From Ceratodon purpureus (Eukaryota > Streptophyta > Bryopsida > Pseudoditrichales > Ditrichaceae): a stretch of 64,000 bases of DNA. Below are positions 1 through 64,000 of the stretch, one piece after another (the stretch's first letter is position 1; every line of letters begins with the position of its first letter). The position numbers and the translations under genes are program-made. Where the stretch lies: NCBI GenBank assembly GCA_014871385.1, contig CM026428.1:13704041-13768040 (forward strand). The letters are read 5' to 3'. The notes under the pieces were generated by a model. That model did no database searches. It was not told the DNA's origin and worked only from the letters and a program-made list of their open reading frames with translations.

Positions 1-193
1 ATCACGTCAAGGCAGAGCAATAGCCAACCCCAAGTCATGAGAACCCACACACTCAAACGCTGCAGCACATACATTCCCAAACAAAGATATAAATTCACAA
101 CCATTTCTGCCCCAATTTCCCCGGATTGAGATCTAAAAAGCAAGTGAAAAGCTCCCGCACCCATATGCATCAATCCAACCAACTTTGGCATAC

Positions 194-890
194 CTCAATT
201 AATGCTTCCATATGTGCAGCAAGAAAATCGACCACAATAGCAATATCCTCATGAGTTGCATTCTGCAATGGAGTATCTGCAAACCCCCCCTAACAAGATA
301 TCAGAAACACACCACACGCTTCAATAATTTTAAAGAGAATCAACTGAATTCAGATGCATCAGATTGGGAAAAACGAAGCTTTCAAAGTGTAGAGAGAGTC
401 ACTCACTGCATCTGTTCATGGCCTTTTTAACTGCCGCCGAGGGAAACTGAAACTCTGTTGTCAGCTTTTGTAAAGTGCTGATCTCATTATTCCTAGGCGG
501 ACCTTGCTCGTCTCGCTCACATTGGTCAGAGACGAACAACAGGTACTCCATGAGCATCTCGCGGTCTACTCCTTCTCCGAACTCTTGTATGGCTTTTTCC
601 ACAATATCAGGTGAAAATCCTATACTGTACATGTGACCCCGGAGGCATAGGTTCTCTGGCTCCTTCCCGGGTTTTACATCCTGGATCAAGGAAACATACT
701 AGTCAGAACCCGAAAGCCAGAGCAAAACAAGCTCCAGCTAATTTTCATTAGCTCGTGGTCAAAGACCAAAATCAGAAGGAAATGTGAGCAACTAAATCTT
801 CTCGAACATGAACAGTCGAAATTTAAGCGGCAAACTAAAACTTACCTCTTCGGTGGCCGCTTCCTCCTGTGCTGAGGTCTTGGAATCCAT
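194..890 (-). CDS. DRM-type DNA (cytosine-5) methyltransferase, 5' part, runs off left edge
   Basis: Three exons of a second DRM gene read leftwards. Exon 1 is 846-890 (ATG at 890-888, 15 codons), the next is 407-680, then 194-276. Phases agree (0, 0, 1) and every junction is GT-AG. Exon sizes 45 and 83 bp equal those of the complete paralogue at 43153-47195. The 407-680 exon encodes a UBA domain (core GFSPDIVEKAIQEFGEG) and the start of another (TLQKLTTEFQFPSAAV); 194-276 completes it (VVDFLAAHM). DRM enzymes carry out RNA-directed de novo cytosine methylation in the nucleus, and the UBA domains lie N-terminal to the catalytic domain. Compared with the paralogue, the exons encoding its residues 16-342 (including the first UBA) are absent. 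The 165-bp intron 1 leaves no room for them, yet the frame stays open. The catalytic half lies beyond position 1, so activity cannot be judged. Confidence 0.88.
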
Positions 891-1560
891 CGCTAGCTAA
901 CTGGCAGCCTAACCGATCAGCATTCAGCGCCAATATATCCCTGCCACACTCTGCCCCTGGTCTGCTCTGCTACACCCTACTCTGCTCTGCAATACTAAGT
1001 CCACACATAGCACCGCATAAGCACAAGTTACTCTAAACAGTTTTTCTCTAACCCCGACCACTCCTCACCCACACCAGCAATGAACTCAGTTATATTCGTG
1101 CCCAGCTTCCTTACCAAGCAAAGAAAACAGTCACCTCTCCCGCTTCTCCTTCTCTTCGAATTCTGAAAAAGTCCAACCGATCGCCTTCCTTGAGCGTCTC
1201 CTCTTCCACACTTCGTCGGTCCGCTACAAGCCTCATTTCCTGCCGCAGATCACATCAGCATAAACCCTCCCTCCCTCGCAAATTCTACATTTATCACGCC
1301 TCACCAGGACAACTCCACGAAAAACCACACCACCTCCGCATCAATAAACTCACTACCATTCTCATTCAAAGACACGAAAACGATGATCTCACCGAGTTCT
1401 CAGTGTAATTTGAAGAAACAAGAACCGATCAGCAATTTAAGGCTGACTCATCAACATTTAAAGCTGCGCTGAAAACGCATCACATCAGTCCCAGTCGACC
1501 TCCATATCTGCAACAACGTCCGGAAATTTCTGCTGTTCTGGCACATGCATTCCAAATGCT
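891..1560 (-). promoter_or_regulatory. 5' flank of the left DRM gene, related to the flank of the right DRM gene
   Basis: Short blocks recur in order upstream of both DRM start codons. AACCGATCAGCATTCAGCGC is at about 911 and again at about 47217. A CTCTGCTCTGC-rich stretch, CACATAGCACCGCAT, CCAACCGATCGCCTTCC (about 1174 and 47615) and CACATCAGTCCCA (about 1480 and 47928) follow. Conservation in order over about 600-750 bp shows that the duplication included the leader and promoter. No TATA box is convincingly placed. Nothing coding is evident. Confidence 0.6.
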
Positions 1561-4490
1561 TAAATAGGTTTTCTCTCTTTGGTAAACAAACCCTCTCTTT
1601 GAATTCGGAGAAAGAGTTCACATGCCTCATGGCTTCGTCCGTGGTCTGCAAGTCCACCAACCATTCCATTCCATGTCATGACTTCCCATTCCCCCACTCC
1701 GTCAAAAAACTAGTCGAGCATTGTCAATATTCTTTGCATACACACATTTACAAGTTCATTGCAGCAAGACAAGTCACTGCAACAGCAATTGCTTTGCTAG
1801 TGGTACTACTTGCCTTTTGCACGAGCAGGCTTTCACCCTCTCCACTGTGCCTGAGCTCTTGTGCAGTAGTGATACGTTGTTTCTTCTTCCATCGTTGTTC
1901 TAGGGTAGCCTGGCTCATGAACAGATTCTTCATTTGAACAAACCTAAGTGCTAATTTAACCGTACTCCAGTTCCATCCATTTGCAGCTCTTACACACATA
2001 TTCATTCTTACCCTGAAATTCTTGACTGCATATCATTTCACAAGATACAAAGAGTGTGTTATCATCCACCTTCAATTTGCAAATTTCATTGAAAGCGAGG
2101 AGAGATGTCACACCAGCCCCCTCTCACTATGGATAGGAGGAGCTGAATTTGTCGAGTAGCAGTCTCAAATTGCAAATAGATTTTTGGTCATGTCATTACC
2201 TCCTTGAATGTGCAGTGTCTGGAGAATCTCTGGCACCATAATCAACGTGGAATTGCAATAAGCCTCGAGTCCTCGACTTGAGCCTTTCCTTCACCCAAGC
2301 TAAAGTTGACAATCCATCTATCCAAAGTGCTTTGCTCGTTACCTTACATTTGACGTTAGGTAATCTAGGATTCCTCTGGAGGCACCCAAACCCACCACAA
2401 AAAATATGCAAAGCCTGAGTAGTATTCAACGCCCATCCCACAATCAACGAAATTTAGTTTTCTCGACTACAATGATCCGATCGGACTCCACTCCAGGTTA
2501 CAACAGCGAGAGAAGCAAGATAGCCTCAAAACCAAAAGACACTAAACATTAAGCACACGAGCCCCATCAAAAGTGACTCTTACAACGACATACCGCAGCA
2601 AACCATCAATTAATCTCGCTCAGAACACACCTCAGTAAAGCAGTAGCTGGTTAACTCCAAAACCAAATCCATGAATCTATGAATGCATCCAACGAAGACA
2701 AGAAATAGTTCTTCTCTTGCAAGGAACTGCTGCTCCAACTGTCTCGACAGAAATGAATAGCAACTCCACCGAAAATTGACGCCTTTAACCCAAATCTTCA
2801 TTTAACCTCTTTCCCTTCACCTACATCACAACACGATCAAACAAAACTCATGAACCCTAAATCCTTAACCCTGAAGACAATCAAAGAACGCAGACAGTTG
2901 CCACACCTTCTTGCAAGACATGGAAACAGTTCCCAATTCCCCACATTCTTACCAAAACACCTCCCAAGTCAAAACTCTCTGCAGTACTAGACAGTGATAT
3001 ACTCAAGCATTGCTCTTGAAAACTTCAACTACAGCATCAAAACTGTAGCAACACTTCAGTACTATACTAGCAAACTCTCCGACTTGATTCAACAACAAAT
3101 TCCCAGAAAGCATCCCAACAACATTCACAGGGAGAGTTAATCTCTTTACCTTCAGAGACAACTTCTCACATTCAACAGATGAAGAATTATTCTGGCGATC
3201 AGGAACAGCAAGTGAAGCAAATGCTCTCTTTCACGGATCAAAATCACTTCACCTTAGCTTGGAACTTGTCATTCTTTTCTCAGAAGACCACATGGTAGTG
3301 GCTGGAGTGTGAGAAATGCAAACAACAGAAAATTCCGTAAAGATTTGGATTTTGAATTAGATGTTTAGAGTTAGGAGAATAATAATATACATCTTCCAAA
3401 AAAAATTAAAATTTCAATTTGGAGTAGTGTAACTATTGAAATATTTGTGAACAAAATTAAAAAATACTGCTAATACTTCGAAATATAGAAATACTAACAA
3501 ATGCAAGACATGAATCATGTGGTATTTTCTTGCGTTTGGAAGTTTGTTATCTTGTTTTATTTTCTTTGGATTGGATTTTCTTGATCATGCTTCATAAGTA
3601 TATGTACCGTAGGCTACTAACAGCTTAGGCCCCGTTTTGCGTAATAATTAATTAAAGTGCATAAAGAAGTTAGGCAATTCTAAAAATAATATCTCAAAGT
3701 TGGGCAATTTTGAATTATGATTAAATATAAGTAACGGATTTGTCCAGTTTCATAGATGTTTAGGGTTATTTTCATCAAGTATGGCGACTATTTCTACATT
3801 TAGCTTTACTCTAATTGCTTACATTTATAATCTTAAGGAGACATATTATTGTATGCCAGCTAGTTTTGTTGTGTATCATTGGTTTTTTGTATATTGCTTG
3901 AATTCATGTAATATTGGATAGTATCATGATTTCATTTAATTTTTTTTGGCAAACAAAGTCAAGAATTTTCTAAAAATTTAGGGAGATTTGTAATTAATTA
4001 TTTTTGTCTAAGCTACTAATTGCTTATGGTAATGCAATCTATATCACTGTACCAACTCCTTCCACTTTTGACGTAGTATTTTTTTTTTAAAACCCTAGAT
4101 TTATAAGTTACTCTTGCTTATAAAAGTTACAATAATTATGCATGAGTCTCTTCTTGACATGAAAGATAGCAACTGAGGGTTATTGACATAAGTCAATGAT
4201 AAACCTTGTCATTTTTGTTTTTGAAAATTTAACAAAACTTTGTTTAACTTTGAATTGTATAATGCACGAAGGTTCAACATGCACTTGTTTGATTAAGATA
4301 TATTTACAATCACACAATAAATTATATCACTAATTTCAATAGGGAGAATTTTAAGAAAATAATCTACCAAAACTGCGGTCTCTCCAGAACCACTCTGGGC
4401 TGTAAAAGGGTGAAGGTATTCTGCTTTCAAAGGTTTGAACTTTGACGGCACCACCAGCAAAGCTTCTTCGTCACGCTGCCGCGGAATTGA
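1561..4490. other. Intergenic, no supported gene
   Basis: About 2.9 kb of mixed composition. Short open frames on both strands show no recognisable domain. From about 3330 the sequence turns strongly AT-rich up to about 4370, like the transposon-derived AT-rich blocks elsewhere. A minus-strand frame at 4293-4496 starts with ATG (MQSIPRQRDEEALLVVPSKF) in GC-richer sequence and runs into the AT-rich block at about 4370. It could be the first exon of a divergent gene truncated by that block, but I do not recognise it. Confidence 0.4.
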
Positions 4491-4825
4491 TTGCATCGGG
4501 AATCTGCACCTAACTTTGCAGATGCGCTATTTACAGCACCTGATTGCCGCCCGGCGTTAGATTCCTCCAACCCAATTAGTGCTTCGCAATATCACCTTAC
4601 ACACTTTTCACATTCTGTGAAGATCGATCTCCGTCATCGACACAGTCCTGCAGTTTCGATTCTCGTGGTTCCGGAATCGCAGCACCATGGAAGTGAGGAT
4701 AGTGAAGTTCGGGACATGTGATCTAGTGGGACTGCAGGAGGATTAGCTTCGATGCATGTTGTGGAGGATCGATCGACATGTGATAGTTTTCGTATTGGTA
4801 AGCTGCATGATCAGGATTGGCATCG

Positions 4826-6676
4826 ATGAGCTACCATGAGCTCTCACGGCGGGAGTTGCAGGCGAGGTGCAAAGAGTATGGGCTGCCTGCGAACAAGTCG
4901 AATGCGGTCATGGCGAGTTCCTTGACTAGCTTTCTCGGGGTAACGTACTCGTGCCTCAACTCATGGGCAATTCTCTCTGCTTTGCATTGCGTTGCTTCTT
5001 CTTTTGGAGGGGGTCTGTGATGGGCTATTGGGTTAGCCGGTTGGCCGAAGTCGGAGGAAACAGTCTTGCTGTTTTGTTTCGCAGTTTTTGCTTCCTTATG
5101 CGTATGATGGTGGGTAAGGCAGGACCCGAGGACGAACGTCTTATTGCGTGCGCCACAAGCACTTTTCCCCGCCGCTAAGAAGACCATGATCAAAGCTAGG
5201 GTGGTGCCGAAACCGGAGAGGTTGGAGACATCTCTGGCGTCGCTAATCTTGCAGGCAACTGAATCTCGTGCCAAAGTATTGAAGTCGAAGCCCAGGGAAT
5301 TGTGCTCGGAGAGAAGGAAGCTGCCTGATAGTGCAAATTTGCCTGCGTTTACAGTTTCTTCGCCTCGCAAGCATGTTGAGAGTGTTCCTCAACCGAAGAC
5401 TGCGCCGCTTCTACGGAGGAAGAAGAAAAATACTGATGCGGCACAATCCACAGGTGTGTTTGCTAATTCTTGGTCTAGACTCTTGTGAGATGGTTGGGTG
5501 AAGTCACTCATAATTGTCTTCATTCCGTTTCTTTTATCTTCCCTGGCTAAGTGATGTTTCTTACTTTCGCTATGGATTGCAATTTTACAGTAGTTTCTGC
5601 AGATCCCAGTGATAACCTAAGCCCCTTACGTGAGGAGATTTCAAAGCAAGATAGTGGAATTGTGGTGAAGGAGTTGTGTACTCCTGAGCCTCTACTTGCA
5701 CCCGTACTTCCTGATGCCGCTGTCTTGGGCACATTTGATGAAGGTGGGGGCTCTAGGCAAATGAATGTCTCTGGAGATTGAATAGCATTGTTATCTTCAT
5801 TTTTGCATCAACTAGCAGGTTGTTGGACTGGGAGAGGGCATGATGTTGTGTAGAATCAAGTGAGGTATTTATTGTGATTGTGACACTAAAAACTTATGTT
5901 TTTTACAGGTCCTATTGAATCAGAGCCTCTTGCAAGCCCTCCGGCAACTGTACTTCCTGATCAAGGTTAGAGCTTCTGACTGCTCTCGGCACTGGTTTTC
6001 CTATCAATAGCCACTATACAACCATGTCAAGATACTAACCCTTAAACGTCAGACCCAGCCCGAGGGGCTGGGTTTTTTTTTGGAGAGAATCTTGCTCATA
6101 ACTTACACTCCATTATATCAAATGGGATTTCCAGAATGCCAAACTGAGCACCTTAAAGAGATCTATATTTTCTTAGAATAGAGTTCAAGCAAATTAAAAA
6201 TAGAATAATGCTTAAAATGGAATTTAAAAGAGATTTGGGGTGTGGTATCAGGAAAGCATATGACGTTTAAGGGCTAAATTGGTTTGAGCTGAACCTTGAT
6301 TTCGCGTTGTTCTAAACTCACCGAGACCTTGAGTCTTTTGTTTCTGAGGTTATTTTGCAAGTAAAAACTTCACAGGCTTATATTTGTAGTTGCTGCGGGA
6401 GTTGCTGTTTGAGTACTGAATTGGTAATCATATGTAAATCAACCTTCTGTATATTTTTCATCTTGCTATAACAACTACCGGTACTTCTGATACTCAGGTT
6501 GCCAGCAGAACAACAACGAACATTGTGAGGAACCTGTCCGACCGTCCCTCCGTCCTTTAATTTTCCGGATTACAGCAAATGTGGACAGGCTGATAAGACA
6601 AACTACCACGATCTTAAAGCAGTTTGAGGAATGGAAGGACGTTGATAAATTGCCTTCGGCCCTGGAGACACACTGA
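4826..6676 (+). CDS. Small basic protein with SAP-like N-terminal motif, five exons, function unknown
   Basis: Exons are 4826-4939, 5123-5453, 5603-5743, 5909-5965 and 6498-6676, ending at TGA 6674-6676. They total 822 bp, or 273 residues. All introns are GT-AG, and the last three are phase 1. ATG 4826 is chosen because an in-frame stop lies just upstream. Residues 3-38 (HELSRRELQARCKEYGLPAN) resemble the SAP-like helix pair of plant proteins with the pattern L-CK--GIPAN. SAP motifs bind DNA, so a nuclear role is an inference. Exon 2 is lysine/arginine-rich (LLRRKKKNTD). Exons 3 and 4 carry related proline-rich pieces (EPLLAPVLPD, EPLASPPATVLPD). Exon 5 ends in a helical segment (DRLIRQTTTILKQFEEW). 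The exon 3 donor AAG|GTGGGG is weak; reading through it stops at 5779-5781, giving a 207-residue form. Intron 4 carries a MITE. The exon 3 to 3' flank segment is duplicated at 27.4-29.2 kb. Confidence 0.72.
6038..6273. mobile_element. MITE of the ACCCTTAAACGTCA family in intron 4 of the SAP-like gene
   Basis: The left end ACCCTTAAACGTCA is matched by TGACGTTTAAGGG at the right. CTA flanks both sides (6035-6037, 6274-6276). The paralogous intron at about 27965-27985 reads GATACTAAATTGG without the element and with a single CTA, which is the empty site. A second copy is at 38425-38775. Both copies have an inner GGG-CTGGG hairpin next to the left end. The 3-bp duplication suggests a PIF/Harbinger-type or CACTA-type mover, but the TIR does not decide between them. 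Confidence 0.8.
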
Positions 6677-7900
6677 TGGAAAATTATTGGATTCTCCCAT
6701 CGAAGTTCTTAGACCGACAGAATTATCAGAACATGGGCAGATATGACCCTCCTGCAATGGCGTTTCTGCGGACTCCGAGTTTCAAATTCAACAATCCTTT
6801 TCTTATTGGCATTAGTTCGTGAAGGGATCTTTCCAGACTTCGGAATGTTCGGAGCTGAACAAGGAGTTGCTCAAGTGTTCTTGCAGTTGAAGTAATCTTT
6901 TCATTGAGGATGGCAAAGGCCATCGTTAAGCTGTGGATTTCGAAACTGGGAGGCATTTTGAGCTGGAATTTATTTATGATCTAAGATGACTAAACTCCAG
7001 AAGCTACTACTTCGTCATTATCTGATGGCGAGGCTGATGGAGAGGGCATAGTATCCTCCGAAAGAAGATTATGGTCGAAGAGGAACTTGCTGATAGCAAT
7101 TGAATTGGTGAATGCAGGCCGCATCTAACTTCATCTAGTGCATGATGAAAAGTCTTCAAATTTATGCAAATTGACAAATTTAGTGCGTTGATAGTGTTGG
7201 TCCCTCTAGATTGTTTCATTATGTGCTGTGAAAATTTGATGTTGTCCTATTAATTAAATTGGGCCCAATATGAAACACAGGTGATACTGTCTTGAAACCC
7301 CATTTCACATCCTCAGCCTACCCGCATCAAAGTGGATATCCAGTTGTATTGACGTTGTGTTTCTGTACCTTGCTTTGGTTTTGCATCTTGGAATTACTCT
7401 GTGGCTCTCAAGTTGGAAGGGAGATGCAATGTACTTAGGTGATCACCGCGTGAGGATTAGTATATCACAAGGCCCATTTTGGATGGACATAGAGCACCGA
7501 TAGCATAAATTAATTAAATTGGGTGTAAAGGTATATAAAATGGAGATAGTTTGTTCATATATGAAATTCTAAATCTATGATTGCTTTTTTTCTTCTTCTC
7601 TCTTTCATCACATGCGAGTCAAACTACTTCTGACCTAATGCATAGAATAACTCTTCTCCACAACCATAAAATCAAGAATTACTAGTTTAATGTGAAAAAA
7701 AGTCCAAACATTATAAACTAAAAATTTCACTCTCAAAGGGATGAAATAGCAGTTGGATTTTATGTTGACTTCCATTGATTTAGGATCACTTCTAATGTGA
7801 AGGTAGAGATTGATTTTAATAAGGTATACCGTGTGTATTCTTCTCATTTTTAGAACGCATAATTTTCTAGTCTTTTTAACTTATGTTATTGTTTGGTTTA
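6677..7900 (+). other. 3' flank of the SAP-like gene, duplicated at 28.4-29.2 kb
   Basis: From the stop codon to about 7480 this sequence is collinear with 28373-29200 (for example GTGATCACCGCGTGAG-type blocks at about 7438 and 29179), including probable 3' UTR. Small open frames here are not supported as genes. Beyond about 7500 it becomes AT-rich. Confidence 0.55.
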
Positions 7901-7959
7901 GTATTAACTTATATGGCATGATACTAAATAATAAAAAGTTTTAAATGGTAAAAAAAAAA

Positions 7960-10600
7960 ATCATGATTGGAGTTGTCTTGTACATCATACATGTGGAATA
8001 AAAGAATAGATTTTATAAATTAGAAATTCATTATCTGATTTCTCATTTGAAAGAATTGATGATAGTTACAAATTTTCCGCCAATGATGAGGAGGAATTAA
8101 CTACTTCTCTTCATTTAGTTCTACATCCATTATCTGAAGTGGCCCCTAAATGATCAGATTTATTATCCAATTAAAATTACGATTGACCACAAGCATTGGA
8201 AGTAGCAATGATACATCAACTTATAGTTGAAATTTCAAATTTGAATTGATACTCAATTATTTTTATAGATTCAATTAAAAGATAATAAAAATAAATTAAA
8301 AATATTTTACCAAAATAAAAAATGATGTTTCATTACCTTAAAATAAAGGTATAAAGTAAGAGTATGTTTAATGAAAATTCAAATATTATTTTTCCAGATT
8401 GTTGTTTAAAAAGAGAAGATGACTACATGTTATTAGAACTTCATGGGCTAAGAAAATGGCTCCAAATTGATCCAAATAAACAAATAAATAACTAAAATTT
8501 CATAAATTTTAATATTAATTCCTAAAGTTTTTTGAGACCAAATTCTGGTTTAGGGCTTATATGTTGTGTTTGTTTTTGAAATGACTTTGAACAAGAATTT
8601 TTTTGATTTGTATAAAAGATTGCTTTAAAAATTGATTTACACCATACAATATGGGTAGAAGATCCCATGATTGTAAATCTCACAAAATTGCTAATTTTAG
8701 AAATTAGTAGCTTGCCATTACTATAGATCTGTGTTTGACAATTTTTGCTTCAAAACTGGTAAGGAACTTTAGAGATCATGTACAGTAGAATAAATACATA
8801 TTGGAGGAATTATTCTTCTCTTTTAAAATTATGATATAAGCTTTAATTCTATTGAATCTATTGCATGTGCATCATATTCTTCTTGCTCTACTAAAATGGC
8901 TTAAATTTTGTCATTGAATTCATAAATAGTTTCTTTTTTAGTTTGTCTCTCTTTAAATAAATCTTTTATACACCTCTTTTGTTTTTGATGTCAAATGCTC
9001 CTTGCACTTCAATTTCTATGGCTCAAAAAATCCTATTGAAGTTGTGATTGATTGAATAATCTCAATTCTGTATGAACAATGTTCATGAATCAATGTGTAT
9101 ATTTCCCACAATATACAAAATTAGAAGTCAATTCCTTCATAATTATAAATGTATTTTAAAAATATAATCTGTTTAATACTAACATACTTCTATTCTAATA
9201 ATTTACATATACAATCAAGCCAACTAAAATGTTGTTGATTAAGTCTTAGACCTATTAATAACGGATTTAAAAAGGTATCAAATCATTTTTTTTTCAAAGG
9301 TATACAAAAAATTATGTAATTTTTTTCAAAATAGTGTAATCCTTTTTAAGATTAAATCATAATAAAATGATTCAAACTAATATTGTACATCGAAAGCAGG
9401 TTCGTTTCGGAAACTAATATTTGAATGTATTTTTATTTTTTTTTGAAAAAATAAGGTTTGTCTTCCAAGAATTTAACTTTTAATTTTCAATATCTTCAAA
9501 AACAAATCACTCAAAACAATCTTAAATGGATTAAAAATTAATAAAAAATATCACATAAAATAAATTTTTATGTTTTCATTTTTCGATCCTTAAATTTTAT
9601 ACTATTTTATTAATTATTATTAATCATATTCTTAAATTTTTTTAATAAGCAAACTTGCTATCAATGTATGGTAGTTCATACTTCAAAATATTCATGGAAA
9701 GTATTTGTTAAGAGACAATCTGAAGGATTTTGGAGGATTTTCATAAAAAGTACTAAATGAAATGATCGATTGCAAAAGAATCCTAAAAAATCTTCATGAG
9801 AATTTTTCAAATCAATATCTAATATGCTAAAATAAAACTGTCCAATATAAAACCATTAATCTATTGAAAAAGTTCTTATTTCTTTTTAAAACATTACTAA
9901 AACGTCTATTTCAAAAACGTAAGTGTAATTCTGACGAACATGATTTGAACTAGTATGCATAAATCTAAAATCTATTCTACAAAAATAGTGAAAGGTCAAC
10001 ATGGATTCAGCACTAATTAATTGATATCACACAAATCTAGAATAACAATTCATCATGAATTCAAACTAACAAGAATGATAAGCAAAGTTGCCAATTCTAG
10101 AACTAGAGCCTATATTATATGGCAATGAAGCTGAGAGGGGGTTTAGGTTTATACGTGAAACAAATGATATCTTCAAAGCATCTTAAATTTCAATTTGGAA
10201 AATCAATGTAAAAAATATAGTGTTTATTGTATTTTTGATAAGATAATTTAAATCATAAAAATTTATGAAATAACATATTAATGTAAGTTACCATGAAATG
10301 TGCTTAAAAATTCAAAAGATGTATTGAAGAAAAGAATTATATAGGCATGGTCTCTAAGCACTGTAATCTACAAAGAATAATTTTCAGTACTTCAAATTAT
10401 TTATGACTAATATAAAATCCAACTTTAAAGATGAAAGTATTTTTTGAAAAGAAGAAAAATATTGAATTTCTCAAAACTAAAATAAAAATATTATTATATT
10501 CTTTCAGTTATTCAAAAAATCTAAATAAAATATGTAAATATAAAAAATACTGAAATTAAATATTACATTCTATAGCTTCATTTTTCATACTAGAGATGTA
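7960..10600. repeat. AT-rich dispersed repeat, related to 31.2-32.8 kb
   Basis: Blocks recur in the same order at 7970-10400 and 31240-32560, for example ACATCATACATGTG, GAAAGAATTGATGA, AGTGGCCCC and GTTCATGAATCAATGT. No coding potential is visible. The two copies are diverged and differ in length by internal gaps. This is presumably an old transposon without recognisable ends. Confidence 0.55.
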
Positions 10601-10651
10601 ATTACATGACATAGAGTATGATATGTGATTTACATTTTTGTTTGTTTCTTA

Positions 10652-10896
10652 ACCCTTAATTGACATCCTTGTTTTGGAGAAAAATGCAACCTCATTGGCT
10701 TTTTGTCATATTTCTGCATAGATAATGAAACAATTTTGAAAATCCGAAACGGTGAATGTCGAGGTAACTTGGTTATGTACCCAACGCAAAAACAATCAAC
10801 TACATCGGGTAAAATCTCAAAAAATGCCACCGTTGAGATCAAAAGCTGCGAAACGCTCCCTCGAGGACCATATTGGTCCGCTGTGGCAAATAAGGG
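10652..10896. mobile_element. Possible MITE with short ACCCTTA inverted ends
   Basis: TTA-ACCCTTAATTG at the left and CAAATAAGGG-TTA at the right form a short inverted pair with TTA on both outer sides (10649-10651, 10897-10899). The ends resemble those at 6038 and 38425. Only about 10 bp match, so this may be a decayed member or coincidence. Confidence 0.4.
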
Positions 10897-10899
10897 TTA

Positions 10900-12289
10900 A
10901 ACTAAATTGTATCTTGAAAGTAAAATTTAAAATGCTTGTATATTTTATAATTCTATAATAAAATTAATCATCTTGATAAAGTGGATTTATATTTTTTAAT
11001 TACATAGATTTTTAATGGTGTTTAATGATGATTAGACATTGGCGCCTTCAACACCAATGATTTGCATGGCAAATAGGCCACTGTGTAATCTAATTACGTT
11101 GGAAGATTTGATTCTTTCCAATGGAATAAATGGTTAATAAAATAAGTAGACTTCATTTGATTAGTTAAATTCATCTTGATTAGCATTCTTATTTTTTTTA
11201 AAGACCAAAATTCAAATAAACAGAAATTCAAATCATGTTAAACGATCTTTTTTTTTTGAAATGAGCTAGACTTACAAGTCCCTTATTTACCAAAATCCCA
11301 AATTTAAAGCACGTATCAAAAATAAAAATTATATATATATATATATATTAAAAAAATAGGCTTGTTCTCATTTGAAATCTTAATTCTATGAATACTTTGT
11401 CGGTGCAAGTCAAACTACTTTTCACTTACTCAATGGAGTAACTCTATATCTGCACGGCTAGCTTTCTACACGGCTGGCTGACCTCGTAAGGTAGAAAGGG
11501 TTATTTCCATGAGTTCAAGCATCTGGACATGTTTTCCAAGGTAGAATTTATTGAGAAAAAAATGTTGCTTTGAAATTTGGATCCTCTTCTAAAAAATAAA
11601 TTTTAAATATTTTTTGATAAAAAACTAAATTTTTTAGATGATTTTGAAAGTAGAACTTGTAGACCACTGTAATAGTGAGTAGAGTATTCTTATTCCGCCA
11701 TTAGAAGAAGTCCAATGAAGACATTACAAGTGTGCAAGATTCTCTTGGAAAAAACCAAAAAGTCAAAATTTAACGATGGAATTTAGGTGACAATATGTTG
11801 CTTTCTGGAATAATCATAGGGCACATATATTGATTCCTTGTGGAAATACCCCTCTCTATCTTAGTTTTGGTTTATTTAAGGGGCTGCATGACCCACTGGT
11901 AGTTCTGGTTTATTTGAGGGGCTGCTTTCCTTGAAGTTAACATTTACAGTTTTGTGGGGTGTGCGGCAGTGGAGTGGCTCCAGAGTCCAGATGATGCTAC
12001 AGACTACAGTGATGGTGCCCGCGACAGTAATTTACACCTGGAAATGTGGCCGCTTGGAATATCTCTTAAGTCTGCACAATGAATTGCAATACCGGTATGC
12101 ACCAAGATCCCAACACTTTCTCAGTAAAATCTACGAAAACCCGTTCAGAGTCCCACCTATCCATTCTCAGATCACTCGTCCGCTCCGCCCGCGTGCGCTA
12201 TCTACCAACTATCTACCTTCACCATTCTGAAATCTAGACCCTGTATAGATATGTCGCGTGAGTATGCCTCAGTCGCCATATTGCTTCTG
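10900..12289. other. No supported gene
   Basis: AT-rich to about 11860, including a TA microsatellite at about 11332-11348. A GTTTATTTRAGGGGCTGC motif is tandemly duplicated at 11869-11927. A plus-strand open frame of 99 codons at 11931-12230 starts only with TTG and shows no recognisable domain. I do not call it. Confidence 0.4.
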
Positions 12290-12493
12290 TTAGTTTTCGT
12301 AGAAGCGGATTTCCAAGAGCGCTGCGGTCTCGGCCACGTAGTTCTGTAAATCTTCTATGTCTCGTCTGTCAATGGACTTCTCACAAAATCGCTTGAAGCA
12401 GTGAGCCAACCTGATCACAGCCACGCGAGGCCCCTCGGGTAATGATCCGCGTATTGCAACGGGGAGAATCTCCTGTAGGAGTACATGCAGGGT
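12290..12493 (-). pseudogene. CACTA (En/Spm-type) transposase relic, DUF4218-like segment
   Basis: A minus-strand frame of 67 codons, ended by TAA at 12292-12290 and preceded by an in-frame stop at 12496-12494. It reads HVLLQEILPVAIRGSLPEG, then RVAVIRLAHCFKRFCEK, then DLQNYVAETAALLEIRF. Plant En/Spm-like transposases carry a matching stretch, of the type (Y/H)VLLQ-LLPVALRG followed by IIRL--FF--LC and LQ---VE-LC-LE, just before DUF4218. The similarity is judged from memory of the family. Only this stretch is left, with stops on both sides, so it is a dead fragment. The terminal repeats of its parent element are not apparent nearby. Confidence 0.62.
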
Positions 12494-12783
12494 TTAAGCG
12501 GTGTGTCTCCCCATATATATCGACGATGATTTCAATACACAGGATATGCAGTCTCCCTGTATTGCGGATGCTGCAATGCAGTGGACTCTTGCGTGCACTA
12601 GTTGTCAACTTCCTTGAATCCCTTACCACGCATTTAAAAAATGAAAAGTGTCTGTGGAAGCAGTGAACTGAACATGTGTAGTGGCACTGAACAGTGCGTA
12701 GGAGAACTAGGCCCAACCGCAAAGCAGCACTGTACAAATACCCGATCAGTACGTGACACGTATATGCAATGGGCCCCATCATA

Positions 12784-12958
12784 GGCAGCACTGTACAGTG
12801 TATGGAATCAGTGGGCAGCACTGTACAGTGTATGGAATCAGTGGGCAGCACTGTACAGTGTATGGAATCAGTGGGCAGCACTGTACAGTACAGTGTATGC
12901 AATCAGTGGGCCCCATCATAGGCAGCACTGTACATTATAGTGTATGCAATCAGTGGGC
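12784..12958. repeat. 30-bp tandem repeat, about four units plus variant copies
   Basis: The unit is GGCAGCACTGTACAG followed by TGTATGGAATCAGTG. Copies start at 12784, 12814, 12844 and 12874; the last has an extra TACAG. After a GGGCCCCATCATA spacer, a further copy follows at about 12921. The same spacer precedes the first unit, so there is a higher-order repeat. The open frames through it on both strands are products of the repeat (30 is divisible by 3), not genes. Confidence 0.85.
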
Positions 12959-13392
12959 CTCCACCACAATGCAGCGCTGAACAGTGAAGTGCCGACCAGC
13001 CAGCCTGGCCCAGCCACCACAAATGACGTTACTGAACAGTGTAAGACTTATACTGCCACCACAAATGACGTTATGAACAGTGTAAGACTTATACTGAACA
13101 GTGTAAGACTTAAGCAGGGGAGAGGGGTGCATCCAGCGGCTCCAGCAGCTCCAGCTCCAGCCCTCCTTTCACGGGCTGGTGTTTTTAAAGGCGGTGTTTT
13201 GTGATTTTGTCCTCGCTGGGGCTGCTGGAGGGCTTGGTGTGGCCCTGCTATTAGTGCCGTGACCAAAATAAGTTCCGGTCATATCCAATTCTATAGGATA
13301 GATGCTAACATTATGTGTTGCAGTTATTGAATTCAATAACTACTTAGGTACAGACACATTTTTAGTTCAAATTATTTCAAGTGAGATTCGAT

Positions 13393-14600
13393 CGATCGGA
13401 CATCGAACAGTACCACTGTGTCCGCTTTCTGCGTTGGTGAGTATAACTTCAAGCAGGAAGCTGGTCCAGGTCCATCTTCAAAGCTTACAATCGATCCATC
13501 GCCGCATCGCTGCACTCGCTACTTGTCTGGTAACTTTCCTTCCATCTATACATAGTTCTAGTCGTCAATGCCACAAATTTGCAGCTTTTACGTACTCCTT
13601 CTGTATGTCAATTCATGCCTTTGATTAAATTGTTGCACTCCGTCGTTGTTGAGCTTGTGATGGAGATGGTGGTTGTTGAAAGTGAATCAATATTCGCTTA
13701 CTAACCGATTGTTTGTTCCTACTTCCGCTGTCTGCTGCGAAGGTCGGCCTATTTGAACTGCCATGATCGGCGTGTCCAGTTTTCGCTCAAATCCCGCGCC
13801 ATTGATCATGTCTTCATTTCCGTCCAATTCCATATTTGCGTCTTAGACTGAGGGTGTTAATTGTTTGTGGTAGACTAAGATTCGGAGAAGGTGTTGAAGG
13901 AATTATCAACCGGTTCACTGCGAGCGTAAGAGTGCTGACAAAAGTATGGCAGAGGCTGGAGGAGCTGGAGCGGGCGCCGGCGCTGGTCAAGTAAACGGAG
14001 GCAGGGCGCCGCATATGGCAGTGAATGCAGCGGCTGTGGTGGCAGGCCCTGCAATTGTCCCACCAGGCCCTGCACAACCATCGTTTGATATTGAAGCTGC
14101 GCTGCTGCTGAGTCCTCTCCCTACCAGAAGCAACTCCACTTGCGAAATCCGTGCCAGGATTGATTCGGAGGAAGGGCCATGAAATTTCAGACTGTAAACC
14201 CAGTGATCCCTTAGGAGAGCGAATTCTATTGAGTCAGTGTAGAAGTGTCGCATGAGAAGAATTGTCGCAAGAAGTCTAGTAAGTATTGAGCTCTGGAGAA
14301 GTGTCAACTAGATTATTCTACCTAGTGTTATGTTGCATGCTTTGTTTTCCTCTTGAGAGACAGGAAACTGTATGATATCCATTGTGCATACTAAACTTCC
14401 AACTCCTGAAGACATGAATATATTAAGGTGGTAGCACCAGACACTGTAAATGATCAAATGTTGAGCCTAGGTGTACTAATAACTTGGAGTAGCTGCAAGA
14501 GGTAGCATGGAATTGACTCAAATCAAGAAGACTTCTTGGTTTTTGGTGCACTTGTATATGGTTATGGTAGCCTTGTAGTATTGATCATCACTAGTACTTT
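13393..14600 (+). repeat. Three-copy family, copy 1 (leader, small ORF, 3' flank)
   Basis: This segment is homologous to 26630-27405 and 37000-38200. Shared landmarks are CGATCCATCGCCGCAT (about 13490, 26808 and 37098), CCACAAATTTGCAGCTTTTA, the ORF described separately, GTGTAGAAGTGTCGCATGAG after it, and in copies 1 and 3 a further 3' block (AACTTGGAGTAGC, TCAAATCAAGAAGA). A TATA-like GAGTATAA lies about 60 bp 5' of the CGATCCATCGCC block in each copy. It looks like a transcribed unit copied about the genome, either a retained gene with two degenerate duplicates or a gene fragment carried by a transposon. Confidence 0.7.
13946..14182 (+). CDS. Small alanine/glycine/proline-rich ORF, conserved in three copies
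   Basis: ATG 13946 to TGA 14180-14182, 78 residues. An Ala/Gly-rich N-terminus (MAEAGGAGAGAGAG) is followed by PPGPAQPSFDIEAALLLSPL and EIRARIDSEEGP. The C-terminal half stays open in the copies at 27162 and 37594 despite substitutions, and it ends at nearly the same point. I recognise no family. A second frame through the same DNA is also open upstream (GEGVEGIINRFTASVRV, then TKVWQRLEELER) and ends at TCAAGTAAACG, where AA|GTAAAC could be a splice donor. The real protein may therefore use that other frame and this ORF may be partly intronic. Confidence 0.35.
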   Translation: MAEAGGAGAGAGAGQVNGGRAPHMAVNAAAVVAGPAIVPPGPAQPSFDIEAALLLSPLPTRSNSTCEIRARIDSEEGP

Positions 14601-14776
14601 TGCTAGTAGATTTTTGAAAAGTCACAGGTAATTAAAACAACTAGGGCTTTGCATTACCAGTGACAATTGATATCTTATGATACATAATTGGAGAACAAAG
14701 GTGGTACATATGATATTATATAATACTTATAGTAGTATTATGTATATGTTTATGTATAATTTAATAATATATAGAG

Positions 14777-14779
<3 letters not shown>

Positions 14780-14823
<44 letters not shown>
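14780..14823. repeat. Poly(T) run of about 44 bases
   Basis: An uninterrupted T tract on the plus strand. It could be the poly(A) end of a minus-strand retroelement or simple slippage. No coding retroelement is seen beside it. Confidence 0.9.
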
Positions 14824-14824
<1 letters not shown>

Positions 14825-15684
14825 AATAAAAAAGGTTCATATAAATTGTGTATGTAATATTCATTTATCCATTATTTGTTTTTTGGAAATGGTATTAGTT
14901 TTGATTGTGTGATGCAATCTCTTAGATGATTGTGTCATATCAGGAATATTGTATATTGATGTTTCAGGTTTAATTTCATATAACTTTAATTTGCAATTAA
15001 GAGTACTTGTACTTGTTAGGTTGGTTTATTATACGTGACCTTCTAGAAGTCTTAGGTACAAAAGTTGGAGAAAAAAGCTATGTCTTTTGTTCTTTTTTTC
15101 ATACTTTGTAAATGACAGTTTTGGAGCTCTCTTGACAGAGAAATGGTCAGGACCAATTAAGGGTTAAGGTTTGTCATTCAAAATGAGGCTAACCTGACTA
15201 ATTCTCACATCTGTCAAGAGAGGACTCAAACACTAGAAGTCTAGATCAATCCACTCCACTTGGTATCATTCACTTTGCAACTTTATATTACATGTACCAT
15301 GTTATAACAACCATACTCATTCCAAATCCAACTTCTGAACAGAAAATTCTCACATGAACCCAAAATTATGACAAATGCATGTACCGCAACTCGGTCACAC
15401 TTCTGAACCTCACTGAAATCAGCCCCACATTTGAAGGATCCAGAAGTGGGTACCTACCAAATACCAGGATTCAATAATTTCAAGACAAAAAAAAGGGACG
15501 ACACTCACCCACTAGTATCAGTTGTTTCCTGACACTGTACACGTATGTGTACTCTCCATCGTCCATGAAATTAGACATGCAGGTAATAACAAAATTTTCT
15601 ATCTACACAATTACCACTACTACAGCCGTACTTATACCCCCGAAGCTATTCTTCAACTCCACACTGGACTCCGCTGAATGAACA

Positions 15685-16090
15685 CTACAACTCCTCCTTT
15701 AATGCTTCCTCATCATAGTCACTAATAACTACGTCTCTCTCTTCCAAACTATCTCCATCTGCCTCTAAAGAGATTGCACCTTGAGTCTCTGTCGCCAAAT
15801 CTGCTTCCTTCAGAGTGGCAGCTTCAGGGGTAGCTGTAGTTGGAGATACATCTGGTTCTTCGTGATGAGTAACTTCAGAGGGTGATGCAGGTTCAACAGA
15901 CGAAGGCTCTGCAGACTCTTGAGGAGAAGCGGACTCGGGCTCAGGCTCAGGGGCTATGTCCAACTCGTCCAAGCCAGGGACTTCACCGAAAAGAATTTTA
16001 AAGAGCTCCCGGTGACAGGTATCACAGTGGCAAAACCATGAGAAATGACCATGTCCCCTACAAGATGTGAAGTTGCACTTGCGGAAGCAC
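15685..16090 (-). CDS. Last exon of an unidentified gene: Cys/His cluster and acidic tail
   Basis: A minus-strand frame ends at TAG 15687-15685. Its N-terminal part holds ten Cys/His residues in about 26 positions (C-x3-C-x4-C-x2-H-x-H-x4-C-H-x-C-x2-C-H), which suggests metal binding, with GHFSWFCHCDTCHRELF at the core. The rest is acidic and Ser/Pro/Glu-rich (ELDIAPEPEPESASPQESAE and onwards), ending SDYDEEALKEEL. A likely acceptor (GTACAG|CC) lies just before the ATG at 16101-16099. A possible upstream exon ends with donor CCAT|GTAAGAT at about 16270. I do not recognise the family. Composition and length favour a real exon, but whether the gene is complete cannot be told. Confidence 0.4.
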
Positions 16091-16836
16091 GCGCTTGGCA
16101 TACCGGCTGTACGCTATTGGCACCAACGAATCGTCCGTTCCCTGTGCAAGGTGCCAACTCCGAGTCAGCAATAAATACCATAGTGGACAAAATGTTTTAA
16201 CACAAATTTGGTAAATGTTAGACATGTGGATCACCACAGTGGCATGACAAGTACAAGGTGGTATATCTTACATGGAAGATGTGGATTGGTCCAGAAAACA
16301 CTGAGTCTGAGACACCCAAAAAGAAGAACATGCGCTCGAGGAGACTCTTCTGGTAGGTTTAGGACCAAGATCAGAGAGCTTAAACCCCCAGTCACTGCAG
16401 AAAAGAGCATAATCTTTAAAAAGGTTGATTTAAAGGCAGAGGTTACAGGAGTGATTCATATCGAAAACAGAACAAAATTCCTGGCAGTACATGGAGTTAT
16501 ATGAACTCCTGACAACTACCTCACAGAACAACAAGCTTCTAAAAAGCTAATACCGTAAACTAACATGATGCTCCCTGTGGAAAAAGAAGACTACTAAAAC
16601 TTTCTTACAACTCTTGAAACAAATAGACAAAGATAGCACATACCCTGCAAGTTTTTTTGTTTACTTGGCTAGAATTCGATCAAGGAGTTCTCCACCTTCA
16701 CACAATCTAATCAGAAAATGGAACTCGACAATGTCAACCCAAGAATCACCCGCTGCCAAAAACCTAAAAGCAAGTACTCATCAAAACACAGCCCATATAA
16801 ACTACAATACGTAGCCGAATCCGCAGCAACAAATAC

Positions 16837-16971
16837 TAACTCCATTACAATGCAGACCTGATCATCATCTTCAAAGGCAGCGTAAATTTGCAATACATTC
16901 TCGTGACCAGACAAAGTCCGTAAGATCTCCACTTCTCGCTTCACATCTTCCACAGAAATTGGAAGGTTCAT
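16837..16971 (-). pseudogene. Orphan protein-kinase exon, CDPK-related kinase (CRK) type
   Basis: Exactly 45 codons between an acceptor (GATACAG|ATG) and a donor (GAGTTA|GTATTT), with no frame break. It reads [20 protein letters not shown], then [15 protein letters not shown]. This matches kinase subdomains III-V of plant CDPK-related kinases (EDVRREVKILRALSGH and YIVMEL), where an intron also follows MEL. The Gly-rich loop and VAIK lysine upstream and the HRD/DFG motifs downstream are not seen in the neighbouring 600 bp. It is therefore an isolated exon, left from a lost gene or carried here by a transposon. Confidence 0.7.
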
Positions 16972-17831
16972 CTGTATCAACACACCAAAATAAATGTCAT
17001 TCAGGAGCTTCATTCCAGCTTCACGAAAAAAAAAAGCAACCTAATATTCCATTCCTAAATTGTGTCATTAAAAATTCCTGGATCTCCAACGATAAGAACT
17101 ACTCCTATGGCAATCACAGGCTCATGTAAGCCAAAAATATTCTTCACCCGGTTCGAAAACTGCAATTCCAGATTAAAAAGAGTAGTAGAAGTTACCTTCT
17201 TCATGCAATTTTTTCAGCAACTGGGACTTGGTGGGCAACATGAACATGCCCGCACTCACAGCCTTGCGGAAGTCCAGGTATGATGCGGAGCAAACACTTG
17301 TTCATGGCTTTGGATGCGAGCTCCTTCAACGAATTCCCTCTGTCAACCCACGTTAACCCCTTGCATCAGCAAAACCTAACTTACAAAACAACATCGACCA
17401 GGCTTGAAACAGCTCCATTGTTGAATCGGAATGCAAGAATCAACTCAACGGAACGTAAAATGGCCAGTCCAGGTTTAAAATCAAATGCGAGAAATCCTCA
17501 ACACTTCTCACAGCATCCCCATGGAACCAGTTTGATGAACACAGCCAAAACCCTACTACACCCTCCTGCACAGCCAAAACCCTACTGCACCTGTTGGCAA
17601 TGAAGGAGGCTTAGGCCCAGTTTACACATGAACAGGGCCGGACCGGAAGGCTGTCCCGATTTGGGGACCTTCCAGCCCCCAATCGGGACTACCTTTCGGG
17701 TCTAGCCCAAGGGGTATGTAAACTCCTTAGGCCCAATTCTTGGGCCTATTTCTTGGACCCATTTCTTGGGCCCATTGCATCGGCCCATTACTTGGGCCTA
17801 GTTTATAAATTATTTATGATTTTGTATGGTT

Positions 17832-18568
17832 GGGGGGAAGCACAATAAAGTGTACCACAAAAGTGCTTAGCTCATTGCCAATTTCAGCCATTGTTGTAAA
17901 CACTAAAAAAAGTGACATATAATTTAATGATATGTTGGAAGGGGCTTTGGGTATAGAAAATAGACTCGGTCATCTTGAGTCTACGAAATTTTGGAACCGA
18001 TGTGTGCCTTTTACAAAGCCTTACAAGTCACGACAAGTGATCCAAAGTGAATGCTGTCATTTGAAGAAGTGGACAAAAAAGAGTACACAAATGTTAGAAA
18101 TCACTTTTGACTGCGTTGTACCCTCCGATTGTGAATTGTGGTTTCAAAAATGGGCCTAAGCAATTCCTTTGGAAGTTTGTATAGCTGAAAAGTTTCGTTG
18201 GGACGTTTTTGGGGAGCTGTTTTCGACGAAACTTTTTATGAGGTTTTTTTCACCGAACATTGTTTTTTAAATTGGAAAAAACATCCTCTAAAGACAATAA
18301 AGGGCCCTAAATGAAGAAATTAAGACTTTGGAAAAGTTCATTTTCATGATTTAGAACTAGCGGTCAAATTAAGTTTCAATTAAAGATGTTTTTTTATGGA
18401 GATGCCCGTAAGATACCTTGTGACACCTTAAAAAGTGAATGAAATGCTCAAAAACTACACCAAAATGCTCAAAATCAGCTTGGAGCAATAAAAAACAGCA
18501 CACTTCAAATTCACTTCCTAGTGATCACATGTTGCACTTTGTGGTACACTTTATTGTGCTCTCCCCCG
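17832..18568. mobile_element. TIR element nested inside the Harbinger-like element
   Basis: Ends read GCACAATAAAGTGTACCACA from about 17840 and the inverse TGTGGTACACTTTATTGTGC up to 18560. They are preceded by a G-run at the left and followed by a C-run at the right, and flanked by GTT at 17829-17831 and 18569-18571. About 737 bp. An internal 75-codon plus-strand frame has no recognisable domain. The TIR of about 30 bp is nearly perfect, so the element is fairly young. I assign no superfamily. Confidence 0.7.
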
Positions 18569-19671
18569 GTTTATAAATGTGAATTACTTTTTTTTTCTTG
18601 GTACGTTGTGTGAATGTATTATGAAAAAATAATTTTAAACATACTTTGAACCTGTATATTAAATTGTTAATGTTCGGTTTCATGTGGAAGTGGTCATTGT
18701 GAAGTAAAAATTGACATCTTTTTTTAGGAAAACAATGTATTTCTTTGTACATAACACTTGAAAAAAGAATGTAGTTTTACTCAAAAAATGTTTTTTTTTT
18801 TTTTGGGATGACTTTGCACTAGCTTTGCAGTCCATCTACAAATAATAATTTTTTCCATCACTATTCCAAACGAGCAAACATGAAATTTGGATGGTTTCTG
18901 GGACCTCTACCTTATAGATGCTACACTAAGCCAGTTACATGCTATGATAATTAAGCCACATTAAAGCATATGCATGCTCAAGAATAATCAAAGTTTTTCA
19001 AATGAGAATGTATTGATACTTTTTATTCAAAGTTAGAATCTGCCATTTAAGTATCACAAGTATAATGCTACAAACTTTATCCAAACTCGGAGAGGTCAAA
19101 GATAGGTGAGATATGTGCTCCGATCACAATAAAATATATAAAATTGAAAAGCTTGCAGTAAAATTTCGTACTTTAACTGCCAGCTCTTTCTTTTGCTGGT
19201 AGGTCTACAGGCTTCAAATTGATTAGATGACAACAATCAGGTAAAGGGTTCAACATTTACTTATGTCAATCAGAACCTACAATTCACATACAAAAAACCT
19301 CGTCCAAGGTTTTCTTGTTCCATATGCTCCACATCCTTCTTGTGCATCTTTACATGACCCCACAAGAAATTAAACTTTAGACACGTCCACTGAGTTGCAT
19401 ACTACACCTGCCTCGACAAACAGTCTGGTAATCCATACAGGCAACATTACCAAAACAGATCAACTCAAAAACCATCAGATGGGCCCAAATCAGACTGTAT
19501 TAATTGCCGCTTATCCACAGTTCATGACCTCACAAAAAGAGCTTCTGCATCTCAGAACCAACTGCTTATTCAGTACCACGCAATTGGGAAAATGGCAAAA
19601 TGGTTGTTATTATTTTCTATCTGTACAACTGTCAGTAAATCTCACCACCACCATGATACTGCCATTCAGCT

Positions 19672-20898
19672 CTAAACCAATGCACGGCGCTCAATGTAGG
19701 ATCCAGACAGTCCAGATGTTCCGAGAAGAGTGATCTGCATGCCAGTCAAATAATTCATCAGAACCTGAAGTATATATATTCACGATATGCAATGAAATCC
19801 TGTGCCAATGTGACAATATGGTTTAGCTACATAATTGCACAAATGAAGAACACATGAAATAATTTGGAAGTAATCTAGAAGAGAATGAGGTGTTCACCTT
19901 GGACCACTTGGGATCCAAGCCAGCAAGACGCTGCTTGATCTGCAGGAACAAGCCACCAAGCTCATTCTCCACCTTCTTCTTTATGTAAGCTTCATCCTCC
20001 TCAAATGAGTCAAGGTATGCGATGTACTTCTTGTAAGCAGCTTCGACAGCATTGTAAGTAGAGTCAGGAATTGGCTTGACATCCTGTAAATCACATCAAC
20101 ATGTCACAAGCTTAGTGAGAGTTCGGGGAATGAGAAGTGCATGAGGGTAAAGAGTAAGAGATAGTGCAAAATTGTAGAATGAAACCCTAACATAGACTGA
20201 CCTCTCCAGTGCCTCCACTCAAGTCGGTGATCTCCAGCAGAAGCTCCTGCAACATGTTTCCACCGAACTTCTCAACTGCCTCAGCTGCCCGCCATGCGTC
20301 TGTCAATGCCTCCTTCCCCACAACATCGTCACTGCTGCTCTTGAGGCTCGCTTCCACCGCCTCCCTAACTGATGGTTCTACTTTGGTCCAGTTGGCGCCC
20401 AAGAGCGCATGCAGAGCCTTCAGAATACCACCGTCCTTGATGTCTGGCAAGGCGCTCAAATCGGAGCTCATGTACCGAACTTGGGATGGGAATTCACCAT
20501 ACCCAAATTTCAGAGCAGAATCTAACAATTGACAACATATACTAACGCCACTTTGTCAATCTCTCTCAAGTCTCAACCTCCCAAACCCTCCCTCCCCTCA
20601 AAGTTCTAGAGGCTGGTTGCCCATAACTGCACTATTCACAATGACTTGTGCACATACCCATCTATCAAAACAGCCCAAGCATTAAGTGAGAAACATTACT
20701 GAATAATTCCGATGCAGGTGACAAAGAGGGAAATCCTTGAGAGCTCGAATTGTTGCAGCAATGCTGAGAAGATGGAAATCCTTCTGAGCTCGAATTGTTG
20801 CAGCAACGCAGACAAGAGACAGGAGAGAAGAGAGAAAGTAATGGAGGGTGGGGATTTGAAGGATCCAACGGAGGTGCACAATCGGGTCCAAGTTTCAT
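19672..20898 (-). CDS. SDH5: Succinate dehydrogenase subunit 5 (plant-specific complex II subunit)
   Basis: Exons (minus): 20898-20700, 20521-20202, 20083-19898 and 19734-19672, ending TAG. They total 768 bp, or 255 residues, with consensus splice sites and matching phases (1, 0, 0). Exons 2-4 match plant SDH5: ALPDIKDGGILKALHALLGA, AWRAAEAVEKFGGNM, YIAYLDSFEEDEAYIKKKVE and LGTSGLSGSY near the C-terminus. SDH5 is a plant-specific subunit of mitochondrial respiratory complex II (succinate:ubiquinone oxidoreductase). Its exact role in the complex is not settled. Exon 1 is inferred: it joins in frame and is rich in Ser, Pro and Cys with few Arg, a weak mitochondrial presequence, and it holds an in-frame 45-bp tandem duplication (20729-20818). 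The gene lies wholly within the transposon at 17614-21119 and keeps its introns, so it was captured as DNA. No frame break is visible; expression is unknown. Confidence 0.87.
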
Positions 20899-21529
20899 CT
20901 TCGGGCCACGGAAAACCTTGCCCCGATTGCACCACTTGGGCCCAAAGATTTGGCGCCAAAATACTGCCACATAAGCTGCCATGTAGGATATGGTGATGCT
21001 TGGGACGGGCCCTAGTATAAAACCCTTGGGCCCGATTTGAGAGAATGGAGCAATTCTATTGGTTGAAAAGTGGGGAGTTCGGGCCGGCCCTCAATCGGGA
21101 CCCATGTGTAAACTGGGCCTTACTCGGTGACAAGTATGTGCTCGAACAACACCCTTACCATGTCCACACCTCGCAGCACTCGCAGCAGATTTCGTGTATG
21201 GCTTCCCCCATTTTGTACGGTATCGTTTCTTATGTCTTGGCCTATCATAGCCGTCAATGTCTCATATTCCTTCGCTGCTCCACACAAATCATGCACCTGC
21301 AGGACCATAAAAAGCATGAAATTACCTCTCCGGCCTAGCAATTCTTCCTGTTCGAATCCTCAACGGGTCAGGTGCAGACTCGTTAAGAGAATGTTGACCT
21401 GTCGGTGGAGCCCATGTGAAAATCAAGTCAGAAATATAGCGGATCGCCAAAACGCTGAGGAGGGCAAAATGACGGCAATCCCACTCACTTTGGCAACGTA
21501 CCGGCAGTCCTTCTCCGCAAACAATTAAT

Positions 21530-22760
21530 TCATCTCCAAAAATAATAAATATTAATCTTTTTGGGTCCGTATTCTCTATGTTCCCCGATCTGTGTGTATT
21601 TTTTCAAACCAACATACTATTAAACCAGCAAAAAGCCTCTAATATTGGCCATATGAGGTGATGTTGCTTTATGTGGTGTTCAGTACCTCTTGATGTTACT
21701 TTTTGAACTACCTAACCAATTTTGCACTTTAACCCTAAAGCATCAACTCAAACAATTATTTGGTTGATTTTGAGTTCCCTATAAGTCAATTTTTATAGGA
21801 TGAAGCTCTAATTTTGGCACAAAATAGATGATTATCATGTTTTTCTAACAAGACCATTCATGTTTCAAAATTCCTTATACTTTAGGAGATATTTGCTGTC
21901 AAAGTTTCAAAACATTGTGAGGGCATCCTGAAATCTGTCCAAAATTGCAATATTCTGTCTAAAATTAATTAAATTACATAAATTTCAAAAATTCACCAAA
22001 AATTGAGATTTTACTTTATTTCTATTTTTTAATTTCTTTTAGATGTAAATGAAATTTGAAGGCATGATCACACCACTGGCATTTTCAATCCAATATTTCT
22101 TTATATGCCCTTTTTACTATCATAATCAGGCCTTTGTTTTTGAATTTCAACATACCTTTATATGAAAGATCAAGCATATATTTAGGTTTTATAAATCGTA
22201 TGAAGGGAAAAAGTGCATGGACATATCCTAACAACCCTAAGTACAAGAACTATTAGAGCGCCACATAAAATCTACTTTTGGAATTTGTTTTTTTTGGCTC
22301 ACAAATCACTTGAAATCCGTTTTGCAAGAAGGAAAAAAAACTTTTATTCCAAATTTGAACATATGATCTCACAAACAGTAAGGATTCTGAATCTAAGATT
22401 TGAGGTACATATACATGTACAAGTAAGGTACTAGATCTTACGGTTATTCTCCTCAAAATACATCAAAACTTAAAAACTTACACTATATTGAAAGAGTTTT
22501 GAGGGTTTTTGGCAGTTTGGAGGCTTTTCAACTTTAACCCCTAAAGGACAAAGTGGCAAAATCGGGCCTTTTTAGAGTTTGGGCATGTACTTGTGACTTC
22601 AATTTCAATCGATATTTTTTGAGACTAATTCTGAATTTTTGCTGTAACAAAGACTTTTAGGGAATGTAATTTTTTTTTTCAATAAGACATTTTAAAAAAT
22701 GGTTATGGTACACAAAGTGGAATTTTGTGTTCGGTGGACAATCTGGGCAGCCATACTAAA
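21530..22760. repeat. Dispersed AT-rich repeat that truncates the ACD11-like gene
   Basis: 21540-21690 resembles 38220-38370 (TATTCTCTATG, GTGTGTATTTTTT). 21770-22150 resembles 30150-30490 (CAAGACCATTCATGTTTC/CAAGACTATTTAAGTTTC, GGAGATATTTGC, TTCACCAAAAA, GGCATGATC). The homology to ACD11-like exon sequence stops at about 21525, just where this repeat starts, so the repeat replaced the 5' part of the gene. No coding content seen. Confidence 0.6.
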
Positions 22761-23119
22761 TACATTCCTTATCTCTGAGATTATTTCTATAAATAATTAA
22801 TGTTGTCATCTTTGAGATTTTCTAACAAGACGTGTGGGACCTCAAGATTCCCTACAAATACAAAACTCAGAGAAAGTCAAAACTAAAGTATAGGATTCAA
22901 GGCAGGAGTATGAGCATATATAAGTAAAAAAAGAAATGCAACACTTTACTTATATATACAACACTTTAGCTTCTTTGGGTGTAGTTATGGAATTCATGAT
23001 ATCAAAGATGAAATTGATGTTAAACTTTGTATCATATGAACTCCAATTTGTAATTACCTTGTATATTATTCTTGCAAAGATGCTCCAACTCCCATCTTTA
23101 AATCAAAATAAAAAACTTG

Positions 23120-23330
23120 CACTATAAGAAAACCCTCTTTTTGTCATGTCAAGAGAGAGTCTTCTAAAACGCAAAGACATTTACGATGATGTCTTGCAAG
23201 CGTGAAGACATCTTAGATAGGGCGGATATCTAAGGAGACATCTTGGACGACACGAAGACATTCCTCTGTCTAAGATGTCTAGAGATAATTTGGGGAGTGT
23301 AAAGTGTGAGCTACGTAGGAGCCACGTCAA
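23120..23330. mobile_element. Possible single CACTA-type transposon end
   Basis: CACTATAAGAAAACCC at 23120 resembles the plant CACTA terminus (CACTACAAGAAA). It is followed by repeated subterminal motifs around GAAGACATCTTAGA and AAGATGTCT in both orientations (about 23170-23285), as En/Spm-type elements have. No matching inverse end is found in the window, so it is a solo or truncated end. Confidence 0.45.
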
Positions 23331-25270
23331 AGACACATGAGCGCCAAGTGAAGGGGAAGTGCCACATTGCAATGAATTTCATTATGATGTGGACTTTTCC
23401 GTGGTTCCACAACAATGACGTGGCGGCGCCAAAATCCGATGTCGCACCCGGAAAAATCTTAACTATCTCAATCTTAACTCACCTAAACTTGGCTTAGTGT
23501 GCCCCTCCTCTCATTTTCTATGCTAGAATGGAATTTTGGCTTCAAATAAGGATTTTGAAAATGAAATTCAAGTCATTCATGTGACTTTTATTTCCTTAAT
23601 TTCATTTAACTTGGTGCAAAAATAGTGTTTTCAAAAACCGACGTTTTCATTCCAAAACGATTCAAAAATTGCACAATGTAATTTGTCCTACCACATTCTC
23701 TGCGTAAAAGGCTTCCAACAAAGCTCTTTTTTAGATTTCAATGTGGAAATGGACATCATTTCACATAGCAAGTTGTTGATATAAAAGTTGAAATTTAGTG
23801 TAAGCATGTCATAGTTTTGAAACCATTTATTACAACAATTTATTCCGGAATTTCCTGCACTAGAATTTGTGAATTAATAGTATGCTGCAAAAAAACTTCC
23901 TTCAAAAAAGTTCTTTTATGCATTTCAAGGTCTAAGTTTAGATAGAAGAGTAGGATGAGCAGAACAAAAGTACCAGAAATTAACAGCAAAACTATCAAGG
24001 AATTTCATTGTAGCACCAAAAAATGACGTCGCCTTAGGTTGTGTGATTGCAGTGGTCACCAAGTCTGGATTATCAGAAGATTGCTAATCAAGAAGGATTG
24101 GCAATCTTATACAGAAGCAAGTGAAACGACTACAATATAATTAATTCCCAAGATTAGGTATCAGATGCAACGGAATTGCTTCAGGCCCAATAGCAGAAAC
24201 CCAAAGCACCTACAAACCCGTTCTACAGGATAGTTGAGTTACATTAAGACAGACCCTTTTGGAAAAGTGTGGAGAAACGTGGGTCATAGTATGACTGTGA
24301 TCTTTCTTGCAGCTAAAAGAGGTACATAATCCTTGATTTTGAGTTCTTCATACCTTTTCCCGTTCAAGTCTTATTGTTGTTGTAAATTACTAAATGCTAA
24401 ACTTCACCAATGAACACTACAGAAAATTGGGTGTGAGGTGGGGACATTACAAATAATTGAGCTTCTAGAAGCCAGTGTTTGCGCTAGCATTATGAGATTT
24501 TAGATTATGAGGGACCTAGGTCTCCAATTACACCATGTTCCTTTACCTCGATAGGAACGTACCAACTCGCATATTGTCTGGAAATTTTGTATCCAAAGCA
24601 TTTACGCATTTCTGTGCCCAACACAAACATCACACTTTACCAAATATCTTGTGCCACAAACAAGAACCTCCCAAACTTGTTAAAACCCTTCATTGCCTAA
24701 AAAGCTAAATCTGAATTCAACACAATTTCATGTATAAAAAAATACTCATTTCACCAACATCTCCCAATATGAACAATCGTACCTTAGCAGCATCAAGGGC
24801 ATGAACATCCATGCAGACTATGGCTACTTGCTCGTATACAGTCCATACTGTACACTACCCAAACCCATCATTCAACAAAGTCCACACTCCTGAAAGCAGC
24901 CCTATGGCATAACTCACCAAATAAGAAACCCTAAACCATTTCCTCATCTCATCTCAGATTCCATCTCTTCCTTGTTCATAACCCATCACTAAATGAAGAA
25001 CAAACCTACTTCATGAGAAGAATCCAAATAATAAACAAAACCAACTAAGCAACATAAAACACTACTAAAACCCTAAAACTAACCAACACCCAAAAACAAT
25101 GAAAAGTAAAATCGTGATATCGCAGAAGCAGGCAAAGTGGAAGTATCAATCAGCAAGAACAGAGCGCGACCGGGTTAGAACTCCTAACCTCCGACTGCGT
25201 GGACAGACGCTCTTATGTAGTCCCTTTCACCTTGTATATTTATCTGACCAGCGATAATGACTTTGGGAAC
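23330..25270. other. No supported gene
   Basis: Mixed AT-rich sequence without a convincing exon. 24590-25150 is pyrimidine/adenine-rich and resembles plant leader or intron sequence. A stem-loop-forming stretch at about 25168-25210 (GGTTAGAACTCCTAACC) was examined as a tRNA and rejected. Confidence 0.4.
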
Positions 25271-25276
25271 GTGTAC

Positions 25277-25352
25277 TTTTTATTGGGATCTTACGGAACG
25301 CCGACGTTCCCAATGTTGGGAGCGTAGGCGCTTCCTTAAGGTCCCATAAAAA
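25277..25352. repeat. Imperfect 37-bp-arm inverted repeat
   Basis: The left arm TTTTATTGGGATCTTACGGA pairs with the right arm (about 25317-25352, ending CCTTAAGGTCCCATAAAAA), with a two-base loop near 25315. It is GC-richer than its surroundings. It may be a tiny foldback element or an internal hairpin of the repeat that follows. Confidence 0.6.
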
Positions 25353-25354
25353 TC

Positions 25355-25960
25355 TTTCACTACAAAATATTCACTCTACAAAATATCAAAGTTTTCTCAC
25401 CGTTTCGGGGCAATGTACTAAAAAAACTTCTTCTTTTCTTCATAAAAGTTAGAGAATTTGAATTTTTAGGTTTATTCTTTTTTTCACTCAAAAGATGGAC
25501 ATCAATATTTACTTTGACCGTTTGGATTGGGACTTTACAACATAATCAAATTTTTAAGAAAGTAACATGTTTTAACATTCTTGTATATTCAACTTAATAA
25601 AAACATTGTTTTCAACATGCTACACTTGTCTTTTGTGTGTAATTTTTTTTTTTGTACAATTAGTTAAATTAGTTATCTTTGTCATGCACCAAAACCCCCA
25701 AAATCTGTTATGCAAAAAACCTAAGGAAAAAAAAGTTGAATTGTGTCAACCTAGTCGAAAATCGTGTCAAATAAAGTTTATTTTAAAATTTCAATCAATA
25801 TAATCTTCTAATCTACACGGTCGATTATGATGAAATTTATTGAGCTATCTACTGAAATGATTTAGTTGAAGATCTTACGGTTAGAATTAGAAAAGAATGA
25901 TTTTTTTAGTCATTTATGGTTTTTACATTAGAATGGCAGTTTTGGAGTGTTTTTGGTGAG
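25355..25960. repeat. Dispersed repeat, inverted copy at 62.2-62.7 kb
   Basis: Motifs reappear on the opposite strand near 62215-62720 in reverse order: ATCAAAGTTTTCTCAC, CATAAAAGTTAG, TTGTGTCAACCT-AGTCGAAAATCGTGTC and CGATTATGATGAAATTTAT. About 550 bp, without coding content or clear ends. Confidence 0.55.
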
Positions 25961-26183
25961 ACGTAGTCAAGGAACTTTAGGGATTAAGGGTTAATTAATT
26001 ATGAGGCAAAATAGTGCCCAAGCTGCTCGTAACCTATGGTAGTTCTTTATTACCATTTTTTGTTCTATGGACATAAGTATACGAGTGGAATGAACAGACA
26101 CTTCATTCACATTTGTTCTCCTTCGAAGACCAAAGTTTTTTCTCTTCATTGCGTTCACATTGGTACATGCAAATTATTCAGTA

Positions 26184-26622
26184 CAGTCTACCCTCTATAA
26201 ATGTTAACTCTTGGGAGTGGATCAAAGCTAACATTTATAGAGGTCTTAACAGTTAACAATTATAAAAATATATTTTTTGAGCAATATACAAATCTTAACA
26301 TTTATAAATATAAGCAATTGTGAAAAGTCCTTGTGAGAGAATACCATTCATAAAATTGCAAATCCAATCAAAACTTTATTCAATATCACGTAATGTGTAG
26401 AGAAATAAGAATGTAACTGGATGTGTAGTTTTTATCATCCATATTATGGTTGTATTTCAGTTGTTAACATTTATAGAGTCAAATTTGCAAAGAAGGGAGT
26501 ACCATTTTGTTAACAGTTAACACATTTAACATTCATAGTGTGCAATATGTGGGGAGTAGAAGAAAGTTAACATTTAGAGAGGGTTAACACTTATAAGTGT
26601 AACATTTATAGAGGGTGGACTG
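26184..26622. mobile_element. Emigrant/pogo-like MITE (Tc1/mariner type)
   Basis: The left end CAGTCTACCCTCTATAAATG is mirrored by CATTTATAGAGGGTGGACTG at the right, and TA flanks both ends. Plant Emigrant/Lemi1 elements, which are pogo-like, have ends of the form CAGTAAAACCTCTATAAAT with TA duplications. Further copies of the AACATTTATAGAG motif lie inside. 439 bp, non-coding. Confidence 0.75.
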
Positions 26623-26629
26623 TATTCGT

Positions 26630-27405
26630 GGATATCATCTAACCGGAATGATCCACCGCGATGAGTGGGAACAACAGTGAGATTCGAGAGCATTGGCAAA
26701 CAGCACCGTACCACCCCAGACTGTTCTTTGCATGCCGTGTTTGAGTATAAATTCAAGCACGAAGGACCATATTCTTCATATCTTGCAAACTGATCACTAC
26801 GGTGCAACGATCCATCGCCGCATTGCTCAGTCGCCTCTTGTCTAGTTTCCCTTCGATCTGTACACAGCTCTAGCCTCCAGTCCTCACTGCCACAAATTTG
26901 CAGCTTTTACTTCCTCTGTATTGATCTCATGCCTAGCTTCGATTGAATTGCCGCACTTTGTTTTCATTTACGTTCGAATGAAGTATCACGCTGGCTGCGT
27001 TGCGATTCGGCTGAGCGCGTCAGTTCAGTAACATTCGGAGACATTGTTGTTGTAATCGTCATAATGATGGTGATCACTGTTGGAAGCGATATTCAGTCAT
27101 TAACCGATTGTTAATTCTTGCTTCTGCTGGGGGCGGTGGGGTGGGCCGGCGCCCATTGGCAATGAATGCAGCGGCTGTGGTGGCAGGAGCTGCACTTATT
27201 CCACCAGGCCCTGCACAACCAACGTTTGACATTGAAGCTGCCCTTCTGCTGAGTCCTCTCCCTACCAAAAGTAACACCACTTTGGAAATCCGTGCCAGGA
27301 TTGGTTCGGAGGAAGGGCCATGCGATTTCTAAAACTGTGAATCGACGATGTCTTAAGGAGAGCGAATTCTACTTAGTCAGTGTAGAAGTGTCGCATGAGG
27401 GGAAT
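26630..27405 (+). repeat. Three-copy family, copy 2, 5'-shortened around the ORF
   Basis: Collinear with copy 3 from ATGGATATCATC-like sequence (26630 versus 36027), through the leader, to GTGTAGAAGTGTCGCATGAG. Relative to copies 1 and 3 it lacks the part encoding the Gly/Ala-rich N-terminus. The remaining ORF starts at ATG 27162 and ends at about 27332 (NAAAVVAGAALIPPGPAQPT and onwards, ending SEEGPCDF). At about 27400 it joins a fragment of the SAP-like gene. Confidence 0.65.
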
Positions 27406-29200
27406 TGATGGGAAATTGAAGTTGAGTACTCCTGAGCCTCTGCTTGCACCCGTTCCTGATGCCGCTCACTACTAGAATTTGACCCCGTTTGCTACGTTTG
27501 GATTTTCACTAAAGCCTCGTCTGGGGTGTAGCTCTAGCTACGTTTTTGCTGAAACGTAGCTTCAAGCTACGTTTCGAAGCTAGAGCTACACCCCAGACGA
27601 GGCTTTAGTGAAAATCCAAACGTAGCAAACGGGGTCAAATTCTAGTAGTGGCTGTCTTGGACACATTTGATGAAGGTGAGGGCTCTAGGCAAATGAATGT
27701 CTCTGGAGATTGAACAGCACTGTTATCTTCATTTTAGCATCAACTATCATGTTATTGGACTCGGGGAGGGCATGATGGTGTGTAGAATCAAGTGAGGTAT
27801 TTTATGTGATTGTGACACTAAAGAACATATGTTTTTTACGCGTCCTACTGAATCAGAGCCTCTTGCAAGCCCTCCGGCAACCGTGCTTCTTGATCAAGGT
27901 TAGAGCTTCTGACTGCTCTCGGCACTGGTTTTCCTATCGATAGCCACTGTACAACCATATTAAGATACTAAATTGGTTTCAGGTGAACCTTGATTTCGCG
28001 TTGTTCTAAACTCACCGAGACCTTGAGTCTTTTGTTTCTGAGGTTATTTTGGAAGTAAAAATTTCACAGGTTTATATTTGTAGTTGCTGCGGGAGTTGCT
28101 GTCTGAGTACCAAATTGGTTATCATATGTAAATCAACCTTCTGTATATTTTTCCTTCTTGCTATAACAACTACCGGTACTTCTGATACTCATGGTTGCCA
28201 GCAGAACAACAACGAACGTTGTGAGGAACCTGTCCGATCGTCCCTCCGTCCTTTAATTTTCCGGATTACAGCAAATGTGGACAGGCTGATAAGACAAACC
28301 ACCACGATCTTAAAGCAGTTTGAGGACTGGAAGGACGTTGATAAATTGCCTTCGGCCCTGGAGACACACTGATGGAAAATTATTATTGGATCCTCCCATC
28401 GAAGTTCTTAGACCGAAAGAATTATCGGAACATGGGCGGATATGACCCTCCTGCAATGGCGTTTCTGTGGAGTTTCTGTGGAATTGCAAAATCAACAATC
28501 CTTTTCTAAATGGCATTAGTTCGCGAAGGGATCTTTCCACAGACTTTGGAATGTTCGGAGCTGAACAAGCAGTTGGTCCACTGTTCTTGCAGTTGAAGTT
28601 AGCTTTTCAAGGATGGCAAAGGCCATTGATTAAGCTGTGGATTTCAGCATTTTGAGCTGGAATCTATTTATTATAAGATGACTAAACTCCAGGAGCTACT
28701 AATTCGTCATTATCTGATGGCGAGGCTGATGGAGAGAGCATAGTATTCTCCGAAAGAATATTATGGTCAGAGAGGAGGACCAAACAACTCGCTGGTATCA
28801 ACTGAATTGGTGAATGCAGGCATCTGATTTCATCTAATTCATGATTAGAAGTCTTCAAATTTACGCAAATTGACAGGTCCAGGACCTTACGTGATGTACA
28901 TAGCGTTAATAGTGAACTTGGTCCCTCTAGATTGTTTCATTATGTGCTGTGAAAATTTGGTGTTGTCCTATTAATTAATTTGGGCCCAATATGGTACACA
29001 GGTGATATTGTCTAGAATCCCTGTCTCATATCCTCATCTTACCCGCACCGCACCCTTGCGAATGCTACATGTGTTGTAGGTTGTATTGGCATTATGGTCT
29101 GCACTTTGCCGAGGGCTTAGGTATTATCTTGGAATTATTTTGTGTCTCACGAGTTGGAAGAGAGATGCAATGTAATAAGGTGATCACCGCGTGAGCGTGA
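27406..29200 (+). pseudogene. Duplicated 3' part of the SAP-like gene with lost splice acceptors
   Basis: Exon 3 (from about 27420), intron 3, exon 4 (about 27842-27899), intron 4, exon 5 (about 28194-28372) and the 3' flank are collinear with 5650-7480. The exon 4 acceptor TTTACAG|GT has become TTTACGCGT, and the exon 5 acceptor ACTCAG|GTTG has become ACTCATGGTTG, so neither can be spliced as in the source. The first exons are missing. A CACTA-type MITE interrupts exon 3. The donor after GATGAAG reads GTGAGG here, a better donor than GTGGGG in the source, so this copy keeps an older base there. Confidence 0.82.
27467..27650. mobile_element. CACTA-type MITE, long near-perfect foldback
   Basis: Begins CACTACTAGAATTTGACCCC and ends with its inverse. 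The arms pair almost perfectly over most of the 184 bp, with small mismatches near the centre. The 3-bp direct repeat GCT flanks it (27464-27466, 27651-27653). The unoccupied sequence is present in the source gene at 5710-5735 (GATGCCGCTGTCTTGG). CACTA ends with 3-bp duplications identify the superfamily. Confidence 0.92.
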
Positions 29201-31080
29201 GGATTAGTGTATTTGCGGGTGTCAGAGTGGGTGAGAGAATTTTGCCGAATGAGAGAGTTTGTGCATTACAATGACCCTCCAAAATTGGAATTTCTGTTTA
29301 GTGTCACTTGCTTTTTATGTGCTTCTTGTGTACTCTGACACCCACTATTCCATGGTTCATTCTGTATGGACATAAGGTCGAGCCACCCATATCGGATCAC
29401 TTAAGGATTTTAGCATATGATATTAAGGTATATAATTTTTTTAGGATTATTCATGTGTGCAAACATAAGGTTCTTATTGAATGCAAAACGTTCCGTGATT
29501 TTAGTCCTACTGTTCAGACAGTAATAATTATTTGAAGTAAAAATTTGCTCGTAGCCATAACCAATCTATAGAGTGCTACATAATCCCTCACTATAGGAGT
29601 AGTTTCAAATTGGTACAAATAATTGTGGACGAAGAAAGTCCCTCACTATAGGAGTAGTTTCAAATTGGTACAAATAATTGTGGACGAAGAAAGTTAGGAT
29701 CTCCTTAGCACAAATCTGTAAGAACGACTAAGAGTGAATCACATATGCCTATTTATAACCATCCACAAAAATTGGAAATGATCGGAAATGCGTCCAATCG
29801 ATGACTATTTCTATGTACCGTGCGTGTTGCCGATGGGGTCTTTGTTGGCAATGGGTGGTTTGACCTTAGAGTATGAATGTATTATAAGATTTCTATGTGC
29901 AGTATCCTTTTAACATATCTAAGCTAAAGCGTGGCCTCAAGGTGCACTGTCAAGGTGGGATGGGGTAGGTGAGGATAGAAAACATGACGAGCTCATTTGT
30001 GTAATCACTAAAGCAAATTGATTCATAATATTTGAGAATTTTTAGTAAAAAAAAATTCATATTTTCAAGCAATCTGTTACCCCCCTAAAGTTAAAAAAAC
30101 CCTACTAGGGTCGATTTGACTTTGGTTAGGCTCTTAGTTATTAAATATAGACTATATGAAGTTGGATCATTTTGGAGATCGTGCAATTTTCCAATACCTT
30201 TCCAACAAGACTATTTAAGTTTCCAAATTCATCATACTTTGGGAGATATTTGCAACCAAAGATTGATGCTCATTTATCCTCAAAATCTGCCCATAATTAA
30301 TTAGATCACAAAAACTTCAAAATTCACCAAAAACTAAGATTCTACTTTTTTCTCAGGTTTTATTTTTTTTACATGTAAATAAAATTTTAAGGCATGATCT
30401 CGCCACTAGGATTTTCAATTGAGTACTTCTCCATATGCCTTTTTAACTATCAAAGATTGGCCTTTATATTTGAATTTCAGCATACCTCCATGTGAAAAAT
30501 CAAGGCATGATCTCGCCACTCGGATTACCTAATGTGGGAAAATCATTATAATATGCATTAAAAAATCTACTTTCAAGATATGAATTAAGAGTTGGATGTT
30601 ATGCTGAGCTCCATGTGTCTAGGGCCTCGTAAAATAAAGTAAAGTTAATTTTATAAGGTGTAACCCATGTGCCCATTCTCTTGTTTTTAGAGGATATCAT
30701 TCTCTGGTCTTTTAGACCTGATATTAATAGCTTTGGGCTAGCATTGATTTTGTTTGTGAACCCTAACAATCAACAAAATGGTCAAAGTGGTAGGGAAACC
30801 AAAAACCGTGAAAATAAGGTGATTTGACCAGAAAGGACGGAGATAGAAATTCTCTCAATTTTTTTGAGATGAAGAAGAAGAAATGATGTAGAATGCAGTT
30901 TGTTTCATATTTTTATTCCGTGTAAATAATTGTGTAGAATTTCTAAAAGTAGGAAGTTTGTCAAACCCTTTTCTTATATACTAGACTCTTCCTGAACCAA
31001 ACGCGATGGTGTCCTAAAACTGTTAACTAATAACACAAAAAACTAGACGTAAAACTACTAAAAAAACCATAACTTAAAAT
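29201..31080. other. Repeat-rich spacer with a 55-bp tandem duplication
   Basis: A 55-bp unit starting CCCTCACTATAGGAGTAG is present twice head to tail at 29585-29694. 30060-30600 belongs to the dispersed family also seen at 21.7-22.2 kb. No gene is supported. Confidence 0.55.
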
Positions 31081-31239
31081 TATGTGGCAAAACCTACGGT
31101 CCACCAAAACTTGGTGGGTCATGCAGAAATTCTCCATTTTCAATCTACCACTTCCTTGTTTACTGCAACTCTAGAACACACCTTGACGCCATTCACGATT
31201 TTTGATTTCTCTACCTTAGTTTATTTTTTGGTGATGAGA

Positions 31240-32800
31240 GTTGTTTTGCACATCATACATGTGAAATAAAAAGAATAAAAAAAGGTATTCATAAATCGAA
31301 AATTCAAATTATTGATTTCTTGTTTGAAAGAATTGATGAAAATTTCAGTTTTTCCACCAATGAAAGGTAGAATTTAACCTCGTGGCTTCAACTGGAGTGG
31401 CCCCTGGATGATGAGCTTTACTATGCAAATAATGTTTTTGAACTAAAAACATTCTCTAAGTAGCAATTAACTTATTAGTAAAATAAAAAGATATTGCATT
31501 ATCTTAAAAAAAAATGTATGAAATTAGCTTATATGTATTTTTATACATCTAATTATTATTTCTACCAAATTTTCAATTTTTGACACTTTGTTATTATTGA
31601 GTAAATCTCTCATACACTTGTTCTGTTTTTTATGCCAAATGCTCTTAATGCTTCAATTTTATTACCCAAAAGAACCTACCCAAATTTTGAATAATTGAAA
31701 AAGCTATGGACATTGTTCATGAATCAATGTCTACACCTCCCAAAATATTTCAAACCTTCAACTTTATACTACAGAAATAATTTGAAGTTATCTCTTTCAT
31801 AACTGTAATCCTTTTTCAATGTAATTTAAATAATTCTAACATAATTCTATTTTAACCACTTATATATGTATTTTTTCTTAAAAACTAATTCTATAGGAAT
31901 AAATTGGAGCATATTTGTAGAAATTTCTATGAATTCAAAGATTTTATATGAAAGGTAAACGTACAAACATCCTAGCATAACAGCTTGTACAAAATTATTT
32001 AAATTAATGAACAAAATGAAAAAACAAGAAGTCATCCAATACAAAACTATGAAGCTATTAAAGAATTTCCTTAAACCACATAATGGAAAAAATAATTCTT
32101 AATTTGGATATTTTATTCTAATCATTTGCAAAGAAATGTAAGGTGTAAACAGATCTTTAAATAGTTGTAACACATCTATTTGAGAAAATGTATGTCAAAT
32201 GCTTAAGAACATGATTAGAACTAATATAAATAAAATCAAAATCAATCTTCAAAATTATTGAAAGATTACTACAAATTTATAACAAATAATTGATACCACA
32301 CAAATCTTGAACAAGAATTCTTCATAAATATTATCTAACAAGAATAATAGGAAGTTGGCAATTGTAAATTAACTAGAACCTACATTCCATGGCAATGGAA
32401 GGATGCCTCAGATTTATCCAACAAAACATATATCATTGCACAAATCTAAAAATTTAATATTTCAAATAAATTATCGTGAATTTTATAATACTCAGAAACA
32501 TTGAAAATTTAATGAAGAAAAGAAGTATATTTGCTTGGCTTCCTGACAATGTATTTCACAAAGAATAAGCTTTAGAACTTAATATTGAAAACATACTTCC
32601 GTCTACATTTAAAATTTATTGTTAAAATTTATTTAAATTAAAAAAACAATTAAAAAAAATTATAAAAAAATAAATAAAAATAAAAATAAAAATAAAAAAA
32701 ACCTATAGAATTATAAAGAAATCTCAAACATATTACATATTTCAACACTTTAAATTTTTCAACTTTTTGCATGTGATTGTTTACTTAGTAGTGCCAAGTC
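31240..32800. repeat. AT-rich dispersed repeat, second copy of the 8.0-10.6 kb family
   Basis: Collinear motif order with the earlier copy (ACATCATACATGTGAAATAAA, then GAAAGAATTGATGAAAA, then GTTCATGAATCAATGTCT), but shorter. It ends in an A-rich low-complexity tract at about 32635-32700. No coding potential. Confidence 0.55.
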
Positions 32801-35500
32801 ACTACATACTCCACATTTACTCAAACAAGTCTATCAAGTTTTGAAACCTGACTAATTACATGAGATAAACACTTTTTCTAACCAACAAATGAGCTCATGA
32901 CTTGACCAACACCACTCACAAAAACCAACTATTATATTGCAAAGTATAAATACAAAATCCTATTCAGAACCTCACTACAAATGGTCATGGGCTTTGGCTA
33001 GTAATTACGAAAGTGTCTACTATTGAAAACAAGGAACAATTATGTACCTCTAATCCACTATCCTTTGCACTAAATTTTAGACGTGGAACAAATATTCACT
33101 TCATTCACGCCCGCTTCCTTCAAAGACCAGAGTTTTAATTTTATTTTTTTTAATTTTATTTTATAATTATTATGTAAATTACATGAAGAAAAGATCATAT
33201 ACAACTTGATGAGATAGATCATCAAGTTGTACAGAAAGTATCAATACCTCTTAATCTGGAAATAAAAAAATAAAAAAATCTGTTACATGGTGATAAGAAC
33301 TCAGCTTCTGTATTCTAATTTCAATAAAGTTTTCAGGTTTTTCAAATGGAACAAAAATTTAACAAACTAGGTAGACTTCACTTTAATTAAATTCATCTTG
33401 ATTAGATCATTTTTATTTTTATTTATTTTTATATTTTGAAACTGATTTATAAAAATTAAAATTAAAATCAATAATTTATTTTAATTTCAAAAAAATTAGT
33501 TGATTTTACGTTTTTTTTTTTTTTTTTTTTTTTCATTTTAACCTCATATTAAATTTGGAAATAAAATTTGTTCGTATTGTTGATAAGATTTTTTATTCCA
33601 TTTTTTAATAAAATAAAATTCCAAATAAGTAATTATCCTACCTATCTTTTCACATCTCTGTATCCTCTGGAAATAGGCCGAGGTCTAAAAAGGACCCAAA
33701 ACTATCCCAGTGAGGGCTTGGTTGTATCCAATTTTCCAAAGCCAATGTAGAGGTTGGCGGTTTGATTCTTGGTCGTGAAATTCCCACCTCATTTGATAAA
33801 AACAATGATGTGGAGAAAACCCTCATGTATACCAAGAAAAAATAAAAAAATTAAAAATAGGTCCATAGTAATTATACCCTGAACATATATGATTGACTAC
33901 TTTTGTATCCTTTGGATTTGTGCTGTGCTACCATAACGGGTCGCTACATTGAGTGAAATCTTATATTGATTTTTGAAATAATAAGGTTCACCATTTCAGA
34001 AATATATTTACTGGCTTAAATCTTTGAAAAAGAAACAAAAATAATTCTCAAAGAGCTTGAAAAACGGGAAAAATATTTTTAAAACTACTTTTATTTTACT
34101 TAGATTTTTTATAATAGAGATATTTAATATTTCTTTTTTCTTTTGTAATTATTTATAGGAGAATCGGCTGGGGTAGCATGGCAATAGAATTTTCGTCATA
34201 TGATTTTTTTTGTTTTAAGATGGGAAAAAAAAAGGAACAACAAGCTTTGATTAATACTTTACATGCCATATAAATTTGATTTTGATTACTATTCTAATAG
34301 ATATTTTTTGCTTCATTCATAATGTAAGTATTGAAAAATGAAAAGATGAGATATATCCTACCCTCCATTTCCTTCAATTTTATCTCATACTTACAAGCAA
34401 TAGCACAAAGCTATTAAGAAGAAGATTTTTTCTCTTGTAGAAAACTTTTTTGAAAAATGCAAATGTTTTCACGATTTGATTCACCATATTAAAATTATAA
34501 TAATTTTTCATCAACTATATGTTCTCAAAAAATCTTAACACTCATAAATGTTTTAGACTACAAAAAGAAGTTTACTAATCATGAACTACAGGAGAATAGA
34601 GCAACATGATTGGCCAAAAAATGAGACTTTTGTCTAGAAATGAGCAACTGTAGTCAAAAATCTTAAAGTCTAATATATCTTGTTCTAACTTTGTGAGTGA
34701 TGTATATATCTTTAGTCCATTAGAAAAAAACCAAAGACCACTATCATACAAACTACATTCATGTAAGTCTAAGTTTTCTAAAAGTATATGTCATTGTGTT
34801 CATTATAGTGTCTATTCTCAAAAGGAGGGAGTATTTTCTTACTTCTTTTGTTTGGTGGACATAGGTTTAGGGGTAAACAAACAAACACTTCATTCACGTT
34901 GGTCTCCATCAAAGACCGCAAATTCTTCTCCTCATAGTGTTCACATCTTGCTCAAAACTTGCTTCTGGTATATTGATCTTGTAGTGTCGACGAGATTTTT
35001 CTAACGAGCCTAAGACCAAATATTGACTCCAAGTATTAAGGTATACACACCCATGAGGGCTAATGAACCCATGACTGATTCGTAGGCTTCCCAATTGCAG
35101 AGCAATGGAAAACCAGTAACCGATAATTGATGAACAGTAGATTTAGAATGCATCCTCCAATAGAATGCCTCTGTGAGTGTTATGGACATGTTGTTCTCTA
35201 CTCTTGTTGTTATCGGTTATGGATAAACCTAACTTTTGGACAAAAAAATTTGTAGTAATTTGAATTTTACTAAATTAATTTTGGAAAAATGCTCATTCTT
35301 CATGAACCATATGATACTACGCACAAAAAATAACTCCTTATTGAAAACCCAAGATTTACTATCCTGAAATGCTTAAGTTATCGGTCATAGGTGTGTATAC
35401 CTTAAATGAATCATGGACAACTAAACGAGTTGCATAATGCTGGTCCAGGAATGGAGGACACTTCCTTAAATTATAATAGGAATGGAGGACACTTCCTTAA
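32800..35500. other. AT-rich spacer, no gene seen
   Basis: Contains a T-run at about 33511-33532. A CTTCATTCACG--GGTCTCC-TCAAAGACC block (about 34885) also occurs, diverged, at 26098, 33098 and 61430, so it marks another dispersed family. 33660-33840 has a GC-richer patch with a weak RNA polymerase III box-B-like GGTTTGATTC, too degenerate to call a SINE. Confidence 0.4.
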
Positions 35501-35506
35501 GTTATA

Positions 35507-35608
35507 CTCCCTCTGTCCCATAATGACTTTCTCATAGGTTCTCTAAAATCTACCTCCATAGGTAGATTTTAGAGAACCTATGAGAAAGTCATTATGGGAC
35601 AGAGGGAG
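35507..35608. mobile_element. Stowaway-like MITE, perfect 49-bp-arm palindrome
   Basis: CTCCCTCTGTCCCATAATGA at the left is exactly mirrored at the right (GGGACAGAGGGAG end). The arms of 49 bp match base for base around a 4-bp centre, and TA lies on both sides (35505-35506, 35609-35610). Stowaway elements of plants begin CTCCCTCCGT and duplicate TA. It sits between two of three GGACACTTCCTTAA repeats. Identity of the arms implies a recent insertion. Confidence 0.9.
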
Positions 35609-36075
35609 TAATAGGAATGGGGCTGACCAAGCATATCCCTATCAGCGGCGGGTCTGGGCCCAGGACACTTCCTTAAATTATAATTTCTTCAGAGTCTGTA
35701 GAGTCTGGAAAAATTTTAACCACTTTCGTGCAAGAGTTGTCAACTTCATCAAATTTCCTCAAATTGGGCGTTTTTCAAATGATAAAAATAGATCATTGGA
35801 GAAGGTCCGAAGGGCACAATATGAACAGTAACCTGGAACCAAGGTTATGGATGCAGTGAACAGTACGTTGAAGCATGGACGGTTGCAGAAATTTAGTGCC
35901 GTGATCGAAATATATAAGTCTGTTTTATTGAGGAATCTGTTGGATAGCCACCATATTCTGAACCACTTCGAGCACCAAATTCTGAACAACAGGTTTTAAA
36001 AAACACGGAATTCTCTACAGAATTCATGGATATCATCTTTTCGGGATACTGATCCGCCGTGCTGAGTGGGACCAA

Positions 36076-36950
36076 AGTTGGGCGGGTATACGGGAATGAA
36101 CCCGGGTAACATCTCAAATAATGGTATCAATAGTAGGTACCCTACCTGCCATGGTATAAGGGTTTTGAAATACCCGTGTCCAACCCTACCTAGGGGGTCT
36201 TAGGGTTTAGGGATACCATGCAAAATACCCGACTGCGCGGGTGCCGTTTGGAGCTGCTCTTGCGGGATACCCGTATTCAAAAATTTCGGTGATTGCAACC
36301 TAGGTAATTAGTGACAGTATTGAAGAAGCTCTGTAGTGGCACATCTAGGCTTCTCACATAGTTAGGTTTGTTGCAGCTTCCCGGTAGTATGTAAAAGAAT
36401 TCACGAACTCAACACTGAGAGATAGATAGAGGAGAAAAATAGTGTACAAGAATGGGAATATTTTCTTTGAGTTGAGGTGCGCGCGCAAGAGAGAGAGAGA
36501 GATGGAAGGAATGGATAGCGGTTTTTTGTAAGCAGTTGAAAGGGGATTTCCTGTTATTGATGTTGTGTGAATGCTTCACCCTATTTATGTGTGCGGATCT
36601 AGGAGGGAGAGATCACAAAATAAACAGCGTAGGTTATCTCTTTAATCAGATACTGAAACACTCTGTGCACTCAAGTTGATCAAACTCAACCTAAATTTTG
36701 TTCAGACTGTGGAGAAATTTGGTCAGATTGTAATACCCGACCATTATATAGGGTTGCACTGGTATTAAAATTCTACTACCATGGTATAGCTACCTGGATG
36801 TCAAAAAAAATCAGAACTGTAATTGATACAAGGCGGATATATGAAATTCAAAAAAACCAATTTATATGTATACCCTTATTTCCATGATTTTGTATTCATC
36901 CATTATATCCACACCCGTGAGTATGACAAAAAACCAATACCCGCCCAACT
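36076..36950. mobile_element. 875-bp TIR element with 14-bp flanking direct repeats
   Basis: Ends AGTTGGGCGGGTAT and ATACCCGCCCAACT are exact inverses. The flanks CTGAGTGGGACCAA at 36062-36075 and 36951-36964 are identical direct repeats. Copy 2 (about 26657) has the unsplit site. Inner parts repeat ATACCCG/CGGGTAT motifs in both orientations. It has no open frame of note and is non-autonomous. The end sequence resembles plant hAT- or Mutator-like ends, but the 14-bp direct repeat fits neither 8 bp nor 9-11 bp well. Confidence 0.75.
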
Positions 36951-37593
36951 CTGAGTGGGACCAACAGCGAGATTCGAGAACATGTCAACCAGCACCAAGC
37001 GAGACAGACGTTCTTTGCACCAAGCTAGACAGTCCATTCAGTATAAATTCAAGCACGAAGGACCATCTTCATATCTTGCAAACTGGTTACGGTGCAACGA
37101 TCCATCGCCGCATTAATGCTGCAGTCGCCTCTCGTCTAGTTTTCCTTCAATCTGTACACAATTCGATACTGCAGCTTTTACTTTCTCTGTAAGCTCATGC
37201 CTTCGATTGAATTGCCGCACTTGGTTTTAATTTACGTTCGGATGAAGTATTGCGCTAACTGCGTTGCGATACGGCTGAGCGCGTCAGTTCAGTGACATTC
37301 GGAGGACATTGTTGTTGTAGTCGTGATTAAGATGGTGATTGTTGGAAGTGCTACTCAGTCATTAACCGATTGTTTACACCTGCTTCCGCTGTCTGCTGTG
37401 AAGGTCGACTTGTCATCGCGTCATAATTGTGAGTGGCCGAGTCTTCATATCCGTCCAATATGAATTCTAGTCCAATTCATATTTGCGTCTTTGACTGTGG
37501 ATGTTTCTGTTGTGGTAGACTAAGAATCGGAGAAGGTGTCGACGAACGAATCATCAACTGGTTCACTGCGAGCGAAAGAGTGCAGACAAAGGT

Positions 37594-37836
37594 ATGGCAG
37601 AAGCAGGAGGAGCTGGAGCTGGAGCGGGAGCAAGCGCTGGCCAAGTAAACGGAGGGGAGCCGCCCATGGTGCCAGTGAACGCAGCGGCTGTGGTGCCAGG
37701 CCCTGCACTTGCTCCACCAGGCCCTGCACAACCAACGTTTAACATCGAAGCAGCGCTGCTGCTGAGTCCTCTCCCTACCAAAAGCAACACCACTTACGAA
37801 ATCCGTGCCAGGATTGATTCGGAGGAAGGGCCATGA
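37594..37836 (+). CDS. Small Ala/Pro-rich ORF, copy 3 of the family
   Basis: ATG 37594 to TGA 37834-37836, 80 residues: MAEAGGAGAGAGASAGQVNG, then PALAPPGPAQPTFNIEAALL, then EIRARIDSEEGP. Compared with copy 1, length differences are multiples of three. The overlapping frame (IGEGVDERIINWFTASERV, then TKVWQKQEELELEREQALAK) is likewise open and ends at AA|GTAAAC, a possible donor. Which frame is translated is undecided, and the function is unknown. Confidence 0.33.
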   Translation: MAEAGGAGAGAGASAGQVNGGEPPMVPVNAAAVVPGPALAPPGPAQPTFNIEAALLLSPLPTKSNTTYEIRARIDSEEGP

Positions 37837-38424
37837 GATTTCTAGAACTGTGAATCGACTGATGTCTTTCGGAGAGCGAATTCTATTGAGTCAGTGTAGA
37901 AGTGTCGCATGAGGGGAACTGGCGAGTAAGTACATGCTCAAGTGCTGTCCCACTAGAGTGTCTGAGCTCTGAATTGAAGTAAGGTGAAACCACCTATCAG
38001 CGGGCACCACCCCATGAGCGTGCCCTAAGATTCTTGGCGAGTAAGTACATGCTCAAGGTGTACCAATAAGTTGGAGTAACAAGTGGTAGCATGGAAGTGA
38101 CTCAAATCAAGAAGAATCAAGTTCTTGGTTTTTGGTACACTTGCACATGGTTTTGGTAACTTTGTAATATTGATTACTAGAACTTTTGCTTTAATATCAT
38201 TGAAAATTTACAAAAAAAATTAAATTTTTTGGATCTATATTCTCTATGGTTGCCCGAGATGTGTGTATTTTTTTTGCACGAACTATATTATTTAAGCATC
38301 AAAAACCCTCTGAAATTGGCAATTTGAGGTGGTGCCACCTGATTTGGTGTTCACTGTCCTTAGACAAAAATCATTCAAATTAGGAGTTTGAACTTTGTTA
38401 TGGAACAAGATCCATATGATCTTA

Positions 38425-38775
38425 ACCCTTAAACGTCAGACCCAGCCCCAGGGGTTGGGTTTAAAGGAATAATTGGAGACAGAAGTTTCATTTCTCAACC
38501 AAATCAAGCGAGACTTGTTGCGTTGGAAAGCTATTGAAAAAGCGATCTAGATTCCAAATTTTTGCCTCATTTGATAGATTGTGGAATCGTTGGTAAGCAA
38601 TCAAAGTTATCAAATTGAACAAGTTTTGAGGTTGGGGCAGCTGAAGTTCAGCAATGCTCCAATGGTACAGTGCTACAGTGGGGCGCTACAGTGCACTGCA
38701 GAGCCATATTTGGGGGAAAAAATATTTAGATTCCGTCTGGGCTGCCAACCACGGACCCAAAATGACGTTTAAGGG
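38425..38775. mobile_element. MITE of the ACCCTTAAACGTCA family, second copy
   Basis: ACCCTTAAACGTCAGACCCA at the left and TGACGTTTAAGGG at the right, with TTA on both sides (38422-38424, 38776-38778). It shares ends and the adjacent GGG-TTGGGT hairpin with 6038-6273 but has a longer centre of 351 bp in total. Confidence 0.75.
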
Positions 38776-38779
38776 TTAA

Positions 38780-41700
38780 GTACCATTAATGTGATATGTA
38801 AGTGATATTTGGGTTGATGTTTAGGTGATGTTTGGATTGATGTTTGGATGATACTCAAGAACATATCTTCTGGAGTTACAAGATTTGAAGATTATGATCT
38901 GAATAATACATCTTCTTTGTAAAGTGATTGCCAAAAGTGAAGAACCATCTGTGAGAATTATGTTCCGTGAGTATTGTGTCAACACTCATGGACGAAAAAA
39001 TGACTCCTCTGAAACACCTGATCCTGAGTTCGACTTGAAATACTGTATTTTTTCTCATAGTTTCTAGAGATCACAATAGCAAGTTCATTCTTATTGGCAA
39101 AAGAGATCATAGACTACATATCTGGTTGAGGGTCATGAGACCCAAGCTTGTTATAAAAAGACTCTTCTGAGCTATGTCTCATTGAAATGTGAAAATCTGG
39201 TTGGTGTCTCTTATGTATTGTGACTCTCAATAAACATCTGGCTGGTGACTCTAATTTGTTGTGTCTCACTAAATTTCACTCACTGAAGTGTCAATATTAA
39301 AGGTAGTCTATTCCACTACCCAACATCATTTCTATGTCAAATTTGGTTAATTAGACATCCACAAGTAAGTACCATAAAACTAAAGTGAAAGAAAAGTAAC
39401 AATCTAGAAGAGGTACTCACAAGTTTCGCCACTCAACCTTTGATTTTATTTCATGTAGTTGTACTTGATTAAATTATCATATAAAATTTGTAGGATTGAA
39501 TTTGTAAGTTTGATACTTCTTCTAACAATATCTTTGATACTGTTCATTCACATTTATTAATAACAAGAAATTTAGTTTAAATTATCAATTGTTATGATTT
39601 GTTTTATCAATTGCAAATTATGACTTTAGTTCTCTTCTTTGAATTTGTTTCAGAAACCATGTACAAAAAGACCCTGAAGTTGCACTTAAATATTAGAAAT
39701 CATGGAAATTTATTGAGGCATAATTTTTTCACTACAGAAATTATTTTAGGAATTCTTCTGTATTTTGGGGATTTAGAATTTTTTTTATTTGCAATGTAAT
39801 CTAATGAGAATTTTATTTTTCTTAAGGATTTTTAAAAACTGTGGAAATAGTGAATCTTTTCCAAAGTGCAGACTGTGCAGTCCTGTATTTTTGAACACCA
39901 ACTAGTGTTGCTCTGTTAGAACCACCATTCCTTCAAATCAACTAAGTGCGATTTATGAACCATACAATGAACAAAATGGTTCATGTTTTTTCTAGACAAT
40001 AGCATGAACAAGGGTGACAGCAAGATTCCAAAAGACAAACGTCTCCTTAGTGAGCATTATCACAAACCACCACATCTTGAGCCTCCATGTTGGTTAAATT
40101 GTGCAATTGGTATGAAAAAAATACACAAAGATGGGAGAATTATTGAGAGTTGTAGTGAGTTTTCTATGAAATTTTGAAATTTTAAAAGCAAAATTTCTAA
40201 TAACCTGTACTACAAGGCTACCAAAACCATGTAGAAGTAAACCCAAAAAAAGGAATCCTCTTGGTTTGAGCTACATTTGAGTTACTGTAAATCATTGGTG
40301 CACCTAGCTTCAGCAATTGGTTGGTCCTTCACAGTTCATGGTGCTGCTACCTTGTGTCGGTTTCAGAATAGTGTCTTCAGTACCCGGCACTGCCCATTCA
40401 CTTGGCCAATTTCCATGTATAGTGTTCATACATTTATGTACACACAGTAAGGTGCAATTAGACAATCAGCAGTTCAAGGCAACTGGCTTTTGAACCATAC
40501 AAATCATAACTTTAGTTTTGAACTCATTTGAGATCCTCATTTTTTATTCCGGCTTCAACTTACAAAGCAGTATATAATAAAGATAGATGAGGGAAATGAG
40601 AAGAAGAATGAAATTAAAAATTAAAAAATATATATATATAAAAAAAATAAAAAAATAAAATAAAAACCCAAAATTGGAAACACTCATGAAGGTACAACAA
40701 TCACAAACCAACCGAAGGTGTTGATTCAACGTGGCATTTACTGCCAAAGAGTTAATCCCTAAAGGCCCTTGAGACCTGATTTGGGTCGCAATACTTTTGG
40801 GCAAGCTATTCTCAGGTTTCGGAATTTAAAACAATAGCTTTTCAATGGCGCAAATTTCAAAGCATTTGGAGTTACAATGCAAAAGTTATGAATTTTAGAA
40901 GAATCTGCTCTAAAGCCGAGTAGCCAATAACCAACGGAAATCTCCCATTTTCTACCCAAGTTGCCTGTCATTCAATAGGGCAAAAAGTGACAAGACAAAT
41001 TTTCAAAGGGTGGGCACTTGCAAAATGATAGGCCCAATATTTTTTCATTAATACACATTTTCATCCATTAGTGAATTTTAAGCTATCCAACCATTTCTAT
41101 CTAAAGAGGTTGCTGAAATTTTTCATCTAAATGACAATTATCTTCTCTTGAGTTTATTTTCATCCAAAATATATTTCATCCATATGAAATGTTTCATCCC
41201 ATCTTCATTTTTCATCCAAATTTAATGAACTTCATTCAGTATCTATGATGTGGCAATGGGTTCATCCACAGGATCCTCTTTTTTCCAAAAATGCCCTTTC
41301 AAATAAAAGCAAAATATACAATTTACACTTCAAAAAATTCTAGAAATTTGAGATCTACTCTGATTGCATTGAATTTTTTCGCGGTTCTTTCCCTTAGCGA
41401 CTTCAACATATCTACCGTTTGGATTTCTAAATGGGTATTTTAAAATTACCCTTTAAGTAGTTTTAATTTTGGACAATGTAAGGCGATTTCAGCACTATCA
41501 CCCCCTTTCATAAAATCAAGTATTTTTTTTCCTTTCCAAGCCCGTATGAGGCTCAAACTTTGTGAGCTTAAACTTATTTTTCATATCTAAGGAAATTGAT
41601 GATCCTCCATAGATCAAATGTGTTTGCAAAGTATAGTTTTTGGCATCAAAACTTCGGTGTACAACTTTCATATAGACTTCAAACGTTATAATCTCGTACT

Positions 41701-42200
41701 CTGTGCGGTGAATTGTCCTCAAAATTGGTATACACCTTTTTGATTAAGTTAATTACAAGATCCAACGGTTGAATATTCAACATTAAGTCTAAATTTAGGA
41801 AACAATAGGTTTCTATCTGTAGGGGTATGTTTTTGGCAGTTTTGACTCCAAAAACACCAAGGGCCTATAGGGGTTAACTTTCAGCTTTGAACAGGTTAGC
41901 AATGCCATGCAACAATTAACAAGTCATGAACAATTCGACAATTCAAGTGAGCTAAAGGAGCACAAACAACTCCAAAAGTACCAGCAAAAACTGCCAAACA
42001 GACTGAAACCCACAGTTACACAACTAATCTCCAAAATGAGTAACACTATGTGACTACTGCAGGCCTGTAATTAACAAGACCAAAACCAGTCAGTGTAAAA
42101 CTTTAAAGCAAGATCAATCAACTTACACTTCAAGTAACCTTATCAAGTAACCAAAACAAGTAACCTGAAAAATTCAGATTTCGGATCAAAGTCGCATTCA
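38780..42200. other. AT-rich intergenic region, one TIR element inside
   Basis: No exon is supported. Small frames lack recognisable domains. Low-complexity A/T tracts lie at about 40610-40670. The element at 40755-41873 is listed separately. Confidence 0.45.
40755..41873. mobile_element. TIR element with ATCCCTAAAGGCCCTTG-type ends
   Basis: TTA-ATCCCTAAAGGCCCTTG at the left and CAAGGGCCTATAGGGG-TTA at the right are inverse with few mismatches over about 17 bp, and TTA flanks both sides. 1119 bp. The TTA duplications link it loosely to PIF/Harbinger-like movers. No transposase frame. Confidence 0.55.
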
Positions 42201-43152
42201 TCAACTCAAAGCTATTTCAAAGCTATTCGAAAAAAAAAAAAAAAAAAAAAAAGGAAAAAAAAAAACAAAAAAAACAAAAAACAAACAAACCTCAGCCGCA
42301 GCGACAAATGAAAAGCTAAGGACTGCCTGTAAACGACACAGCCCTGTCCGGAAGTGCTTCAATAGCAACGCAGAACGTCCTCCCGACACACAGCGTGCAT
42401 CGAATCCCTTCGCAGAATCACTCCCGACCAACTCAAAGAAAGCTTTGCAAAACGAGAGAGAGAATGCTCTTCCACAAATACGCACAAACAACCCGGGGGA
42501 GAGGGGAGACATGAGAAGACAGTTCAGGAAGCTGCTGAGGGAGCCAACACAAGGAAAGAGAAGCGACAGTCTCCATGAGACAAGAGACATCCACTACCCC
42601 ACTAAAATCCCTAAGACCGATGAGACAGGTCTGAACGCAGGTTATGGAATGTCACACCCATTGCCTACATGGCAAAATACATATGTAATACCCTCTGTAC
42701 ACTAAACACCGGATACATATTACTATACAGCAACAACCCTGAACCGGATTTCCTGTGTGAATAGAAAAGAACTTTTTGGTTGCCCTGGTCTTATGATTTA
42801 CTATGAACATTACATATTGCCAGGTGTGAGCCCACTTATATGTGTTTGATCAGCTTCAATCCGTTTCATACATGATTTTCATATGGAAGTTGGCCTGTAT
42901 TGAAATGACACCAGCATGAGCAACATAGCATCATACCAATGACAAACCTTGACCAAAGAAAGACACAGGCTTTTAGATATTCATAAAACTGTGTGTCTAC
43001 TGCACACAAGCATAGGGCTGAAAATAAACAGAATTCAAAATTAAAATTGAGCTCCCGGAAAGTTCATTGCTTAACAGCAAACTTTACACTTGTGGAGCAC
43101 ATAAAAGCTCCAATATTGTCTTGAGGGTCCAATAAAATAAGACATTTCTAAG

Positions 43153-46100
43153 CTACCGGCCCCGCTGTAGCTTCAAGGTCAGCTCCCGAACAGTTGACAC
43201 GATCCGAGAAAACTCAAAAAACATGTTTGAGTGCTTGCCATCCAGCCCTGTACGAGAGCACCTGTTGTTCCCAGTCAGGTTGTTGCATGGGCTGCCTCCC
43301 ACAATCAGATCAAAACCCTGGTACTTGCACACAAGGTCGAGAAGGACCTCTCTGGTGAGGTGTCGCACATCGTGGTAATCAATGTCCAGAATCCCGGTTT
43401 GCTTCGATGATCCCCACCAAGCCTGGAAGATACGCCGTGGCTCCTTCTCGATCTCAACGCTCACCACAGCGGTCAGCTTGATCCCAACCTTGTGCAGGGC
43501 TACTTCGGCCCCTCCAATACCCGTGAACAGGGACAGAACCTTGATACCATTCGGGTACAGCGGTTTCAGAACCGAGAAGTGGTACGCCACAACGTACACG
43601 GAGAAGCTGTTCCCGAGTGCCTTGTATTTGGCTTGGTTGCCGAGGCAGGGTCTCGAGTGGTCACGATCGAAGCCCAGCATAGCCTGCGATTGTCGCCACC
43701 ACACAAATCTGTTAAACTCATAGATTCAAAGCTTTCAATCTATGGTATCTGCAGTGGAACAACTGAAACCTCCGGAGTGCACATCAAACAGTACTCACGG
43801 ATCTTTAGATATAGTAACTCTGTTCAGGTCACTCACTGGTCACCTAAAGTTCACGTAATCTAAGTACCTCAATCTCGTTGGCCTCAACGGGAGTTGCCAG
43901 GTTTGGTGAGGTCCAAACAAGGTTCCACTTCGAGCAGAGACGCACCAAGTCCTTCTTCTGCTCATCTGAGAGATTGGGCTCTAGAATTGCACTCCCATCC
44001 GCTACCCCTTGTTGTTTTGCACAGTACTCGCTGCCTCGGACAGTATTGATACAATTCAACTTCGTCCGGTTGTCCCACTCTGGAAAATCACAGAGTATTC
44101 AAATCAAGACACACAACTTCCTCAATCGAACAAAATATCGGAGCACATAACCATCACCATTAACTATAACAATCAACAATATACCTGGCCAAAACGGTTT
44201 GGTCTGGGGGAGCAGCTCCTTGATGGTCATCGGAGGATCTTTGATCATCTTCTTCCTCCCTTCAATTGGCAGGTTGTGTATGTAACCACGAGAACGCCGA
44301 CAGGTGGAGAAGTACATCGCATCTACAAACTCCGGCGCAATGTCGAAAAGATGAGCTTGAATCCTGCTCCACGCACCCTGTGGCATGCTTGCGACATTCT
44401 CAAAGTAGAAGAAGGGAGCTCCTTTCACATCCTCCTTCAAGTGGCGTGACTGCAACGGCATGCCTGGGAGCCCAAACCCAGTCGCCCCCCTATTCCTGAT
44501 CATAGGGAGTCTACAATCCAAGGACAGTTTTAATGTCAGCCACAGATAGCAGCACTCAAACAACAAGCGTTACACCCAACAGATGCCACAAAACCGTAAT
44601 GCTCTAAGCACACAAAACCTGAAGTATTCGCGCTCTTAACCGGCAACGTAAATAACGAAAATAATAATGTACATAGATTTATGTCCGATGTATAAGCCAG
44701 TGCCAGAGATAGAAATCGTACTTCATGAACTTTGCAGGCGATTTCTTCACAGTATTAAGACTTCCCTTTGGACGACCTCTTTGCGCAGGAAGTTTGCCCT
44801 TCCCCATCAAAGGACTCTCAGGCTTACGCTTACCGCCCATGTTGGAGGCGCCCTTTCCTTTTCCTTCAGTAGGAGAGTTCCAATACAGGAATCCCTCCTC
44901 GACGTCACTTTCTTCCCCGCCGTGAACAGAATCATCCTCATCAGAGTCATCAGAGTCGGGAAGAGTGATCGCATCTTCCTGAATATCATGTCACAGCAGA
45001 CCATTATCAAACCCGGATTCATAAGATCCCACACTCTCAAGCCCTTTCAGTAGAAACTTCCCCCAAAAGAGAATCTCCATTGCAACCAGTTCAGTCCCAA
45101 TTACACCCAACAACGAGAGCAGTTCTGGGAAAATCCAATCGACGTTGACGTACCTCAATCAAGTTGTCCATATGGGCAGCGAGAAAATCAACCACTTCTA
45201 CCATATCATCCTGAGTGGCGTTTAACAAAGGAGTGTCTGCAAACCCCCCCAGCAAGACATCAGGAAGTACAAAAAATGCTTAAAATAAACTCATACATCA
45301 GACTGGCAATTACAAGCTTTGGAAGTTTAAAGAGACTTACTACATCTGCTCATGGCCTTTTCAACTGCTGCAGTGGGAAACTGAAACTCTGTGGTCAGCT
45401 TCTGCAGAGTACTGATATCGCCATCCATAAGCAATGTTGGTGCTTCTTGCTCCTGCGTGGACATGTACAGCAGGTACTCCGTGAGCATGTCGGGCTCTAC
45501 TCCTTCCCCAAGCTCCTGTATGGCTCTCTCCACCAGTTCAGGTAAGAATCCAAGATTGTACATGGAAACCCGGAGGCCTTCGTTTGCTAGGTCCACAGAA
45601 TTCGATGGACCTTCTCCCCAGTCGACGTTGCATGGAGTCCTTGCTGGGATTTCAGCGTCAGAATCGGAACTGACCTCGTCCTGACATATCCAAATTATGG
45701 TTTAGAATTCGAATCACAATAGCTAGAATTTAACAGATACAAATATCGCCATTGCTATGAAAGATCCAGAAACATTCAATAAGTGCAATGACACACTCAC
45801 AGTTAGCATTCTTGCGGGTGCCTTCAAAGATGGTCCAGACGCAAGGTTTGGTAAAATCCGAGCCCGCATTTCGGCTATGTCATCTCCCTCTTCTCCATTG
45901 TCCTCTTCGCTCTCTTCTTCGCTCTGTTCTTCGTTCTCTTGATGAGCCATTACCGAGTTGTCCTCGTCAACATGCTGAGGCACCCCCAAGTTGTCGTCCC
46001 CATGCTGAGGCGCCCCCAAGTTGTCGTCGACATGCTGAGGCACCCCCAAGTTGTCGATGACATGCTGAGGTACCTCCTTGTAGTCAAGGATGAACTGCAG

Positions 46101-47195
46101 CAATGCTGAGTCATCTGCGTCTGCGCCTGCAACACGAAGCAAAGAAATTTTTTAGAAGAAGCCTACGGGAAATGAAGAAAGAATACAAAACCAAACAAAA
46201 ACCTTCACATATGGCGAAGTAAATCACTCACCCCGTTGCTTAAAGGCATGATCCACAAGTTCGGTGGAAAAACCCATATCCCGGAAACGCGCCTGTCGAG
46301 CTGAAGGGGATAGTGGAGGTGATGGACGTACTAGAGGAGCCGAAGGCACATCCGGAAGTGGCTCATCTGGAAGTGTTGGTGTAGTTGGAGGAGTGGCAGA
46401 AGGTTCCAACTCTTTCTTGATGGGTCTGTTTAACTGGTACGAGCAACTAGCCCCTGCATCCACCTTCTGATTCACCTTTGCTCGAGGTACTGAGCCCGGC
46501 TCAGCTTTCACTGCTTTCATCTCCTCTTGAACTGAGTCTCCTGCGGCCCGGGAGCTTTCACCTTCATGACGGGTCACAGTATGGTTCTCAGGAACAGGAG
46601 ATTTCTTGAATAGCTTGCAAATGGGATCCTCCCACTGCTCCTCTTCCGCTGCCCCATTTCTCTCCAGCTCTTCGTCACTTGATACCATGTCCTGCAAGCA
46701 CACACGATTGTTTATTTTTAAAATGTCACAAAAAAAACTCTCTTTCAGGCTCATACTAAGAAGGTGAAAGGGCGTTCAGGTTGTTCTCACGTCTGAGAGG
46801 TGCTCTTCGATGCACTCCACTTGCGGAACTAGAGGGTTAGGCAGGCTGATTGCGTAATCAGCAATCCTCTCGATATCGCCCTCAAACTCTGATATCTTCT
46901 GCAGCGCCTGGTCGATCACCTCCGGTGGCAACAGCAGCAGCTCACCCAAAACCTCTCGAACCTGCTTGACTTTTATGCTTGCAAGCTAAACCAAACAAAC
47001 ATACTAGTCAGAACCAATACGTTAAAGCAAGATTAGCTTAAACTAATTTTCATCAGTTCGAAGAAAAGAACATAATGAGAAGACTATGTGTTTAACTAAA
47101 CTTTCTTGGACACAAACAGTCGATATGTAAGCGGCAAACTACGAAACTACCTCCTCCATGGTCGTTTCCTCCTTTACCGATGCTCCGAAACTCAT
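43153..47195 (-). CDS. DRM: Domains rearranged DNA (cytosine-5) methyltransferase (DRM), complete
   Basis: Ten exons on the minus strand: 47195-47151, 46985-46791, 46691-46232, 46126-45801, 45680-45341, 45236-45154, 44978-44722, 44510-44185, 44079-43868 and 43683-43153 (stop TAG). They total 2775 bp, or 924 residues, with GT-AG junctions and matching phases throughout. DRM enzymes perform RNA-directed de novo cytosine methylation in the nucleus. UBA domains lie at about 210-254 (FRDMGFSTELVDHAFKQRG), 378-415 (LGFLPELVERAIQELGEGV) and 432-480. The catalytic half shows the rearranged order: ENV motif (FFYFENVASMP, about 602-612), then motif X (KYKALGNSFSV, 767-777), motif I (LSLFTGIGGAE, 798-808), motif II (VVSVEIE) and motif IV (GGSPCNNLTG) with the catalytic Cys at 881, so activity is expected. 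It is longer than the 600-odd residues usual in flowering plants, because of N-terminal exons 2-3 and a 10-residue repeat in exon 4. Confidence 0.95.
45965..46085 (-). repeat. 30-bp in-frame tandem repeat within the DRM gene
   Basis: Exon 4 encodes four 10-residue units of the form VPQHVDDNLG (VPQHVIDNLG, VPQHVDDNLG, APQHGDDNLG, VPQHVDEDNS), right after the first UBA domain and before a Glu-rich linker. Being a multiple of three, copy-number change would not break the frame. The left DRM gene lacks this exon. Confidence 0.9.
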
Positions 47196-48140
47196 CGCTA
47201 TCTACCGGCACTTCAACCGATCAGCATTCAGCGCCACTCCCCCAGCTACTCTCTGCCCTTGCTCTGCTCTGCTTTGCTACACTCTACTCTGCTCTGCAAA
47301 CCTCAGTACGCACATAGCACCGCATTAGCACCGACAACTCTAAATTGTTTCTCTCTCCTCCGCTTCCTCTCTCCCTCTCTCTCTCTCTCTCTCCCGCTCC
47401 TTCTCTCTCTCTCTCTCTTACTCTCAGTCTCGACAATAATCGCGACCAGTCCTCACACTTCCAACACCAAAAAGCCTCAAGCAGCAACGCACACACCTGC
47501 ATTGTCACTAAAACTTCTACCCGACCAAAAAACAAAAAAAAAAACAAAAAAAAACAAACAATTAAGTTTACCTCTGCCTCTTCTTCTCCTCTTCGATGAA
47601 ATTCGAGTAGAATCCAACCGATCGCCTTCCGTCAACGCCTCCTGTTCCTGAGAAACCACAGTCCACAGTGCACACCATATCAGCACGACTCCCAATGCTA
47701 TCTCTCGCTCTCTATCAACCCCTACATTAACCCTCATCACTCTTCACCCTCCCAACACCACGAAAATGTACACCATCTCGGCACAAACAAACTCACGCAC
47801 CTCCCAAACAATAACTGCCAAAGGAACCACCTGACTCCTCTTCAATGCAATTCGAAGAAACGCAAACCGATCAGCATGTAAGACTCTCCCTGCGCTGCAC
47901 ACTCGGTCCATCAAAACAGCAACCACATCAGTCCCAATCGACCACCACATGAGCAAAACTCCCAGTAAATTATCTCATGACCTCTCCCTCCCCCTCTCTC
48001 CTAATCTCTACACTAACCCCTTCCACTCCTCACCCTCCCAAAAACCAAAACTCCGCAAGTCCTCACCACCACGACACTCACTGATCCTCCCATACCGACC
48101 CAAAAAGCAAACCGCACCAACTCATTAATGCAATTCCAAA
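47196..48140 (-). promoter_or_regulatory. 5' flank of the complete DRM gene
   Basis: Pyrimidine-rich on the plus strand with a (CT)n tract at about 47363-47420 and A-rich runs near 47530-47555. It contains the blocks shared with the left DRM flank (AACCGATCAGCATTCAGCGC at about 47217; CCAACCGATCGCCTTCC at about 47615). A GA/CT tract near a plant start site is a common core-promoter or leader feature. The transcription start cannot be placed from sequence. Confidence 0.5.
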
Positions 48141-48660
48141 AACAACCAAAGTCAACACTCACCAATTGCGCTCCAACATCACACCCTTAACAAAAACCAC
48201 CACCCATGTACTCAACTTCAACGCCAAGAAAACACTAACATCTTCCGAAACGCAATACTCACCTGAACCGATCCAAGAAGAGAATTTTATCACTGTCCCA
48301 CAAGGCCACCGCTTGCAGCAACCTCCGAAACACAAACTCACTCACACAGTGAACCCAGAAGCTTCAATTCCCACAAACAACTGCACATGCCCTTGCACCA
48401 CAGTTTCCACCCAAGTTGGCACCAAAGTTTGCACCAAAGTTGGCACCAAAGCTGAGAGCTTTGAGAGACAAAATCGAGACAAAATCAGCGCAGGGAGCGA
48501 GGGGAGATTGCGGAGCTGGCCATCTGCACAGAAGTGAGGAGAGAGGGCGGTTGGGGGGGCGTTTTAATGGGGGGGAGGAGGGCAAGCAGATGTACTCCTC
48601 CTCCAACTCACATCACGCCTTGAAGGGCCGCTGGGGGGGCAGTGATGCAGCAGGGGGTCG
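48140..48660. other. GC-richer spacer, no supported gene
   Basis: Long frames exist on both strands, but the largest starts at TTG and runs through repeats (GGCACCAAAGTT three times at about 48418-48450) and G-runs. No recognisable domain. Confidence 0.4.
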
Positions 48661-50499
48661 CTTGGCCATCGCCATCACCATCAAGGTCGCCCTCGCCATC
48701 ACGACTGGGCTAAGCTGTGCACTTACGGACCCCCAGCGCTGCAAGGCAAGGCGTCGCCCCCAGCGCTGCCACAGCCACTGTTGCCACTGCCCCCATCACA
48801 TTTCTCACTCCAAACACTCCAACTCTCCAAACTCACTCACTCACTCATACACTCACTCATTCACTCATTCACTCACCCATTCACCTGTGCGCAAGTACGG
48901 TTGCCTCACTCACTAACTCATCTTAACGTACTCCCAACTATGGCGTTTTGCAGCCCCCAAACTTGGTTTCTTCACGAGTGGGTGTGTGTTTACGTTTCGG
49001 GGCTTCGTGCTTACGCTTGACTCCTGCTCTCATTCCTTCCTTGCAAGGACTCTCTTTTGCTCCCAACTGGAATGAGGATCAGTCAGGAAAAAGGACTGTT
49101 TTCTACGCAAGGTGTAGATTTGGGACATGGGATGTTGGTTTGGGGGTGATGAGTGTGGGTTGTGTTTTTCTGTTGGGCCCTGCACTTTTGGGGAGGGCAT
49201 ATTTGCATCTGAGGGCATATTGGATTCTGAGCAAAAATTGGTAGTACTATATATCTTGAATCATATGGCTTTATTGTTATTTGGTGTTGCACTAGTGGTT
49301 TTGTGTATCTAGTAAAGTAGAAGGTATGATTCTTTGGTCTTGACATGTGCAGCATCCAAATCCACCTTAGAAGCGGCTCTGTACCAGATTTGTGGATTTC
49401 AGCTGATCAATGTAGGATATTGGTAGAGAGGTGTGGTTTTTGGGTGTGGTGACGGTTTCTGAGTTCAAGTTCCTGATTCCATTCTCCAAACATTTCACTC
49501 TGATTTTTCTGTGAGTGTCTGCTGACTGGAGCCTGATTCTTTCCACCATGATTCACGGCATACAGTAATTTTTTGAAGAATGTAAAAGGCAGAATGCGAG
49601 TTACTCCACCAAGACTCAACACTGAGTTGTGTACACCTGATGTGGAATATTATTGCTCTGCAAGTGTATCCTCCTTGTAGAGAATGGAAGTTCATGGGGT
49701 GGTAACAATTGGGTGAATTCTCCAGCTTATTATAATCCAGCTTGTTGCATTCTAAGTTTAATATTAGTTTGGTTGACACAGTTGGGAATGTGTCATTATC
49801 CCCAAATTTCCCAACTTCTACCCAGCTGGTTCATCTCCAATAGTTGAACTTAGAGATGAGTATGATTGTCTTTGTACAAGTTGATTATTTTCCAGCTTTG
49901 GCTTGTGATTGTACTTAGTGATGCAATTAGGGACATGTAATTATCAAATGTACAAGCTGAGGTCTTGGGAGTCTTGGCAGTGGTACCTCCAGGGGTCACT
50001 ACTTACTGCAGGGGCCAATGGGTAGATTTCATGATATACCTGATTGATTGCATATGAGAGGAAGTGTTTAGGAAAGTCATTACTTCAGTGGGTAGAAGTG
50101 TGATTATTTCATGTACGTGATTTATTTTCATGCTAGTTTGAGTTTATTATATGATGGATCAACATTATTGTAACATGATATTTTGGGGTGTGCAAATAAA
50201 AATCAGGCAAGAAGGTATTGAGGAGTATTTAATGATATAACTTTGTAGATATTTGCAAATAAAATTACACATAGTTCTCTTATGAAGACTCAAATAATTC
50301 AATGAAGTTTGATTTTTTTCGTTTGCTCCAAAATCCAAAAAAAGAAAGACTAAAATAATTCTATAATAAAAGCCTAGCATACTTTCTATATATGAAGCAT
50401 CTTCAAGTCATGTTTCCAATGAAATGAAAAGTTCAAGTGCAAAACCACTTTTTCATATACATTTTTATCAACATCCAGCATTCTTTTTACCATGAAGCT

Positions 50500-51530
50500 C
50501 AACCGCCTAATAGCGCATTCAAATACACTTTCTGTCAATTCCTGAAATTCCTTGTACTATGAAGCTATGCAGCTCAGCCGCCTAATAGCTCACTCAAATA
50601 CACTTTCTGTCAATTCTTCAAATTCCTTGTACTGTGGAACTCAGCCGCCTAATAGCTCATTCAAGTATACTTTCTAACAATTCTTGAAATTCCTCGTACT
50701 GTAAAGCTCAGCCCCCTAATAGCTCATTCGAGTACACTTTCTGTCAATTCTTGAAATTCTTTGTACTGCGGTGCTTAGTTGCCTAATAGCTCACTCAAGT
50801 ATACTTTCTGTCAATTCTTGTAGCCACCTGATAGCTCATTCAAGTATACTTTATGTCAATTCTTGAAATTCCTTGCACTATAAAGCTGAGCCACCTAAAA
50901 GCTCATCGAAATATACTTTCCGTTAATTCTTGAAATTCTTTGTACTATGAATCTCAGCGGCCTAATAGCTCATTCAAGTACGCTTTCTGTCAATTCTTGT
51001 ACTGTGGTGCTCAGCCGCCTAATAGCTCACTCAAGTATACTTTCTGTTAGTTCTTGTAGCTGCGTGATATCTCATTCAAGAATACTTTTAGTCAATTCTG
51101 AAATTCTTTGTACTATGAAGCTGAGCCACCTAAAAGTTCATTCAAATATACTTTCTGTCAATTCTTCAAATTCCTTGTATTGTGGATCTCAGCCGCCTAA
51201 TAGCTCATTCAAGTATACTTTCTATCAATTCTTGAAATTCCTCGTACTGTCAAGCTCAGCCCCCTAATAGCTCATTCGAGTGCACTTTCTGTCAATTCTT
51301 GAAATTCTTTGTACTGCGGTGCTTAGTTGCCTAATAGCTCACTCAAGTATACTTTCTGTCATTCTTGTAGCCACTTGATAGCTCATTCAAGTATACTTTA
51401 TGTCAATTCTTGAAATTCCTTGCACTATAAAGCTGAGCCACCTAAAAGCTCATCGAAATATACTTTCCGTCAATTCTTGAAATTCTTTGTACTGTGGAGC
51501 TCAACTGCCTAATAGCTTATTAAAGCTCTT
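50500..51530. repeat. Minisatellite array, about 66-bp unit with ~548-bp higher-order repeat
   Basis: The unit core is AGCCGCCTAATAGCTCATTC, then AAGTATACTTTCTGTCAATT, then CTTGAAATTCCTTGTACTGT. Spacing of successive CCTAATAGCTC cores is mostly 65-70 bp with some shortened units. A block of several variant units at about 50630-50940 returns in the same order about 548 bp later (CAGCCCCCTAATAGCTCATT at 50709 and about 51257). The 106-codon plus-strand frame at 50947 is a product of the repeat. Confidence 0.9.
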
Positions 51531-51534
51531 TGTT

Positions 51535-51650
51535 TTAGTTGTGGTTCTCTTTTTCCCTCGATGAAAATCTGATGATAATTGTACTTTTTCTCCACAATGA
51601 AATGCGTTCGTTTATCTCCAAAAAATAAATACAAATAAAAGCTTATTGAA
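51535..51650. other. Conserved tail motif beside minisatellite, possible LINE 3' end
   Basis: CCTCGATGAAAATCTGATGA-type sequence followed by a T/C-rich tract and CAAAAAATAAATACAAATAAA. The same tail occurs at 60650-60735 (CTTGATGAAAATCCGATGAG), where it follows a possible reverse-transcriptase-associated frame. It resembles the 3' end of a non-LTR retrotransposon. Confidence 0.35.
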
Positions 51651-51939
51651 GTGCATTCTCTACTAATATCCAACATTCTTTGTGTTGCAGAGCTCACACA
51701 CATGACTACTCTTGGAAGTACATTTTTTTGCCAACATTCAAAAATCCTTATACCTAGATATACCTTCAAAGTACATTGAAGGTATATCATGGTTTTATTT
51801 TTTTACAAAATATCAAAATGGTGATGTTCTAGAACATGGCTGAAAGAAGATTTGTATCAAAATATAATGGATGAGAACTGATGATTGCATTTTCATTATA
51901 GTATTGCATTTAGATTACACCTAAGAAACAAAACAAGAC

Positions 51940-51944
<5 letters not shown>

Positions 51945-51967
<23 letters not shown>
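51945..51967. repeat. Poly(A) run
   Basis: About 23-26 A residues with one C just before the run. The duplicate at about 60040 has only a short A-tract, so it expanded after the duplication or shrank in the other copy. Confidence 0.8.
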
Positions 51968-51970
<3 letters not shown>

Positions 51971-52395
51971 AAAATTGGTACCAACTGAACAATGTGTCCA
52001 CTACACAATCATAAAATCATGATTTTTCCCCAAGAATACTTTGTCAATATTCACAAAATTCGAAATTTTTTCTCATTGATTCACCTCTCAGTATGATACC
52101 CTGTTATTACTTATGTATACTACTATTTATTAGGAGTGACCTCCCTAACTGTAAATTTATTCCAAATAGAAAGGCACTATTTTGTATGGTACTTGTCACA
52201 GGGGCAAGTTTTGACATTTTAACATAGCACTGTTGTCACAAAGAGGAGGGCCTTTTTCATATCTTTCATGCTTCATTCTTTCAATTCTTCCATTCTTGCT
52301 TTCAGGTTCAGCAAGCAAGCAGCTCTATGGTGTTGCATATTAGCAGGTGACCTTGCACTCCTGCTCTGATCTGGGCAGTGATGCAGGCCATTACA

Positions 52396-52679
52396 CTACT
52401 CCAGTATCATAGCGCGTTTGTCCATGAATATATCTATAAAATAAAATAAAACGTTAAAATTATAAAATTATAAAATTATAAAGACAAAAAAAATAAGAAA
52501 TAAAAGAATAAATTGGTTTTTGTAATATTTTGTTATTTCTAAGCCATTTTACCTTATTTTTACTAATTTTTTGCTAAAATTGATAATTGGGAAAATCCGT
52601 TTTGGGAGATGAACCTAATTTTTTCTATACATATATTTGTTTGCCACGTGGTGAACCTGCTATGCTGTTACGGTATTGG
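52396..52679. mobile_element. Short MITE family member (ATAGCRNGTTTG ends), copy 1
   Basis: The left CAGTATCATAGCGCGTTTGT and the inverse of the right end (CAATACCGTAACAGCATAGC, then AGGTTCACCACGTGG) are similar. Related copies are at 55398-55670 and 61587-61829. The core is AT-rich with TTTTAGGTCATTTT-like sequence. Target duplication not clear. Confidence 0.55.
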
Positions 52680-52699
52680 ACTGTAGGTTCTGGCTCTTT

Positions 52700-55600
52700 C
52701 CTTTGCATTATCAAGTGAATCTAACATTTATCTCACACTTCAATGAGTATTAAATAGAAAGGAATTATGCCTTACAAATTATATCCAGAATTAAAAAGGA
52801 AGCAATTTGTGCAAAAAACCTGAACCAGATGCACAAGAACACTGCCATACATTCAGGTAGCAAACCTACAAGAATAAGAACAATCGTCAAATGCTTGAGC
52901 TGCAGGATGATTTGTACTATGACTATGAGAAGTAGAAACAGAAGCAGTGACCATAGCTTTTTATTCGGTTTTCCTAATGTAGACACAATGGTGACATGGA
53001 AATAATAATAAATCCATATTTTCTAGCAATTACATGTTTTGGATTTTATTTGAATCATCCACAGTTAAGACGCTTTCGTCCATAATTGGCAATATCATCT
53101 ATTGTTTTATAAAAGGAGGAATGGTTTAGCAACATGATTTTTGTAATTTTGGGCTTCTATTTTACCCAAGGTGGTTTCAATTGGTCCAATTGACACTATA
53201 AAGCGAGGAGCAATAACTTTGGCAACCAATGCGAATACCTACTTCTATCTCTTCTCAAGTTTACATTTACACATTGCTATTCATGTATAAGTTCATTTTT
53301 CTTATGGCAACATGCTCCTTGTGAGCCCATGTCACAATTAATAAAAATGAATTGCCCCGCTTCGGCATTTCCTTGCGTAGATACCCCGGTAATGTACCAC
53401 AACAATAGAATAAGTGGCTTGACAACCGCTTAAATTTCAAATTGGCACGCTCGATTAAGGGAATAAAATTAAGGGAATAAAATTTGGAAGATTAGCAAAG
53501 TATTTAGAAAATTTGACTTATTGGAACAATTAATTTTGAATTAATATTGAATTAGTTATGAATTTTTGGAAGGAAAATTGTAGGTGTATTCCAAACTGCT
53601 AAGCCCAAAATGCACACACCATGATTACATAGAAATTTGAAATTGGAAGCTATAATGTACATCCTGCTTGGATAGGTCTAGAGTGCGGTTTGTGGTGCGA
53701 CGTGGGTTTTAAGAAACCTACTATATAGACATAAACATGCATCTACCTCTTTTTGAAACCTATTATTTGGAAAGTTACGTATTAACTGAAAACAAAAACA
53801 CAACCAAAGTGGCAAGAACTGGAAAGAATAACTCCTTGTGGGGTGTCACAGCCTAAACTCCCAACACTTCATACACTCACCATAGTATGGATGGGGTCTT
53901 GGACAAGAGAAAGACCTAAAGCAAATATCACTTTCTACGCTTAAAATGCACACCCAGCTTGGTTTTGTGACGGTGTCGTTTGTTTTGGTCTCTCAGCAGT
54001 TGAATAAATTCACCATTTGCTTCAAAAAATTAAAAAAAAAATTAAAAAATAAAAATGCACACCCAGGTTAATCTATGAGCTCAACAAGACGGCCTGAGCA
54101 GCACTGACCTTTAAACATATGGGTAATATTTACAACATGTGAAACATCTACCGTTACTGAGGGTGAGACTGGGTAATTTTTTACAAAATGTGAACAAGCC
54201 ACCGACATAGTGGGTGAGACTGTAAACCACAAGGAAAGGAAATTTTGAAGTGGTTTGCATACAACGTAAATTAGGCAAGAGTAATTTTGGGATTCTGACA
54301 AGGGTGTCAACTCTGGATGGGTCTGTATGAATGGAATGGGAGGCAGCTGATTTGAGTGACACCTTACATACTGGAGAGTTAACTTGTCACTTACTCTGTG
54401 AAGCATGCAGTTTTCATCCAATTTGAAAATATCTAATTAAAATTAAAATTACTGTGCGTCAACAATCAGCCTGGCTATGGTGGCAACTTCTCCTGTAAAT
54501 GTGAAATTGTAAATTGAGGATTTGGGACTTGGCAGATCCTGGATATTGCATGGAAGTTTTACTCAAGAACTGGACGGTGGGTTTTGATGGAGAAGATGAA
54601 ACATCACTATCGTGTATTTGGAAGAGGATGTGCATCTTGTTGTTCTTGAAGAGAATCGCATGGCATCCGTAAGGATTCAGAGAAGAGGTTGTGGGTTCAC
54701 TCATGCAGTATAAATCAAGCAACTCCCATTCAGACAGAGAAGGCAAAACGCTCATTGCAACGATCACCACCATACATTTTTGAAGACAACGTGTATCATG
54801 TTGTTCGTGAATAAAATCCCGTGACATCCCAGGCTATCTTCGAGGATTCAGAGAAGAGATTGTGGGGTCTATTCAGGCAGTATGAATCAAGCAACTTTCA
54901 TTCAGTTGTAGACATGATTAGGAAACATTAATTGGAGTATTGCTTTCAATTCACGCAATTTAGGTTCATTGCCCCTGACCTGGGGCAGGCATGGGGCAGA
55001 TGTCTTTTTTTCCCACCCAATTTTTATAATAGGGATAAATTAGGTTTTCGTTTTTATAGTTTTTATTTTTTTTAATTTTATTTATATATTTTATTATATT
55101 AATTCTATTTTCTTAAACAAATGGTGAGGGATATGAGAATGTTGTCATCCTCCAGATTTTTGCACTTTGTCCACTAGCTTTGCACATATGGTTACTGTAA
55201 TTAGGTTCAAATTAAGGATTTCACTAAAATTGGAGTAGAATTAATGCTGTAAAACCCACATGTCTATGTGATTAAATATTATAATCCCCACTATTTTTGT
55301 TTTAAATAAATCCTAAGAGTTAGCAGGTTCCATTGAAAAAAAAAATACTAGGAGTATGATTTATTTAACACATTTACTAAATTGCTATTGGAATTTGCTA
55401 CCGTAGTACCATAGCAAGTTTGTCCAAAAACAATTCCAAAAATAAAGAAAAATATTAGTACAAATTAAAAATTATGAAGATAATTTTAAAAAAATAAATC
55501 GGGATATGAAATGTTTTATTGTTTTAAAGTCATTTAAGGTCATTTTCACTAATTTTTTTGCTTAAAAAAAGAATTGGAAACCTCAGTTTTTGAGAAATGA

Positions 55601-56190
55601 ATCTTATTTTTTCAAAAGAAATAAATATTTGTTTGCCACATGGCAAACCTGATATGGTGTTACGATACTGTGCCTACCCTTAGAGATGTTTTCTGTGCAT
55701 GAGAATCGAGATACTATTGAAACTGTGTACCCATCTGTCTGCCTGCTGCTGTCAGTGCAGCAGACAGTCTACATGTACTCCAATTTGTGTACTCTCAAAC
55801 TCTAAGTTATCCTTGACTGCCGGCTTGGCTCATTTTCCAAACATTTCTGGAACCTCCATCTTGCTTCATAAGGCGGAATACAAGCAAATCTAAGTTACTT
55901 CAGGTGACCCCAAAACAGGCTCAGAATTTAATTTCTAGACAAAAAGTTGAACCCCTTAAGATTTAACAAAATTTCTTCCCAATGTACACAAATGGGTTCC
56001 CACAGGCTTCTAAAGAGGATCTCATTGAGAGAAGAGAGCACGTACATACTACATATCCTTAACCAGTATATCCTGTGACACACCGCAGTACTGTTGTTTG
56101 GTACTACACAACTGAGTTACTACGGGGCCATTTGTACCTGACAATATCTTGTAGTGTAAGATTAGCTGATGTCATTCCCGTGAATTTGGC
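52700..56190. other. Intergenic between the two segmental-duplication copies
   Basis: No gene supported. 54580-54910 holds a diverged tandem duplication of about 200 bp (GGATTCAGAGAAGAG-TTGTGGG at about 54675 and 54842; ATCAAGCAACT--CATTCAG after each). The minus-strand frame of 122 codons (54459-54827) spans part of it and is not recognisable. Confidence 0.45.
55398..55670. mobile_element. Short MITE family member, copy 2
   Basis: The left TACCGTAGTACCATAGCAAG and the inverse of the right end (CAGTATCGTAACACCATATC) match well. The interior is AT-rich and shares TTTTTGAGAAATGAATCTTA-like sequence with the other copies. About 273 bp. Confidence 0.6.
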
Positions 56191-57717
56191 TGTGATGCAG
56201 GGTCACTTGGCCATCTCCATCAGCATGAAAATTGCTCCGGCTCACACTCACTCATTCACTCCCTCCTCTGGTCCCAGTACCAATTACTGGTACGGTTGCC
56301 TGCGCTCTTCTTAGTGTACTCTCTGTTGCTCTACCCAGTGCTGACTGTGGAGTTTTTCAACCTCCAAAATCTATCACAAGTGGGTACTCTACGTAGTTAA
56401 CATTTGGGGACTTAGTGCTCATGACTGTGGAGTGCAGTTTCCTAGATCCTCAAGAAGTCTGATGCTTCCCTTGGAAGCCTCCTTCATTATGAACCCAACT
56501 GCAGTAAAGCCCACTCAGAAAAAGGATTATTTCTTCTGAGGTTGTAGATTTCTGTCTTCAAATGTATGTTGGTGATGATGGTGGCTATGCTTGGTGTGGT
56601 GACTGTTTGTGTGTTTGTGTGTTTGTGTTCCATATTGTTGGCCCTGTTCTTTTAGAGAAGGCATACCTTACAAGGGGAGCTGGGTCATCTAAAAATATTC
56701 CTACATTAGAGAAAAGAAAAATTTGGGAAAACCTTAAGATAAAGCATCCTGAATGATATTTGGTTGTTTTTAGGCTACATGTGGTTAATTTTAGTGATTC
56801 TATGTTAGAACCTAAAAATCAATAAAGTCTTCTCTGAAAATTGTGCATCTTTTTATGTACAAAAATAAATATTTGTTTGGAGGTGCACAAACTAGCTACC
56901 ATACTTTGATTTCGCAACATGATCCACAGCTCATCCTACTCTATGCTGTACCATGAAATAGTTAATTATCTAGGAATAGTTTGAGACTCCTCTACTACTG
57001 CTTGGAAATACCCTGGAGAGTTGCTACAGAACCTATGTCTCTGTTGATATCTTGTTGTGTAACATCAGCTGATGTCCCTCCCCGTGAACTTGGCTCTGAT
57101 TGTTTGCTCAATCTTAGCTTGTGCTTCTTTCAAGCAGTGTGATTTGAGTTAGTCAGCATTTTTAGTTTGAGGCGCTAAATGGCAGCCAAATCCACCCCAG
57201 CAGAGACTCTTTGTACCATAACTATAGATTTCTGCCAATCAATGGTACAGAGCTCTGATTTTGGCTGTGGAGACTGTTACTCAGTGAGTATTCATGATTC
57301 CATCCTCCAAAACTTCCATTCTCATTCCCATGTTCGTGTCTAAAACAAGCCTCAGTGTTCCAATCCTGTTTCAAGGCCTGTAGTATTTTTCTTCAAGTGT
57401 ATCAATGCGGAATACCAGTTACTCCACCCAGATTCAACTCTTGATGTGGAATATTGTCGCTCTACAAATGTATCCTCCTGGTAGAGAATGGATGTTCATG
57501 GGTGGTAACAATTGGGTGAATTCTCCATCTTATTATAATCCTGCTTGTTGCATTCTAAGTTTAATATTATTTTGGTTGACACTGTTGGGAATGTGTCATT
57601 ATCCCCAAATTTCCCAACTTCCACCCTGGTTCATCTCCAATAGTTGAACTTAGAGATGAGTATGATTGTCTTTGTACAAGTTGATTATTTTCCAGCTTTG
57701 GCTTCTGATTGTACTTA

Positions 57718-58061
57718 AGGTAGAGATGGGTATTCCCGTCAGTTTAAGCCATTCAGCATATTTGGGATTGAGAAAACTATGGGGATAAAATTTATACAAA
57801 TAGAAGTTAGGTCGAAAATCACATATCTGATTTTTTAATTTTTTTTTTGAAATTTATCAAATTTTCATGAATATTTGAAGTGCAACATTGTAGACCACTA
57901 TTTCCGTGAGTAGGTATATGCAATACAAAGATTCTCGCATGGAGAACATGATAGGTTGTTATACAATCTGCTTAGTGTGGTAGTCAGGTGCTGTCTGCTC
58001 AAATATTGGTGCACTGATAGGCCACGGAATTAGAACCCTGACGGGAATACCCATCTCTACG
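57718..58061. mobile_element. MITE with 23-bp TIR, absent from the left duplication copy
   Basis: GTAGAGATGGGTATTCCCGT (from 57720) is mirrored by ACGGGAATACCCATCTCTAC (58041-58060). TTA flanks both sides (57715-57717, 58062-58064). The left copy reads GTACTTAGTGATGC at 49911-49924 with one TTA, which is the empty site. Tourist/PIF-like by its duplication. The interior is AT-rich and non-coding. Confidence 0.85.
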
Positions 58062-58689
58062 TTAGTGATGCAATTAGGGACATGTAATTATCAAATGTAC
58101 AAGCTGGGGTCTTGGAGGTCTTGGCAGTGGTACCTCCAGGGGTCACTACTTACTGCAGGGGCCAATGGTGTACCTGATTGATTGCATGTGAGTGGAAATG
58201 TTGGTTAGTTGTGATTAGGGAAGTCATTAATTCAGTAGGTAGAAGTATGATTATTTTATGTAGGTGATTTATTTTCATGTTAGTTTTGAGTAGATTATAT
58301 GATGGATTAACATGATTGTGCTATGATGTTTTAAGGTGTGCAAAGATAATAAAAAGGTTCTTTAAAAGCTTCCATTAAGTAGCATGACTTGTATTCAAGC
58401 AAATAAAAATCAGGCAAGAAGGTATTGAGTAGTATTAAAGGATATAAATTTTGGCATGTTTGTAGATAAGAGTAAACATTAATTTTTTTATAAAGACTCA
58501 AATAATTAAATGAATTTTTTTATCATTTTCTCCAAAGAGAAAAAAGACTAAAATTATTTTGTACTAAAAGCTTAGCACACTTACTATATATGAAGCACCT
58601 TCAAGTTATGTTTCTTGTGAAATGAAAAGTAGAAGTACGGAACTACTCCTTCAAATATACTTTTATCAACATCCAACATTCCTTACAGT

Positions 58690-59290
58690 GTAAAGCTCAA
58701 CCGCTTAATAGCTCATTCAAATACACTTTTTGTAAATTCTTCAAATTCCTTGTACTATGAAGCTCAGCACCCTAATAGCTTATTTAAGTATACTTTTTGG
58801 CATTTTTTGGCATTTTTTGGCATTTTTTGGAGGTGGCTAATAGCTCACTCAAGTATACTTTCTGTCAATTCTTGAAATTCCATGTACTGTGGAGCTCAGC
58901 CGCCTAAAAGCTTATTGAAGTACAATAGAAGGAATTTCAAGAATTCCTTGTACTGTGAATTTGTCAATTCAAGCACACTTTCTGTCAATTCCTTGTACAC
59001 CAAAGCTCAGCTCAGCCGTTTAATACGTCATTCAAGTACACTTTCTGTCAGTTCTTGAAATTCTTTGAACTGTAGTGCTCAGCCGCCTAATAGCTCACTC
59101 AAGTATATTTTCTGTCAATTCTTGTAGCCACATGATAGCCCATTCAAGTATACTTTCTGTCAAATCTTAAAATTCCTTGTACTATGAAGCTGAGTCGACT
59201 GAAAGCTCATTTAAATATATTTTTTGTCAATTCTTGAAATTCCTTAAATTATAAAGTGAGCCGACTTCAAGCTTATTTAACTCTTTAATG
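58690..59290. repeat. Minisatellite array, right duplication copy
   Basis: Same unit as at 50.5-51.5 kb (CTCAGCCGCCTAATAGCTCA, CTTTCTGTCAATTCTTG), more diverged and shorter. It is interrupted by a GGCATTTTTT microsatellite at about 58799-58830. Confidence 0.85.
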
Positions 59291-60354
59291 TAGTTCTCTA
59301 AAGTGTATTCTCTAGTAATAAAAAGTAGCTTATTAAAGTGTATTCTCTAGTAATATCCAACATTCCTTGTGCTGCACTGCTCATGCATATGACTACTCTT
59401 TGAAGTACATTTCTTTGCCAACATTCAAAAATCTTTATACTTAGAGGTACTTTTAAAGTATATTGAAGGTATATAATTGTTTTCAGATTACAGAGGATTT
59501 GTAATCCAAAATTTGAAAATCTAGCGTCTTTAATATATTTATGCTTTGTAGGAAATAAAAGAATGTTCAAAATAGGTTTAACATATTAGAATCATAGCTG
59601 AAGTAATGAATAAATTAACAAATTTGTCAACATAATTTTTATCCATTTAATACAGGTATGTCTCGCCAGTGACATTTATATTGAACTCTATGCAAAGAGA
59701 GAGGATATTTTTGACAACAGAAGTTGATTTAGATGAAAATCTTGAATTCTTTTTTAGTTACAATACAATTAAATCATAATATCAACACGTTTTATTATTA
59801 ATATTTCCTTGTTGACTTTTTAATGTTCAATAAGTCTTAGTATTTTTATAAAAAAATCCTTAACCCTCAATATTTTGTTGCAAACAGGGTTTTATTTTTT
59901 ACAAAATATTGGATGTTATTACTAGTTCAAATGGTGATAATCTAAAACATGGCTGAAAGAAAACAAGTATCAAAATACAATGGATGAAAATTGATGATTG
60001 CAATTTCATTATAGTATTGCATTTAGATTACACCTAGTAAAAAATAAAAAAACTTAAAATTGTACAAGTTAAACAATCTGTCCAATACACAATAATAAAA
60101 TCATAAATTTTTCTAAGAATAGTTTGTGAATATTCACAAAATTTGTAAATGTTTTCTTAATGCTTCTCCACCTCTCAGTACGATACCCCGTTATTACATA
60201 TATATACTATTATTTATTAGGAGTGACTTCCCTGATTTTAAATTTATTCCAAATACAAGGGAACTACTTCGCATGGTACTTATCACAGGGTCAAGTTTTG
60301 ACATTTTAACATAGCATTGTTGTCAAAAAGAGGAGGGCCTTCTTCATATCTTTC

Positions 60355-60693
60355 ATGCTTCATTCTTTCGATTCTTCCATTCATGCATCTCTCAAAGTCA
60401 AAAGACACAACAAAGCAGTCTGGGAAATTAAAAACCTACTAGTCTCATCCAAAAAATCTCGTTATATTCTAACAAATGCTGGCACCTTCAATGATCAACC
60501 CTTAGAAAATACCGTTCATAACTGGCTACTTCCTTGCACATGTGGCACACAAACATGCCATTGTATTATGACAGATTATCCACACAAACACTTGAAGTTA
60601 AAACCAACAAATATAATCCATTCTCTGAAGTTCTGGTTACTTTCTGCCCTTGATGAAAATCCGATGAGGGTTGTACTTTTCTTTCTGCAATGA
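60355..60693 (+). pseudogene. Possible non-LTR retrotransposon fragment (RT-associated linker)
   Basis: A plus-strand frame of 112 codons with KRHNKAVWEIKNLLV, then ILTNAGTFNDQPLENTVHNW, then a Cys cluster LLPCTCGTQTCHC. I recall similar -NAGT--DQP---T-P-WLLPC-C---C-C stretches upstream of reverse transcriptases in LINE-like proteins, but no RT motif (YADD) is present here. It is followed by the LINE-like tail described at 51535. The segment is missing from the left duplication copy. Confidence 0.42.
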
Positions 60694-61586
60694 AGTTTGT
60701 TCATTTGCCTCCAAAAAAATTAAAAAATACAATCCATTAATCGCTAGTATCACAGCTAGAAGATGAAAAGTCAACCCCTTTATTGTCATCACAACAAGCG
60801 CCAAAGCTCCCACACACATTCCGTCAATGAAACTACTTGCAGACAATTTCAAAATACCTATATAAACCATCAAAAACACCTTTTAAAACATAAAAACTAT
60901 TGCCATTCAATACGCCATGTCTATCCTTCACTGTAAATGAAGAATAGAAAACCACCAACCGTTACCCAAAACATTGGATCCCCCAGAGTAAAAACTTTAG
61001 AACAAATTAAAACAATTTTTTTAATAACTAGAGCTACTTTATTTAAATGTCGGCATACGAGTGTAAAGTCTCTTGTCATTTCTCGCACGTGGGGCTGTTG
61101 GCACAACTCATTTCCTGCATGCGATCGCCCACTCAATAGTACCGAGCCACTTCATCCCCCACATATGCTCAAACCAGTCCTTTAGGGTTCGAATCCGGAC
61201 CATGTAAATGAGACAAACACTCACCTCCAACCAACAATGAGCTCGTGGTTTGGTGTCCAAAGTCACATTTAAATGAACTTTAAAAAACTAATCATTATTG
61301 TTTCTTGTTATTTGTTACTTGTTACTGATTACTTGTGAGCAAAGTGTCTACTGTCAAAAGGGGGGAGTAGATCTTTAATTCCATACCTTTGTACTGTGGG
61401 CATTGAATTGAGGGTGGATAGAATAGTCACTTAATTCACGTCGGTCTCTTCTGAAGACCGAAGTTTGTCTCTCCATTCTTGCTTTCAAGTTCAGCAAGTA
61501 AGCAACTCTATGTTGTTGCATATTAGCAGGTGACCTTGCACTCCTGCTCTATTGTAGGCTGCGGGCAGTGATGCAGGCCATTACAT

Positions 61587-61829
61587 AGTACGTTTGTCCA
61601 GAATTTTTTCTGGAAAATAAAAAAAAGTAAAAATTAGAAAATTATGAAGAAAAAAAACTAATAGAGAATAAATTAGTTTTTGCAATTTTTTAAAATTTTT
61701 AAGTCATTTTAGGTCATTTTCACAAAAAAAATGATAATTTGAAAACTCCGTTTGTGCGATATGAACGACTTTTTTCATATATATTTGTTTGTCACGTGGC
61801 GAACCTGCTATGGTGTTACGGTATTGGAG
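61587..61829. mobile_element. Short MITE family member, copy 3, left end shortened
   Basis: Duplicate of the element at 52396 within the segmental duplication. It starts GTACGTTTGTCC where the left copy has CATAGCGCGTTTGTCC, so about 14 bp of the left end are missing, and it ends CTATGGTGTTACGGTATTG. Confidence 0.55.
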
Positions 61830-62209
61830 AGTAAGTTCTGGCTCTTCAAGCATCATAAATATTTAAGCCAATGTCTAATGTAAGGAAGAGGTGTATTCCC
61901 ACAAAGTACTTGCAAGTGTCTGTCTACAAAAAATATTTTGAAGACCACATCCAAAATTGACATTGTAGGAATGTGCCCCAATTCTTGAATAGTAAATTTT
62001 AGGATCGTAGCCAATTAGAAGTTAAAAGCAAATTTATTTCTGCAAAGGACACTTCCACTAAATCAATAGATTATTACTCAAATTAACCTCTAAAGTTTGT
62101 CAAGACTATATTCACAAAAAACGCACCCAAATTACTATTTTTAATGTAAAAATCATGTATGACTAAAACATCATTCTTTTCCAATTTTAATCATAAGATA
62201 TTCAACTAT

Positions 62210-62720
62210 ATTGATGTAGAAAATAGTTGGATAAATTTCATCGTAATTCATGGTAGATATTAGAAGATTATAACGATTGGAATTTAGAAACAAACTTTTT
62301 GGACACGATTTTGACAAGGTTGACACACACTATTTTTTTTTAAAAAGGCTTTTTGTATAATCAACTTTGGAAGTTTTGGTGCATGTCTAAGAAAACTAAT
62401 TTAGCTAATTGTAAAAAAACAAATCACATAGGAGACAAGTGTAGCATATTGAAAACAATATTTTTATTAAGTTGAAAAAAGAAGAATTATAATTTATATT
62501 TCTTGCCTAGAAATTCTATTATTTTATAAAGTCCTAATCTAAACTGCCAAAGTAAAGATTTATGTTCATCCTTTAAGTGAGAAAAAGAAAAGTCCTAAAA
62601 AACAAGTTTTCTAACTTTTATGATTCAAGGGAAGAAAAAGATTTTTGGGTACATTTATCGAAACAGTGAGAAAACTTTGATCTTTTGTGGAATGAACACT
62701 TCGTATTGAAATAATTTTTT
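62210..62720. repeat. Inverted copy of the 25.4-25.9 kb dispersed repeat
   Basis: The reverse complement matches 25355-25900 in motif order (GTGAGAAAACTTTGAT, CTAACTTTTATG, GGACACGATTTTGACAAGGT). No coding content. Confidence 0.55.
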
Positions 62721-63699
62721 TTATGGAAACATCCAAGATAACAACATTGAGTATTTATAGGAATAATCTCACATGTAACAAATTTATTTAGCATGGTTTT
62801 CTAATTTTCCTACCAAACACAAAATTTTACTTTGGATACCATAACAATATTTACAAATGTCTAATAAAAAAAGAAAAAAAAAAGATTTCCTCTTAGTTTT
62901 ATTATGACAAACCATCACGAAAAAATATCAAATTTTCTTATCTAAAATTGACATCACAAGTACCCAAAATTTCAAAAAGCCCAAATGTGGACAATTGTTC
63001 TTTAGAGATTAAATTGCAATTATTGATAATACACAACCAATTGCAATTGACAATACACAACTAATCACATTTGTCAATTGTCAATTACAATTTACCTCAA
63101 AATAAAAATTGTCTGATTATATATGATGCAACAAAGACCATTAAGATATACAAATGAATTTATTTAGTTGAAAACTTAATTTAAGACTAGAGAATATTAT
63201 ATTTAGGCCAAATTATAGTGCTAATGGATATCAAAAGTTTCTTCATTTGAAGATTTATTGACATATAACGTAAAGTTACAAATTAAGAAGACATATTCAT
63301 GCTTAAATAAAGATCTGATTGGCATTCAAAACTTTAAAGGGCTTGTTGCGTTGATACAATTTTTGTTGAAGCATTGACATGAATTGATTTAAAAGCATAT
63401 ATAATGATCTTCACAAAATATATGCATTGAATTATTATAAAAGACATTCAAATATTAAATATTAATTTATAAAAATAAAGAATGATAATAATTTTTATAA
63501 ACAAGAGTGATTTTCTATAGTTCTAAAATGATATAATTATCCTTACAGATCTCAAATGCCAAAAACAGTTGGTTGTAAAATTATTTCTAACCATATCTTG
63601 AAAAGTATAATCTTTCATAATAAAATGGATAAGGACAAAAAACATAACAATGCTAGAATTGTGGAGTGTAAGAAATTTAAAGAATTGAAAGAAAAAATA

Positions 63700-64000
63700 T
63701 TAATATAAGGTGCTAGGCGGCTAAGCCTTTAGTACAAGAAATTAACAGATTTGACAGAAGTTATACTTGAGAAGCTCTTTTTATGCGGCCGAGCTTCACA
63801 TTACAAGGAAGTTCAAGAACTGACAGAAAGAGTACTTGAATGTGCTATTAGACGGCTACACTTTATAGGCAGCCAAGCTTCACATTACAAGGAATTTCAA
63901 GAATTGACAGAAAGAGTACTTGTATGTGCTATTAGACGGCTATGCTTCACAGTACAAGGAATTTCAGGAATTGACAAAAGAATACTTCAATGTGCTATTA
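63700..64000. repeat. Minisatellite array, inverted, runs off right edge
   Basis: Reverse complement of the minisatellite unit: AAGGAATTTCAAGAATTGAC, then AGAAAGAGTACTTG, then GTGCTATTAGACGGCTA. Several units to position 64000. Its orientation is opposite to the arrays at 50.5 and 58.7 kb. Confidence 0.88.

Follow-up and report, generated by a model that had tools for sequence, protein, structure and literature searches.

The stretch of DNA analysed here, called the window, comprises 64,000 nucleotides of Ceratodon purpureus (C8:13704041-13768040 in the 362-Mb assembly). Judged from its sequence, it carries what is very probably (a probability of about 0.95) a non-autonomous Pack-type PIF/Harbinger transposon that has moved with a piece of the SDH5 gene as its cargo. 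The features are listed in Table 1.

Table 1. Coordinates of the element, its parts and the related transposase units (window positions unless a chromosome is named)
Feature	Position	Strand	Length	Remark
Left target site duplication TTA	17611..17613	.		Single TTA at two related empty sites
Left terminal inverted repeat (TIR), GGCCCAGTTTACACATG	17614..17630	+	17 bp	Exact inverted end
Left arm, outer part (family sequence)	17614..17831	+		Matched in 11 fetched stretches
Nested, unrelated TIR transposon	17832..18567	.	736 bp	30-bp ends and 4-bp duplication GGTT
Left arm, inner part	18568..18779	+		Ends in 3-bp overlap (TTA) with donor DNA
Captured SDH5 fragment	18777..20493	-		Donor on C9 (L010)
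SDH5 exon 4 with stop	19672..19734	-		GT/AG borders, open frame
SDH5 exon 3	19898..20083	-		GT/AG borders, open frame
SDH5 exon 2, 3' part	20202..20493	-		First in-frame ATG of cargo at 20471
Captured fragment X	20491..20634	.		94.6% over 147 bases to L026, C9:5.371 Mb
Right arm	20634..21119	+		Shared with sister elements
'Exon 1' of the earlier note	20700..20898	-		Right-arm sequence, not SDH5
Right TIR	21103..21119	-		Exact reverse complement of left TIR
Right target site duplication TTA	21120..21122	.		Single TTA at related empty sites
C13 transposase unit	C13:3091255-3103055		11.8 kb	489-aa open frame
C8 transposase unit	C8:302694-310610		7.9 kb	Frame broken by stop
C6 transposase unit	C6:35161136-35177303		16.2 kb	319-aa frame, N-terminal part lacking there

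Insertion of the element as one unit

The exact inverted ends with TTA on both sides, which an earlier note on this DNA had described, were seen again at the same positions. When up to three mismatches were allowed, the 17-bp ends gave only two matches in the window (0.17 expected), and two matches to the 17-bp end were obtained in 0 of 100 shuffled windows. The element between the ends (17614-21119) spans 3506 bp. Relatives of the right flank were located at C8:115.9 kb (97% identity) and C2:1.493 Mb (85%), where the left flank was matched at 87% and 82%, respectively. At both of these empty sites the left and right flanks were continuous and separated by one TTA, compared with TTA-element-TTA in the window. 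Therefore, the 3506-bp unit, the nested transposon excepted, entered as a single block.

A second loaded copy of 2769 bp was found on C12 (L009:3549-6317), with perfect ends and its own TTA flanks. The SDH5 piece and its junctions were the same as those in the window, and the flanks were different. Since the cargo and the junctions are common to the C8 and C12 copies and each copy has its own TTA, the loaded element has moved, as is expected of a Pack-TYPE element mobilised after capture. At least two loaded copies (C8 and C12) are present among the best 40 of the 74 candidates scored in the genome search.

An SDH5 gene of the normal chromosomal kind, bracketed by chance by two separate MITEs, would give the same layout, and nothing further was found in its favour. 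This reading is extremely improbable: C9 holds a separate SDH5 with exon 1, a second loaded copy lies on C12, and the whole unit is absent at the two empty sites. The earlier note had held that capture would be wrong if this were the only SDH5 of the genome and the TIRs belonged to two MITEs. Neither is the case, the C12 copy and the empty sites marking the TIRs as the ends of one unit.

The C8 and C12 copies differed at 6 of 1717 bases in the cargo and by 10 substitutions in about 1050 bases of the arms. The arms were more diverged than the cargo, a pattern not predicted by one clean act of copying; the excess may stem from sister elements exchanging sequence with these copies.

Captured SDH5 fragment and its donor

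Between the ends, the Pfam family SDH5_plant was matched with an E value of 1.7e-55. At the protein level, the SDH5 frame was matched best by KC19_8G161900 of Ceratodon purpureus (100% across 172 residues), which was taken to be the annotated SDH5 on C9. The matches of SDH5 in the PDB, three designed proteins in which no stretch passed alone, were dropped.

The parental SDH5 locus, for which a search had been proposed, was found on C9. Window and donor differed at 8 of 1716 aligned bases and by 3 indels. A relative on C5 was rejected as the donor (74 differences in 1713 bases to the window, versus 8 in 1716 for C9), and so was a relative on C3, which was interrupted and had an identity of 94-96%.

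The captured fragment is 1.72 kb long and contains partial exon 2, intron 2, exon 3, intron 3, exon 4 and approximately 0.9 kb past the stop codon. Donor exon 1 (L010:2335-2454), with an Arg-rich presequence (7 Arg among the first 40 residues, none of which is acidic), was found by tblastn in L010, but neither in window positions 17001-22000 nor in L009. Also missing from the element are the first 35 or so bases of donor exon 2 and everything upstream. Capture of a part of SDH5 with two of its introns, and its mobilisation by a Harbinger-like element, hold as earlier proposed, whereas capture of a whole nuclear gene is ruled out, since exon 1 is absent and exon 2 lacks its first bases.

Exons 2-4 have the donor's splice borders and reading frame, and the window protein equals donor residues 60 to 231. 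The lack of a frame break, put forward in the earlier note, was observed in the three SDH5 exons. Nevertheless, it says little, because the coding sequences of window and donor show zero differences in the captured part. The open frame of the cargo can be explained by recency.

Origin of the proposed first exon

Four splice-consistent SDH5 exons had been described. Exons 2 (partial), 3 and 4 were recovered with GT/AG borders, whereas the first exon turned out to be part of the right arm of the transposon. Its ATG and the start of its frame were present in all 14 compared right arms without SDH5, and the ATG in 16/16 compared right arms when these 14 were included; the frame stayed open for 47 to 126 codons. 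In L016 the right arm has a frame shift in this reading frame. The DNA identity of the right arms was mostly 95-99% (L022, 89%; L027, 82%), so an open stretch in them is weak evidence of coding. The acceptor for this exon lies in fragment X, and the DNA around it (20499-20634) has its match at an unrelated locus of C9. For residues 1-80 of the joined product, 0 of 25 candidates reached an E value of 0.001 or lower in a protein database clustered at 90% identity, in which the donor's cluster of 6 would conceal any element-encoded member within it. Given the general occurrence of the ATG in right arms without SDH5 and the lack of a protein match in that database, the chimeric exon 1 was rejected as coding.

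The transposon family and its transposase

TWA followed by the first 14 TIR bases occurred at 37 genome sites (17 forward and 20 reverse), compared with 0 for the reversed control pattern. This genome search, likewise proposed in advance for the TIR with TTA flanks, yielded sister elements both with and without SDH5. Among 20 fetched stretches, both ends (at most three mismatches) were present in 10, one end in five (L013, L014, L015, L022 and L024) and no end in five (L010, L011, L012, L026 and L027). The 3-bp flanks were identical in nine of the ten two-ended elements (6 TTA, 2 TAA and 1 TGA) and different in L023; a 3-bp target duplication, mostly TTA or TAA, is what characterises PIF/Harbinger elements. 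The arms matched among family members and the interiors varied. For the outer part of the left arm, the identity was 94-98% in eight stretches and 91, 89 and 83%, with small gaps, in three.

A DDE_Tnp_4 transposase (PF13359) was matched inside three units with these arms, on C13, C8 and C6, whose interiors were partly read; an E value of 4e-32 was obtained for PF13359. That the window element has short TIRs, and arms in common with relatives that bear a transposase, fits PIF/Harbinger. In the C6 unit, the transposase gene looks interrupted, because its N-terminal sequence is found by the left arm, at a distance of some 9-10 kb. Since PF13359 matches are common in the genome (150 scored of 596 candidates), the link between family and transposase rests on the left arm running into transposase sequence, as in L016, positions 755-1091 of which match both L029 and L043/L044. 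The window element itself had no match to the transposase stretches L042-L044. In the transposase family search, the control set was matched in 1 of 14 named genomes.

In L014 and L015, a partial Myb/SANT-like ORF extends from the right arm towards the interior, which is the direction of SDH5 in the window. Myb_DNA-bind_4 was matched above the Pfam cut-off of 27 in L014 (E 1.9e-6, 28.6 bits) and below it in L015 (E 5.3e-4, 20.8 bits). The larger members carry DDE_Tnp_4 and a Myb/SANT-like second protein, as PIF/Harbinger elements do, the Myb-like ORFs being partial.

Host gene sequence between family ends in a non-autonomous element, as found in the window, is the mark of a Pack-TYPE element. 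Other cargoes were found in sister elements. The interior of L028 matched one other place at 95%, overlapping an ORF on C11 of the ribosomal L7Ae/S12e family, which we presume to be S12; that of L018 matched one other region, C9:5265779-5266622, at 95%, with an adjoining piece at 72%. Each of these two sister cargoes (2/2) had one other place. With SDH5 and fragment X, four captured pieces have a located match, indicating that capture is recurrent in the family.

Order of events and mode of capture

From the left, the element consists of the left arm (split), the SDH5 piece, fragment X and the right arm. The left arm is split by the nested transposon, which went unmentioned in the earlier note; its 30-bp ends are 93% complementary, GGTT stands at 17828-17831 and 18568-18571, and it is missing from the C12 copy.

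The source of X lies at C9:5.371 Mb, and ORFs encoding TIR and NB-ARC domains follow about 1 kb downstream of it. To this source, X of the window had 5 mismatches and a single gap over 147 bases; for X of a relative on C6 the counts were 18 mismatches and a single gap over 377. The C6 relative has 374 bp of X next to the same right arm. The window retains only the 144 bp adjoining the right arm, X being cut at the start of SDH5. The C6 relative also has, beside X, an extra 34-bp copy of left-arm sequence (about positions 490-523), which its own left arm retains. At the left junction of the SDH5 piece, TTA is common to family, donor and window; at the right junction, AAT is common to donor, X and window.

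We propose that SDH5 was copied into an X-bearing element during repair of a gap or break, that the template switched at the 3-bp matches (TTA on the left and AAT on the right), and that copying would have left the C9 donor in place. Capture by such templated repair is the account we favour, with reserve, because of the short junction matches, the kept donor and the extra 34-bp left-arm copy by X in the C6 relative. By divergence, the layered order is fragment X, then SDH5, then movement, and then the nested insertion in the window copy only. Transposase from the relatives would act in trans on the ends of the element, given that these ends are shared.

A possible, though less probable, account of the capture step is fusion, in which two family insertions flanking the body of C9 SDH5 lost their facing ends and then departed as one composite element, with the gene piece enclosed. 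Fusion predicts the observed layout of left arm, host DNA and right arm, and it has been proposed for Pack-TYPE elements including Pack-PIF, as stated in the available part of Gisby and Catoni 2022 (PMC8903248). The comparison of left arms points to neither account: the window arm had 15 mismatches in 428 bases to the C6 relative and 12 in 415 to L021, so that it is not clearly closer, by sequence, to the X-bearing relative than to others. Against fusion, no TIR within 3 mismatches was found in 8 kb around the C9 donor, the donor gene is still on C9, and X of the C6 relative is joined to the extra 34-bp left-arm piece, as expected of templated repair. For the capture step, the odds thus stand at somewhat over a half for repair and about a third for fusion, with the small rest for something else.

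When the C5 paralogue served as outgroup, all six substitutions separating both copies from C9 were placed on the C9 lineage, and two indels likewise. The window had two private cargo substitutions and C12 three, and site 18830 was ambiguous. No cargo substitution was common to both copies yet absent from C9 and C5, suggesting that SDH5 capture and copying to a second place were probably close in time.

Possible function of the captured SDH5

The cargo starts inside exon 2. Since the presequence exon is missing, a normally targeted mitochondrial protein is not expected from the cargo as it stands. The SDH5 piece is inferred to be now mostly passenger DNA, because its own upstream region and presequence are lacking.

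It is unlikely that the element carries a functional gene, in which the right arm would drive a transcript for an N-truncated (172 aa from the ATG at 20471) or chimeric SDH5. The intact frame is in keeping with such a gene, and so is the orientation, SDH5 lying in sense behind the arm that, in the relatives, has the Myb-like ORF directed inward. On the other side, neither upstream region nor presequence was captured; the first 40 residues of the chimera have 2 R+K and 3 D+E, compared with 7 and 0 in the donor; its first 80 residues gave no match in the clustered database mentioned above; and the SDH5 protein of the C12 copy has one Val-to-Leu change. A reading that would combine stepwise, repair-templated capture of unlinked DNA with an X-bearing member whose right-arm promoter drives an intact, presequence-less SDH5 is more doubtful still. 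If true, a mobile unit would spread a complex II subunit as a cytosolic or retargeted protein.

Comparison with known systems

For maize and rice, PIF/Harbinger elements that capture genes have been described (PMC8903248, in the part available), and for grapevine such capture is on record with exons and introns (PMC2528002, likewise). Like the Pack-PIF elements in that part of PMC8903248, the moss element has non-autonomous PIF/Harbinger ends, TTA/TAA duplications, host gene pieces and several copies. Cluster 18 of that study holds pieces of 163 and 58 bp, compared with 1.72 kb and two introns here; unlike cluster 18, the moss element has a donor at 8/1716 differences and an X-bearing relative. 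Like the transduplicating PIF elements of grapevine (Pifvine-3), as far as the available part of PMC2528002 describes it, the moss family includes PIF elements with host exons and introns, some of them common to several copies, with TTA/TAA flanks and with ORF1 plus transposase in the family. In Pifvine-3 the host DNA forms a long 5' region, whereas in the moss element it replaces the coding interior.

According to the available part of a 2026 review on how plant transposons capture genes (PMC13317346), an undiscovered mechanism might exist for DNA transposons capturing unlinked DNA fragments. By text search, the words moss and Physcomitr are absent from PMC8903248, and moss and bryophyt from PMC13317346. 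Literature searched on moss and bryophyte gene capture, Pack elements and Ceratodon transposons, with subscription papers outside it and some sources available in part, held no report of a Pack-PIF in moss.

The present family supplies pieces that are usually missing, namely a near-identical donor, an older donor and a relative with the first capture only, as well as relatives that carry a transposase, a pair of loaded copies and sites where the element is absent. Ceratodon purpureus is a haploid, cultivable moss. Pack-MULEs, like the moss element, capture and move host gene pieces, but they belong to another transposase superfamily, their TIRs are longer and their duplications measure 9 bp. 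PIF/Harbinger elements are already known to capture genes; what is unusual here is the length of the cargo with its introns, the near identity of the donor, the moss host and the intermediates.

SDH5 relatives and sister elements elsewhere in the genome

Besides the donor on contig C9, two more SDH5 relatives were found in the genome, L011 (C5:10.32 Mb) and L012 (C3:3.53 Mb). When L011 was compared with the C9 SDH5, the homology ended just within intron 1, and no exon 1 was detected by tblastn in the 9 kb covered at L011. The L011 exons matched P0002, a 198-aa protein from a different Ceratodon assembly. The L012 relative was broken by an interruption of about 560 bp.

A 16-kb relative within the transposon family, L013 (C6:35.16 Mb), lies on a 110-Mb contig, which we take to be the V sex chromosome. 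In L013, the captured host fragment X lies next to a further piece of the left arm, 34 bp long, and to roughly 0.7 kb of unassigned DNA; the transposase gene of L013 looks interrupted. The cargo piece of the sister element L028 (C12:5.222 Mb) overlaps an ORF of the ribosomal L7Ae/S12e family on contig C11.

Structural variation of the arms and other features of the window

Sequence related to the element nested in the left arm was present in the family stretches L016 (94%) and L027 (89%). The right arm of L020 appears to contain one more copy of the 45-bp repeat, and that of L022 one fewer. Elsewhere in the window, a C-5 cytosine methyltransferase gene piece was observed, with two ORFs nearby; judging by its resemblance, this piece would belong to a plant DRM-type gene.

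Coordinates of the features in the window
Feature	Position	Strand	Details
Nested TIR element	17832-18567		736 bp; ends 30 bp; 4-bp duplication GGTT
Tandem duplication, right arm of loaded element	20724-20813		45 bp
Methyltransferase gene piece	43153-43725	minus	Pfam DNA_methylase, E 2.4e-14
Nearby ORF	44099-44569		no match in Pfam search
Nearby ORF	46224-46775		no match in Pfam search
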